NCBI GenBank assembly: GCA_950295325.1
Contig: OX485804.1
Span: 20,024,001-20,088,000, forward strand
Source: Polytrichum commune
Lineage: Eukaryota > Streptophyta > Polytrichopsida > Polytrichales > Polytrichaceae
Direction: 5' to 3'
Length of the DNA stretch: 64,000 nucleotides
The notes below the pieces were generated by a model. That model was not told the origin of the DNA, did no database searches, and worked only from the letters and a program-made list of their open reading frames with translations. Both the position numbers and the translations under genes were made by a program. This document shows, in pieces, positions 1-64,000 of the stretch (position 1 is its first letter; each line of letters opens with the position of its first letter).

Positions 1-588
1 GTGTGGCCTAAGCCTGTCCTCGGCAGCTGCATTCTACTTAATATCACTAAGCCCTACTTAATCTCACTAATTCCCCCAAGACCCCTTTGCTAAGACCCCT
101 ACCTAATCAAACTAAATCCCCTAATATCCTCTTACTAACTCACACACTTTCTTCTAATTCTAAGAACTCCGAAATCCTAGAGAGGAGGGGGGGAGAGAGA
201 GAGAGGAGAAGAGAGAAAAGAAGAGAGGGAGGAAGGAGGAGGAAAGGGCACCTAAGGCCACAAACCCCTTAACCTTCTCCTACTTAGTAGGACCTTATCC
301 TATCCACTAAATCCTCACCCTCTAAACCAACAAGAGCCTGTTCTAATTCAAACATTTAAATCCAAGGACCTTTCTCTTGCTTCATCAAACACTACTCACT
401 TAACCAAAACACTCCCTAATGTCACTCCACTCCTACTTCACCACACAAAATAGACTTAAGGCCTAAACATAAATCCACACCAAGCCTCACTCTTTTTATA
501 CTTTTGATTGTTTCAATAACACTCCAAATGCAATTCTAAATAAATTCTAAACATAAAACAAATATGAGCACTCATTTTGGGCTCATAC
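1..588. other. Noncoding left flank with purine-rich tract
   Basis: No supportable gene. The stretch is CT-rich (repeated 'actaa/cctaat' motifs) with a GA-rich purine tract at about 178-245. A 61-codon frame at 87-272 is only the translation of that low-complexity tract. The sequence is outside the segmental duplication, which begins at about 589. Confidence 0.6.
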
Positions 589-605
589 ATCACTATCGGA
601 TTGCA

Positions 606-824
606 CTATCGCCATAGCCAGGCTAAGAAGACCACTTCTGTGTTTGCAGAGCAGCTATGGCCAGTTCCCTTTAAGTCCTGATCGTTTCGAGAAATTGACA
701 TCGATAAACTGCAGGGGATATGAGTGCTCACTTGCCGTGTTTCGGATTCCAGGGATAGATTGAGCTTTCTTTTGAATGACTGTACAGGAACTTGTGGGTA
801 TGGTGCAGCGGTGCTGATGGCCAT
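606..824 (-). CDS. Small unidentified ORF, possible divergent first exon
   Basis: A 72-codon frame begins at an ATG in good plant context (gccATGgcc) and reads away from the MYND gene. The same start is present in the right copy at 47576, where the frame runs to 47238 (112 codons) because sequence past the duplication boundary differs. It has no motif I recognise. A GTGAGC donor-like site occurs about 31 codons in. It could be a first exon of a divergent gene that shared the MYND promoter region, or chance. Confidence 0.2.
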   Translation of the reverse strand: MAISTAAPYPQVPVQSFKRKLNLSLESETRQVSTHIPCSLSMSISRNDQDLKGTGHSCSANTEVVFLAWLWR

Positions 825-944
825 GGCCGGCTGTGGTGGAGGCTCTGAATGCTCAGACGAGTTGTCACGTTGGTAGGATGTTTAGAGGGAGGGGCCATGT
901 TTATAAATTGAATCTGATTGTAGTACTAAACATATCACTGCTGT

Positions 945-1482
945 TACAAGTTTCACGTCATGTTAAGGTGTGCACATATTGCAAGATCCCTTAACCTGCT
1001 TAGATCTTCTGTCACACAGCAACTCCAACTACAATGTCAACATCAGTTTGGGATTGTTCAGTTTCTGCCATATTTCAGTACTTGCTTGAATCAATTGGAA
1101 AGAATTTGTTAGCTAGCTCGACAAGGAGCACTAAAATGATGTCGCTCGATTTTGCAAGTTTCACGTCTTGTTGAGGTGTGCACATATTGCAAGGCGCCCT
1201 AACCTTCATAGATCTTCTGTCATACAACAGAGTCCAACTACTTGCTTGGATCAATTGGAAACAATTTGATAGCTAGCTCAACATGGAGCATTGAAACGTT
1301 ATCGCTATTACAAGTTTCACGTCTTGTTGGAGTGTGCATATATTGCCAGTTTCCCTAGCCTGCTTAGATCTTCCGCATTTCAGAAACTCTAGCTAGCTGG
1401 ACATCGGTATGTGATTTTATTAGTATTTGCCAGATTGCAGTTACTCCTCAGTTGGATACAATTTGTTAGCTAGCTCGACATG
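945..1482 (+). repeat. Three imperfect direct repeats upstream of MYND gene (left)
   Basis: Units start at about 945, 1152 and 1308. Each begins with 'caagtttcacgtc.tgtt', carries 'gatcttc' in the middle and ends near 'tagctagctcgaca'. The last unit ends exactly on the MYND start codon, so upstream units contain decoy ATG-like ends (for example catggagcattga). The same array is present in the right copy at about 47697-48234. It is probably the duplicated promoter or 5' leader. Confidence 0.75.
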
Positions 1483-2970
1483 GAGCTGCAAAAAATATGC
1501 ACCATGTGCAGCAACATGACCACCATTCTGTGCGGGACCTGCAAGTGCACAACATACTGCTCTGCCGCATGTCTCAAAGCCGACATGCCAGTACACTAGA
1601 TCCTCTGCGGCGAGCTTCAAAAGTTCATGGCACCACCAAGCGCATCACCAAGACATGGCATCTTCTTCCCAGTAGACCAGAAGACACCTCAATTCGTTTG
1701 GGCCACAACGCAGTGGCGCCCGCCAGAGGATGGTGACCCAAGGTATGAGAAACTGAACCTCAAATTAACCCTACCTTGGAGACCAAATCTCCGACAAGAT
1801 TAGAATCTATGGGAACTACATTCATTCTCGCCCTCGACACGATCAAATCATGGTGTTCATGAGAGACACATGTTGCGTAGATGGAGCCAAGGTGAACAGC
1901 AGCATCACTGCGCTCACCGAGGGTAATGCATTTCACTCCTGGCGTGGTGGAATGCTGGGAATAGATCCGGGACGGTACGTCAACTTCGACATGGTCGATT
2001 TCCGCGATGTGGTCGACCTCTTCTGCTCCTACCGTTCTGGAATCCAAATGAGCGGCGCTAGTTGCAATCGACACCACAAAGGGCCTGCTTCACCCCTCGA
2101 TGACATGCTCAAAAAATGATTCAAACAAGCCTGCAAATCCAATAGTAAAAAGACTGCATCATCCGGGACCGCATCATTATCATCGTCCTTTGGCAAAACG
2201 GGAGTTAATATCAATATTGAACAAGATACTACATCTCTGGATGATCTGCTGGACAATCTGAACTTCGGTGAGAGGAATAGAAACGAAACCTTACATGAGA
2301 CCAGAGGGCCTGCTTTACCCCACGAGTATGGCTTCAAAACATGATTCTTACAACCCGGCAAATCCAAGAGTAAAAAGACCGCATCCGGGACGGCATCATC
2401 ATCGATCCTCCTTTGGCAAAGCGGGGGTCAATATCGAAATCGTGCATGCTACTACATCTGTGAAGGATACGCTGAACAATCTAAACCTCGGTGAGAAGAA
2501 CCAAATCGAAACTGTAAACGAGACCGGAGCACCAGATGTCCGAGCAGACTTGGGGCTTCCAGGTGTGAGAATCAACTGCGTTGGAGACCGTGAGAGCAGC
2601 AAAGCGCAGTTTGAGGCGATCCCGCGGGAATTCCAGCTCTTCTATTTAGGCTAACCCTAAGGCCAAGGATTGGGGTTGGGCGTCTCCTATGGAATGGCAA
2701 CAACCGGCTGGGAGTGTGGTCGTTGTGCACGCTGAGAGGAATGAAGTTTTACCGCAACACCTGGGGGCATTGTGTTATTTGTGCCAGTATGTGATGCAGC
2801 CTCTCTTCGAGGTTTCCATGGGGGCAGGTATGGATCCTGCAAATCCCATACCCAAGGGTGATGTGTTGCGGAGGCTTACCTCGCGGGAATTCCAGCTCTT
2901 CTATTTAGGCTTCAGCAATTGGAAATGAGACAATGATCCAAATTATAAAACCGTGCAACTGCCTTCATAG
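1480..2970 (+). pseudogene. MYND zinc-finger protein pseudogene, left copy
   Basis: Translation from the ATG at 1480 gives a MYND finger (C-x2-C-x7-C-x2-C-x4-YC-x3-C-x7-H) interrupted by TAG at 1597-1599, between the His and the last Cys. Downstream it matches the right copy but with more damage: a 4-bp insertion (ttaa) near 1765 shifts the frame, 21 bp are missing near 1957, and TGA replaces an Arg/Lys codon near 2117 and again near 2926. The C-terminal block (MQPLFEvSMGAG, then NDPNYKTVQLPS) is still readable. Family: MYND proteins with a conserved C-terminal domain that I know mainly from fungi. Clearly nonfunctional. Confidence 0.75.
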
Positions 2971-2980
2971 CACTTGCTCA

Positions 2981-3128
2981 TGTTGGATCGTTATCATCCA
3001 ACCTCAAGTATTTTCTGCTACTTAGTTTTAAGTTCTGTCCATATATTTAGTATATAATATGTGTTGTTCTTCGTATCTATAGTTACTTCACTTCAATAAA
3101 GTTTAGCATTTCTCCATGGTATCAGAGC
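2981..3128 (+). mobile_element. Short LTR plus tRNA-Met primer-binding site (left)
   Basis: A 136-bp LTR-like sequence starts TGTTGGAT..ATCCAACCTC and ends CTCCA at 3116. TGGTATCAGAGC follows immediately at 3117-3128, the classical primer-binding site complementary to initiator tRNA-Met used by plant Copia-type and TRIM elements. No matching downstream LTR was seen in this copy. It lies 10 bp after the MYND stop. The right copy has the same at 49739-49885. Confidence 0.75.
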
Positions 3129-3610
3129 TGGGGTATCCCAGTGTAGAATCTTGTATAATGTCATGAGTTTGGGCTGGGGATTCGTGGCACTCAAGTAAAA
3201 TCATTCGGTAACGAAAATTGGATGAGTTCATCAAGAAGCTCGGATGGAGCTTACTTTAGTGAAACACCTCCGAGTTGGCATGTAAGATCTATTTTCTCCC
3301 TCATAGTTATTTTATAATTATTATTTAGTTGGCAAGGGCCAATGATGTGGCCTTGGATGCTCTAAGCCTATTTTCTAACCTTCCATGAGTTGATTCCAAG
3401 GCCATGATGTGGCTTTGAATTTCACATGATTATTTTGATAAATACCGCAAGAGATCAACATATGCAATATATAATTATGAAGTGTTGTCATAGACATTCT
3501 TTTTTCATAACTCATTTATTTTGCACATGTGTGATTGTTCAAACATTTGTAATATGGCAAAATAATATACATCACCTTGTGATAAATTGGTGAACTAAAA
3601 AAATAAATTC

Positions 3611-3643
<33 letters not shown>

Positions 3644-3959
3644 ATATAATTATATTTATTCTAAAATAACTAATATACACCATGTGATTTTAAAGATAAT
3701 ACAATATGTGATGAGGATAAAATATTACAATAATTCAGATAGGCTATAGTCAAAAACTTATGATTTTTTGAGTATACCCCATCCATAACGTTGTCCCACA
3801 AGTCTAATTCCAAATTACATATCATTTATACCTTATATTATATTACCTAAAAATAAAATTGATATTTATATAATTTTTGTTATGTGTTTTATATTCTATC
3901 TTCATTTTGGTAATGTCTCCCAAATGCAGTTGTCAATGAAGCTCATTTTGGTAATAAAT
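3129..3959. other. AT-rich noncoding; (ATT)n microsatellite and deletion junction
   Basis: This is presumed retroelement-derived or intergenic sequence, colinear with 49886-50650 in the right copy. It has no gene. An (ATT)n microsatellite at about 3612-3640 has more units here than at about 50371-50386. At 3907-3965 'ttttggtaat' recurs three times. Homology switches here from the flank at 50650 to LRR repeats equivalent to 59170, so this is the junction of the 8.45-kb difference. Confidence 0.7.
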
Positions 3960-6900
3960 TCATTTTGGTAATGTCGACAAGCTCGAACACCCAGACAAAT
4001 CCAATTTTGTCAAAGAAGTCAAGTTCTCCAATCCCTCTGGTAATGTCGTCAAGCTGGAACAATCAGACAAATTCAATTCTATCAAAGAACTCAACTTCCC
4101 CAATCCCTCCGGTAATGTCGACAAGCTCGAACACCCAGACAAATCCAATGTTGTCAAAGAAGTCAAGTTCCCCAATCCCTCCGGTAATGTCGTCAAGCTG
4201 GAACACTCAGACAATTTCAATGTCGTCAAAAAAGTCAAGTTCCCCAATCCCTGTGGTAATGTCGACAAGCTTGAACACCCAGACAAATCCAATATTGCCA
4301 AAGAAGTCAAGTTCCCCAATCCCTCCGGTAATGTCGTCAAGCTAGAACACATCGATAACAACAATTCCGTCAAAGAAGTCAAGTTCCCCAAACCCTCCGG
4401 TAATGTCGACAAGCTTGAACACCCCCACAAATCCAATGTTGTCAAAGAAGTCAAGTTCCCCAATCCCTCCGGTAATGTCGACAAGCTCGAACACCTAGTT
4501 AAATCCAATTTTGTCAAAGAAGTCAAGTTCCCCAAACCCTCCGGTAATGTCGACAAGCTTGAACACCCCCACAAATGCAATGTTGTCAAGGAAGTTAAGT
4601 TCCCCAATCCCTCCGGTAATGTCGTCAAGCATGAACACTCCCACAAATCCAATGTTGTCAAAGAAGTCAAGTTCCCCAATCCCTCCGGTAATGTCGTTAA
4701 GCTCGAACACGAAAACAAAGACAGTGTTGTCAAAGAAGTCAAGTATGCCAACATCTCCGGAAATGTTGTCAATTCCTCACATATCACTAGTCGAAGGGAG
4801 CTTACACGAAGGTTTTTCATGCCCATGGAATTGTCCTTCAGCCATTGTGAAATTTCTTTATTTATATAAATTGCTTCTATTTTTTTGTAGTTCTGGGTTT
4901 CAAAAACACCACAAAATGTCAAAATTATGTTTCGTTAATAAGAATGGTAAATAAATTCAACTTCCGTGCTAAGATGAGATGGGAAAACCAATTCATTGCA
5001 TATTACACAAGTGTCAAATGTCAAATTTAAGCAGCTTAGAAACACAAACCTTTACCAACATATTTGTACTTGCATTTCAAAAAAATCAACCTTTCTTTGC
5101 ACCATACCTTGTCATGTGTTGATCCAATTCCTAAAGGAATCATGTTTAGTTTCCAAATTCGAGTGCCCAAATATTCCTCGTTTGTCTCGGCAATCATACG
5201 CCCCATGTCGCGTAGTTGGTCGTGCATTATTATTTTTCCAAATACTATCTCAACCAAGGATTTTTCCACCAATATATCAAGCACATGATTTGGGGAGGCA
5301 CCATTGTTGGTAAATAAAGACAAGGCTCTTTCTTTGTACATGCCTATGGGAAAGATGCATGCTAGATCTAAAAACATGTTTTTCTCATTGTTTTCCAATC
5401 CATCAAAACTTATCATCAAGGTACTCCAAAGCCCTTCATCGCCATCCAAATGCCTACCCCTTTTCATCCTTTGGAAAGCCCTTTCCCAACTTCGAATCCT
5501 CTCCTTTCCCCGTAAGAATGCACCCATCACTTTCAAGCTCAAAGGCAAGCCATTACATTTTTCTATAATTTTGTCACGTAGATCAAAGAGTCGTGGTGGC
5601 AATTGAGTTCCATCCACAAGAACGTAAGCATCAAAGAGTTCTTTTGATGCATTTCTATCTAACTTTTCAACATCTATCCTACCATTCACGTCCACACGAT
5701 TTTCAATTAAAGCCCAACCACGGGTTGTTATAATAATTTTGGTGCCATTGTTGACACAAGAAACATCCGCTGGTATTATTTCATGCACTTGAGTTGCATC
5801 TCTAGGATCATCCAATATTAGAAGGACCTTTTTTGTAGCCAACAACTCCCTCATTATCTTCTGTGCATCCACCAATGTCCAAGTGGACTCTTTGTCCCTT
5901 CCAAGCTCTTGTAAAATTTCACATAAGATTTCAAGTGAATTTCTACTTTTCAAATTTCCAATAAAACATGATGCATCATATGTGGACCTCACATCATCAA
6001 ATATGGCCTTAGCCAAGGTGGTCTTCCCTATTCCACCCATACCAATGAGACCCAAAATATTCACTCGCTTAAGGTGGTTTTTCACCTTTGCAAGATTGCT
6101 TTGAAAACCAACCACAACTTCATATTGTGTTTTCTGCACATCCACCTGTACGAAGTTCACATATCATGTCAATTGGACCAAGAAGTGTACACTATGATAG
6201 AAGATTAAAAAAATGAACAATACATATGAATATTGTGAATCTTCTCTAAAAGGTATTACAAAACATGTTCTAAAACTTGGTCCAATTGACCATGCTTGCA
6301 CCGGGTCCTATGATTTGGTTCAATCATCATGTCTTCAACTCCAAGCAAATTGAAGTAATTATAACAATTAAAAAAATGACATCTCAAAAATACACAATAT
6401 GCGTATTGTAATGGAATGTGTTCTTACCTTCTTGGGAGCAAAGACGTTCATGTGATCCAAGGCCTTCTTCAGTTGGGCGCTTGGAGAACAAGTCCCACCT
6501 TTGTCAAATTGCGGTATTTCATTTGAATATATTCCAACCATGAACTCCTTTTTCAAGGTTGCAAGCCTCTTACAAATGTTAGAAAATGTTGGCCTTTGTG
6601 AAGGATCCTCAATCCAGCATTCTTCAATCAACATGGTAAGCTCCCTACAATTGATAGGTAGCTCAGGCCTCCAACGTTCTTTTATTTTTTGCAAGATAAC
6701 CTCTTTCTTAATAGTCTCTGAAAATGGTTCCTTCAAAGAAAGGATCTCTGAACATGTCATACCAAATGACCATACATCAGCTGGAAAAGGACATGCCATA
6801 TTTGAAGGTGGCATTTCTTTATTGTTGTTATTCATCTCAGGTGCCATGTACTTTGGTGTACCGATAGTAAACTCTTGCAATTCCGGTTTGCTTTGAACCT

Positions 6901-8095
6901 CTGTTTTGGAAGTATCATAATCTGTCAATTTGACAAAATCATAGCCAATATTCCCCTTGACTCTTGCAAGTGTTGACACGGAGCTTAGAAGCACATTGCT
7001 TGGCTTTAGATCAAGATGGGCAACATGCATGTCATGAAGATAACACATGCCCCTTGCGATTTCATGCATCATATCAATTGCAACAAGATATGGTAAAGGC
7101 GTCTTTTGTTTCTTCACCAAATCACTCAAGCCCATCTCCATGAGCTCCATTACTAGAAACAAATTTCTTGAGACATTGTTTGATTCATCCACATTTCCCT
7201 CATGAGTTTCATTGAGTCTTCCACAACAAATAAATTTGACGAGGTTTGGATGGCTCAAACATGCTAAGATGCCAGCCTCTTTGCGAAAGTTGGGAAGAAC
7301 TCTTAACATTTTCGTTGCACTCTGAAGTCCCAACCATCTTGATTTGTGCACCTCCCCTGCCGCTCCAAATCCTATTGGTTTTTCGAATACCGGCTTTATG
7401 CCATCCTTTGGAATTTCCAAAGCATCCAATTCCGCACCTTTCACTTGTGGCAATTCAAATTGCAATCTCCTCAATAAATGCTTTGCCAATTCATACTCCT
7501 CGGAATCATTGGGCATCGTTTCAAGTCGTTTCTTAAGCCTTTCCACCATGGCTTTTTCATCACTTTCAATTTCGTCATAAAAGGCAACACTAAAATCCAT
7601 ACATGGGATTCTAATATTTTGTGAATCCGGAGAGATAGCCAAATACTTTTCGTACATTGCATCCCAAAAACACTGCAAATCATCCACAAGTTCTCGAAAG
7701 GCCTCTCTATTGTTCATTTGGAATGCCACTGCATCGCACCATTCTTGCTTCCCACAATCTTGGACCAATATTATTACTTTTCGAGTAATGCGATGTAACT
7801 CCCCAAGAACAAGCCCAAATTTATTAGTCGTCTCCTTAGTGGATGTGATCATCTCATCCACATAAAGTGTAACTTGGTCAAGCTTGTCGACAAGATTTCT
7901 ACATTGTTTCTCATTCAACACTTGCTCCGCCTTAAGAACCTCTCGAAGTTTGCTTACTTCCTCCCTTTGCCATTTCAAAATATTTCCAAGCTCATTGCTT
8001 TGTTTTTGTCCTTTTCCCACATATGCCTCAAACTTTAAGAACCAAACGCTTATGAAATCCCAAATCATGCGAATGAATTGCAAAATCTTGGCCAT
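3960..8095 (-). CDS. PNL immune receptor A: kinase-NB-ARC-LRR, LRR truncated
   Basis: Three predicted exons: 8095..6428, 6145..5108 and 4892..3960, all phase 0 with GT/AG borders, giving 1212 residues. Exon 1 has a hydrophobic N-terminal helix, a helical DUF1221/MLKL-like region (about 40-220) and a kinase domain (about 240-515). In the kinase, G-loop GFGAAG, the Lys of ATK and APE are kept, but HRD is HLD and DFG is DYD. Exon 2 is NB-ARC with P-loop GMGGIGKTT (about 591), LLILDD (about 664), GLPL (about 755), FLDLACIF and MHD (about 863). Exon 3 holds a linker and 12 LRR units of 24 residues, then a stop inside unit 12 created at the deletion junction. The first in-frame ATG is 8095; the frame opens at a TTG further upstream. 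About 13 of 900 residues differ from copy B over exons 1-2. Probably encodes a shortened receptor; function unproven. Confidence 0.85.
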
Positions 8096-10462
8096 GATGA
8101 AACCCTTCTTATTCCCCAAAACAATCTACCAATACATAGTTGGTTGATTTGCACACCATAGCCTGTAAGTGAATAACAACTGACCTAATCTGCAATAACA
8201 AAATTTGAGCAAGGTAGATTCATCAAAATTACAAAATATTTAGCAAAAATACTAGTTAAAGTTCCCTCCAAAAGACAATGCAAAATTCGGTCAACCTCTA
8301 AGCTCCAAATTTAGGGATGAGAAAGAATTCAATTTGAATAATAAATCTCTTATTATAATCTCAAGAATGAATATCATGGTAGTTGCACAACTTGGAGAAT
8401 CCACAAAATGCATTATTTAGTGTCAACTACCATTTGGAGTTACAAAACACTATAATCTTCACAAACAAAATGTAAATAGGTCACATATACATAATATGCA
8501 AGAATGTACATTGTACACATTGCCACTTCCAATGAATACTTTTAGCAAAGCAACAATCAAATGCACCTTGCCAACCAATGCTAGGACTCATGGTTTTGGG
8601 CCATAAATGGGGCTAATCTAGTAATTTCTTAGCAAATCGCCCGAAGCAACTACAAAGTGGAACTAACTAAGTTTTCTATATAGTATGTATACCAACAAAA
8701 TAAATAAAACGACACTTCATGACAATTCTCACGTGCTACAAATTACACTACATACCATATTAGCTTTTGATCATTCTCGTCACCAACATAATTAATGCAA
8801 GATATTCCAATTTCTTCTCACCACCAACAAAAGCAAACTACTCCCCAACCCTCCGACTAGCTTAAACTAAAAAATCACAAATTCTCATCACAATCATAAA
8901 TCCCGGAATCACTTATGCCTAATATACTGCCCCCTTCTCCAAATCCAACATCAACAAATTAGACAACATACTCAATAAACTAACCACAGAAATATGCAAC
9001 ATACCCAAAAGCACAACCAACATCCTCACCCACCTGAACAACAAAGACTTTGACATCAACACAACATCCCTCCTCCCCAACTATCTACATAATGAGTCCT
9101 CCTTTCACAAAAATAGGCACATACACCTTGAACCGCATCATCAGAACCATGATTAGTTTAAGGCCAACGGCTCAAATTCACGCCGGTGTAAAGCACACAT
9201 GCAATTTTGTTGTCTTTTCTTTTCTTCTCATTCCTCAATGCCATAATGGATATGTCTTTTGGCTCTAAGTAGCTTTGTAAAGGTATTCTAAACTTGTTGA
9301 GAAAAGATCCCACACTTTGCCAAGTGATTCATGAAGTATGTCTTAATGCACTTTGAATTATCGCTGTGTATTTGTTATCAAGCGTTGAAACTCGGCAAGT
9401 TTATTGCATTCTCCAAGGTACATTTCTATTGGTAATAGAGAAAAATCCAAGCCTTCATGATAAAAATGACAAAAAAATATGTCTATGTGAACACTCAAAT
9501 GCTTGTATATTTGAAAGGTTGAATAACAATTCAACACAATAATATTTCTTAAGCATACAATTTGAATGGTCCAAGGACAATCATTCAATTGAAGTGTTGT
9601 GATATGTCAACTGTATGTTATGCAATATACCATACGAAGGATCTAGACTTTCAAGAGTTGTGAGGCACCCATCACAACTTTAACCCCCTTAGAATTAAAC
9701 AAGACAATGAATGGGGAGAACTAACCACTAGTCACAGATGAATGAATTGAGTTTGAGAAATAACCGGTCGAAGTTCAAGACTTCAGGAGAATTACCCATC
9801 GTTCTAGAGGATCTATGGAATATACCTCAAGATTAATAAAGAACCCCCGAAAGGTCAAAACATGTAACTGATTGGACTTGGAAACACTAGGATTTTGATT
9901 GGTTGTGCCCAAAAATCTCCCCGGCTATTGATATGAGAACTTGCAAACGTGGGGACAGTCCTCATGGGAATCATTTGACTTAGCAACCTGGATTGTGTAT
10001 ATATGAAGTCCGACAAATCCAACACTGTGGAGCACAAGATCAATTCAATATTAGATTAAATCTACCTTGCATACCCTTCCCAGGTTACGATTAACTTAAA
10101 CAGTTTGATAACTTGCACACTAGAAAAATACGGAAAGACGGTTCACCTACTCCAAGCTACCAGAACAACAAAGACCACTTAATAGGTTTGAGAAGGTTGA
10201 ATCCACCACCTAACACTGTTTTGGAACATATCCGATCAAGAGTGACATTTTGGTCTAACTGTCTATGATCATCTTTTGCTTACCGCAATCTGCATAAAAG
10301 TGAATTGAACGAAAACCTCTCCTCTAAAAAGTAAATAATAAAATGAAATAAAGGGGGACAGAGGCACTACATTCAGCCTTGGAAACAAAAGTCTCAATAT
10401 TCGAATTAAGAATTCCTATTGGATGTCGCTTTCACCAGGTAAACCTTGGGGAGGAAACCCCA
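8096..10462. other. Upstream region of PNL A and unique intergenic DNA
   Basis: 8096-8794 is AT-rich presumptive 5' region of gene A, nearly identical to 63302-64000. 8795-10462 has no counterpart in the window. Frames at 9050-9268, 9358-9588 and 9855-10043 are short, lack recognisable motifs, and are not called. No promoter element could be fixed with confidence. Confidence 0.55.
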
Positions 10463-10475
10463 CACTACTAGAAAA

Positions 10476-13400
10476 ACTGTGGCTGGATCAACACAAAATC
10501 AACAGAGGATCGTTGGTCGTGGCTGTTGTTTTGGTCGCGTTGGCCCGGTCAAACTTCAACAGAGGGTTGTTGATCGGTTTTTGTTGATCCGGCTTTTTGA
10601 GCGATGTCATTTCTTTGAGTTGGTAATTGCCACGTCATGGATGCCTGCTGATGTGTCACATCCACTTGCCCGGTTGACAACGTGTCATCCTCCTATGCTA
10701 GTTGATTTTGTTACCGAATGCAATGAACCCTGTCCATTGATATGATTTAATGCCTCAGTAAATTTAAATGACGGTGTCGTTATTAACTGCTTGGAGTGAA
10801 CTTTTTGAGGTAAATTAATCTGTATTTACATTCATAATAATCCTTTTCACTTTGCTGCGTTAAAGGGCCCTTTACTTGTTGACCAGTATTGACATCTGTC
10901 ATTTACCATATGGTAGTTTCTACTTCCTCATCCGTCACTTGGAAACGTTTGATTGGCAGGACATGTAGGCCTGCTATAACACCAGCTGAATTGGATGTAT
11001 GGTAGGGCGTAATTTTATTAATTGTTTACCTCCAATCCATATCGGCCAATCACAGAGTAGCTGCACTTTGCCTCCTTTAGTGCAGACAATATTACATTGT
11101 CAAAATACTAGTGCTAAGTCCTACCTATTCACTTCATAATAAAACACTAAATGCATACGTACTCATGATTCTTCTGGGTGTGTTCCTCTAGACACTATTC
11201 ATCTACCTTTCACATCAACATTGTCTTCCTTTGTTACATCTCCATGGATCAGTTGGAGTGTGTCTATTCCTCTATAATTTCCCATTGTTGGGTATAGGCC
11301 CTCTTGCCTGCACAAAATTGCCACCACCGAATTACCAAATCAATGCGTTGTTCTGATCATCAACATTCTTGAAACAACAGTTATGTAAAAATTCAACAGC
11401 TATTTGTGGGGGTCCTTCAACATCGATATGTTGTCTTTTAGGGTACACAATTTTAGAAACAAATTGAAGCACAATTACCAACTCAATGTTCATGGTTTTG
11501 AAAAACGTCATTGCTAAAAAATAAATACATGATGATTCCACAACCGTCATACCATTGGATTGCATTGAATTTTGTAAGTTCCAGAAAACTTGCATACTGC
11601 AGGAATTACACAATTCCCCTCCATATTAACATTGTTCCAAGTAAGTCTGCACAACAACACAATAATTAAGTTATCTTTTTCCGGACTGTTTTTTGCATAA
11701 GCCAACACAAAATAAACACTGCGTACTTTTCAAATGAGAAAATTAGGCCTAGTCAGTTCTTCCAAACTGATTCCACTTGAGGCATAACGCTCCTCTCTTA
11801 GAAGTGACTGGGCATACTTGCTCTTTGCATATATAAACTCCATCATATGCGCCATCAACCTGTTCATATGGAAACAAATTTTTTTGGTTCATTAGGTCTT
11901 CAAGCATCGCCTATCCAAAAGGACATCATCTGATTCACATTCAAATCAAAGATGTAGGTCCTTACCAAGGATCAAAAAACGTGTTACACTCAGCAACAAC
12001 AACCTGTATTATCAACATAAAACAGACGTGAGAAGAGTTACGATGCTTCTACATCTAGCATCAAAAGAAAGCATTGGAAAACATTCAATGCCTACCAAAT
12101 TGTCCACCGTAACTCTTCCGGCAATTTTTGGGTGAGAAAAACAATAAAGGAGAAGAGGTTTAACAAGAATTGATAAACAACTACCGGTATACAAACAGAG
12201 ATAGAGATCGACTTGGTAGAGGAAGCCGTACATACATTGAAGCGTAACAACATTTGGACCACGAAATTGAGCTAAGCATTACAGGGTCGTAACACAATAT
12301 TTTTTCGATACACATTTGGCGTATAATCACAAGGATTCACATCCCACAGATGAGAAAGTGGGAGGGACAAACCTCAGTGTCGTCACTGAGTATTGCTAGC
12401 ATGAGCTCCGACTCGTACATCATTTGTAAATGAAGACTCATGAACACCCGAATCTCCCTTGGACTCCAGACACTTCACAGCATAACCTGCTAACCCCTCC
12501 GAAACCTGCGCTCGAAAATGACGGTTTTTGCAAGTATGCCAAAGTAACCGTCAATACAGTAACCATTATGAACGGTTTGGAGTAATGAAATGAACCAAAA
12601 GGAAAAAGAGCAATCTCTCTAAAAGTAAATGTCAATAAGAACTTGCATAAAATAAACTTGCCCGACTGTTTTAGCGTATGCCTTAAGCACTGCAGTAATG
12701 TGCATTCCAAACTCCAAACTCCAACCTCACTACCTCCCACTAAAATGTCTATCTTCCTTTTTGTCACATGTGAACGACGCTATACCAGGGAAAAATTAAA
12801 TAGTACGTTCCTAGCATTTTCCTCTCCCTACGAATTTTTTTAATACAAATAACAATAAATTACCAATCACTACACCATTTCAATAGCGTTCCGATCTGTA
12901 GCGCGAACCCCGTAGAGTACATACCACTTGCGAGATATAGCGCTTGTACATCCATGAAAATCATGCCATAGATGTGCATACATTACATTACTAAGTCAAT
13001 TGTTAACCCAATGTGTGAGATTCTTACATGCAACTCACCATCCTCTTTTACATTCAGGATTGCAGGTTTCTGCGGTACTCCCTGCGCACCCCCATTCCAA
13101 ACTGTCCCCACTGCAGCGTCAATGTCAAAAATATTATTGTCCTTCACATATGTAACAGAATTACACCGTAGTGGTTCTTTAACTTGCACAATTATTATGT
13201 GTTCTTGAATTTCCAATCACGTTGCAACACTAATGAGAATGCTTTATGAATCCCCTCTACATATAACATACCCAGCCTGATTAAAAAACTCTTATCCAAC
13301 ATAAATTAACTACTCATAATGCACAAATAGGTTCTTCTATAAATATCCATGAGGTCTCTTTAAAGCACGCATTCTACACTTACAACAACAACTATGTTGA

Positions 13401-14480
13401 CTGTGGATACTCCCATTCAATCCACACTTTATATCGCAACCATTACCCTAAACACACCTGCAATTACTGGAATTACATTTTTAATGCACAATGCTCTTAC
13501 CTTCTGTGACAGGACACTCATCATGTCATTCTATATATTCCACTTTCACTTCCCTCCTTGCATATAATGGCATCACTTTATCTTCAAATATGTCTGCTTT
13601 GCCCTGCCAAGTACAAATACAACAACTCTCCGTATCTACCATTGACTTTTGAAACACATATATTCTAATCATGTAACTTTGCACTACCAAAACCCTGCCA
13701 AGTCTCCACAACAAACAACATATACATATACTAAAGACATGACAATGGGCCCATGTGCACCAACGTGAATTGTTCAGTCGTTAGAGTTAGAATGTTATTG
13801 TATGGACTGCTTCTAGCTTCTAGAAGTTCCATCCTGACCCGTTCTCCAGGAACCCGTCAGGGCACTCGCTGTACACCTCTCTCCAGTACAAACAATATAA
13901 GACATTCCAGTTACTTCATACATATATTTCATATTTAAGTCTACAAGCACATCAGTATATGTCCACATGCAAAAAGAAACTACTTGTCCGAACTAGTGGG
14001 AACATTGCATCTACTGTTGATTGACTTTGAACAAAGTTCAGGCAGTTCGAACTTCCAGTACATATCTCCGCCTCTTTACATCTCATGCAGTCTAAACTCG
14101 TAATTGCCAGGTGCTCAGTCATACTGTCATCAACTCAAATTGCCACATTTAACAAGTATTGTAAGTGAATACTATAGCTGGATGTACTTCTTACTTTTCG
14201 CATATAAGCGAAATACGGAATTAAAAAAAACCTATTGAACCTGGTACGTCTTCACTGTCCTCAATATCCTCCGCACTTCTCAGTATGATTGAACCGTAAA
14301 TGTTGTTTCGGGTTACTGATTTGGCTCCCCCCTGCATTCACAAATTGAGCTCAATGCATGGCCAAGCACAATCTTCCATCTAGCATTTCGTAGCACAATA
14401 TCTGTTATTCTTTATACATTTCGAACTGCAATAAGTCCACCTTTGGTTTTAGTCTGTTTAAGAAATTTGAGTGCATTGAT
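10476..14480. other. CACTA left interior without recognised gene
   Basis: Apart from subterminal repeats in the first 150 bp, this 4-kb stretch shows only short frames (for example minus-strand 11332-11613 and 12983-13216) bounded by plausible splice signals. None carries a motif I recognise. It could hold further exons of the TnpA-like gene, another captured fragment, or noncoding filler. Confidence 0.45.
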
Positions 14481-17400
14481 TCACCGCTGGTGCCTTGTAT
14501 GATTGGATCCGTGTCCACTTTCGGATTTCAAACGCTCGATTTCAGCCCGCAATTGTTGTATGTATTCCTCGTTTGATGCGTTCGTCGTGCCATGGCTGCT
14601 GGAGCCCCTCCTTTTCGAAGCACTCCCTCCAGTTCCGATTTCCACACGATGGTTTTGCAATCCAACTTCTGTTGCATATGTGTCCTACGACAAAAAATAG
14701 TAATAACAATTTCATGAGCTCTGCTCTACCACTAACTCACCACGATTTGAGCAGTTGCCGATGTAAAGTAACATCACACACGACCTACACTCATGTAAGA
14801 CACCCCGGGTTATTCTATCTTCTGAGTACTTGAGGGGTCAGCTGCATGCGATTCTAAATTGTCAACTCTGTTACCACCATACTCTGTGCTATTATTGTAG
14901 GGCCGAAATTATATTACATGAAGCCACTTTTTCGACACTACCAAACTTACTTACAATAATAGCTGCACTCACAGAAACATCTCCATGTGCTTTTCAACTC
15001 CATGACAACATTCACATACTGCTTGGGACATATTTCTCAATCTATACAAAAGTCGCATCATTATCTAGTACATGTATTTTTGCATGCTAGTAGGTAATAC
15101 AGTTAAGACCTCCATGTACAACAAGTTTCTACATACACGAGGAGTACCTACGACACATGGTTGGAGTGACAGATTCTTGTCTTCACATCGTTCTCTATAG
15201 GATACTCATGCAATCAAAATAAATTAACTGCTAATTTGCATACATTCATTTGCCGTGATTATGTGCAAGTGCCTTTTTGCCTCTCCATGCAACATGTGAG
15301 TATTGGTGCGTTCCATTACTATTTCAACTTAAAGAGCCCACAACATAGGGGTTCCACCTTTGGAAAAAATTCACATGCTACAACATTAGCTGTGCAGAAC
15401 CCACCTTGTCTGCAGGCGACAACAAGTTCTCTGGACTGCCGAGCCTGTCGCCAGTCTCACCGCCTTCGGAAACTGCTTTGGTTGACTCCGAGGTCATTGA
15501 GTTGTCCTCTGACAGTTCATGCTTGGATCGATTATCTTGTTCCATTGCATTCTCACGTCTCTTCCTTTTGTATCCTCCATACCCCTTGTCGCGTTGAATT
15601 TCCCTTTCCATTTCATCGGGATCTGGAGATCTTCCCAAAATTTCTCGAAGTCTTTCGCGTACGCCGTTGATCCCCCTTGACCCAGTCCGTCCGTATGTCC
15701 TGCGGCATGCATTGGCATATCTGCCTTGCTCCGATTTGGCCTCCCGTTGCTTGCTGGCCTCCAATTTCACAAGCCGCTCCCACACTTCGTGGTCTATGTG
15801 AAAGGGTTGGGACCCTCCCTTTCTGATCAACTTGAATAATTCTCCTCGCTTCTTGGTAACTGCCTTTCCCATCATAGATCTCAGATGATCTTCATTCAGG
15901 GTTCCAGAATATTCAAATCTTTCATCCAATCTAGCTTTGAAAGTGGTCACATCATCATATGTTTGCCTTGCAATATGTGTGCATGATGGATCCAGAGCCA
16001 TTGCCAATTTCCCAATTTCTGCAACCCACGCCGGTTTTCCAAGCCCATATGGTTTACCTTCGGAGTCCAATGTCAAGTAAAAGGGCTTTTGACCATCACG
16101 TTGTCGTTTGGCGATGTCTTCTTCGCGTTCTGCTTGTCTTTGTCGCCGTGTTCGTCTATCCAATACTCCCGCAATAGGTATTTCTTCTGCCTTGACAACG
16201 TGTTGCCTTCTGAGTTCCGCCAATGCAGGACTTTGTGGATTAGAGGGTATGGAATTATGAGGCGACAATGAGTATGACATTGCACGACCCCTCCTCGGCC
16301 ATCTACTCCCCCGTTCTGGTGATAGCGACCTCCTGTATGACGGCCCACTGTCTATAGAAAGTGATTGGCGACGTCGAGGAATAGGCGATGTGGATGGAGA
16401 AATGAGGAATACCCTATGACCTGTTATCAAAATTGAAAATACAAGTCCATCAGAATCTTTTGTGTTCTCTAGTAATTTATCGAAACACCCTTTGTATTGG
16501 AGGACGTACTGTATGGCCATTAGCTCATTCACATCAGATACTACCACGTTCACATATAGACAAATATGAAGAAATGATTGAATCTCATGTAAATCATAAG
16601 CATGGATCCTCTTAAGTCTATTTTTAATGTGCAAACAAAGATGGTTATTTACCCATTTTTCATTCAAATTGCATATAAGAACTTCTGATAATTCGTAAGA
16701 TGTGTGAAGACATTTAAGTTTCATATACATACCCCGATCATTCCGTGAATGATTGCCTTTGTGATATTGGGATTGTGTTTCAATACGTCTCGACTTGTGA
16801 TATGCAGGACTCCTCGAATGGCTGTGAAGTGGGCTCCTGGAATCATATTTTCGGCTAGGGGAGCCATACCGACGATGGCGTGGGCTACGGGACGTGTAAT
16901 CATACAAACGGTGCCTTGTTGTCGTGCGTCCCTCTCTAGGGGAGTCGCGAAGTTGTGTTTTTCCTCTCCCAGAATGCTGCACATGATGAGGACTTAATGA
17001 TTATTGCATTTCAGAGTAAGCCTCCTCAAACCTTATTCATAATTTACGATACATTACCATATATGTGGACAACACAACTTACCTTTTCGTTGTAGTACTT
17101 GCTGGGTGAACGACTGCGTGTATCCCGTCTATCAACGTGGTTCCGGTGTACTCTACCGGAGGTTTCATATTCCATTTCATCTCGCGCACTTGATTCCCCC
17201 CTGTTACCCCTTGTCATGTTGTGCTTACGCTTTGGAGTATTTGATGCCTCAAGCACATCACAGTCTATGAGTTCTGTTTCTGGGATAGACCCAAAGCATA
17301 CACCAGGTGTGTCAATGCTCTTCTGGAGCAACGTAGTAGCATCCTTCCTTGCGAGGTTGACATTCCCTGATTTTTTGAAATCACACGCTGAGTCATGCCG

Positions 17401-18161
17401 TTTCATTAACCCTATGCTTACTTCATGATATAGTGTCGTATTTTATGAATAGAATTACTATATAGTCTTGATATAAAATAATCAAACAGCGTTTAGTTAT
17501 ATAGGTAACTACACATTAATTTCCCTCCATATGCATGGCATTTACTTAGTTCATGCATAAATGTGAACAAATTCATTTTGAAACAAAGGACTGAGTGCTG
17601 GCTAGATATATTTTGCAAATTCTGTTAAAATCGGCACTAGTACTAATTGTCCTTGTTCAATCTCATACCTGCTGATACTGGATGTGTGGACGTCTTGGGA
17701 AGTGGACTTGGAAATTCAGTTGCCCATACAGGCGTCACGGCCTCCGGTTCTTTCTCCTTTGCAGCAGTTGTGGTGGTAACCCCGCTCAACTTGTGTGTCC
17801 CTGGATTTGATACTGTCCTCACAATTCTCCCACACGCCTTTGCATCTTCCTCATTCTTCTTACGCAATTCCTCTACGTCGGGGATGGGATTCTGTGATCG
17901 TCCATTTACTACGTCTAAAGTTGATTTACACATAGGTTTGGCTTTCTGTTTACCCTTCTTGCTGTCGACTGCCTTTCCTGTAGCACTCCTGCGTCCACTA
18001 GCACTTGCAACAGACACGCTTAAAGATATGGGGTCATTTTCTTTCCCTTTCGCAGCGGAGGCTTTCACTGAAGTTCTTGTCTCCCTAGTGCTGGTTGCTA
18101 GTGGTTTTTTCCTGTTCAACCAATGTTGGGGGCGGTCTTCGTTTTCTAAAGCCATCACCAT
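14481..18161 (-). CDS. TnpA-like CACTA protein with Arg/Ser-rich segment
   Basis: Five predicted exons: 18161..17669, 17420..17083 (or from 17411), 16976..16733, 16420..15405 and 14684..14481. All junctions keep phase and the total is divisible by three (about 764 residues). Exon 4 carries the region resembling plant Ptta/En/Spm TnpA proteins (about 470-640: 'KPFYLTLDSEG', 'HIDHEVWERL', 'GVRERLREILGRSPDPDEM'). Exon 5 ends in a short coiled coil (NEEYIQQLRAEIERLKSE) common at the C-terminus of this family. Exons 2-4 encode a stretch rich in SRSP/RSPR (about 260-440). TnpA proteins bind subterminal repeats and help excision. The gene is divergent from the transposase. The first exon could be preceded by a 5' leader exon, since an AG acceptor sits at 18177. 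Confidence 0.7.
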
Positions 18162-18176
18162 GCTACCTGTCGCTCC

Positions 18177-19810
18177 CTGTAACAAATACAAATGTCAACA
18201 ACGGCATCACACAAGAGTGAAAGAATTCTAATGTATTCCAAGGACAAGATGCAATTGGATGTGTAATTCTCTCCAGCAATGCTGGCACTTACCTCTGAAA
18301 TGTCCGCCCACCCTCAACCCTAGACCAAGTCGACAACCATGCAATTCAATGATGTGAATTCGGTGAGGATTGAAAGCGCTGCAAAGGGCCAAGCCTCGTT
18401 GCTGTGGAGGAGCTCTGTTCCGGCAGGGGACCTTGAAGTGCAACCAGTGGTCAATAAGTTGTTGCAGGGGTGGAGCGAGGAACAAAAGGGTTGATTACGT
18501 GCCTCCGCAAGTCGCACAGTTGGAGCATGAAGCTGACTAAATGAGGGCGTCGTGATGCGGGAAGCATTTCTCTTTGAGGTCGTGATGCATTCCTACAACC
18601 CTCCTCTCAAGATCTGTGCCTAAGGGTAAGGGGATGGCCGAGGGTATGAGAACTGCCGCATAGTTGACAGCTGCCGAGGTTGTGAAACAAGAGACGAAGA
18701 GGTCTGCAGCAGTGCAGGTGGAGGTCGCCAAAGGAGGAGTCCAGTAGCAGCCGTAAGCAGGTGGCCTCAAAGTGTAGGATTTGGGAGATAGGAGTTTGAA
18801 GTCCACACGATGCCTCTGTTGGTTGGTGACGGGCAGTGACGGGCAAAGACGCATTACTTGACTTTCATCCAAGTTCCCAAAAATAGGGTTTAACCAAGGC
18901 ACGCTTCCCCAAAACGTGGCTTCATATTGCGCATGCATTTACCTATTGGCCTGCCGCACAGTTTTCCCCTACATCTGCCGCTGCAATTCTAGAAGAACCA
19001 AAAGTAAAAGGAGCAGTGGGAGGCACGATAGCAACTCATATTCTAAAGTTTGCTATTTCCGGTGTGCATGCAAGCGGCTTAATTTCTACCTGCAACTCGC
19101 TTTCTAACGACGGCTACTACGGTCACTATAGAAGCGGAGCAATTCACGTTATGGATCACAACAACCACTCCCCCCAGGTGAGCGATCTCTAATATGTGCA
19201 TCTATGGTACACAAAGTCATCTAACCCGCTTGCAGTGCACCACTCTTATGCCAGGGGTCCCACAGTTAGCAAAAAGTTGGGACCACGTCTTACACTTAAT
19301 TCTCGTGGTGTAGAGTGTCTTCGAGCAGCTTCTGGTTGCTTTGAATGGTTTTCAGACGCAAAACCTTGTATTCATTTGGTATAGGCATTGCTCTGGCTTC
19401 CTCTACGACTGATTAGTTTCCCTGCTAGTTGCGGTCGTCACACTTAGTGAATTGGGAATGCTGTTGTTTGCAGAGGTGTGGTGCAAAAAAAAACGTTGGG
19501 ATACAGACAGCTCTTCGTGGCTGCCAAAAAAGAAAATACCGAATTTTGCAACAACTATGCGGACAGGTTCGGGTAAGAAGAAATCATGCTCGCCGCAGTG
19601 GAGTTGCTTCTCTCATGAACGTCGCATTGAATACGTGTTAGCAAGAAGTGTTGTCAATAATTATGATAATCATATGGAGAAAGTTTTGTGTCGTGGTTGC
19701 ATAAGTGGAAGATATACAATCAGTAGTTCATATCAGTATACATCTTGTTGATGTTACATTGAATTGGAGCGCTAATTGGATGATATATGCTATTGTTTCT
19801 TGTAATTTAC
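18177..19810. other. Region between TnpA-like gene and captured fragment
   Basis: It presumably contains the promoter and leader of the TnpA-like gene. Minus frames at 18228-18485 and 18537-18938 and plus frames at 19429-19751 are open but unrecognised. No domain or repeat motif could be supported. Confidence 0.4.
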
Positions 19811-19815
19811 ACTGC

Positions 19816-20371
19816 AGTGCATAGATTATCTTGCTGACCCCACTCCTGCACCCTCTCCTGCAGTTAAGCCTACAACTGCCCCCAGGCCCACACCAGCTCT
19901 CAATGCTCGGCCAAGTAGCTTCGCAACAAGGAAGCCAACTTCGGCACTTGGAGCTAAGAAAATTGGTGCAACCAAATCTAGCAGTCTTGGTGTTATAAAG
20001 AAACTAACTACCAAGGTACATACACAGTCTCAAACTTGCATGAATGAAGATTGTATGTTTGCAGGTTTTTAGCTGGCTGAAGAACAAAATCATGTATACG
20101 AGGGTTTCAATAGTGTTGTGTGCTTCCGCAGCGTAGTGAAGATCTTTATGACCAGAAACCCGTTGAGGTACAGCCTGAACAAACAACATCAACCCCTGTA
20201 TTTGGCGTGACCACACAGTTGGCCCCACGGTCATCACATTTTTTGTACGTGGATGATATAACATCAAGCAATGATTATGATAAAAAAGACTCCAGTTCCC
20301 TTCCAATATTCTTGCCAGGGGATTCTTTGCCTTCATCCACTTTTGTAGTTCAAATGCGAATTAAGCCATGA
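19816..20371 (+). pseudogene. Captured ARF-GAP-like gene fragment inside CACTA element
   Basis: Two exon-like blocks. Block 1, ending at 20015 with donor AAG|GTACAT, encodes a Pro/Ala-rich stretch, then 'LGAKKIGATKSSSLGV' and 'KKLTTK'. Block 2, from 20132 after acceptor CGCAG, begins 'RSEDLYDQKPVE' and continues with a 'RSSHFLYVDD' segment to a TGA at 20371. This order (LGAKK-G-K, GLG.KKLTTK, LYDQKPEE, RSS..RF.Y.D) matches the C-terminal half of plant ARF GTPase-activating proteins of the AGD8/9/10 type from memory. The zinc-finger GAP domain was not found, so this is a partial copy, probably transduplicated by the transposon. It could be spliced into transposon transcripts. Confidence 0.6.
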
Positions 20372-21256
20372 ATACCCGGTATTGACAAGAGACTCCTTTT
20401 GTTCACAAGCAAATTACCTAGTGTTCTGGGTAATTACTTGCTTCTAACTAAACCTGCTTTTATTATTGATGGGATGCCATGTGAAAGCATTTTTGTAACG
20501 TGAGGAGAGAAACGCATAATTTTCTTTAGGCCTGGCAAAGACAGAAAATTCATGATTGGGATGCTCCACATAACAACAGTTGGAGATCCTGTTTGAGTGA
20601 TATTGTGCCCTGAAATGGACCCTTCTTGCTTTCTTTCGGACTTGTAGATGAGGGCCACCAGCCATTGAATTGGGGGGGGGGGGGGGGTGAATTGACAGTG
20701 CCGAACCCCTGCATCTGCGCATGACACACAAGCAAGTGAGTTGAACTGGTAGACACTGAACTGGTAAGCATTCATCTATTTAAATATATTGATCTTATGA
20801 TTTATTCATTTATTTTTCAGCATTTCATTCTACTGCTACAAAGTAGAAATTTCATTCACATTACTAAGACACAAATCTGATTTCGCATTCCTACTTATGC
20901 GCAGGTTTCCTTTTGAAGAAATGGTGCTAGGTGGATGTCAAATTTGAGTCCAATTTTGAACAGCGGACGCATTACTTGACTTCGGAGTCTCCGTGATTGC
21001 CAGGTGCAAGCTCAAACTTTTGCTGCCAATTCTGTTCTTAGGACACTTTGACTGCGGATGTAAAAATGCTCTTAAAAAGTGAAGTCATAAAATTAAGCAA
21101 CCAAAAAATCTCAAAAAATCACTACACTTAGAGAATTAAATTTCAACCAATCACAAAGAATTTCATCCATAGGTTGCCAATATCTTATTCACAATTGAAT
21201 TACAATATAGTTTTGAAATTCACGTTTCAGATAGAACTAATTCATAATTTTGCAGC
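20372..21256. other. Intergenic DNA inside CACTA with poly-G tract
   Basis: Contains a run of 16 G at 20672-20687 within GT-rich sequence. A TTTTGCAG acceptor-like site lies directly before the transposase ATG at 21257, which leaves open an upstream noncoding leader exon. No other coding region supported. Confidence 0.5.
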
Positions 21257-24200
21257 ATGCGGCGAAGATTATGTGCAGCATATCACATTGAGCGATCTAT
21301 AGCGAACAGGTTGGGACTTCCCAAATATCCATGCGCATGTAATCGTTGCAGGGGCGCTTCTATTAGAAAAGTAGAGACAGTGGCAAGGCATCACAGTATA
21401 CATGGACGAGATGCTTATTTGTTGTACCCAGTCATGGTAATCTCTAAATTCCATATAAACTCTGTAAATTCTAGTGAAAATTGACCCTCCATTTCGTAAG
21501 CATGTTGTACCCTACTATACTGACTGCACTGTCATGGTTTCATATAGACTGTAGATGGGCGTAATGTGCGTGGCCCTACACGACGTGGACAGAGAAATGA
21601 AGAGCGATACCGACAACGAGGACGTGACAACACTAACGAAGGATTCATGTGGCCAGAGGTAGCAGCCGTGGACCTTGAAAACATGGCTCGTGATGCATTT
21701 ACGCGAATAGACGACATCCACAATGAAGCAGTCCACAACGGCGAGCAAGAACCACCGGACGGTATTGTCGTGGACGAGGACGAACATTATCACGAAGAGA
21801 ATGTGGAACATTTGGTACGGGAATCCACAGAGTGTGTCTTCGAAGGCAGCAGTCAAAACCGTCTGCAGTGCTGCATTGTATTATTTTCCCTATGCAGTCT
21901 TTACTCAGTGCCTCAGACGTTTTTGGATGCGCTCTTGACATGGATAGCAGGAGATTTGTTGCCAACATCAAACTGTTTTCCACGAACGTCGTACGAGGTA
22001 AAATCCATGCTTATGAAGTTGGGCCTAAAACACAAACAAATTCATTGTTGCCCAAATGGCCATGTACTATACGAGGGGATTCATGAAGAACTAGAACAAT
22101 GCCCAGAGTGTGATCAACCTCGGTATATTGATGGATCTAATAGAGTTCCAAAGAGAGTAGTGCGATATTTTGATGTTATTAAACATTTGTTGAGAATGTT
22201 TAAATGCCCCGAGATCGCAAAACACATGACTTGGTACAGTTCTCACAGATCCCAGGGTCAAACGATGCGATGTGTATCAGATAGTCCACAGTGGAAGACT
22301 ATTGATCTCCTGTATCCCGACTTTGCCCAAGTACTTACAAACCTTCGCCTTGGTCTAGTTGGAGATGGCATTATCCCATTCAAGAATAATGCCATCAAAC
22401 ACTCCACGTGGGTATTACTGATCACCATCTACAATCTTCCACCATGGTTGCTGACGAAGAAGTTTTTTATATCACTTGCGATGTTGATTCCAGGCCCGAA
22501 GTCACCAACTGCTGATAATATCGACGTTTTCATGCAGCCATTAGTACGTGACTTGTTGAAATTGTGGACAGGGATACCGGCAGTGAACATGTCTAAACGA
22601 GAAGGTGAAAGGGGGTTCACTCTGCGAGGTATGCTGATATGGACTGTAAATGATTTCCCTGCCTACGGGCTTTTGTCAGGGCAACAGGTGCATGGCTACA
22701 AAGGTTGTCCATTGTGTGGTCCAGAGACTTGTGCAGAGCATGCGTTGCTTTTGAACAAAATGATATACTTGGGCAGTAGACGTTATTTACAAGGAGATCA
22801 TCGATTTCGAAGGGCCCGAGCAGCGTTTAATAACCACCAAGAGTGGCGATTGTCTCCGGAAGCACCGACAGGGGAGGAAGTTCTGCGTTGGGGGACTCAA
22901 AGATCGCAGTTTCTTAGTGATGGTGGTGTGGAGAACTCAAACATGGACCCAGTGAAGCTACATGGAGTGAAGCGGAGAAGTATTCTTTTTGATCTCCCAT
23001 ACTGGAAGGTAAGAAATCGATATTGTAGAAGTCACATAGTTTTAGTATGTGCCCGAGAATGAACATAGTGTATGTGGTAATGTCTTTGTGTCCATGACAT
23101 TTGTAGGTCATTAGAATGAACGTACATTATACAATTTACAAGAAGTAAGTGGGGAAAAATACTTACATGTCATGTACAATACATAGATAAGTAGGAATTG
23201 TCCCTATAGGGAGGTTTTATGTATAACTTCATTTGGCATATAATCAATCGGCTCAAAGAAGAAATTTTTTATGATAAAATTCATATACCATGGTTGAGAT
23301 TTAGGTCCCAGTATGGTTCACTAATTCGAAATAAAGCGCTCGCAGTGTAATGTGACGGCTCTGTGATGAAATTGTGATGAGACAGATTAGGTACTTTCTT
23401 CTAGCAGCTTTTGGTGGACAATAAGAGTTACTAAAATTGTGATGTGATTGATGTAAAAGGATCTTCCTGTGCGCCATGTTCTGGACGTCATGCACTGCGA
23501 GAAGAACATTGCAGAAAACATTTTGAAAACCACATTTGGAGAGAAAGACTCCCCTGCTGTTCGGGCAGATTTGCAAGCGCGTGGCATCAGACCGCACCTG
23601 CATCTCCAACCGCTTGGGCCTAACCGGGATAGGTACTACATGCCTGACGCATCATATGTCCTTTCAGCAGAGGACAAAGCCAAGGTACTGCAGGTGCTTA
23701 AATCTCTCAGAACGCCCAGTCATTACGTTTCTGCTTTGCACAAAAAAATAAGCAAAGGGAAACTAAGTGGACTGAAGTCGCACGACTTTCATGTATTGTT
23801 ACAGCAGATACTACCACTTTGTTTCCGGAAGGTGTCAAACAAATCTCTTGCTGGGGTTGTGATAAGATTGAGTAGGGTGTTTAGAAAGTTGTGTGCCAAA
23901 ACAGTCAACGGTGGGGAGAAGGAACAATTATTAGCTGATGCAACCGAAACCATGTGCATGCTCGAAAAAGAGTTTCCTGCATCATTTTTTGATATTATGT
24001 CACATTTGCCTAACCACTTGGTGGAACAATTGTTTCAGTGTGGGCCCGTTCATACGAGGTGGATGTACCCGTATGAAAGGTATTTTAAAACACTAAAAGG
24101 GTATGTTCGTAACTTAGCAAAACCAGAAGGTAGTATTGCACAGGGATACCAAGTCGAGGAGGCTTTGGGATTCATTACAGAGTACATGAGAGACTACAAC

Positions 24201-26323
24201 ATCACCTCTCGGAGAGTGTGGGACGACCAGGAGGAGCCAACAATGGTGGATGAGATATTGGAGGGGAAAGGAAAGCCAAAGTTGCTATCAGAGGGTTTGA
24301 CGAATGCGATGCATGATTTCGTTTTGGACAACACCTCCCACATTGAACCATATCGTGAGTAAGTACCCATAACCTTGTAGTATAAATTCTATGCATGTCA
24401 TGGTTTTATTTTCGGATAAATAATGTATATGTTGTGATTGTAGCGAAGGAGATGTTAAAGTATTTCGTGTTATATAGAGTATAAAAAATTAATCAATAAA
24501 AAATTGGAGTGAAATGGAACTTGAAGTTGTACATAAAAGAACGAAGAATGGAGGGGATTCTGCGGGGACTGACATTATTCATGTTATGCTTGTGTAGTGA
24601 AGGAAGTATGTGGGGACTGACAGTATTCATGTTATGCTCGTGTAGTGAAGTAAGTATGTGGGGACTGACATTATTCATGTTATGCTTGTGTAGTGAAGGA
24701 AGTATGTGGGGACTGACAATATTCATGTTATGCTCGTGTAGTGAAGTAAGTATGTGGGGACTGACAATATTCATGTTGTGTTTGTTCTACGATTCCTTCT
24801 AAATTCGATTACAAACTAAATTTCAATATTTTTTTAGTAAAATTTGTTGGAACGACTTTGAAATGAGATACTCATAAATGTGGTGGTACTTTGAAATTTT
24901 TGTGGTTCTTAAATTTATGACCTCATTTTTCACGATTCCACTTTGAACTAGAGTCGCAGCAATTTTGGCTTGGTGAACGACTTGACATACTTCTACATTT
25001 GTAATTTTGGAAAAATATGTACTCTAATATCCCTAAATCCAGCCATTAGATAGGACAACAACTTTGGTGAAGAATATCCAAAAAATAGGATGAGTTTCAT
25101 CGAAGCATTGATGAGAATGTGAGAAGGCTTTGATTCCGTTCGCGATCCAGCTTCTGGACTCTCTAACATGTAGGGGTTAACAACAACTGTTGCATAGATC
25201 TACATAGCCTACAAAATGTGTAGTTTAACCAGTATGTGGGTACAGAGTACTTGGGGAGCAACATAAAGAAATCGGGGACTGTCATTGATTGTTTGTTACA
25301 AAGTTGATTTTTCTGCAGTAATGTGCAAATATATACAGTCCACGGCTGTGGCACTAAGAGAGGGAGTAATTATGTTTTCATACCGTATTAAACAAATCAT
25401 GTAGCGGTTTATGGACATGAACATGATGCAGAAGGTATCAGGTGATCTGGGAAGAAAGAAGAAACGCACGCATAGAGTTTCGAAGGAGACACCCACGGAG
25501 AAACGGGAGAGCAGGGGCACCATATCCTCCTGGTATGGAAGAAATTCAGCCCTTTGCAAAATGGTTTGAAATTGATGTTCAGCAAGCAAAAGATCATGGG
25601 ATAGCGGTACCTGATGATGTCGAAGACTCTTCCAGACCACCCTCTTTACAAGCACAAAGATTTCGTAGTATGTATTCTTACGGCTACCACTTTCGAGTTA
25701 AGAGTGCAGAGGAAAGTGTGAATAGTACTTGTGACTCAGGAGTAGCTGGGATTTTCCGTAGACCCTGTCGTTCAGGGATGCGTGATCCAAACCCTGTTGA
25801 TGCCAACCTTGAGTACATAGGCCAAATCTTGGAGATAGTGGAATTGAATTACGGACGGCATTGCGTTGTGGTGTTGGATTGTGAGTGGGTGAAGGCCAAC
25901 TATAGAGGGAGGAATGCTACGGTAAAGAAAGATGAATGGGGGTTCACTATGGCTAATTTTAATGCACTTGTACCACACGGGTATGAGTCATTTGCTTTTC
26001 CAATTCACTGTGAGCAGGTATTTTTCTCTGATGATGAAGATGAGCCCGGATGGAGAGTAGTGTTGAGAACAGAGGTCAGAGGTCGCAGAATTGACAATAC
26101 CATGGAGGAAGAAGATGAGGCAGAAATATTTGCCATGGGCAGGGATATTGACTTTGAGGGACTTCGCGCACCAGCAGAAATTCCCGAGACAGATCCAGCC
26201 CCCCTCCCCACAGGACGGAACATTCGAATGCCTCAAATTGTGGAGCAGATGGGGGAAGCAAATGCCGAAGCATTTGACAGCGACGTTGAAGAATCTTCAG
26301 AAGAGGAGGAGCACTTTTGGTAA
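21257..26323 (+). CDS. CACTA transposase (TnpD / Transposase_21 type)
   Basis: Four predicted exons: 21257..21436, 21548..23008, 23460..24358 and 25432..26323. Introns have GT/AG borders and consistent phase; the total of 3432 bp encodes 1143 residues. Exon 1 resembles the transposase-associated domain (Cys motif 'YPCACNRCR' and His residues). Exon 2 carries the Transposase_21 region (about 265-500: 'LIPGPKSP', 'DIDVFMQPL'-like, 'TVNDFPAYGLLSG', 'GCPLCGPETC'). Exon 3 starts 'DLPVRHVLDVMHCEKN' and includes the DUF4218 region ('RWMYPYERYFKTLKGYVRN'). Exon 4 has a DUF4216-like region ('VVLDCEWVKANY') and an acidic tail. All exons are open, as expected for a functional transposase that cuts at the terminal inverted repeats. 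Confidence 0.88.
24564..24790 (+). repeat. 48-bp minisatellite in transposase intron 3
   Basis: About 4.7 tandem copies with exact 48-bp spacing (ggggactgac at 24564, 24612, 24660, 24708, 24756). Units alternate small differences (ttatt/gtatt, gaagga/gaagta). Being a multiple of three, both strands stay open, which generates spurious frames. Confidence 0.9.
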
Positions 26324-27606
26324 ATCAAGGTAAATAGCTCTTATTTTGAATAACTTGATAATTTTCAAAATGTCATAGTATGTTTGACAGTAAATAGCTG
26401 AGGAATGAATTTAGTAAGTGGACAGAAAAATCTACGTTGACAACAATGCAAGAGAGTGACCATAACAGGGACTAGTCAAACATATTACTATAGCAGTTGA
26501 AGAACATGTACTTTCATATTATTTCCATTACTTGTATTTGACTTCTGTATAATTCCTTCTGCATTAACTCTAAACATGGTTGTACATATGCTCACATAAC
26601 AAGGCTTTGTTTGCAGATCAAGGGGTATAGAGGAGTAGATAAATTCATGTTAAGTTAGAGCTAGGGATTTATATGGAATCCAAGACCCCGAACAGCAAAC
26701 AAGCAAGTACGTAGGAGGTGACTCATGTTTCAACCTTAAACCATTGTCAAAGGATGCGGGATTTTCCTAATCATGTTTTTCTTAAAACATCACCATCATC
26801 CGTAGATTTAGTTTGCACTGCGACAAAACATTCTGCATAGAAGATAATGTAGTGACATTTCATCTAGACTAGGTTGGTGTGGAGGTTAGCGCAAAATTAG
26901 GGAAGCCACACATGAGAGCACCATACCATGGAGCCAGCCCCATGAAGTGCCTCATGTTTGAAAAGTTCCAGAGTTTTTTATAGCACAGTAAATAGTGTTT
27001 AGTAAATAAACAAGTAGAACATGTTGTATGGATTATGTAGTATTTTTCATGTAATTAGGGAGTTGCTTGCACATTACAGAGCACATGTTCAAAATGGTAT
27101 TTTGAAATAAATATGCCGAGTGGTGGGCAGTGAAATTAAACATTAGGGTAAAATGGGTCCATATTACTGTACATGTATATGGTGATGACAATGTCATTTT
27201 TTAAACTTGTTACACATCAATGGGCGGTGGTTTGTAAATATGGTAAATGCACTCATTTTTTTAAGAAGTACTTACTGTCATGGAAATCAGTATAGGAGAT
27301 GAAAAAAAAACCCTCAAGATTTACCACAGAGCATGTAATGGAATTTCAACTACCCCCCCCCCCCCCCACGTTAAAAATGTGCAATGAACTGAAAATTACA
27401 TCATGTAATTCATTGGACATGCCACATAAGCAAAGCAGGAGCTCCACGTCACCAAATTTGAATGTGGAAAAGTACAGTACCCAAACCAACAGAAAAGAGG
27501 CATGAGTTTTGACTATGTGCACAGAAGAATTGAAATACTGTTGTATTGGTCGATGCAATGCACAAACCAACATGGATTTGTTGGTTTTCTGTTGATTTGG
27601 ACTGCA
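26324..27606. other. CACTA right subterminal region
   Basis: 3' flank of the transposase gene up to the right terminal repeat. AT-rich, no gene. It contains a run of 15 C at 27353-27367 and, near the end, 'ccaacatggatttgttggttttctgttgattt', subterminal motifs that echo the left end's 'aaatcaacag'. Confidence 0.6.
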
Positions 27607-27825
27607 TTTTCTAGTAGTGCCACTTGCAAGTGAACTTGTTTTAACGTGTGGATACTTTCCATTGTGAATAGGGGAAAACTGACTCCCAAGCATGTATGTC
27701 ACTAAAATACTTCTGCTCAAGCATGGAAGGAGGTCACCGAATAGGTTGGATGCTTCAGAATCGGAAGGTGGTTGTGTGCGCACATAGAGAGCAACATCTT
27801 TCAAGGTGACTCCTTTGCCCTAGAG

Positions 27826-28103
27826 ACATGTTTAAAAGAGATTGGACTACGTCCTCATATTATGAACCACTCCACACTCAAAAGTGAACACAATTGGAAA
27901 CTGGACCCAAGAATTCAGTTGAGAAATCAACAAACATGCACTTCCGATAACCAATATTGAAGCAAGGGAGGTCCATTTTCAATTCGATTTGTGCTCATGC
28001 TTCCTCCTAGATTTTCTATTGCACCACAAGTCATGTTCTGTAAATCTAAGGGGTAGAAGTTGGAGAACACGAAAAACAAACCAAATAACACCCACATACT
28101 TTA
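27826..28103. repeat. Dispersed ~280-bp repeat, copy 1
   Basis: First of four diverged copies (others 28404-28670, 32003-32252, 37312-37578), all in the same orientation. Each starts 'acatgttt.aaagaga', has 'caacaaacatg.ac.tcc.ataacc' in the middle and ends 'c.cataccttа'-like sequence, i.e. GTATG(T/C)GGG on the minus strand. Unknown family. Confidence 0.7.
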
Positions 28104-28403
28104 CTCCCAATGAAGTGACATCTCAACGTTCCCTAGTATCTCCTCCACTCAGTTGATTCCACTGTCCCTTTTCCAAACAGAGCACACACTCTGGAGTGTG
28201 AAGCAATGAAGACTGGTGTGCAGCAAGATGAGGCATCTCCCCCACTTTTTCCAACCCATTCCAATGTCTTACTCTACCGGCAACTAAGACTGCAGAGTAG
28301 AATTGGAAAAAACTGTGCACAATACGAGAGTGGCACAAGAGAGGCCACTAAGTTTGAGTGGCATGTGGTTCCGTGAGAATGGAAGAGCAAACATCGTAAA
28401 GAC

Positions 28404-28670
28404 ACATGTTTAAAAGAAATTGGACTACGTTTTCAAATATCGATAACTATTCTAGACTCAATAATGAACACAATTGAGAGAACCTATGTATCCAGTGAAG
28501 AAATCAACAAACATGCACTTCTGATAACCGTAACTAAAATCAAAGGAGGTCCAATTTTTACATATGTTTCATCATAGATTTGCTAATCCAATGCGAGTTT
28601 TGCTGTGTAAATCTAATCAGTAGAAGTTGGAGAACATGAAAGAGGAACCACATAACACCCACATACCTTA
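28404..28670. repeat. Dispersed ~280-bp repeat, copy 2
   Basis: Second copy; shares 'acatgtttaaaaga.attggactacg' with copy 1 and 'agaagttggagaaca.gaaa' near its end. The sequence beyond the 'catacctta' edge differs from the other copies, so the edge looks like a real boundary. Confidence 0.7.
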
Positions 28671-29269
28671 ACACACTCGCACGCCTTTCTGAAACTCCAG
28701 TGTGCACTTCACAACTAACTCGCCAAATCATACTACTACCGTGCAAGTGGATCTGAGCAAACTGAACTGGAGAGACAGTCATGTAGCTTATAAATTGGTA
28801 CGAGTTGCGCATACCTATGTATGAAGGCGGATATATGTGTATTGAGATCGCCCTGCAAATTCCACCGAGTCCTCGTCCTCACGAACCATCATCTTTCAAC
28901 ACCAAGCGCAGAGATTCCAAAGAACGATCAATAATTTCAACAGACCCACCACCCAAATTCCGTGGTGTGGTCACGGCTAGCGGTGGAGATGGTTGTTTCT
29001 TTCTGTGTATTCGGGGTATTGGATCTGTATGCAGAAATTCAATAGTGAGAATTCTAGCGGGACATACAGACTCGAGCTGAACGCACCCATGTTCCCAGAT
29101 TCAACAAATTATGAAACAATGACAGATGGTTGACACCCTTCTGTTCGTCAGTCGCGCGGAGAAGAACACCAATTCCTCCGACATGGACTGCAAGGAGAGG
29201 GAGCTCAAAGAGTAGTAGAACGAGAGACCGTAGCGCAAGAGGAAGGTAGCTATGGCGGGGAAGAAGCCG
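28671..29269. other. Unassigned noncoding DNA
   Basis: No supportable gene. A plus-strand frame at 28805-29080 is open but has no recognisable motif. Confidence 0.4.
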
Positions 29270-29283
29270 GGAGCAGTGTGCAT

Positions 29284-29397
29284 TTCCTTGGCAGAATCAT
29301 GGCCAGATTTTTGAGAGACACGGTCACCCGGACTTGGTGATAGGTTATGGCCCGAATTCTTGGGAATTTTCTCTCTCCTGTAGCTCTTACTGGCCAA
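29284..29397. repeat. Direct repeat pair, copy 1 (partner 30079-30181)
   Basis: 'atcatggccagatt' to 'cttactggccaaagt' recurs about 790 bp downstream with moderate divergence. The similarity extends upstream to 'gcgcaagaggaaggt' and 'gtgcatttcct.ggcag.atcatggcc'. The second copy keeps an open frame from an ATG at 30049 to 30228 (59 residues, including 'SPDSVMAYGRILGNLPYT'), whereas the first is frame-disrupted. It may be a duplicated exon of an unidentified gene. Confidence 0.5.
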
Positions 29398-30078
29398 AGT
29401 GTCTAAGGGATGTGCAGCTCTTCGAAGGGCTAATACGCAATTATGAAGTCCCTAGTGTAAAAGTGCCCCTTGAAATTGATCTCCCAATCCTCGTGAAGCA
29501 TTCTAATCAGGCGAGCCGCCACGAATTCCCTACTCTTGTTCTTCTTTGTTCCTACAGCTGCTAAACCACCGCCCAACTTTACAACAAGCTAGTTTCTTGG
29601 CCAAAGGAATCACCAGCAAATATCTGCTTCACGATTGTTTAGCAGTCCGGTCCGGTCGGTTGCTGCACGCAGTCGGTTGCTCGATCATGCAGTCTTCACT
29701 GCAAGATATGCATACCAACTTCAGAGTTCCGGCACATCTTCCAAAAACAAATGCACATTTAATCCTCAGGACCAATGATTTGAAGCAAACGACTTCTCAA
29801 ACGATAACAACACTCTACCTTGCGTTCATCGATCTGGAGAGGATTAGCAGTTAACCTCCAACTTAGCCTGCCATGAGCAAATTGAACTGGGAGCCCAAAA
29901 CAAAAGCAAAACTGATCATGTCAGAACATCACTACCCTTCAGGAGCCACGAATCACCACTACCAAGAACCTGTGTGGAAGGCTGTTGATCGTCAGAGCCA
30001 TTGTGGACAACGAATAAGAGCCCTCCGCGCAAGAGGAAGGTGGCCACTATGGCGGAGCAGAGTGCATTTCCTCGGCAG

Positions 30079-30181
30079 GATCATGGCCAGATTCAAAAGA
30101 CGCGGTCTCCGGACTCGGTGATGGCTTATGGCCGAATTCTTGGGAATCTTCCCTATACTGTAACTCTTACTGGCCAAAGTA
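30079..30181. repeat. Direct repeat pair, copy 2
   Basis: Partner of 29284-29397; see that entry. It lies inside the short open frame 30049-30228, which is not called as a gene because no family was recognised. Confidence 0.5.
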
Positions 30182-30249
30182 TTTACATTTACTCGAGCTG
30201 TGCCGTCCTTGCACTGTGCCGGGTTTGAGAGCAGGTGCACATACATTCA

Positions 30250-31915
30250 GTAATTCAATTTGATAAATTTTCATTTCTCGGCAAGTCCATGTGCACAGCC
30301 GCGGCGCCGGCGGGCAATGAGCGACACTCAAACTTTAAATTATGTCATTAAACATAGAAAACCACCTCAAAAACACTAAATCCAATATTTCACACCCAAT
30401 ACTAAGTCCTTACACACCTATCCTCACCTAAGATGAAGGCAAAACATGCATAGAACGGAACTCTTAAGACAATTCTACACATGTGTAAAGAACAATTATC
30501 TGTGGATTCTACTTGAATACAATTCTATTCATTCACAAAAAATACAATTTATCTCTTCAACTTGGACCTAGCAATGCAAAGCACTTTTTGGAACGGAACT
30601 CTAGGACCTACTAGGTAGCATGGTAGCATTTCAAGTTAAAATAGAAGCCCCTCTCTATACTTCGGGACCCACTGGCCTTGTATTGTGTTTAGCAATGAAA
30701 TAAAGCATTTCATTTGCTTCCAAAAAAATAAAATAACAGATGAATAACTACAATAGAAGAGGTCAATACACATGTTGACCAAACCAGGGAGCTACACCAA
30801 ATTAAACATTGTGCTACATTCAAGAAGGAACAATCCCCATGTATGGCTTACGATTCACAGACGCCATCTTAAGGGGTCCGTGTAAAACCTACCTAGCCTT
30901 TATAGGCTTATGGCTGATTCATCCCAAATTAATCCTACTAGACTAATTTACAGTCTCCGATGCTAACTCCGGGGTCAAATATGCTTAAACGAGACTTTTC
31001 TGAGCTAAACAAAGAATTCCAATATTTTCACCTTCAACTTACATGGTTGCCTCAAATTCTTGGCCTCCATACATCCCACGTTTTCAAAAAACCATTCCGG
31101 TTAATACATGACGCAAGATGACCACCTTCAAAACACCATATCACCACATCCACAACCTTGACAAACTAGTTGATCATACGCAGGACAAGAACCACTGCAT
31201 AGGGAGGTTTGATTGATTCTCCATTTGGCAACAATAAGAGGTATAATATCTCTCTCTATGGAGTGCATTGAATTGCCCCTTGGAGAAAGTTTAAAACCTC
31301 CCCCTATGTCTACAACCCAGTGTTCAAGGAGATTTTTGGGCATAATCGGTCAAGTTCCTAGTGTTTCCAAGCCCAAGCAATTACATGTTGACGTCTACCG
31401 GTTTTTCATTGTCAAATTGACGAACATTCTGCAAACTCCTCTAAATCGATCAGCAATAACTTTCCTGAAGTCTTCAACTTCAACCAGTTATTTCTCAAAC
31501 TCAACCAGGTCATCTACACTAGCAGTCAGTTCTGCCCGTTTATTGTTACAAACCCACCAAAACATGTGCACCAATCGACCTCATACATCCAAACAACCCA
31601 TTCTCAAAGAAGATGAAAACCAATCACTGAATGTTTGATAGTAAGGGGTGGGGGAGGGGGGCGGGGGGGGGGGGGGGGGGGGGAGGACAAGTTATTATTG
31701 AAGGAGAAGAAGAAGAAGATACTTTGGTGTTGAGACAAACTGATAAATAGCAGATGCATGCACAAGAATACAAAGATGCTTGGCTCCTGCTACTACTTAA
31801 ATGCTACTAGTGCACCAGGACACCGTGTTGGATGATGGTACAAGCAATCAAACCCAACACAAGTCTGCCATCCACACAGTTCGTATGTCAGGCCATAAGG
31901 TGTGCATGCGAGCGA
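30250..31915. other. Noncoding DNA with G-rich tract at 31644-31686
   Basis: No gene seen. Frames at 31128-31343 and 31213-31638 overlap each other on opposite strands and have no motif. A 43-bp almost pure G tract (31644-31686) followed by GA-rich sequence is the main feature and could form a G-quadruplex. Confidence 0.5.
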
Positions 31916-31919
31916 GTGT

Positions 31920-32252
31920 TATTTGGTAATTTTTCTTGATCAGACATCTGCATTTGGTCAGTGTGGCATTAGGCGAGGATCAAACAACAAACAACGTACA
32001 CACACATGTTTCAAAGAGATATCACATACTCCACACTGAACAGTGAACACAATGAGGAGACTTGCTATGAAATATTCACTCAAGGAACCAACAAACATGT
32101 ACATCCAATAACCATAACCAAACTAGGAAAAGTCCGATTTTCAATCAAGTTTTGTTGATGCTTCACCGTAGATTAGCTATTAATGCAACACAATCTGATC
32201 GGCAGAAATAGGAGAACATGAAAAATGAACCAAACAACTCCCACATACCTTA
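31920..32252. repeat. Dispersed repeat copy 3 (extended)
   Basis: Core repeat at 32003-32252 plus about 80 bp of upstream similarity ('ggtaatttttcttgatca') shared only with copy 4 at 37231-37578. The pair therefore duplicated together as part of a larger block. Confidence 0.75.
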
Positions 32253-32448
32253 TGAAAACGAAATCCTTTATCCATGAGAAACGAGCGACGCAAGCCTCCC
32301 GCACAACAATGATGCAATGGAGCCCCTTGCCACAAGAAATGAACGAGATGAAAGAAAAGAAAAACAAACTATTGAATCATCTTTAGCCTCAAATGGAGTT
32401 GTCGGTACCTAGTGTACTACAATCAAGCGACTAGGCATGGGCAAGGTA

Positions 32449-32500
32449 GGGTGAATTTCCATGTACGCCACTTGCCCACCAAACTCTACTATGAACAAGA
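32449..32500. mobile_element. Half copy of hairpin MITE family
   Basis: 'gggtgaatttccatgtacgccacttgcccaccaaa' matches the left arm of the hairpin elements at 33292-33411 and 54290-54412. The right arm was not found. Confidence 0.45.
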
Positions 32501-32919
32501 ACTAACATGCCCAAATGCAAAGGGATTCTGGTGGTGTAGGGTTCGTATGTGCCAACTAGCTACTCCCATCTTCTCAAATCGGGTCCCACCTACTTAAGCT
32601 CCTCCTCCCGGTTATCAAGGATGAAGTTCTAGATTGGTTCTCTCGAGTCTTTAACCAATCTTAATCCTTTGGTGACTGGCACTTGTAGGTTAAAGATTAT
32701 TTAATGGGCTCATAGAAGTATGCTACAATGCCCGTGAAGTTTTCAGGCATAGTTGGTCAAGATCCTAGTAATTCTAAATCCAATTGGTTACATGTTGACA
32801 TCTTCCGGATTTGCTTCATTCATTTGAGGTATATTCTGTAGATTCCTCTAAAATGATTGGTAAATTTCTTGAACTCGAATGGTTCATATGCAACTAACCG
32901 CCGGTTCTTTTTAGACATA

Positions 32920-33144
32920 CACTAGAAGAAATCTTGTCCATTTCAACCGAGGCCATCGCGACTCGTGCACCCAAAAAATGCATAAACAAATCAATTTGTT
33001 GGCACCCGGAAGGTACCCGTGGTGTACCCATGGAGGGTGCCCCCCCGGTTGCCAACCAAATTGATTTGTTTATGCATTTTTTGGGTGCGAGTTGTGATGG
33101 CCTAGTCGCAAGGCCGGTTGAAATGGACAAGATTTCTTCTAGTG
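32920..33144. mobile_element. CACTA-type MITE, 225 bp
   Basis: Ends are CACTAGAAGAAATC (32920) and GATTTCTTCTAGTG (ending 33144). The whole element is nearly one long inverted repeat (arms include 'ccaaaaaatgcataaacaaa' and its complement). ATA flanks both sides (32917-32919 and 33145-33147), a 3-bp target duplication as for CACTA transposons. It has no coding capacity. The termini differ from those of the 17-kb element after CACTA, so it was probably mobilised by another family. Confidence 0.88.
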
Positions 33145-33291
33145 ATAGGTACACTAGCCGGTGTCCATGGCCCTCGACATTCTAGCGGACCATCAAAATG
33201 TGGTTGGATGGTGGCTTATGCTTAACTACATGGCAAACACCTCCAACCCACTATTATCTAGAATGTAGTGGGTAAGTTGCTTACATGGAAA

Positions 33292-33411
33292 GGGTTAGTT
33301 TCCATGTGAGCCACTCGCCCACCAGAGTGTACTGAAAACGTAGATTCACTTAATGAAATCTACATTTTCATTAGAATATGGTGGGCGAGTGGCCTACATG
33401 GAAGCCATCCC
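33292..33411. mobile_element. Hairpin MITE, ~120 bp
   Basis: Terminal arms starting GGG and containing 'ttccatgt..gccactcgcccacc' are inverted around a short centre ('cttaatg'), making an almost complete fold-back. A related element lies at 54290-54412. No clear target duplication was identified, so the exact ends are tentative. Confidence 0.65.
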
Positions 33412-33439
33412 AAACTCACCCTTGGTGAACAATGAGTTC

Positions 33440-36400
33440 AAAAAATCTCCAAAAACATTTGGGGGCTGCCCCAGCCCGTATTTGCCTCCCCCTACAAGCT
33501 CATAGTTCATAGGGGATAAGAAGAAAAGAAAAGATAACGCCCGTATTATGCATACCGGCGTGAATGTGAGCCCGTTAACCCTATATTGATCTCGGGTATC
33601 CAAGATGCAATATTGGGTGTTATGCCTCCTGTAATCATAGGGGATACTTTAACGTCCACCGCAAGAAATGGGGACACTGTGTTAAGTGCTGAGGAGAAAG
33701 CAGTTCCCTACGTTGATTGTCGGCTTTAGTCGGGGAGTGCAGACAGAGAAATTGTCTATGGGACAGGAAGTCGCCATTCTAAACTACATTTCTGGAGGTA
33801 TGGGTACTGTAGTAACTTAGTGAGAGGCATGTGAGGAGAAGATGAGATCGGACGGTTTTTTTAGGAAAATCGAGGTTCATGGGCATCTCAGGGCCGGTTT
33901 ATACTATGGACCATGAAGTCGGACCATGTAAGAGGGCCTTTTTCAATGGTCCGAGTTTATGATCCAACTTCCATGCTCCGACTTCTCAAAAGATCAGTTT
34001 TGAAAGCTTTGGGCCCCTCACTAGGTGTAAGCCGAATGTGGATCAAGAAGAATGACCATGCACCCAAAAGTGAATGTGCTGATTTTTTTTTAATATATGT
34101 CCAAAAACGTTATTTTTGAAAAAAATTCAAGTTTGCTCATTCTCTTGTCTTGTCTTCAGCTTTACTTGTCTTCACTTCTTGTTAAATGTGTCGAAGATGT
34201 GGCTTGCAAATCTTCTCACAACAATTTTACAAAAGAAGAATAAGCGATTGAATTTGTATATGTTCAATGTAATTTGCATGTGACATGTACCTTGTGTTGT
34301 ACATTGAGCATTATTTGCAACCCGCTTCATCATGTGTACTCAAATTCTTGAGTTCTTGATGTCCCACCTTGTTTGATGAAACATGTGGGAGCAGGTTTAA
34401 GGGGCAGGGCAAGGAAGAAATGGTATATCTCATGGGCTATGATATGATCTAGGTACATAGAGGGCAGACTTGCTCCTCAAGATTCATTACATTATATAGA
34501 TGCTAAAAAGTGTGCCTTGTGAGCCTTACCTAGTGGGAAGAGTTGTATAGAAAGCCCTCAAAAGAAAATTCATTAAAAGAGTATTATAATGTCATTTCTT
34601 TGCCATGGCCCCTTGTCTCTTTTCCTACCATACCACCTCTCTTGCCTCTCTCACCGCAAAACCCGTTGGACCATGTCAATATATTAATTAGGCTTTAAAA
34701 TATGTTCTCACTAAGAAAATAATTCCAGTATGCAACGAAGGGACCATTTGAGAGATCACAATGTTTGGCTGGTAAGGTAGAAATACCATAAGCAGTTAAC
34801 CACCCTCTAGCCGTGCATTAGACCGCCGTCATAATGATGAAGTGCCATTTCTGAAACGGATCATGGCTTGGCGACAACTTCAATACGTGCACACTTAGTG
34901 TAGCCAATGAGAGGCAAGTGTTAATGTACTCATGAGGTAACCGATTTAGACGATGTTATGTATGGAAATGCGGAGTACCGTGTTCGCTGTAGGGAAAATC
35001 TAGTAAACGAGTAGGGGGTTGAACAAACTTTCCACTTTGAAAAATTGTGGAATTTTTCGTACAAGGCAGAAAAATATGAAACAACTTGCATTGTTCACGA
35101 ATCCTTCTCGTCTATCTTGGAAAATTATCTCATGATTGTCAGACCAGATCTTCAATGCGAATCACCTTATTTTCACAGGTTATGGTATTTCTCCCTTATT
35201 TGCATACTTACAACATGTGCCTCCTGCCAGTGTAAAATTGAAAGCCTTCCAGATTATACATGGCATGACTTTAATAAGGAAATGGCCGGAGACAGAAGAA
35301 GCTGAGAAGAAAACGTTGGTTTCCCTGTTGGCCCTGACTTAACTTAGGTTCAGTCGGGGAGTGCCGTGCAGACAGAGACAGTGTCCATGGTACGCTAAGT
35401 TGCGATTATTAATTGATTTCATGAGGGTATGAGGATGCGGCAAGTGAGATAAAGATGAGGTCGGACTTCTGGGGATTTGAGGTTCTTGGTTATCTCAAAG
35501 CCTTGTTCACGGGTCCCAACTCCCGAGTCACTTGAGGTCGATCCGTGCAACCTCAGCAAGGAAGTTGGGGCTCTTCACATCACACGGGTTCCAATTTCTA
35601 ATAAGTCTCAAGTATGATGTGGATGCTTACATGGCATCATTGTTGGGAGGTGAGACTCAAGACTTGTGTTGAGAGTTGGGTTAGTAGAGAAGGGGTGTAT
35701 GTTTCAGTGTAATTCTAAGAATGGACACCAAAAAAATACTTGTTTTAAAGAGTTTAAGTTATGTGCTCAACATTTGTAATGATTCTATGTCCAGTAGTCA
35801 ACACAATTGAGAAAGATTATGAATTGAGAAAGAGAATCTTCATATTCGTAATGACTCGTACATTCATGCCATTATAAGCATATGAGTCGGGGGCAATTAT
35901 CATGTGTCTTTAGAAAGTTTGTAAAAGAATCTACCATGGTGGTAGATTTGCATAATTCTTTCATCAGCACCATATGGTTGCTTAGGACTCGAATGATGAT
36001 AATGTATGATAAGCTACAAACATTAAACAAACATGGCCATGTACACCATTTGGATTTGCTAATCATCTTGCACTAATTACATATTCGCATATCCTACAAG
36101 AAGTGGGTGCAGAGATAAAAGTGTCCAATTAAGGCTCACGTTCTTGACATTTGTGGATGCACAAAACCGCAACCTCGCAAATCCAAGTAGTATCTATAAG
36201 GTAGCAAAGAGCATAAAACATTCAAATAAATAAGGCCCATCTAAGGTAGAGAAGTCTTAAGTGGTTACATTTCTTGAAGAGCCCCTGTCTCCTAGGATAT
36301 GGAACACCCAATTAGTATGAGATGGTTAGCAAATCCAAAGCGATGTTGCTTGGGGGGGTCGTTGGCGGAAATCGTAGCAACAATGTGTGATAAAAAATAA

Positions 36401-37230
36401 GGTCTCATATGTTCATCATAGATAAATTTTGCAAAAAACGTACATATAATATAGGGGGTTTTAAAATAATGAAACATGTTTAAAATACCATCACACAATT
36501 TGGACTTTTTTATCTAGTCAATATATTTAAAATTACATGGATTCAACTACTAGAGGTAGCGGGTCTAGGGTAGGGTTTGTGCTAGTGGATGAAAAGAGGA
36601 AAACAAAAATGAACAATAGTTGGGCTCTGATTAAGAAAAAAAAAAGGTATAGTTAAAAAAAGATGATTACTTGGGGTATAAAGAAAAAAAATGCAGTATA
36701 AGTAAAACATTATATTTTTTAAACAATTTTCCCAAAATTATAATTACTGATAGGTTGTATTAAAATACAAGCATTTACCTTTATTTTGAAAAATATCATA
36801 CCTTATAATCTTTTCTGCAATGTACATAGCCCCCCGATAAATAGGTCTTGAGTGCACGTGTATGCAAAATATAAGAGGGAGTGAACCCCCTGAGCGATGT
36901 TGTAGGCACTTTCTTGATAATTTTTGGAGCTCATATGAACATTTTATTCAACACCAAAGATAAGATTCTCGTGCTCATTACCCCAAATATGTTGATCATC
37001 AAGTCTAGAATGGTTATCATTTTTTGAGCACATAAACCAATGTTGTTAAAACGAGTCCTTTTGGTATATGCTCTTCAAGCTACACCAAACCACATACCAC
37101 TCAAATAGAGTAGAGGCACCCATAACCAATCACTTAAAAGACTATGTGCAAGATCTAGAGAAGTATAAGGTGGTCCAAATATTTCACGTGTAGGAAGATA
37201 GCAATCAAGAGGGCTGCAAAATTTTCAGTT
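33440..37230. repeat. Large direct duplication, copy 1
   Basis: Discontinuously colinear with 37588-39370: 33440-33875 matches 37588-37890, 35240-36340 matches about 37893-39025, and 36895-37230 matches 39026-39370. The second copy lacks about 1.36 kb (33.88-35.24), about 125 bp between two 'catagggg' motifs, and 36.34-36.89. No gene is recognised in either copy. Short frames (35045-35305, 36292-36498) are not supported. Confidence 0.85.
34757..35175. repeat. Dispersed ~420-bp repeat (partner 55221-55640)
   Basis: Runs from 'taaggtagaaataccataa' to 'ttattttcac.ggttat.gtatttct' with high similarity to the partner copy in the right half of the window, same orientation. Noncoding. Confidence 0.85.
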
Positions 37231-37578
37231 TCTGGTAATTTTTCTTGATCAACATCTACATTTGGTTGGTGTGGGGTTTGGCAAGGATCAAACAACAACC
37301 AACGTACACATACATGTTTCAAAGAGATAGGACTACATCTTCGTATTTTATCAACTACTCCACATTGAACAATGAACACAATGAGGAGACTTGCTATGAA
37401 ATATTCACTCAAGGAATCAACAAACATGTACTTCCAATAACCATAACTAAAATAGGGCAAGTCCGATTTTCAATCGAGATTTGTTGATGCTTCACCGTAG
37501 ATTAACTAGTGCAACACAATCTGATTGGTAGAAACATGAGGACATGAAAAATGAACCAAACAATGCCCGCATACCTTA
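37231..37578. repeat. Dispersed repeat copy 4 (extended)
   Basis: Fourth copy of the 280-bp repeat; closest to copy 3, including upstream flank. Together with the adjacent 37588-39370 block it shows that a unit spanning about 31.9-37.2 kb was duplicated, then trimmed. Confidence 0.75.
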
Positions 37579-37587
37579 TGTAAATCT

Positions 37588-39370
37588 GGAAATCTCCAAA
37601 ATAATCTGGAGGCTGCCCCAGCCCGTATCTGCCTCCCCTACAAGCTCATAGTTCATAGGGGGTACTTTAATGTCCGCCGCAAGAAATGGGGACACTGTGT
37701 TAAGTGCTGAGGAGAAAGCAGTTCCCTAGTTGATTGTGGGCTTCAGTCGGGAAGTGCAGACAGAGAAATTCTCCATGGGACAGGAAGTGGCCATTCTAAA
37801 CTACATTTCTGGAGGTAGGGTACTGTTGGAGCTCAGTGAGGTTTTGGGCATGTGAGGAGAAGATGAGATTGGACGTTTTTTGGGAAAATCGAGGTATTGA
37901 AAGCCATCCAGATTATACATGGCATGCCTTTAATAAGGAAATGGCCGGAGACAGAAGAAGCTGAGAAGAAAACGTTGGTTTCCCTGTTGGCCCTACCTTA
38001 ACTTAGGTTTAGTGGGGGAGTGCTGTGCAGACAGAGACAGTGTCCATGGTACGCTAAGTTGCGATTATTAATTGATTTCATGAGGGTATGAGGATGCGGC
38101 AAGTGAGATAAAGATGAGGTCGGACTTCTGGGGATTTGAGGTTCTTGGTTATCTCAAAGCCTTGTTCACAGGTCCCAAGTCCTAAGTCCCGAGTCACCTG
38201 AGTCTTGAGGTCGATTTGTGCAACCTCCGTTATGGAGAGCATGGAAGTTGAGGCTTTTCACATCACACGGGTCCCAAGTCCCAAGTTTCAAGTATGACAT
38301 GGATGCTTACATGGCAACATTTTTGGGACGTGAGGTTCAAGACTTGTGTTGAGAGTTGGGTTAGTAGAGATGGGGTGTATGTTTCAGTGTAAAGCTAAGA
38401 ATGGACACCAAAAAAACACTTGGTTTAAAGAATTTAAGTTATGTGCTCAAAATTTGTAATCATTCTATGTCCAATACTCAATAGAAGTTGAGAAAGATTT
38501 TGAATTGAGAAAGAGAATCTTCATATTCGTAATGAATCATATATTCATGTCATTATAAGCATATGAGTCGGGGGCAATTATCATGCGTCTTTAGAAAGTT
38601 TGTAAAACAATCTACCATGGTGGTAGATTTGCATGATGCTTTCACCAACACAAGATGGTTGCTTAGGACTCGTATGATGATAATGTATGATTAGCTACAA
38701 ACATTATGAAGAACGTGACCATGTACACCATTTGGATTTGCTAATCATTTTGCACTAATTACATATTTGCATATCCTACAAGAAGTGGGTGTAGAGCTAA
38801 AAGTGTCTAGTTAAGGCCCACTTACTTGACATTTGCGGACGCACAAAAATTCAACCTCGCAAATCCAAGTAGTATCTATAAGGTAACAAAGAACATAAAG
38901 CAACAAAACAAACAAGGCCCATCTAAGGTAGAGAAGTCTTAAGTGGTTACTTTTTCCCAAAGAGCCCCCGTCTCCTACGATATGGAACACGCAATTAGTA
39001 CAAGATGGTTAGCAAATCCAAATTGATGCTATAGATACTTTCTTGACAAATTTTGGAGCTCATATGAACATCTTATTCATTATCAAAGTGAAGATTCTCA
39101 TGCTCATTAAACAATCATACGGGTCCCCCCCAAATAAGTTGATCATCAAGTCTAGAATGGTTATCATTTTTGAGCACATAGTCCAATGTTTTTAAAACGT
39201 GTCCTTTTGGTATATGCTCTTGGAGCTACACCAAATTACATACCACTCAAATAGAGTAGAGGCCCCCATAACCAATCACTTAAGAGACTCTGTGCAAGAT
39301 CAAGAGAAGTATAAGGTACGTTGGTCCAAATTTTTCATGTGTAGGAAAATAGCAATCAAGAGGATTGCAA
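37588..39370. repeat. Large direct duplication, copy 2
   Basis: Shortened second copy of 33440-37230; see that entry for the pairing. Noncoding. Confidence 0.85.
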
Positions 39371-39620
39371 AATTTTCAATAATTTTATTCCTTATATTGA
39401 AATTATTGTGAATTCTTGAAGCCAAAAATTGGCCCAAACATATTACCAATGCCTAGAGTATACCATGATAACTGCTCATTCGTCCTCACTTTAGCACTCA
39501 AAATCATAATATATGTTGTGGCGTTATTAATTCCGACCTGATTGAAATCCACTCCTAGCTTGATCGAAACTCTATCCCAACCTAATCAATATTCTGGTAC
39601 ACTATAGATTGTTGATTGAG
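39240..39620. repeat. Repeat shared with 52640-52930 and 54470-54520
   Basis: 'agagtagaggc.cc.taacc.atcactt.agaga.tctg' to 'ctttagcactcaaaa' is repeated at 52648-52900, and the next part ('tcccaacctaatcaa') resumes at about 54477. This suggests that about 1.5 kb was inserted into the second copy. A third partial copy is at about 37100-37230. Confidence 0.65.
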
Positions 39621-39777
39621 AATAGGCCCCTCTACTATATAGGTATTCTAAAAAGAAAAGCAATCAAACACAGATTGTCTACCTTACCATGCATGAGTTT
39701 CTCATCTGCATCGTCACTCACTCGGAATTTTTGTTTTATTTTCTGGGCGATTGTAATTGTTTTTGGTTTAAATAGGA

Positions 39778-41540
39778 ATGGCTCTGCAAATCATCTCCTT
39801 TTTGCCTAACCTACAATTCTACACACCAAGTAATATTTCCCACCACCATGTCTCATCAGTGCCATGTCTTGCCTTGACACAACAATACCGGCACAGAATT
39901 GCAGAATGTAGGAAGGGAAGCTGTGGGAGTCTTCTTCTTCCTCTAGTGCCAAAGAGGAATTGAGGAATAATTCCAGAGTTGGATATTCTGTTGAGTGGAG
40001 ACATGGAGGAGGAATTAGAGCAATGAAGGACGGTGGTCAAAATGGAGGTCAGAATTCCAGCTCTTCAATTTTTGGAGATGTGGTGCTCGATTGTGGTGAT
40101 GGCGAGGAGGGGGAGGAGGAGGAAAAGGAGGTTGCATGGGGCATCGATATACAGGACGAAGATGTCCAAATGCTGGCCAATTTCAAAAGCTTTTTAGTGT
40201 CAGTTGGAACTGAATATGAATCTTGTAGCTGAAGTTTCTCCTTCAGAGCAGAATGTAAATGTGTCAGTCTGTGGTATTCAATTCCATAGCTGCCAATTTT
40301 CTCATTTGGGTCAGCAATTGTGTTGAACATTTGCGACATGGCCGATTCAATCAGGGTTCAAGTGCTTCAAGAAATGCCAATGAGCTGCATTCTCCTTGTT
40401 CTTGTTGGCTGGGTCGGACCAATCTGTTAGATTTGAAGTCTTTTTTGCATAGGTCCTAATTTGCTCATTTTGGTCACCAAATTGTGTACAACATTGCGAC
40501 ATGGCGGCTTCAATCAGGGTTGTATGTGCTCAAAGAAATACTGATGAGCTGCATCGTTGTTGGGTTTGTCCAATCTGTTGGAATTGGGGTAGTTTCCATA
40601 GCTGCTAACATATTTTTTCTTCTCATTTGTGTTTTCTCATATTGGTCAGCAAATTGTTGAGAACTTTGCGACAGGGCGGCTTCCCATCAGGGTTTATAGA
40701 ACTACGGATGAGCTGAATTCTTGTTCTTGTGGGGTTTTGTCCATAGCTGCTAATTTTCTCATTTTGGTCAGCAAATTGTGTTGAACATTGCGACGGGGGA
40801 CTTTCATCAGGGTTTAAACACTGATGAGCTCCAATTTTTTTGTTCTCCTTCCGTTTGTCCAGCCTGCTATAGTTTTAGGTTTTCTCCATAGCTCCCAATT
40901 ATCTCATTAGGTCAGAGAATTGTCCAGAACATTGCAACATGGTAGCTTCCATCATCGTTCAAGCGCTCACAGAAATACAAATGAGCTCCATTATTTCTTC
41001 TTCTTGGTCGGTTCATCCAACCTGCTAAACTGATTTGTAAGGTTTTCTTTTTCCAACTTATAATTACGACTGGCTCATCAAATTCCATCAGATACAACTT
41101 TGTGCAGGTGTTGGAAGTGGGAAGAAAAGGCAGACTACCCGCTTGCAGGCACAAAAAATCTTCTTCTGGATAAGCCGGGGAACATTCAGAGCGTGTACCA
41201 GCCATAAAAAGCGATCACAAACTCATACTACGATCTGTTTGCGTGTCTTCGTCCCCTCCTCCCCTCCTCCCAGATGGTCCGATTGGAATCCTAGGTCTCG
41301 GAGCGGGCACCGCTGCAAGAATCATTCACCATTTTTGGCCACAAATTGATTTGCACGGTTGGGAACTCGACCCTGCCTGTGTAATGGTTGCCAGGCAGTT
41401 CTTCAACCTTTGTGAGCATGAAGAAGGTGGGATATCTCTGCAGAGGAAAAGGGTATCCGCTTTTGGTGCCATAAATCGTGAATGCAATGAGGATGATGAT
41501 GATGATGCCGCCAATTCTGAGGAGAACGGTAGCTTGAATT
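39778..41540 (+). pseudogene. Spermidine-synthase-like methyltransferase pseudogene
   Basis: An ATG at 39778 opens a basic, Ser/His-rich segment compatible with a transit peptide. A second frame carries an acidic region ending 'IDIQDEDVQMLANFKS'. After an intron (acceptor at 41107) come 'VLEVGRK', then in another frame 'AGTKNLLLDKPGNIQSV' and 'NSYYDLFA', then in the third frame 'GILGLGAGTAARII' and 'LHGWELDPACVMVARQFF'. This is the order of a plant SAM-dependent methyltransferase / spermidine-synthase-fold family (glycine-rich SAM motif G-LGAGTA). A TAA after 'SVYQP' and two frame changes within 150 bp show decay, unless the assembly has errors. The rest of the Rossmann domain is missing. Confidence 0.65.
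40275..41075 (+). repeat. ~160-bp degenerate tandem repeat in pseudogene intron
   Basis: About five units, each with 'tctcatttt.ggtcag' followed by 'aattgt..t.gaacattgcgacatggcgg.ttcaatcagggtt' and 'gatgagct'. Each unit ends near 'tccatagctgctaatt'. Each therefore contains a pyrimidine tract plus CAG resembling a 3' splice site. Confidence 0.8.
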
Positions 41541-44168
41541 CAGGTACAGTACAAACAAATCACTTAATATTTTGCAACATTTATGTTTCCCAGATGTAGC
41601 TATTGGAAATTGTTTCTCACCTCCTGAAGCTTGATCACGAAATTGCATGTACGGTTGTACTTTGTACGTCATGAAGTGCTCACATCTCAACATAGTATCA
41701 ATCCTTCGAGTTAAATTCCCGGTTGTTGTTAATTTGTTTAACACGGTTTAATCACAAAATTTCAACTTAATGAAATTGGGAATAAAACAACTTGTGTGTT
41801 TAACTTGTTACACAATCTTCAAGAATTGGGCCATCACCTCCAACCCTTGAGGCCAACAACATGATGGTGGTTTCATGGGTCAATACCTCCACCTTACCAC
41901 CTACAACACGCAGGGTGGTCATACCGAAGATCAACTCGAGTTCACCACACATGAACGAGCTATAAACAAAAAATTTACTATTACAATACTTAACTGAGAG
42001 GCTCTACACACATGAGAGTTAGAATCCCCCTTGGTGGCTAGATGGGTGCTAACCTCCTAGCCTTACATGGTGTCGCAATTCTTGACAACCCCCTTAACAA
42101 TCTTGCCAATTTTCATTTTTAGCAAAGGTTACGAACGCTAACCCTTCGCATTTCGCCAAGCTAATAGTTAGCTCCTCCTACCCCGGACCTTATAATTCAT
42201 AGGAAGGGAACCAACCCTCCTACTTTGTTTTTGGGACTCACCCCTTAATCGATAATCAATTCTTAGATGTATATTTTCATCCATGAAAGTCCAATTTTAT
42301 GTTGATCATCGCGTTGCCAGAGCAATAGCACAAGAACCCAAACCATATTAGGCAACTATGGCCTCACATTGGACCAAAGCCCATGAAGGCCGTGCCGTTC
42401 GGCCTCATGTGGGCGAAGCCACACCACCTCACCCATACAAGCCTCTAGGACTTTTCGTAGGGACTCTATTCCACTGTCAATAAATCTTTTGTCTCTCTAC
42501 CAAGAGTTGGGACCAATAAGACATTTTTCCTTATCAACGGGGCCTAGAAGCCCCCAACAGCTTAAGACCATCATAACTTCCTTGTTTGATATCTGATTCC
42601 AACAAGAAACCACTTTATCTTCATCCACGTTTCACGTAGATTCCAAGGAGCCCCTCAATTGCCCCATTTGGGCAAGTATTAAGGAAGTTATGCTTGTTCA
42701 AACCTTGGCAGTCCCAGGACAACGCCCCACTCAAATTGCCATATCTCCTAGCTCACACCTCCAATTGAGGTGTTTTTAAGCATTCTAGAATTTTCACGCC
42801 ATAAGCTACGCATAGCTTATGGCCTTACCTTCGTGAATCCTAATCTCCGTGGGTGGGAGGTGTTCCCAACATCCGGGGCCTTCACCCACACTAGGATTAC
42901 TTGGGCCTTCTCACCAATGGCGCCACAAATCCTGGGGTCACTCCGGGGTCCTCCTTGTGCCCATGGTGTTTTGGGCAACTCCATGTATGAGGTTTCTTTC
43001 ATCTTCCGTTGCGTGTTGCGGAAGTGGCCCAACGATAGACAAAGCCATATTAATCTAAATGGTTCTTTGGCTAATTTTCTCTACTAGTAATCTAATATTT
43101 TTGATTTAAACCCTCAATTTTGAGTCTCTTTGCCATTGGGAGCAAATATGAGGCTCACACCCAAATATGAAGCAAACATTAGATATGTAAACCACATGAA
43201 CACAAGCACATGCATAGAGATATTTCAAAACAATGTATTGAATTTTGCAAGCTGGGGATGCTTACAAGGTGAAGCGCAAGCCTTCCAAGGTAAAGTGTTA
43301 GCTTATGGACCAAAAAGGTGCCGTTCATATCACAAGTCCACAGGTCGGGGAAGATAACGTTGCCGAGAAGATTCAAAATGCTCTTGGCGGGGATATCGTC
43401 GATGAGGAGGATGCTCTCAAGAGTTGGCCATCACCCATGGGTGAAAAAAAAATAATGTTTGTTAAAAAGTTATAGCAACATGTACCTGCGAATGATAACC
43501 CACACTAATTAGACAAAAATGTGCAACGATGAGTGGGTTTGAATGGGGGTGCAAAGGAAGGTCTGCCGGAGGCGTTTGAAGGAGATTGAGAGGGAGGAGG
43601 AGGAGGAGGAAGAGAGGTTTTGAAGGATGCCGTTTGATTTGGATTGTGGTTTTTCTTTCTTTTTATTTTTTTATTTTTTTTATTTTTTTTGAGTTTTGAG
43701 TGTATGGTTGCAATTAATTAGAGTCTGGAGATTTCGGACAACAAGTTTTAGATGTTTTTTTTTGGTGAACTTGAGAATTTGTATCAACGTGTTCTGATGT
43801 AAGTAGTAGCACCTTCACTGTTGAAGTTGTCATCACTCGGCGCTCTTTTTCTCTCTTCCGAGTTTATTCTTCAATTGGCCGTGTTTATGTTGCAAATTTC
43901 TCAGATGGGGATCCTAGCCTAGGTTTTGAAGACATCGAGGAATTCATGCATCGGGGAATGTGCGAAGTGGAAGTGATTCAGGTGGATGTGTTCTATGTGG
44001 TTATGTGGTTATGTGGCAATCACCACAACCTTTGCTCCAGTAAGGAGCTCTTGTTGGCAAATCTTTCTATTTAGAAATTAGAACTTGAGTCGAACGAACT
44101 TGTAGCCGCTGATATATAGGGTTACCTATTCCCGTGCAGTGCGTGTCTACCATACTTGTTTCTATAAA
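41541..44168. other. Unassigned intergenic DNA
   Basis: No gene could be supported. 42770-43087 is open on both strands but has no motif. A perfect 11-bp hairpin stem with a 4-base loop lies at 42798-42823. 43330-43440 has balanced codon-like sequence in several frames but no recognised product. A T-rich tract follows at 43650-43695. Confidence 0.5.
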
Positions 44169-45312
44169 ATGACATTTGCAAATGAAGGAGATAAACCCAG
44201 TCATGTTACTGCAGCGCATGACACCAACCATACATGGGCTCCGGGGGAGCGGCCAGACATCCGGGAGGTGAAGATTGGGGAAGCAAACATCACCACTGGT
44301 CATCATCATAGAGGGTTAGGCACCAGCGTAAAACCAAAATCTTCAAAGCATCAAGGAAGGTCACCGAAGAAGCCCCGTGATCATACAGAAATCAATTCCA
44401 AGTCATGGTCATTGAGGGATTTCTTAGGTCGGAGGAGCACCGAGGAACAGGAGTTATCGGAATTATGTGGAGTTATCCCTGGGGATGATGATGACGGTGA
44501 TGGGTCCAGTACTACTACTGTGAGCACTGCTTCATCAAAGGACAAGAAACCTAAACCCTGGAAGGTGAGAGGGTCACCTCGGAACCAAAGCAATGAATCA
44601 AAGCTCAGTAATGAGAATAGTCGTAGCACGGAATATCAGTCATGGTCCTTGAGAGGGCTACTTGCGAGTACGAAAAGTGCAGGCAAACAAGGTGAAGGAA
44701 TCGAGCCTGCAGTTGGAGTTGGAGTTGGAGGAGGAAGTAGTGCTAGTAGTACACCAACAGGCAGGAAATTGCGAAATGGAAATGTTGTGGGTAGCAATAC
44801 AAGCTCTCGATTTACAACGACTTCAATTGTAGAATAGGGTCACCCATTTTCTTGCCAGGGAAGAGTTTTCTGACACCATCTGCAACATTCGCTCAGTTGA
44901 GGGAAGAAAAGGATGAGATGTTCAGAATGACCCATCAATGACATAATGGTCTTTGAGAGAGGGAGTGACTTTGCCTTTGATAGATAAGGTGAAATGGGCG
45001 CCGTTGAAGAAGGAAACTATCAAATGGCTCCTAAACCCTAAGAATTTCGCCCTTCGTGTATGGAGGATTGCAGTTGTTGTAGCAGGTGCCATCCTATTCA
45101 TGGCGATGGTGGGGATGTTGAATGCAGCCATACCGAAGAAAAGTGACTGAGACATGTACTTCGAATTCTCGAGCCAGATATTGAATGCACTCTTTGTGCT
45201 CATGGCACTCTACACATATCCGTTGCGGACTCTCCACTTAATTTGGTTGATTCAGTGGAATTCCACCGACATCTTGAAGCTCCGGAAACTCTTGCAAAGG
45301 GCGGTTATGTGA
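44169..45312 (+). pseudogene. DUF2985 plant membrane protein pseudogene (partial)
   Basis: The first part (44169-44837) is a hydrophilic Ser/Lys-rich segment with a twice-used motif (SWSLRDFLG, SWSLRGLLA), probably the disordered N-terminus. After frame breaks come 'FLPGKSFLTPSATFAQLREE' (about 44854), then 44953-45312: 'WLLNPKNFALRVWR', a membrane segment 'VVVAGAILFMAMVGML', and 'PKKSD'. TGA at 45148-45150 interrupts, and the family continues 'FSSQILNALFVLMALYTYP'. This matches plant DUF2985 proteins, where the stop sits at a usually basic position. The frame ends at 45312 before the family's later membrane segments. Broken and truncated. Confidence 0.7.
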
Positions 45313-45364
45313 ACCGTGGTGGACTGCAGATTATCTTAGTGATCAACATCTCTTGAGGAATTGG

Positions 45365-45859
45365 CACGGGTAGATCACTTAGTGCATTTTAAAAACGACG
45401 TGCGGCATAATATAGAGAGGATTAAAATCATTTGAAATAAAAATTATAAAGGAATTCCAAATAATGAAGGGGCCATTAAATGTAGACAATCCCATTATAA
45501 GTTAGATGGACATAAAACGTGGGCCATTATTTTTTTGTAAAATTAATATAGGGGCTGAAGATTTAAGGATCCTAGAAGGTATGTTTAGTATGGTATGTAA
45601 ATGGGTTTAGGACTCACGGGGATGGATGATAATTGGGATTTCCGTCTGTCCAAAATTACTTAAAAGGAATATAGAGTACAAAAAATTGCAGTGACTTGGA
45701 CAATATAAGTAATGGAAGGGTGCAAACAAATGGGCCATTTTTGAAATTTAAGTAATTATAGGGAGACTTTAATTCAACCCTTGAAGGTAAATAGCCCCAA
45801 AACAAAAAACCCCCAGCTGCACGTGGTGCACAAAAATGCCTTAAAGTGATCTACCCGTG
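45365..45859. mobile_element. hAT-like MITE, 495 bp
   Basis: Termini CACGGGTAGATCACTT (45365) and AAGTGATCTACCCGTG (ending 45859) are perfect 16-bp inverted repeats. Similarity continues to about 40 bp ('gcattttt', 'acgtgc.gc'). An 8-bp direct repeat GGAATTGG flanks both sides (45357-45364 and 45860-45867), the size typical of hAT-superfamily insertions. AT-rich interior without coding capacity. It sits just after the DUF2985 pseudogene. Confidence 0.88.
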
Positions 45860-46092
45860 GGAATTGGCTGCCCTAATTGAGTTTTTCAAGAGTTTTTCCC
45901 ATGCTAATTACCTTGTTAACATGGGTGTTGATGGTGTTAACCCTGTCCAATTTGTACTCGAAGAAACTATTATGCACCATATAAATATTTTCTTTGGACT
46001 CTGTTGATAGAAAGCATAGAGAGTACTCCACATACATGTAGCAGTGGTGCAATTTACAAGGTTCTCAAGAACTAGTAAAGTAACGGAAGCAC

Positions 46093-46314
46093 TTATCCTT
46101 CTTCCCGCAAGGTTGTTAGCCTTCTGTCACGCATCCTATCAAAATCTGAAGCAGAGTCTAGTGGTTTAGTAGTAGTGCCATTGACAGTCTTCATGACGAT
46201 CTTTTCTTCAAAACAAATTTCCATATGGAATTTCCACATGGCAATTTTTTTGCCATCGAATGTTATCTCACAGTCACACTTCTCTGTTGTATTGATGGTA
46301 CCAATCAATCTCAA
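46093..46314 (-). pseudogene. Copia retrotransposon gag fragment
   Basis: The frame encodes 'FDGKKIAMWKFHMEICFEEK' then 'VNGTTTKP', the conserved start of Copia-type Gag (F.G.N/K...WKF.ME..L..K.L...V.GT..KP). Only the N-terminal part remains and no LTRs were seen beside it. Fragment of a dead element. Confidence 0.65.
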
Positions 46315-47340
46315 ATTGCAAAAACAATTCTAGCCAAGTGCGCCAACAACCTAATGAATAATAATGTCAGTGTCACACATATCTATGAGATAGAATAGCT
46401 TCGCTTGAATTGCAATTTTGATGAAGTGCTAAGGGGTACAATAATGAGTCTCTTACATAATATACATATTCTATATTCCTATGCATGATATTCAAGTCAC
46501 TATGCTATGCATTGCCATACGTTGGAGGTGGAACTTACATCTTCCTACACCCGGTATACTACATACACAAGATACCTAGAGAGATGCTTGTGCCGCATGT
46601 ATCTTAGTGTCAACCTACCTCCCCTAGAAGGTTCCTAGATGAATATGTAACTACCACTACATTGAAAAGAATATTTAGTGTTTGATCAATAAATACGAAT
46701 GCATACACTAAATATCAATAACCCTATGAAAGTAAGTAACATTAAATATAAACTCGCACACTAAATGTCAACTCTGGTAAGATGTGAAAGTTACACGTTT
46801 GAATTTAATATTAGTAAGGGTATGGAAAATGATGAAAGGAGAATGACAATGATGGAAGGAGAATTCCAACATATATTCTAGCATATCTTTTAATGATGAG
46901 TAGGGTAGTAATATAATCAAATAATAAATATCATATTTAGTGTAGTTTAACACTAATGAGTGGATGAACGTCATAGTAACACAATTAATTACGTTCATCA
47001 TGTACTCTATATGACAACATTTGCTGCTAAGAAAGGACATTAAAGAAAAGCATAATTTGCACTATGAGCTGATATATCTTTTTGCGCTGTCAATTCCAAT
47101 TCTGAAACTTAGAAATTAAAAAAAAAAATGCGCAAATCCCAATGCTCACTAATCGGTGGAGACAATACCTGATCCGTGCTACCGGCCAAAATTGTCTGTG
47201 GAGTTAGATGTGCCCAGAGGAATGGGGCCACATATATCTAATAGTTAGATATCATGAGAAATCTGCACAATAAACATGACAATAATCTTGTAAATCGGAA
47301 CAGTACAGACAATTGTAGTTCGTGCAAGCTGCTGCCCAGC
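46315..47340. other. AT-rich intergenic DNA
   Basis: No recognised gene; the frame 46768-47040 (minus) is low-complexity AT-rich sequence. It ends where the right segmental duplication begins. Confidence 0.5.
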
Positions 47341-47696
47341 ATCACTGTCGGATTGCACGATCGCCATAGCCAGGCTAAGAAGACCACTTCTGTGTTTGCA
47401 GAGCAGCTATGGCCAGTTCCCTTTAAGTCCTGATCGTTTCGAGAAATCGACATCGATAAACTGCAGGGGATATGAGTGCTCACTTGCCGTGTTTCGGATT
47501 CCAGGGATAGATTGAGCTTTCTTTTGAATGACTGTACAGGAACTTGTGGGTATGGTGCAGCGGTGCTGATGGCCATGGCCGGCTGTGGTGGAGGCTCTGA
47601 ATGCTCAGACGAGTTGTCACGGTGGTAGGATGTCTAGAGGGAGGGGCCATGTTTATAAATTGAATCTGATTGTAGTACTAAACATATCACTGCTGT

Positions 47697-48231
47697 TGCA
47701 AGTTTCACGTCATGTTAAGGTGTGCACATATTGCAAGATCCCTTAACCTGCTTAGATCTTCTGTCACACAGCAACTCCAACTACCTTGTCAACATCAGTT
47801 TGGGATTGTTCAGTTTCTGCCATATTTCAGTACTTGTTTGAATCAATTGGAAAGAATTTGTTAGCTAGCTCGACAAGGAGCACTGAAATGATGTCGCTCG
47901 ATTTTGCAAGTTTCACGTCTTGTTGAGGTGTGCACATATTGCAAGGCGCCCTAACCTTCATAGATCTTCTGTCATACAACAGAGTCCAACTACTTGCTTG
48001 GATCAATTGGAAACAATTTGATAGCTAGCTCAACATGGAGCACTGAAACGTTATCGCTATTACAAGTTTCACGTCTTGTTGGAGTGTGCATATATTGCCA
48101 GTTTCCCTAGCCTGCTTAGATCTTCCACATTTCAGAAACTCTAGCTAGCTGGACATCGGTATGTGGATTTTTTAGTATTTGCCAGATTGCAGTTACTCCT
48201 CAGTTGGATACAATTTGTTAGCTAGCTCGAC
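47697..48231 (+). repeat. Three imperfect direct repeats upstream of MYND gene (right)
   Basis: Same three-unit array as at 945-1482, ending at the MYND ATG at 48232. Confidence 0.75.
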
Positions 48232-49727
48232 ATGGAGCTGCAAAAAATATGCACCATGTGCAGCAACGTGACCACCATTCTGTGCAGGACCTGCAAGTGC
48301 ACAACATACTGCTCTGCCGCATGTCTCAAAGCCGACATGCCAGTACACTAGATCCTCTGCGGCGAGCTCCAAAACTTCATGGCACCACCAAGACATGGCA
48401 TCTTCTTCCCAGTAGACCAGAAAACACCTCAATTCGTTTGGGCCACAACGCAGTGGCTCCCGCCAGAGGATGGTGACCCAGGGTATGAGAAACTGAACCT
48501 CAAACCCTACCTTGGAGACCAAATCTCCGACAAGATTAGAATCTATGGGAACTACATTCGTTCTCGCCCTCGACACGATCAAATCATGGTGTTCATGAGA
48601 GACACATGTTGCGTAGATGGAGCCAAGGTGAACAGCAGCATCACTGCGCTCACCGAGGGTAATGCATTTCACTCCTGGCGTGGTGGAATGCTGGCAATGA
48701 AGGTCCCTTCTCTGGGAATAGATCCGGGACGGTACGTCAACTTCGACATGGTCGATTTCCGCGATGTGGTCGACCTCTTCTGCTCCTACCGTTCTGGAAT
48801 CCAAATGAGCGGCGCTAGTTGCAATCGACACCACAAAGGGCCTGCTTCACCCCTCGATGACATGCTCAAAAAAAGATTCAAACAAGCCTGCAAATCCAAT
48901 AGTAAAAAGACTGCATCATCCGGGACCGCATCATTATCATCGTCCTTTGGCAAAACGGGAGTTAATATCAATATTGAACAAGATACTACGTCTCTGGATG
49001 ATCTGCTGGACAATCTGAACTTCGGTGAGAGGAATAGAAACGAAACCTTACATGAGACCAGAGGGCCTGCTTTACCCCATGAGTATGGCTTCAAAACATG
49101 ATTCTTAAAACCCGGCAAATCCAAGAGTAAAAAGACCGCATCCGGGACGGCATCATCATCGATCCTCCTTTGGCAAAGCGGGGGTCAATATCGAAATCGT
49201 GCATGCTACTACATCTGTGAAGGATACGCTGAACAATCTAAACCTCGGTGAGAAGAACCAAATCGAAACCATAAACGAGACCGGAGCACCAGATGTCCGA
49301 GCAGACTTGGGGCTTCTAGGTGTGAGAATCAACTGCGTTGGAGACCGTGAGATCAGCAAAGCGCAGTTTGAGGCGATCCCGCGGGAATTCCAGCTCTTCT
49401 ATTTAGGCTAACCCTAAGGCCAAGGATTGGGGTTGGGCGTCTCCTATGGAATGGCAACAACCGGCTGGGAGTGTGGTCGTTGTGCACGCTGAGAGGAATG
49501 AAGTTTTACTGCAACACCTGGGGGCATTGTGTTATTTGTGCCAGTATGTGATGCAGCCTCTCTTCGAGGATTCCATGGGGGCAGGTATGGATCCCGCAAA
49601 TCCCATACCCAAGGGTGATGTGTTGCGGAGGCTTACCTCGCAGGAATTCCAGCTCTTCTATTTTGGCTTCAGCAATTGGAAACGAGACAATGATCCAAAT
49701 TATAAAACCGTGCAACTGCCTTCGTAG
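48232..49727 (+). pseudogene. MYND zinc-finger protein, right copy (interrupted)
   Basis: The ATG at 48232 starts a MYND finger with correct Cys/His spacing (CTMC, CRTC, YCSAAC, then H). TAG at 48349-48351 falls at the first position after the conserved His, before the final ILC. The same frame continues open from 48352 to 49101 ('GIFFPVDQKTPQFVWATTQW', 'GYEKLNLKPYLG', 'DGAKVNSSITALTEGNAFHS', 'DFRDVVDLF'). It is followed by a diverged second copy of a ~235-bp segment with shifted frame, and finally 'DWGWASPMEWQQ' through 'QPLFEDSMGAGMDPANPIPK' to a stop at 49727. The order matches fungal MYND proteins with this C-terminal domain, from memory. The start at ATG 48379 could give a 240-residue product lacking the finger. 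Function unknown. Confidence 0.7.
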
Positions 49728-49738
49728 CACTTGCTCAT

Positions 49739-49885
49739 GTTGGATCGTTATCATCCAACCTCAAGTATTTTTTGCTACTTAGTTTTAAGTTCTGTCCATA
49801 TATTTAGTATATAATCTGTGTTGTTCTTCGTATCTATAGTTACTTCACTTCAATAAAGTTTAGCATTTCTCCATGGTATCAGAGC
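49739..49885 (+). mobile_element. Short LTR plus primer-binding site (right)
   Basis: 135-bp LTR (49739-49873), TG...CA ends, followed by TGGTATCAGAGC at 49874-49885. Same as 2981-3128. It begins 11 bp after the MYND stop codon. Gag/protease remnants at 51.3-51.9 kb in the same orientation could belong to this element, although no 3' LTR was found. Confidence 0.75.
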
Positions 49886-50650
49886 TGGGGTATCCCAATG
49901 TAGAATCTTGTATAATGTCATGAGTTTGGGCTGGGGATTCGTGGCACTCAAGTAAAGTCATCCGGTAACGAAAATTGGATGAGTTCATCACGAAGCTCGG
50001 ATGGAGCTTACTTTAGTGAAACACCTCCGAGTTGGCATGTAAGATCTATTTTCTCCCTCATAGTTAATTTATAATTATTAATTAGTTGGCAAGGGCCAAT
50101 GATGTGGCCTTGGATGCTCTAAGCCTATTTCCTAACCTTCCATGAGTTGATTCCAAGGCCATGATGTGGCTTTGAATTTCACATGATTATTTTGATAAAT
50201 ATCGCAAGATATCAACATATGCAATATATAATTATGAAGTGTTGTCATAGACATTTTTTTTTCATAATTCATTTATTTTGCACATGTGTGATTGTTCAAA
50301 CATTTGTAATATGGCAAAATAATATACATCACCTTGTGATAAATTGGTGAACTAAAAAAATAAATTCGTTATTATTATTATTATTAACATATAATTATAT
50401 TGATTCTAAAATAACTAATATACACCATGTGATTTTAAAGATAATACAATATGTGATGAGGATAAAATATTACAATAATTCAGATAGGCTATAGTCAGAA
50501 ACTTATGATTTTCTGAGTATACCCCATCCATAACGTTGTCCCACAAGTCTAATTCCAAATTACATATAATTTATACCTTATATTATATTACCTAAAAATA
50601 AAATTGATATTTATATAAATTTTGTTATATGTTTTATATTCTATCTTCAT

Positions 50651-51300
50651 TGTTTCATTTTGGTCATCTTGTGAACACTTGCACTAATCTATCATTAGAA
50701 TGACAAAGATAATTTTAAATGGTAAGTCACAAAATTATAACCTCAATGTTAATGAGGATTTTGTAATGTTTTTGACCTCCAAGTTAATTGCGTGCTTCAT
50801 TGATGATTTCACTTCCAGAATGAAATCCCAATCAATTGCTTATTTACTAATTGGAAGTGCACATATATATTGGATTTAAGACCTTGAAGGTGAAGTGCAC
50901 TCAATATGGGATTTATAGTCAAGAGGCCTTCAAGAATGCAATTTTTTTTTCGAAGTTGGGCAAGGCGGACAACAATTTTGGGTCGGGTTTAGAAAATGTC
51001 TCTAGAAGGTTGCCCCAATATGGATTTGACACCTCCAAAAGTTCGTGAGGGGGTATTTAATGTCCGCCCATGTTGTGTTTTCTTAAAGATAACCGGATTA
51101 GTAGTGACAGGTTGGCAACACAAGATGCCGCCACTTGCTTCTATATGAGGCATTATTTTTTATTTTTTTTATGTCTATACCCCTTTATATTGTTACCTTA
51201 AGTATTTTCGTCAGAACATTAACAGAGAGGCAACTCTTTTGAAGAAGGAAACTGACGGCCATCCGTTTGCTCAATCTAACCGTTTCACCCAAAGTTCTAC
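50651..51300. other. AT-rich DNA of probable retroelement origin
   Basis: Begins where left-copy homology stops. No intact frame. 'gtgagggggtatttaatgtccgcc' at about 51044 resembles 'gggggtactttaatgtccgcc' at 37658, so part is shared with the dispersed repeats. Confidence 0.4.
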
Positions 51301-51308
51301 CTTTCATA

Positions 51309-51960
51309 CGAGACATCAGGACAAGCAGTAGCATGGAACTTTTTGAACGAAAAATACAATGCACAGACGATTGCGGATGTCATGGCGTTGAGAAATCACT
51401 GGGCTTCTTTTAGGATGCTGTAACTTTTATGCAAACCTTAGCTGAACTCTTGGATGAGCTCACAAATGCCGGAGCCATTATCGATAATAACACAGCTGTG
51501 CACAACATGCTAACTGAGTTCTCTCAAGATTTGAAATCTTCGTCAGGACAATCCCAATGAGCCGAGAATGCCAATACTCGACAGTCTGGGGGCAAGGCTT
51601 CATCATGAGGAGAATCCAAGCTCAAGCTCCGAAGTGGACATTCATCTGACGGAGCGTCGGTTTTCCGATTCTGCAATCAACCAGGTCGTATTAATATTGC
51701 ACGCCATCGCATTGCTCCTAGTTCAGTAGTGCAACCTAATCCTAGCTGGCCTCTCCGAGTTCGTTTTGAAAGAGACAGTTATAGATTGAGTAGATGAATC
51801 TCTCCGTGTAGCACTCCAGGCATTGTCAATGGAAGATGGAAATCTATGGATCAATGACTCTGGAGCTTCACGACATTTCACAGGAAATTCTCCGGCAATT
51901 GAATGCACTAAAGCCCAGCTTCTTATCTGGATCGGCAGTCTCTGCGGGGGGAACTAGTCA
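51309..51960 (+). pseudogene. Copia gag-protease remnant
   Basis: Translation in shifting frames shows 'KYNAQTIADVMALRNHW', 'LAELLDELTNAGAIIDNNTA' and 'LTEFSQDL', typical of Copia Gag (UBN2-like). About 150 codons later comes 'LWINDSGASRHFTGN', the retropepsin motif DSGAS.H.TG. Numerous stops and frameshifts; integrase and reverse transcriptase are absent. Confidence 0.75.
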
Positions 51961-52380
51961 CTCTATAGAAGGCCATGGAAGTATCTTCTCACTCTTGTAG
52001 CACAGCACTTTTGCAGCACCCGATGCCTATCACTTGACATCAAGGCCACATTTCTTCACAAATTCAGATCTGAATATGTACAGAGTATGTCTTGGTGATG
52101 GCTAGAAATTATAGCAAAGCAGGACAGAGGTAGTCTATATGAATTCATGCTCATGAATGAAGGAGGCAATGATCCGAGGTACGAAACCGTGAATCTGACT
52201 TCGTAGCACTTGCTCACACTTCCTTCTTCGGTGCTCGGGTCAGCCATCTCGTATGTCGGCTATGGCGTGCACAAGTTGCTGTGAGTTAACAATTCAGACC
52301 AGGCAATCAACTCACTCTTGTAGCACACCACTTCGGCAGCACCCGACGCCTATCACTTCACATCAAGACCAGATTTCTTC
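51958..52380 (+). repeat. ~350-bp direct repeat pair
   Basis: 'ctcactcttgtagcacagcactttt.gcagcacccga' at 51958-52050 recurs at 52310-52385 with small changes, including 'tatcactt.acatcaagacca.atttcttcacaa'. The segment between contains the MYND 3'-end fragment. Confidence 0.7.
52138..52215 (+). pseudogene. Diverged 3'-end fragment of the MYND gene
   Basis: 'ggcaatgatcc..........aaccgtg' followed by 'ttcgtagcacttgctca' matches the last codons and trailer of the MYND gene at 49685-49738 (residues NDPRYETVNLTS-stop versus NDPNYKTVQLPS-stop). Similarity stops exactly where the LTR begins in the other copies. Confidence 0.5.
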
Positions 52381-52639
52381 ACAATGCAGAACTGATGAAT
52401 ACATACAGATTATCTCTTGGTTATGTCTATAAAAAGAAACGCAAGACTCAGGAGGCCGATGGAATTCATGTTCAAGAATGTCAATTCTCAATTCCCTTCA
52501 AGCACGTGCTAGCCTGAATTTACAGTCCGACGGTCTCGCTTGCCCACTTCGGCCCGAACAGAAACACTTCTCCGAGTCCTGCTTTGCGGCTTCAAAATGG
52601 CTCGGAGGAGTTTGTGCGAATTGGTTGTGCAGTGTGCAT

Positions 52640-52930
52640 TGAATTCTGTAGAGTAGAGGCGCCACAACCGATCACTTGAGAGATTCTGCGCCAAATCTGG
52701 AGAAGTCTAAGGCGATGCAATTTTTTCCCTCGTAGGAAGATAGAAATCAGCAGGACTGGAATTTTTTCGGTAATTTTGCTCCTTGAATTGAAATTATTTT
52801 GAAAGCAAAAGTTGGCCCATACACATTACCAATCTCTACGGTTTGCCATCACCGCTCATTTTTAGACAAATTCCTCCTCACTTTAGCACTCAAAACCAGG
52901 GACATGTGTCACGGCATTATTGATTCTCTA
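52640..52930. repeat. Second copy of the 39240-39540 repeat
   Basis: Colinear with 39240-39540 with substantial divergence ('cactttagcactcaaaa' shared at the end). Similarity resumes at about 54470 after an unrelated 1.5-kb segment that contains the 142-bp satellite and a hairpin MITE. Confidence 0.65.
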
Positions 52931-53299
52931 GTGATACCATAACCGAAGTTGGGGAAAGGGCAACTTTATACACAGCATGGGGCCGGCCGGAGCACCGGCC
53001 CGATTAAGCCCTCAATCCGGCCCCACTTTATGAACTTTTTTGGGGCCCCACCTTGTCACATGTAAAGTGACGAGGCCCAATTCTGTGGTCAATGTCCAGT
53101 GCTCTCGACAATTAAGTTTCACGACACTTAATACTATGAGGGACAACATCTATAGGGTTGTGGTTAGCGAATCAAAATTGGGTCCCACTAGACTAAATTA
53201 GGGCTTTGAATCTATTTTGGTGTCAAAATGCTCTTATAAATTTATCTACCATGTTCAATGGATTGACCGATGGGTGTGGTTTGGAAGGCACACCATATT

Positions 53300-53985
53300 C
53301 TTGATTAACGGCTTAAATGTTTCATTTTGGTCTTAAGTGCATAATTAGCACCTTATTTATTGTGTTATTAGCCTAATGCTATCATATTTACAATAATTTT
53401 TATCATATTAGATTAATCATAGCCTAAGCCATATCATATGCTTAATTAAATGCTTAAATATTTCATTTCTATCTTAAGTGTGTGATTAGCACCCTAATTT
53501 TTGTACTATTAGCCTAATTGTACCATATTTGTGCTAATTATTGTGTTAGTGGACTAACCCATTGAATAATGCATGCCAAATTCTTGATTGACAACTTAGA
53601 ATGTTTTATGTTTATCTTAAGTGTATGATTAGCGTCTTAATTGTTGTGTTATGACCCTATTGGTAACATACTTATACTGATTGTTGCCTTATTAGACCAA
53701 CCCATAGCCTAAGCCATACCATGTGTTTGATTAAATGCCTCAATGTTTCATTTTTATCTTAAGTGTGGGATTAGCACCCTAATTGTTGTATTACTAGCCT
53801 AATGCTATCATATTTTAGCTAATTGATGCGTTATTAGACTAACCTATAGCTTAAGCCATACTACATGCTTGATTAAATGTTTGAATGTTTCACTTTTATC
53901 TTAAGTGTGTGATTAACATCCTAATTGTTGCCTTATTAGTCTAATGCAATCATATTTATGCTAATTGTTGTGTAATTAGAAGAGT
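53300..53985 (+). repeat. 142-bp tandem satellite, ~4.8 units
   Basis: 'tcttaagtg' recurs at 53331, 53472, 53614, 53757 and 53899 (spacing 141-143). Units share 'gattagca.cctaattgttgt.ttattagcctaatg.tatcatattt' and 'catagcctaagccata'. AT-rich, diverged, noncoding. Confidence 0.88.
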
Positions 53986-54289
53986 GGAGTGAATAGGAGA
54001 GGAAAATAATTTACCCCGGTTTGACGGACAAGATCAGCTCAATCTAACGGAGGTCCCCAATCAGGCCCTAGATGGGAATTCGGGACAAGGAAAAGCTCGT
54101 CCCGAACTCTTATCTAGGGCCCGATGGTTTGGCGCCAAAATTGTGCCTCCTAGGATGCCACATGGGATGAGTGAGTGTTCGGGCCGTTCCCAAGTATAAA
54201 GCCCTTGGGCCTGATTTGATGAAATCGAGCGATCTTATTGGCCCAAATTTTGAGGGTTCCAGCCGGCCCGGAGTACAAAATGGCCCTTA

Positions 54290-54412
54290 GGGTTAGGATC
54301 CATGTAGATTGTTTCGCCCACCAGATTCTAGTGGAAATGTAGATTTCATCTAGTGGCATATACATTTCCAATAAAATATGGTCGGCGACTGACCTACGTG
54401 AAAACTAAGCCT
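54290..54412. mobile_element. Hairpin MITE, second copy
   Basis: Left arm 'gggttaggatccatgtagattgtttcgcccaccag' and right arm 'atatggtcggcgactgacctacgtga' fold back around 'tagatttcatctagtgg'. Same family as 33292-33411. Confidence 0.6.
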
Positions 54413-55220
54413 TACAAACCATGAAACGTGGAATCTTATTTTAATCACCCACGAAAAGAAATAACCGAAATCAATCCCAACCTAATCAAAACTATGGCAC
54501 CCTATAGATTTCCAATGAGGTTATGATCAGGGATAGGTGGTTTGACTTTTGGTCGTGATCATGCATCCATATTTTTCAAAAATGTCACACAAACATGACC
54601 AAGAGTCAAGGTTTACACCAATGTTGGACTAATATCGACTTTTTTTCTTAATATCATTTGGATATATGTACTGAGGATTTCATATTTTTCTGACGGGTAT
54701 GGATATAATTATGTGTATTTGACAATATTTTGGTTTTCAACACCATTCACGTCTATGTACCATGCCAGGACTTTCATACCTAGGTAAAATCAACCTAGTA
54801 TCAATATGGTGTAGAATGGTATTGATCCAAATAATGACTCAAGTATACAAAATTCCCTCACCTTGACATACCCACCCAATATCATCAATTTGATTGGTAT
54901 GACAAGTTTGATACTCAGAGATAGGTTATTTGATATCATTATCGATGTTGATTATTGATACCATGCATTCACCTATATTCGGTCCAACATTGGTTCACAC
55001 TCCTCCATGGACCACATTCCACAAAGATGACTGTGCGAAATGCATGGCTCCTTGGCTCTTCCGTCTCTTGGGGTTTGTGTTTTGTATGATAGACAAGTTC
55101 ATAAAGACATTGTTCAGGATAATCATCATCTCTCCTAAGCTCTTGAATAAGTAAGGAATCATTGGCTTCATAGTTATCTACATGAACAAAGTTGGGCTTT
55201 GTGAGTGGACAAAACATCAT

Positions 55221-55640
55221 CTAAGGTAGAAATACCATAACCCAATAACCATCCTCTAGCCGTGCACTAGACCGCCGTCATAATGGTGAAGTGCCATTTC
55301 TAAAACGGAACATGGCTCGGCGGCAACTTCAATGCGTGTACACTTAGTGTAGCCAATGAGAGTCAAGTGTTAATGTACTCATGAGGTAACCAATTTAGGC
55401 GATGTTATGTATGGAAATGCGGAGTACCATGTTCATTGTAGGGAGAATCTAGTGACGGAGTAGGGGGATTGGACAACTTTCCACTTTGAAAAATTGTAGC
55501 ATCTTCTGTAAAGGGCAGAAAAATATGAAATACCTTACATTCTTCATGAATCCTTCTCGTCTATCTTGGAAAATTATCTCATGATTGTCGGACCAGATCT
55601 TCAATATGAATCACCTTATTTTCACGGGTTATAGTATTTC
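55221..55640. repeat. Dispersed ~420-bp repeat (partner 34757-35175)
   Basis: Same orientation and high similarity to 34757-35175. It ends about 50 bp before the decayed LRR repeats. Noncoding; frames at 54930-55154 and 54969-55220 precede it on opposite strands and are unsupported. Confidence 0.85.
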
Positions 55641-55689
55641 TACTGTAAGGTAGACTTGTGCTATTTGAATACTTTTCAGTCAAAACTCA

Positions 55690-56248
55690 CTTTCTTGTAG
55701 GACGTGAAACACCCAATTAGTGAAACACAAACACCAAAACAAATCCAAAGTTGTCAAAGAAGTCAAGTTCCCCAATCCCTCCGGTAATGTCATCAAGCTA
55801 TCACACCCAAACAAATGCAATGTTGTCAAAGAAGTCAAGTTCCCCAATCCCTCCGCTAATATCGTCAAGTTCAAACACCTCGACAAATTCTATGTTATCA
55901 AAGAAGTCAAGTTCCCCAATTCCTACCGTAATGTTATCAAGTTCGAACACCTAGACAAATCCAAAGTTGTCAAAGAAGTCAAGTTCCCCAATCCCTACCG
56001 TAATTTTGTCAAATTCGAACACCTAGACAAATCCACTGTTGTCAAAGAAGTCAAGTTCCCAATCCCTTCGCTAATATTGTCAAGTTCGAACACCTAGACA
56101 AATTCTATGTTGTCAAAGAAAACAAGTTCCCCAATCCTTACCGTAATGTTGTCAAGTTCGAACACCTAGACAAATCCAATGTTGTCAAAGAAGTCAAGTT
56201 CCCCAATCCCTCCGCTAATATTGTCATTTTCGAACACCTAGATAATTT
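55690..56248 (-). pseudogene. Decayed LRR repeats downstream of PNL B stop
   Basis: About seven more 72-bp LRR units continue past the gene B stop codon at 56249-56251, but with frameshifts. One readable piece (55886..55680) encodes 'NLTSLTTLHLFGCDSLMTLP'. The gene B stop is a TAG in place of an LTTL codon within a unit, so these units were probably once translated. Confidence 0.8.
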
Positions 56249-59200
56249 CTATGTTGTCAAAGAAAACAAGTTCCCCAAATTGAATCCCTCTGGTAATGCC
56301 AAGAAACTTGAACACCCAGACAAATCCAATGTCGTCAAAGAAGTCAACTTCTCCAATCTCTCCGGTGATGTCGACAAGCTCGAACACCCAGACAGATCCA
56401 ATATTCTCAAAGAAGTCATCTTCCCCAATCCATCCGGTAATGTCGTCAAGCTTGAACACGCAGACAATTTCAATGTTGTCCAAGAAGTCAAGTTCCCCAA
56501 TCCCTCCGGTAATGTCCTCAAGCTGGAACACCTCGATAACCACAATCCCGTCAAAGAAGTCAAGTTCCCCAATCCCTCCGGTAATGTCCTCAAGCTGGAA
56601 CACCTCGATAACCACAATCCCGTCAAAGAAGTCAAGTTCCCCAATCCCTCCGGTAATGTCGACAAGCTCGAACATCCAGACAAATCCAATGTTGTCAAAG
56701 AAGTCAACTTCCCCAATCCCTCCGGTAATGTCATCAAGCTGTAACACCCAGACAAATCCAATATTGTCAAAGAAGTCAAGTTCCCCAATCCCTTCGGTAA
56801 TGACGACATGCTCGAACACCCAAACAAATCCAATTTTGTCAAAGAAGTCAACTTCCCCAATCCCTCCGGTAATGTCGATAACATCGAACACCCAGACAAA
56901 TCCAATGTTGTCAAAGAAGGCAAGTTTCCCAATACCTCCGGTAATGTAGACAAGCTCGAACACCCAGCCAAATCCAATGTTGTCAAAGAAGTCAAGTTCC
57001 CCAATCCCTCCAGTAATGTCGACAATCTCCAACACCCAGACAAATCTAATCTTATCAAAGAAGTCAAGTTCCCCAATCCCTCCAGTAATGTCGACAAGCT
57101 CGAACACCCCCGCAAAAACAATGTTGTCAAAGAAGTCAAGTTCCCCAATCCCTCCGGTAATGTCGACAAGCTCCAACACCAAGACAAATCCAATGTTGTC
57201 AAAGAAGTCAAGTTCCCCAATCCCTCCGGTAATGTCGACAAGCTCCCACACCAAGACAAATCCAATGTTGTCAAAGAAGTCAAGTTCTCCAATCCCTCCG
57301 GTAATGTCGACAAGCTCCCACACCAAGACAAATCCAATGTTGTCAAAGAAGTCAAGTTCTCCAATCCCTCCGGTAATGTCGACAAGCTCCGACACCAAGA
57401 CAAATCCAATGTTGTCAAAGAAGTCAAGTTCCCCAATCCCTCCGGTAATGTCCTCAAGCTGGAACACCTCGATAACCACAATCCCGTCAAAGAAGTCAAG
57501 TTCCCCAATCCCTCCGGTAATGTCGACAAGCTCCAACACCAAGACAAATCCAATGTTGTCAAAGAAGTCAAGTTCCCCAATCCCTCCGGTAATGTCGACA
57601 AGCTCCCACACCAAGACAAATCCAATGTTGTCAAAGAAGTCAAGTTCCCCAATCCCTCCGGTAATGTCGACAAGCTCCCACACCAAGACAAATCCAATGT
57701 TGTCAAAGAAGTCAAGTTCTCCAATCCCTCCGGTAATGTCGACAAGCTCCGACACCAAGACAAATCCAATGTTGTCAAAGAAGTCAAGTTCCCCAATCCC
57801 TCCGGTAATGTCCTCAAGCTGGAACACCTCGATAACCACAATCCCGTCAAAGAAGTCAAGTTCCCCAATCCCTCCGGTAATGTCGACAAGCTCGAACATC
57901 CAGACAAATCCAATGTTGATAAAGAAGTCAAGTTCTCCAATCCCTCCAGTAATGTTGTCAACCGTGAACACTCAGACAATTTCAATGTTGTCAGAGAAGG
58001 CAACTTTCCCAATACCTCCGGTAATGTCAACAAGCTCGAACACCCAGACAAATCCAAAGTTGTCAAAGAAGTCAAGTTCCCCAATCCCTCCGGTAATGTC
58101 GTCAAGCTGGACCACTCACACAATTTCAATGTTGTCAAAGAAGTCAAATTTCCCAATCCCTCCGGTAATGTCGACAAGCTTGAACACCCAGACAAATCCA
58201 GTTTTCTCAAAGAAATCAAGTTCCCCAATCCCTCGGGTAATGTCATCAAGCTTGAACACCCAGACAAATCCAATTTTTTCAAAGAAGTCAAGTTCCACAA
58301 TCCCTCCGGTAATGTCGTCAAGCTGGACCACTCACACAATTTTAATATTGTCAAAGAAGTCAAATTTCCCAATCCCTCCGGTAATGTCGACAACCTCGAA
58401 CACCAAGACAAATCCAATGTCGTCAAAGAAGTCAACTTCTCCAATCCCTCCGGTGATGTCGACAAGCTCGAACACCTAGACAGATCCAATATTCTCAAAG
58501 AAGTCATCTTCCCCAATCCATCCGGTAATGTCGTCAAGCTTGAACACGCAGACAATTTCAATGTTGTCAAAGAAGTTAAGTTCCCCAATCCCTCCGGTAA
58601 TGTCCTCAAGCTTGAACACCTCGATAACCACAATCCCGTCAAAGAAGTCAAATTCCCCAATCCCTCCGGTAATGTGGACAAGCTCGAACACCCAGACAAA
58701 TCCAATGTTGTCAAAGAAGTCAAGTTCCCCAATCCCTCCAGTAATGCTGTCAAGTGTGAATAATCAGACAATTTCAATGTTGTCAAAGAATGTAAGTTTC
58801 CCAATACCTCCGGTATTGTCGACAAGCTCGAACACCCAGACAAATCCAATATTTTCAAAGAAGTCAAATTCCCCAATCCCTCCGGTAATGTCGACAAGCT
58901 CGAACACCCAGACAAATCCAATGTTGTCAAAGAAGTCAAGTTCCCCAATCCCTCCTGTAATGTTGTTAGGCTTGAACACTCAGACATTTTCAATGTTGTC
59001 AAAGAAGTCAACTTGCCCAATCCCTCCGCTAATGTCGACAAGCTCGAACACCCAGACAAATCCAATGTTGTCAAAGATGTCAAGTTCCCCAATCCATCCG
59101 GTAATGTCGTTAGGCTTGCCCATCGACACAATTCCAAGGTTGTCAAAGAAGTCAAGTTTCCCAATCCCTCCGGTGATGTCGACAAGCTCGAACACCCAGA

Positions 59201-62200
59201 GAAATCCAATTTTATCAAAGAAGTCAAGTTCTCCAATCCCTCTGGTAATGTCGTCAAGCTGGAACAATCAGACAAATTCAATTCTGTCAAAGAACTCAAC
59301 TTCCCCAATCCCTCCGGTAATGTCGACAAGCTCGAACACCCAGACAAATCCAATGTTGTCAAAGAAGTCAAGTTCCCCAATCCCTCCAGTAATGTCGACA
59401 AGCTCGAACACCCCCGCAAAAACAATGTTGTCAAAGAAGTCAAGTTCCCCAATCCCTCCGGTAATGTCGACAAGCTCCAACACCAAGACAAATCCAATGT
59501 TGTCAAAGAAGTCAAGTTCCCCAATCCCTCCGGTAATGTCGACAAGCTCCAACACCAAGACAAATCCAATGTTGTCAAAGAAGTCAAGTTCCCCAATCCC
59601 TCCGGTAATGTCGACAAGCTCCGACACCAAGACAAATTCAATGTTGTCAAAGAAGTCAAGTTCCCCAATCCCTCCGGTAATGTCCTCAAGCTTGAACAAT
59701 GAAACAACTTCAATGTTGTCAAAGAAGTCAAGTTCCACAATCCCTCCGGAAATGTCGACAAGCTCCAACACCAAGACAAATCCAATGTTGTCAAAGAAGT
59801 CAAGTTCCCCAATCCCTCCGGTAATGTCGACAAGCTCCAACACCCCCACAAATCCAATGTTGTCAAAGAAGTCAAGTTCCCCAATCCCTCCGGTAATGTC
59901 GTTAGGCTTGAACACGAAAACAAAGACAATGTTGTCAAAGAAGTCAAGTATGCCAACATCTCTGGAAATGTTGTCAATTCCTCACATATCACTAGTCGAA
60001 GGGAGCTTACACGAAGGTTTTTCATGCCCATGGAATTGTCCTTCAGCCATTGTGAAATTTCTTTATTTATATAAATTGCTTCTATTTTTTTGTAGTTCTG
60101 GGTTTCAAAAACACCACTAAAATGTCAAAATTATGTTTCATTAATAAGAATGGTAAATAAATTCAACTTCCGTGCTAAGATGAGATGGGAAAACCAATTC
60201 ATTGCATATTACACAAGTGTCAAATGTCAAATTTAAGCAACTTAGAAACACAAACCTTTACCAACATATTTGTACTTGCATTTCAAAAAAATCAACCTTT
60301 GTTTGCACCATACCTTGGCATGTGTTGATCCAATTCCTAAAGGAATCATGTTTAGTTTCCAAATTCGAGTGCCCAAATATTCCTCGTTTGTCTCGGCAAT
60401 CATACGCCCCATGTCGCGTAGTTGGTCGTGCATTATTATTTTTCCAAATACTATCTTAACCAAGGATTTTTCCACCAATATATCAAGCACATGATTTGGG
60501 GAGGCACCATTGTTGGTAAATAAAGACAAGGCTCTTTCTTTGTACATGCCTATGGGAAAGATGCATGCTAGATCTAAAAACATGTTTTTCTCATTGTTTT
60601 CCAATCCATCAAAACTTATCATCAAGGTACTCCAAAGCCCTTCATCGCCATCCAAATGCCTACCCCTTTTCATCCTTTGGAAAGCCCTTTCCCAACTTCG
60701 AATCCTCTCCTTTCCCCGTAAGAATGCACCCATCACTTTCAAGCTCAAAGGCAAGCCATTACATTTTTCTATAATTTTGTCACATAGATCAAAGAGTCGT
60801 GGTGGCAATTGAGTTCCATCCACAAGAACGTAAGCATCAAAGAGTTCTTTCGATGCATTTCTATCTAACTTTTCAACATCTATCCTACCATTCACGTCCA
60901 CACGATTTTCAATTAAAGCCCAACCACGGGTTGTTATAATAATTTTGGTGCCATTGTTGACACAAGAAACATCCGCTGGTATTATTTCATGCACTTGAGT
61001 TGCATCTCTAGGATCATCCAATATTAGAAGGACCTTTTTTGTAGCCAACAACTCCCTCATTATCTTCTGTGCATCCACCAATGTCCAAGTGGACTCTTTG
61101 TCCCTTCCAAGCTCTTGTAAAATTTCACATAAGATTTCAAGTGAATTTCTACTTTTCAAAATTCCAATAAAACATGATGCATCATATGTGGACCTCACAT
61201 CATCAAATATGGCCTTAGCCAAGGTGGTCTTCCCTATTCCACCCATACCAATGAGACCCAAAATATTCACTCGCTTAAGGTGGTTTTTCACCTTTGCAAG
61301 ATTGCTTTGAAAACCAACCACAACTTCATATTGTGTTTTCCGCACATCGACCTGTACGAAGTTCACATATCATGTCAATTGGACCAAGAAGTGTACACTA
61401 TGATAGAAGATTAAAAAAATGAACAGTACATATGAATATTGTGAATCTTCTCTAAAAGGTATTACAAAACATGTTCTAAAACTTGGTCCAATTGACCATG
61501 CTTGCACCGGGTCCTATGATTTGGTTCAATCATCATGTCTTCAACTCCAAGCAAATTGAAGTAATTATAACAATTAAAAAAATGACATCTCAAAAATACA
61601 CAATATGCGTATTGTAATGGAATGTGTTCTTACCTTCTTGGGAGCAAAGACGTTCATGTGGTCCAAGGCCTTCTTCAGTTGGGTGCTTGGAGAACAAGTC
61701 CCACCTTTGTCAAATTGCGGTGTTTCATTTGAATATATTCCAACCATGAACTTCTTTTTCAAGGTCGCAAGCCTCTTACAAATGTTAGAAAATGTTGGCC
61801 TTTGTGAAGGATCCTCAATCCAACATTCTTCAATCAACATGGTAAGCTCCCTACAATTGATAGGTAGCTCAGGCCTCCAACCTTCTTTTATTTTTTGCAA
61901 GATAACCTCTTTCTTAATAGTCTCTGAAAATGGTTCCTTCAAAGAAAGGATCTCTGAACATGTCATACCAAATGACCATACATCAGCTGGAAAAGGACAT
62001 GCCATATTTGAAGGTGGCATTTCTTTATTGTTGTTATTCATCTCAGGTGCCATGTACTTTGGTGTACCGATAGTAAACTCTTGCAATTCCGGTTTGCTTT
62101 GAACCTCTGTTTTGGAAGTATCATAATCTGTCAATTTGACAAAATCATAGCCAATATTCCCCTTGACTCTTGCAAGTGTTGACACGGAGCTTAGAAGCAC

Positions 62201-63301
62201 ATTGCTTGGCTTTAGATCAAGATGGGCAACATGCATGTCATGAAGATAACACATGCCCCTTGCGATTTCATGCATCATATCAATTGCAACAAGATATGGT
62301 AAAGGCGTCTTTTGTTTCTTCACCAAATCACTCAAGCCCATCTCCATGAGCTCCATTACTAGAAACAAATTTCTTGAGACATTGTTTGATTCATCCACAT
62401 TTCCCTCATGAGTTTCATTGAGTCTTCCACAACAAATAAATTTGACGAGGTTTGGATGGCTCAAACATGCTAAGATGCCAGCCTCTTTGCGAAAGTTGGG
62501 AAGAACTCTTAACATTTTCGTTGCACTCTGAAGTCCCAACCATCTTGATTTGTGCACCTCCCCTGCCGCTCCAAATCCTATTGGTTTTTCGAATACCGGC
62601 TTTATGCCATCCTTTGGAATTTCCAAAGCATCCAATTCCGCACCTTTCACTTGTGGCAATTCAAATTGCAATCTCCTCAATAAATGCTTTGCCAATTCAT
62701 ACTCCTCGGAATCATTGGGCATCGTTTCAAGTCGTTTCTTAAGCCTTTCCACCATGGCTTTTTCATCACTTTCAATCTCGTCATAAGTGGCAACACTAAA
62801 ATCCATACATGGGATTCTAAAATTTTGTGAATCCGGAGAGATAGCCAAATACTTTTCGCACATTGCATCCCAAAAACAATGCAAATCATCCACAAGTTCT
62901 CGAAAGGCCTCTCTATTGTTCATTTGGAATGCCACTGCATCGCACCATTCTTGCTTCCCACAATCTTGGACCAATATTATTACTTTTCGAGTAATGCGAT
63001 GTAACTCCCCAAGAACAAGCCCAAATTTATTAGTCGTCTCCTTAGTGGATGTGATCATCTCATCCACATAAAGTGTAACTTGGTCAAGCTTGTCGACAAG
63101 ATTTCTACATTGTTTCTCATTCAACACTTGCTCCGCCTTAAGAACCTCTCGAAGTTTGCTTACTTCCTCCCTTTGCCATTTCAAAATATTTCCAAGCTCA
63201 TTGCTTTGTTTTTGTCCTTTTCCCACATATGCCTCAAACTTTAAGAACCAAACGCTTATGAAATCCCAAATCATGCGAATGAATTGCAAAATCTTGGCCA
63301 T
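56249..63301 (-). CDS. PNL immune receptor B: kinase-NB-ARC-LRR with ~52 LRRs
   Basis: Three predicted exons: 63301..61634, 61351..60314 and 60097..56249, phase 0 throughout, 2184 residues. Exon 1: hydrophobic N-terminal helix, helical DUF1221/MLKL-like region with 'QMNNREAFRELVDDL', and a kinase domain with G-loop GFGAAG, the usual Lys, HLDLKPSN for HRD, DYD for DFG, and APE. Exon 2: NB-ARC with GMGGIGKTT, LLILDDP, TKIIITTRGW, GLPLSLK, FLDLACIF and MHDQLRDMGR; its RNBS-D and MHD forms are TIR-NLR-like. Exon 3: linker 'NYKKIEAIYI', then about 52 LRR units of 24 residues (LxxLxLsxCxxLxxLPEGLgN). NLRs of this kind sense pathogen effectors in the cytoplasm via the LRRs, and NB-ARC exchanges nucleotide. 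The alternative TTG frame opening at 63325 is not used because the first ATG is 63301. Confidence 0.88.
57158..57877 (-). repeat. Two near-identical 360-bp higher-order LRR repeats
   Basis: 57158-57517 and 57518-57877 are each five 72-bp units in the same order and differ by about one base over most of their length. The flanking units are much more diverged. A partial third relative is at about 59400-59690, and another block (56376-56740) resembles 58380-58740. It marks a very recent in-frame duplication inside the gene B LRR exon. Confidence 0.9.
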
Positions 63302-64000
63302 GATGAAACCCTTCTTATTCCCCAAAACAATCTACCAATACATAGTTGGTTGATTTGCACACCATAGCCTGTAAGTGAATAACAACTGACCTAATCTGCA
63401 ATAACAAAATTTGAGCAAGGCTGATTCATCAAAATTACAAAATAATTAGCAAAAATACTAGTTAAAGTTCCCTCCAAAAGACAATGCAAAATTCGGTCAA
63501 CCTCTAAGCTCCAAATTTGGGGATGAGAAAGAATTCAATTTGAATAATAAATCTCTTATTATAATCTCAAGAATGAATATCATGGTAGTTGCACAACTTC
63601 GAGAATCCACGAAATGCATTATTTAGTGTCAACTACCATTTGGAGTTACAAAACACTATAATCTTCACAAACAAAATGTAAATAGGTCACATATACATAA
63701 TATGCAAGAATGTACATTGTACACATTGCCACTTCCAATGAATACTTTTAGCAAAGCAACAATCAAATGCACCTCGCCAACCAATGCTAGGACTCATGGT
63801 TTTGGGCCATAAATGGGGCTAATCTAGTAATTTCTTAGCAAATGGCCCGAAGCAACTACAAAGTGGAACTAACTAAGTTTTCTATATAGTATGTATACCA
63901 ACAAAATAAATAAAACGACACTTCATGACAATTCTCACGTGCTACAAATTACACTACATACCATATTAGCTTTTGATCATTCCCGTCACCAACATAATTA
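63302..64000. other. Upstream region of PNL B
   Basis: AT-rich, nearly identical to 8096-8794 (a handful of substitutions). It presumably contains the 5' leader and promoter of gene B. No coding region seen. Confidence 0.6.

Follow-up and report, generated by a model that had tools for sequence, protein, structure and literature searches.

The N-terminus of a moss kinase-NBS-LRR protein, a candidate executioner module distantly related to plant MLKL

Results

The locus raises the question of what stands in front of the kinase in a moss kinase-NBS-LRR (PNL) gene, and whether this region could give the receptor a cell-death module of its own. The window, by which we mean the whole stretch analysed, is 64,000 nt of Polytrichum commune DNA (GCA_950295325.1, contig OX485804.1, 20,024,001-20,088,000), and window coordinates are used throughout. 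It holds a PNL gene of three exons on the - strand. As in the PNL class, kinase, NB-ARC and LRR follow one another within one gene (open frames and Pfam) and, at the predicted junctions, phase-0 introns lie at the PK/NBS and NBS/LRR borders. Exon junctions were predicted by reading the sequence. Both are GT-AG and phase 0, and all three exon lengths are divisible by 3, which gives a single frame of 2184 aa. The features are as follows.

61634..63301, - strand: exon 1, 556 aa, encoding an N-terminal helix, a helical bundle, helices resembling a brace, and the protein kinase (open frame, Pfam kinase)
63137..63301, - strand: residues 1-55, N-terminal stretch whose helix at about 3-27 is hydrophobic/amphipathic (alignment, hydropathy, hydrophobic moment)
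62597..63136, - strand: residues 56-235, predicted HeLo/DUF1221-related bundle, with brace-like helices at 173-214 (hhalign, PDB profile search)
61769..62593, - strand: residues 237-511, protein kinase domain (Pfam, motif count, tree)
61633, - strand: exon 1 donor GTAAG (sequence reading)
60314..61351, - strand: exon 2, NB-ARC (P-loop GMGGIGKTT) and ROQ1-type winged helix (Pfam, phase-0 junctions)
56249..60097, - strand: exon 3, 1282 aa forming a long leucine-rich repeat array (open frame, splice acceptor)
6428..8095, - strand: exon 1 of a second PNL copy (frame 6368-8125; sequence comparison)

Exon 1 (61634-63301, - strand) translates without a stop into 556 residues that start MAKILQFIRMIWDFISVWF, and QMNNREAFRELVDDL occupies residues 126-140 of this translation. 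Pfam places a kinase at 237-511 (E ~1e-36). The second PNL copy, which runs downward from 8095, shares 99.2% DNA identity in exon 1 with the window gene, and the first 235 residues of the two copies are 98% identical. The hydrophobic helix and helical region that a preliminary description had seen at the start of both PNL genes are thus real. Residues 1-235 have at least 151 matches in the P. commune genome (150 of 375 candidates scored), some of which are fragments, and the best non-self match has an E of 3.1e-154 among the matches listed. Because of these same-genome matches, we consider the N-terminal region to be well beyond chance. In all 24 loci with a downstream P-loop, as found by pattern match on one strand, the HeLo-kinase unit was N-terminal. 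The search for LRRs covered L032, L033, L034 and the window gene.

Residues 56-235 carry LN..QC, W..A and QMNNREAFREL blocks, and profile-profile comparison (hhalign) matched residues ~56-215 to the N-terminal domain of DUF1221-type kinases from the same genome. Profile A1 consisted of 18 PNL N-termini from the clade of the window gene, A7 of 17 PNLs from clades a and b, none of them selected via DUF1221, and A5 of six DUF1221-type kinases of the P. commune genome. The comparison of A1 with A5 gave a probability of 97.4, E 9.6e-12 and a score of 79.8, against a maximum of 22.3 in 100 column shuffles and 15.7 for the reversed profile. With A7 the match to A5 was stronger (probability 98.2, E 4.8e-14, score 94.5; maximum of 100 shuffles 21.3, reversed 19.2). 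One PNL, L043, was found by the DUF1221 search and was moved to the PNLs because a P-loop follows downstream. It matched RPW8 (E 4.7e-4) and DUF1221 (E 0.0012), neither reaching cut-off. A4, which is A7 plus L043 and holds PNLs only, matched A5 with E 5.1e-15 and a score of 100.4; A1 and A7 are free of L043. The seven members of A3 (A5 plus L043), and hence all six of A5, had been selected by a DUF1221 search, so that their 7/7 DUF1221 matches are not independent. The standalone status of the A5 kinases refers to ~3.5 kb downstream in L016 and L044, where no P-loop lies nearby, and to 330-402 bases in the other four.

Against the PDB, the top two matches of A3 were the N-termini of 6ka4 and 6lba (E 8.8e-5 and 1.1e-4). 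A4 ranked the N-terminus of Arabidopsis MLKL 6LBA first (E 3.2e-4), with a further collinear brace segment of 2.6 bits, and also gave weak matches to the FADD death domain (E 0.036). Without L043, that is with A7, 6lba still came first at a borderline E of 0.0067. A1 alone found neither 6lba at E up to 10 nor anything else relevant in the PDB, and the N-terminal segment of the window protein scored only 3.3 bits against 6lba in phmmer. An animal MLKL chain was absent among the matches listed (the best 60 of 2050 for P0001; 3 for A1, 7 for A3, 17 for A4 and 10 for A7). In Pfam, the window protein had no DUF1221 match reaching the cut-off. Only one of the 18 A1 members touched this model (E 0.0038), and unrelated models equalled it on A1, namely DUF7792 (2/18, best 2.8e-4) and GIT1_C (5/18, best 0.0032).

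Structure prediction added little. Modelled from one sequence, full exon 1 reached a pLDDT of 39.7; the N-terminus, modelled from both window copies, was of low confidence (pLDDT 62.6, pTM 0.61). In fold searches, Foldseek matched nothing at E <= 0.001, while VIA-align returned generic helical bundles only, inside its stated noise for helical models. An MLKL chain was not among the fold-search matches listed, which is uninformative either way. The profile comparisons, with their shuffle and reversal controls, make homology of the N-terminal module to DUF1221/plant MLKL, as had been proposed, very probable. Judged from sequence, the helical-bundle-plus-kinase unit of PNLs is related, distantly, to plant MLKL. 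A limited search of the open-access literature found no link between PNL N-termini and MLKL.

In alignment, the N-terminal helix region (residues 1-55) is common to the PNL clade of the window gene, which we call clade a, and helix 3-27 is present in the low-confidence model. The usual Kyte-Doolittle threshold for a transmembrane segment is 1.6. The maximum in the window copy is 1.31 over 19 residues, below this threshold, and a transmembrane anchor was rejected and the stretch taken as amphipathic. Values above 1.9 occur in 2 of 26 clade-a rows (L024, L025). Other N-terminal stretches occur in two of seven clade-b rows (L036, L037) and in some DUF1221-type rows, so for the clade-a helix we claim its sequence and within-clade conservation alone.

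The kinase of the window gene has K262, E273, D362 in HLD, N367 and D392 in DYD. All seven catalytic positions (K, E, H, D, K, N, D) are retained in 34/34 PNL rows, several of which duplicate the window gene almost exactly; the exon-1 alignment was made without L003, L012, L017 and L018 (truncated, duplicated or partial). Clade a reads HLD and DYD/DYG; it departs in these two motifs only, with the Arg of HRD replaced by Leu and the Phe of DFG by Tyr in 26/26 rows, and the Gly by Asp in 16/26. At least one catalytic position is lost in three of the six DUF1221-type relatives (L016, L042, L044). The PNL kinase keeps its catalytic equipment. The retained positions exclude a pseudokinase, and the word degenerate in the preliminary description has to be dropped.

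In the kinase tree, PNLs, Arabidopsis MLKLs and DUF1221-type kinases form one clade (support 100/98) of 32 of the 41 rows, with no branching order inside it. RLKs, L045-L047 and MLK1 lie outside. Five RLK rows from the same genome fall outside this clade, so an origin from an ordinary receptor-like kinase was rejected. RLK rows L058, L061 and L063 are partial matches and L060 is not in the tree. An earlier tree without RLKs also gave the PNL clade (98/88); L050, a long branch, was removed before the second tree, and both trees carried long-branch warnings. The refuting outcome named at the outset, a grouping with ordinary receptor-like kinases, did not occur, and tree and profiles together uphold the MLKL idea as regards ancestry.

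Discussion

We put at roughly 0.55 the probability that the PNL N-terminus is an executioner module related to plant MLKL, made up of a HeLo-type bundle, a brace and a catalytically equipped kinase, fused to NB-ARC and LRR. That the bundle itself is a membrane-acting executioner is an even bet. Because an MLKL-related unit with intact catalytic residues stands before the sensor, detection, phosphorylation and killing may share one protein. In the mechanism we consider most likely, the LRR would sense a pathogen cue and the NB-ARC, by analogy with other plant NLRs, would oligomerise and cluster the HeLo-kinase modules. Clustered kinases might then phosphorylate each other or the brace, which could unlatch the bundle along with the amphipathic helix added in front of it; these would act on membranes, by leak or Ca2+ influx, and lead to cell death. 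The demonstrated part of this scheme consists of the domain order, the homology and the catalytic residues. In the available portion of one study, the kinase N-terminus of Physcomitrium (P. patens) in N. benthamiana gave a modest, variable response with mild ion leakage (PMC11218826). That there was a response speaks for the executioner reading, its weakness against. The full picture of a one-chain necroptosis-like receptor in mosses, greatly expanded in copy number, with LRR as sensor and NB-ARC as oligomeriser, an active kinase standing in for the RIPK3 of animals and a HeLo executioner for MLKL, is offered tentatively and seems to us unlikely as a whole.

It is possible, though rather unlikely, that the output is kinase signalling, with the bundle scaffolding or regulating the kinase and downstream substrates phosphorylated while membranes stay untouched. 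Kinase dN/dS was 0.23-0.63 in 13/13 pairs and that of the bundle 0.36-0.54 in 11/13, with 0.90 and 1.54 in two near-identical pairs with few changes; it was lower in the kinase than in the bundle in 10/13 pairs. The ratios as such support the executioner reading, apart from those two high bundle values, which count against it. The lower kinase ratio favours kinase signalling, as do the catalytic positions kept in every PNL row versus the losses in half of the DUF1221-type relatives. A review also names, in its accessible text, target-protein phosphorylation as the straightforward activity (PMC10952240). However, the bundle retains plant-MLKL sequence features, and the amphipathic hydrophobic helix before the clade-a bundle would be superfluous for a pure kinase.

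We regard it as improbable that the HeLo-kinase unit serves as an integrated decoy, an effector bait copied from an immune kinase, with other receptors giving the output. DUF1221-type kinases without a nearby P-loop do occur in the same genome (L016, L044), and NLRs with integrated kinases are described in the excerpts available of PMC11218826. Yet the unit holds the N-terminal executioner position in 24/24 loci with a downstream P-loop, its catalytic residues are fixed (34/34), most pairs show a purifying and not a diversifying pattern, and the isolated P. patens N-terminus of that study gave some response. Very improbable is a helical region unrelated to MLKL that resembles it as generic bundles do: the window protein itself does not match DUF1221, fold searches with poor models returned such bundles and the weak A4-FADD and A1-unrelated Pfam matches show that helices can match, but the real profile scores of 80-100 stand against maxima of 19.5-22.3 in three 100-shuffle sets, the match spans bundle, brace and kinase in identical order, and the kinase tree places PNLs in the MLKL/DUF1221 clade.

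Two reviews, in the parts accessible, treat the biochemical output of kinase-NLRs as an open question. Seeing the PNL N-terminus as a HeLo-kinase makes this output directly testable and ties NLRs to MLKL, plant immune systems hitherto treated separately. If the one-chain receptor were true, the HeLo-kinase would join CC, RPW8 and TIR as a separate N-terminal class of NLRs, and the pseudokinase MLKLs of seed plants would have been preceded by ancestors with a competent kinase.

As a comparison, plant MLKLs (6LBA, 6KA4) have the same order of N-terminal domain, brace and kinase, with profile-level similarity to PNLs. Arabidopsis MLKLs lack the catalytic residues, whereas PNLs retain them and have them fused to NB-ARC-LRR. 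Arabidopsis MLKLs are not known to have an NB-ARC-LRR. PNL or Pkn-NLR (PK-NBS-LRR) is a published class of moss receptors which, in the available part of its description, has the same kinase-NBS-LRR order and phase-0 introns at both domain borders; the kinase alone is named there, and the ~200 pre-kinase residues carry no HeLo/DUF1221 assignment (Xue et al. 2012, PMC3352924). Pm13 of Aegilops/wheat combines an MLKL_NTD bundle with a kinase in which every key residue is present, as in PNLs, but, by the description accessible, has no NB-ARC or LRR, unlike PNLs (PMC10951266). In wheat Tsn1, a kinase-NLR whose description, as far as available, does not mention a HeLo-type bundle, the kinase precedes the NLR, as it does in PNLs.

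The window gene and its second copy

The window holds a PNL, a kinase-NBS-LRR receptor gene, and a second copy of it, with these features:

61634-63301, - strand: first exon of the window PNL, a single open exon of 556 codons
56249-60124: LRR frame of this first copy, open for 1291 codons
56745-60120, + strand: antisense open frames through the LRR repeats, up to 672 codons
from 8095: second PNL copy
3960-4934: LRR frame of the second copy, open for 324 codons only

The exon after exon 1 encodes an NB-ARC domain and a ROQ1-type winged helix, and the third is a long LRR exon. The three exons meet at predicted GT-AG junctions in phase 0 and the joined frame encodes 2184 amino acids. In domain architecture and intron phases this gene is like the PNL (PK-NBS-LRR) genes of the moss Physcomitrella, as described in the portion of that paper available to us (PMC3352924). 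The two copies are 97.7% identical across a 4.8-kb block and 96.5% across a 2.7-kb block, although both block lengths may be set by the edges of the compared pieces. The shorter LRR frame of the second copy may reflect a recent length change or breakage of the repeat array; the region around it is nevertheless 97.7% identical between copies. The repeat unit evidently gives rise to the antisense frames as a side effect.

The PNL family in the genome

Residues 1-235 of the window PNL have at least 151 matches in the genome (150 of 375 candidates scored). N-terminal alignments were made for PNLs, namely A1 (18 rows, the window's own clade a), A2 (7 rows, a second clade), A4 (18 PNLs from clades a, b, and c) and A7 (A4 without the PNL L043), and for DUF1221-type kinases, namely A3 (7 rows, all brought in by the DUF1221 model PF06760) and A5 (A3 without L043, 6 rows). 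PF06760 itself gave 16 genome matches at E up to 10, with one above the cut-off (L016, 27.4 bits) and L043 below it (19.5 bits). Residues 1-235 also find two of the weaker matches, one of 18.7 bits (E 0.19) and one of 17.4 bits (E 0.47), the second being L023, a clade-a PNL. Seven of the 16, one with a stop, are DUF1221-type kinase frames clustered at C5:49.25-49.40 Mb of this genome (G000), where MLKL-like genes may form a local array.

A P-loop lies downstream of the exon in every clade-a locus for which more than 800 bases were examined (13 of 13, L020-L032), in all seven clade-b loci and in L043. Among L001-L015 (L001 is the window's own gene), with 0-648 downstream bases examined, 3 of 15 loci show one. 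No P-loop was found in about 3.5 kb downstream of L016 and L044 or in 2.3 kb downstream of L017. Two clade-b PNLs, L033:390-7688 (C2) and L034:389-9901 (C6), carry kinase, NB-ARC and more than 1300 LRR residues in a single frame (2433 codons in L033; at least 3171 in L034, 3674 in the search with residues 1-235), with no intron separating these domains. L012 (G000:C3:26873878-26875167) is an 802-codon open frame with its N-terminal region tandemly doubled ahead of one kinase, putatively a doubled HeLo-like module.

The N-terminal module

The preliminary description likened the PNL N-terminus to plant MLKL. Our hhalign profile comparisons support this, and on all the evidence homology to DUF1221/plant MLKL is judged probable, at about 0.88. 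A1 aligned with A3 over 147 columns (probability 98.5, E 2.6e-15). Against A5, the probabilities for A1, A4, and A7 were 97.4, 98.4, and 98.2 (E 9.6e-12, 5.1e-15, and 4.8e-14), with scores of 79.8, 100.4, and 94.5; the controls for each comparison reached at most 22.3, 19.5, and 21.3 with 100 column shuffles and 15.7, 18.0, and 19.2 with the reversed profile.

The top two PDB matches to A3 were the N-termini of 6ka4 (E 8.8e-5) and 6lba (E 1.1e-4), which we take to be AtMLKL entries (named F22L4.1 protein and Protein kinase family protein in the PDB listing). A4, containing PNLs alone, ranked 6lba first (E 3.2e-4); the brace contributed a further collinear segment, weak at 2.6 bits. A7 matched 6lba at E 0.0067, and A1 by itself found nothing relevant in the PDB. 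In phmmer, the N-terminal segment of the window protein was worth only 3.3 bits against 6lba. Pfam models matched few A1 members (DUF1221 1/18, E 0.0038; RPW8 2/18, best 0.003; HeLo 1/18, 0.11), and L043 matched RPW8 (E 4.7e-4) and DUF1221 (E 0.0012), each below its cut-off. The case is therefore carried by the controlled profile-profile comparisons, together with the kinase.

A hydrophobic N-terminal helix had also been described, and this holds: the first helix of the clade-a leader is hydrophobic and amphipathic (window copy: maximum Kyte-Doolittle 1.31, maximum moment 0.51). All clade-a rows but L032 (25 of 26) have an in-frame Met that aligns with that of the window copy or sits five residues upstream of it. 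From the start to the LN..QC block there are about 60 residues in the 18 A1 rows and about 25 in five of seven clade-b rows, and in 6lba the block is at position 30; the clade-b loci L036 and L037 carry leaders of different sequence. A low-confidence structure model places a helix at 3-27, then helices at 33-55, 62-81, 86-113, and 130-154. The last four may form the bundle, with 173-193 and 199-214 as a putative brace; this reading is tentative, given the quality of the model and a fold search that told us little.

The kinase

In phmmer, 6lba (7.7e-29) and 6ka4 (6.3e-25) lead the 2,050 PDB sequences matching exon 1 at E up to 0.001. A tree of 41 kinase rows puts the PNL kinases in a single clade (98/90), which joins the two Arabidopsis MLKLs, five DUF1221-type and six other genome kinases (100/98). 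Grouping with receptor-like kinases, the outcome named as counting against the MLKL link, did not occur: the five included in the tree fall outside, as do human MLK1 and a further three kinases, L045-L047. The tree recovers no order inside the 100/98 clade and so gives no PNL-MLKL sister placement. DUF1221 was not found at E up to 1 in the four of the six other kinases scanned with Pfam; the A3 profile weakly matches two of the six (L052, E 2.5e-5; L048, E 2.2e-4; small local set).

The description of this kinase as degenerate is wrong for PNLs. All seven catalytic positions (Lys, Glu, His, Asp, Lys, Asn, DFG-Asp) are present in 34/34 rows (26 from clade a, seven from b, one from c), and at least one is lost in three of six DUF1221-type relatives (L016, L042, L044). 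Clade a has HLD in place of HRD and, at residue 394, DYD (16/26 rows) or DYG (10/26) in place of DFG; DYD, in the window's subclade, is an unusual acidic substitute for the DFG glycine.

Constraint and possible mechanism

Among 13 paralogue pairs, dN/dS was 0.23-0.63 for the kinase and 0.36-0.54 for the bundle in 11 pairs, with 0.90 and 1.54 in two near-identical pairs. For residues 1-55 it was 0.23-0.72 (11 pairs yielding a value). The HeLo-kinase module is maintained, not decaying. The sequences establish the order of its parts, its probable homology, its catalytic residues and the constraint on it. If the receptor works like other plant NLRs, the NB-ARC would oligomerise it. In the proposed mechanism, trans-phosphorylation would free the bundle and N-terminal helix onto membranes. 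Publications lend this thin support: according to the available part of PMC11218826, a kinase N-terminus from P. patens elicited a modest and variable response in N. benthamiana, with mild ion leakage. Action on membranes is ascribed to HeLo-type and CC bundles in the available portions of PMC9950082 and PMC10586772.

The output could instead be purely kinase, a reading that the intact catalytic positions would suit. Less probably, the HeLo-kinase unit could be a decoy, against which stand the response to the P. patens N-terminus and the catalytic residues kept in 34/34 PNL rows. A chance resemblance to MLKL among helical regions is unlikely given the shuffle and reversal controls, even though unrelated Pfam models match A1 members as well as the DUF1221, RPW8 and HeLo models do (DUF7792 2/18, best 2.8e-4; GIT1_C 5/18, best 0.0032).

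Comparison with known systems

The PNL class is already described, and the available portions of these papers give its N-terminus as a protein kinase (PMC3352924, PMC10952240, PMC11218826, PMC7145615). Among the open-access matches listed, no title or abstract start joined a PNL or kinase-NLR N-terminus with MLKL, DUF1221 or HeLo. RefPlantNLR's tracker puts PF06760 proteins in a separate MLKL class, which PNL N-termini would escape because they match PF06760 weakly; this may account for the overlooked link. The plant-MLKL family is reported throughout seed plants, according to the part of a review available to us (PMC9950082). In our alignments the Arabidopsis MLKLs have neither the catalytic Lys nor the DFG motif, whereas PNLs keep the Lys and DFG-Asp. 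Among published proteins the closest parallel is Pm13, which is of MLKL type and whose kinase is complete, as given in the available text (PMC10951266).
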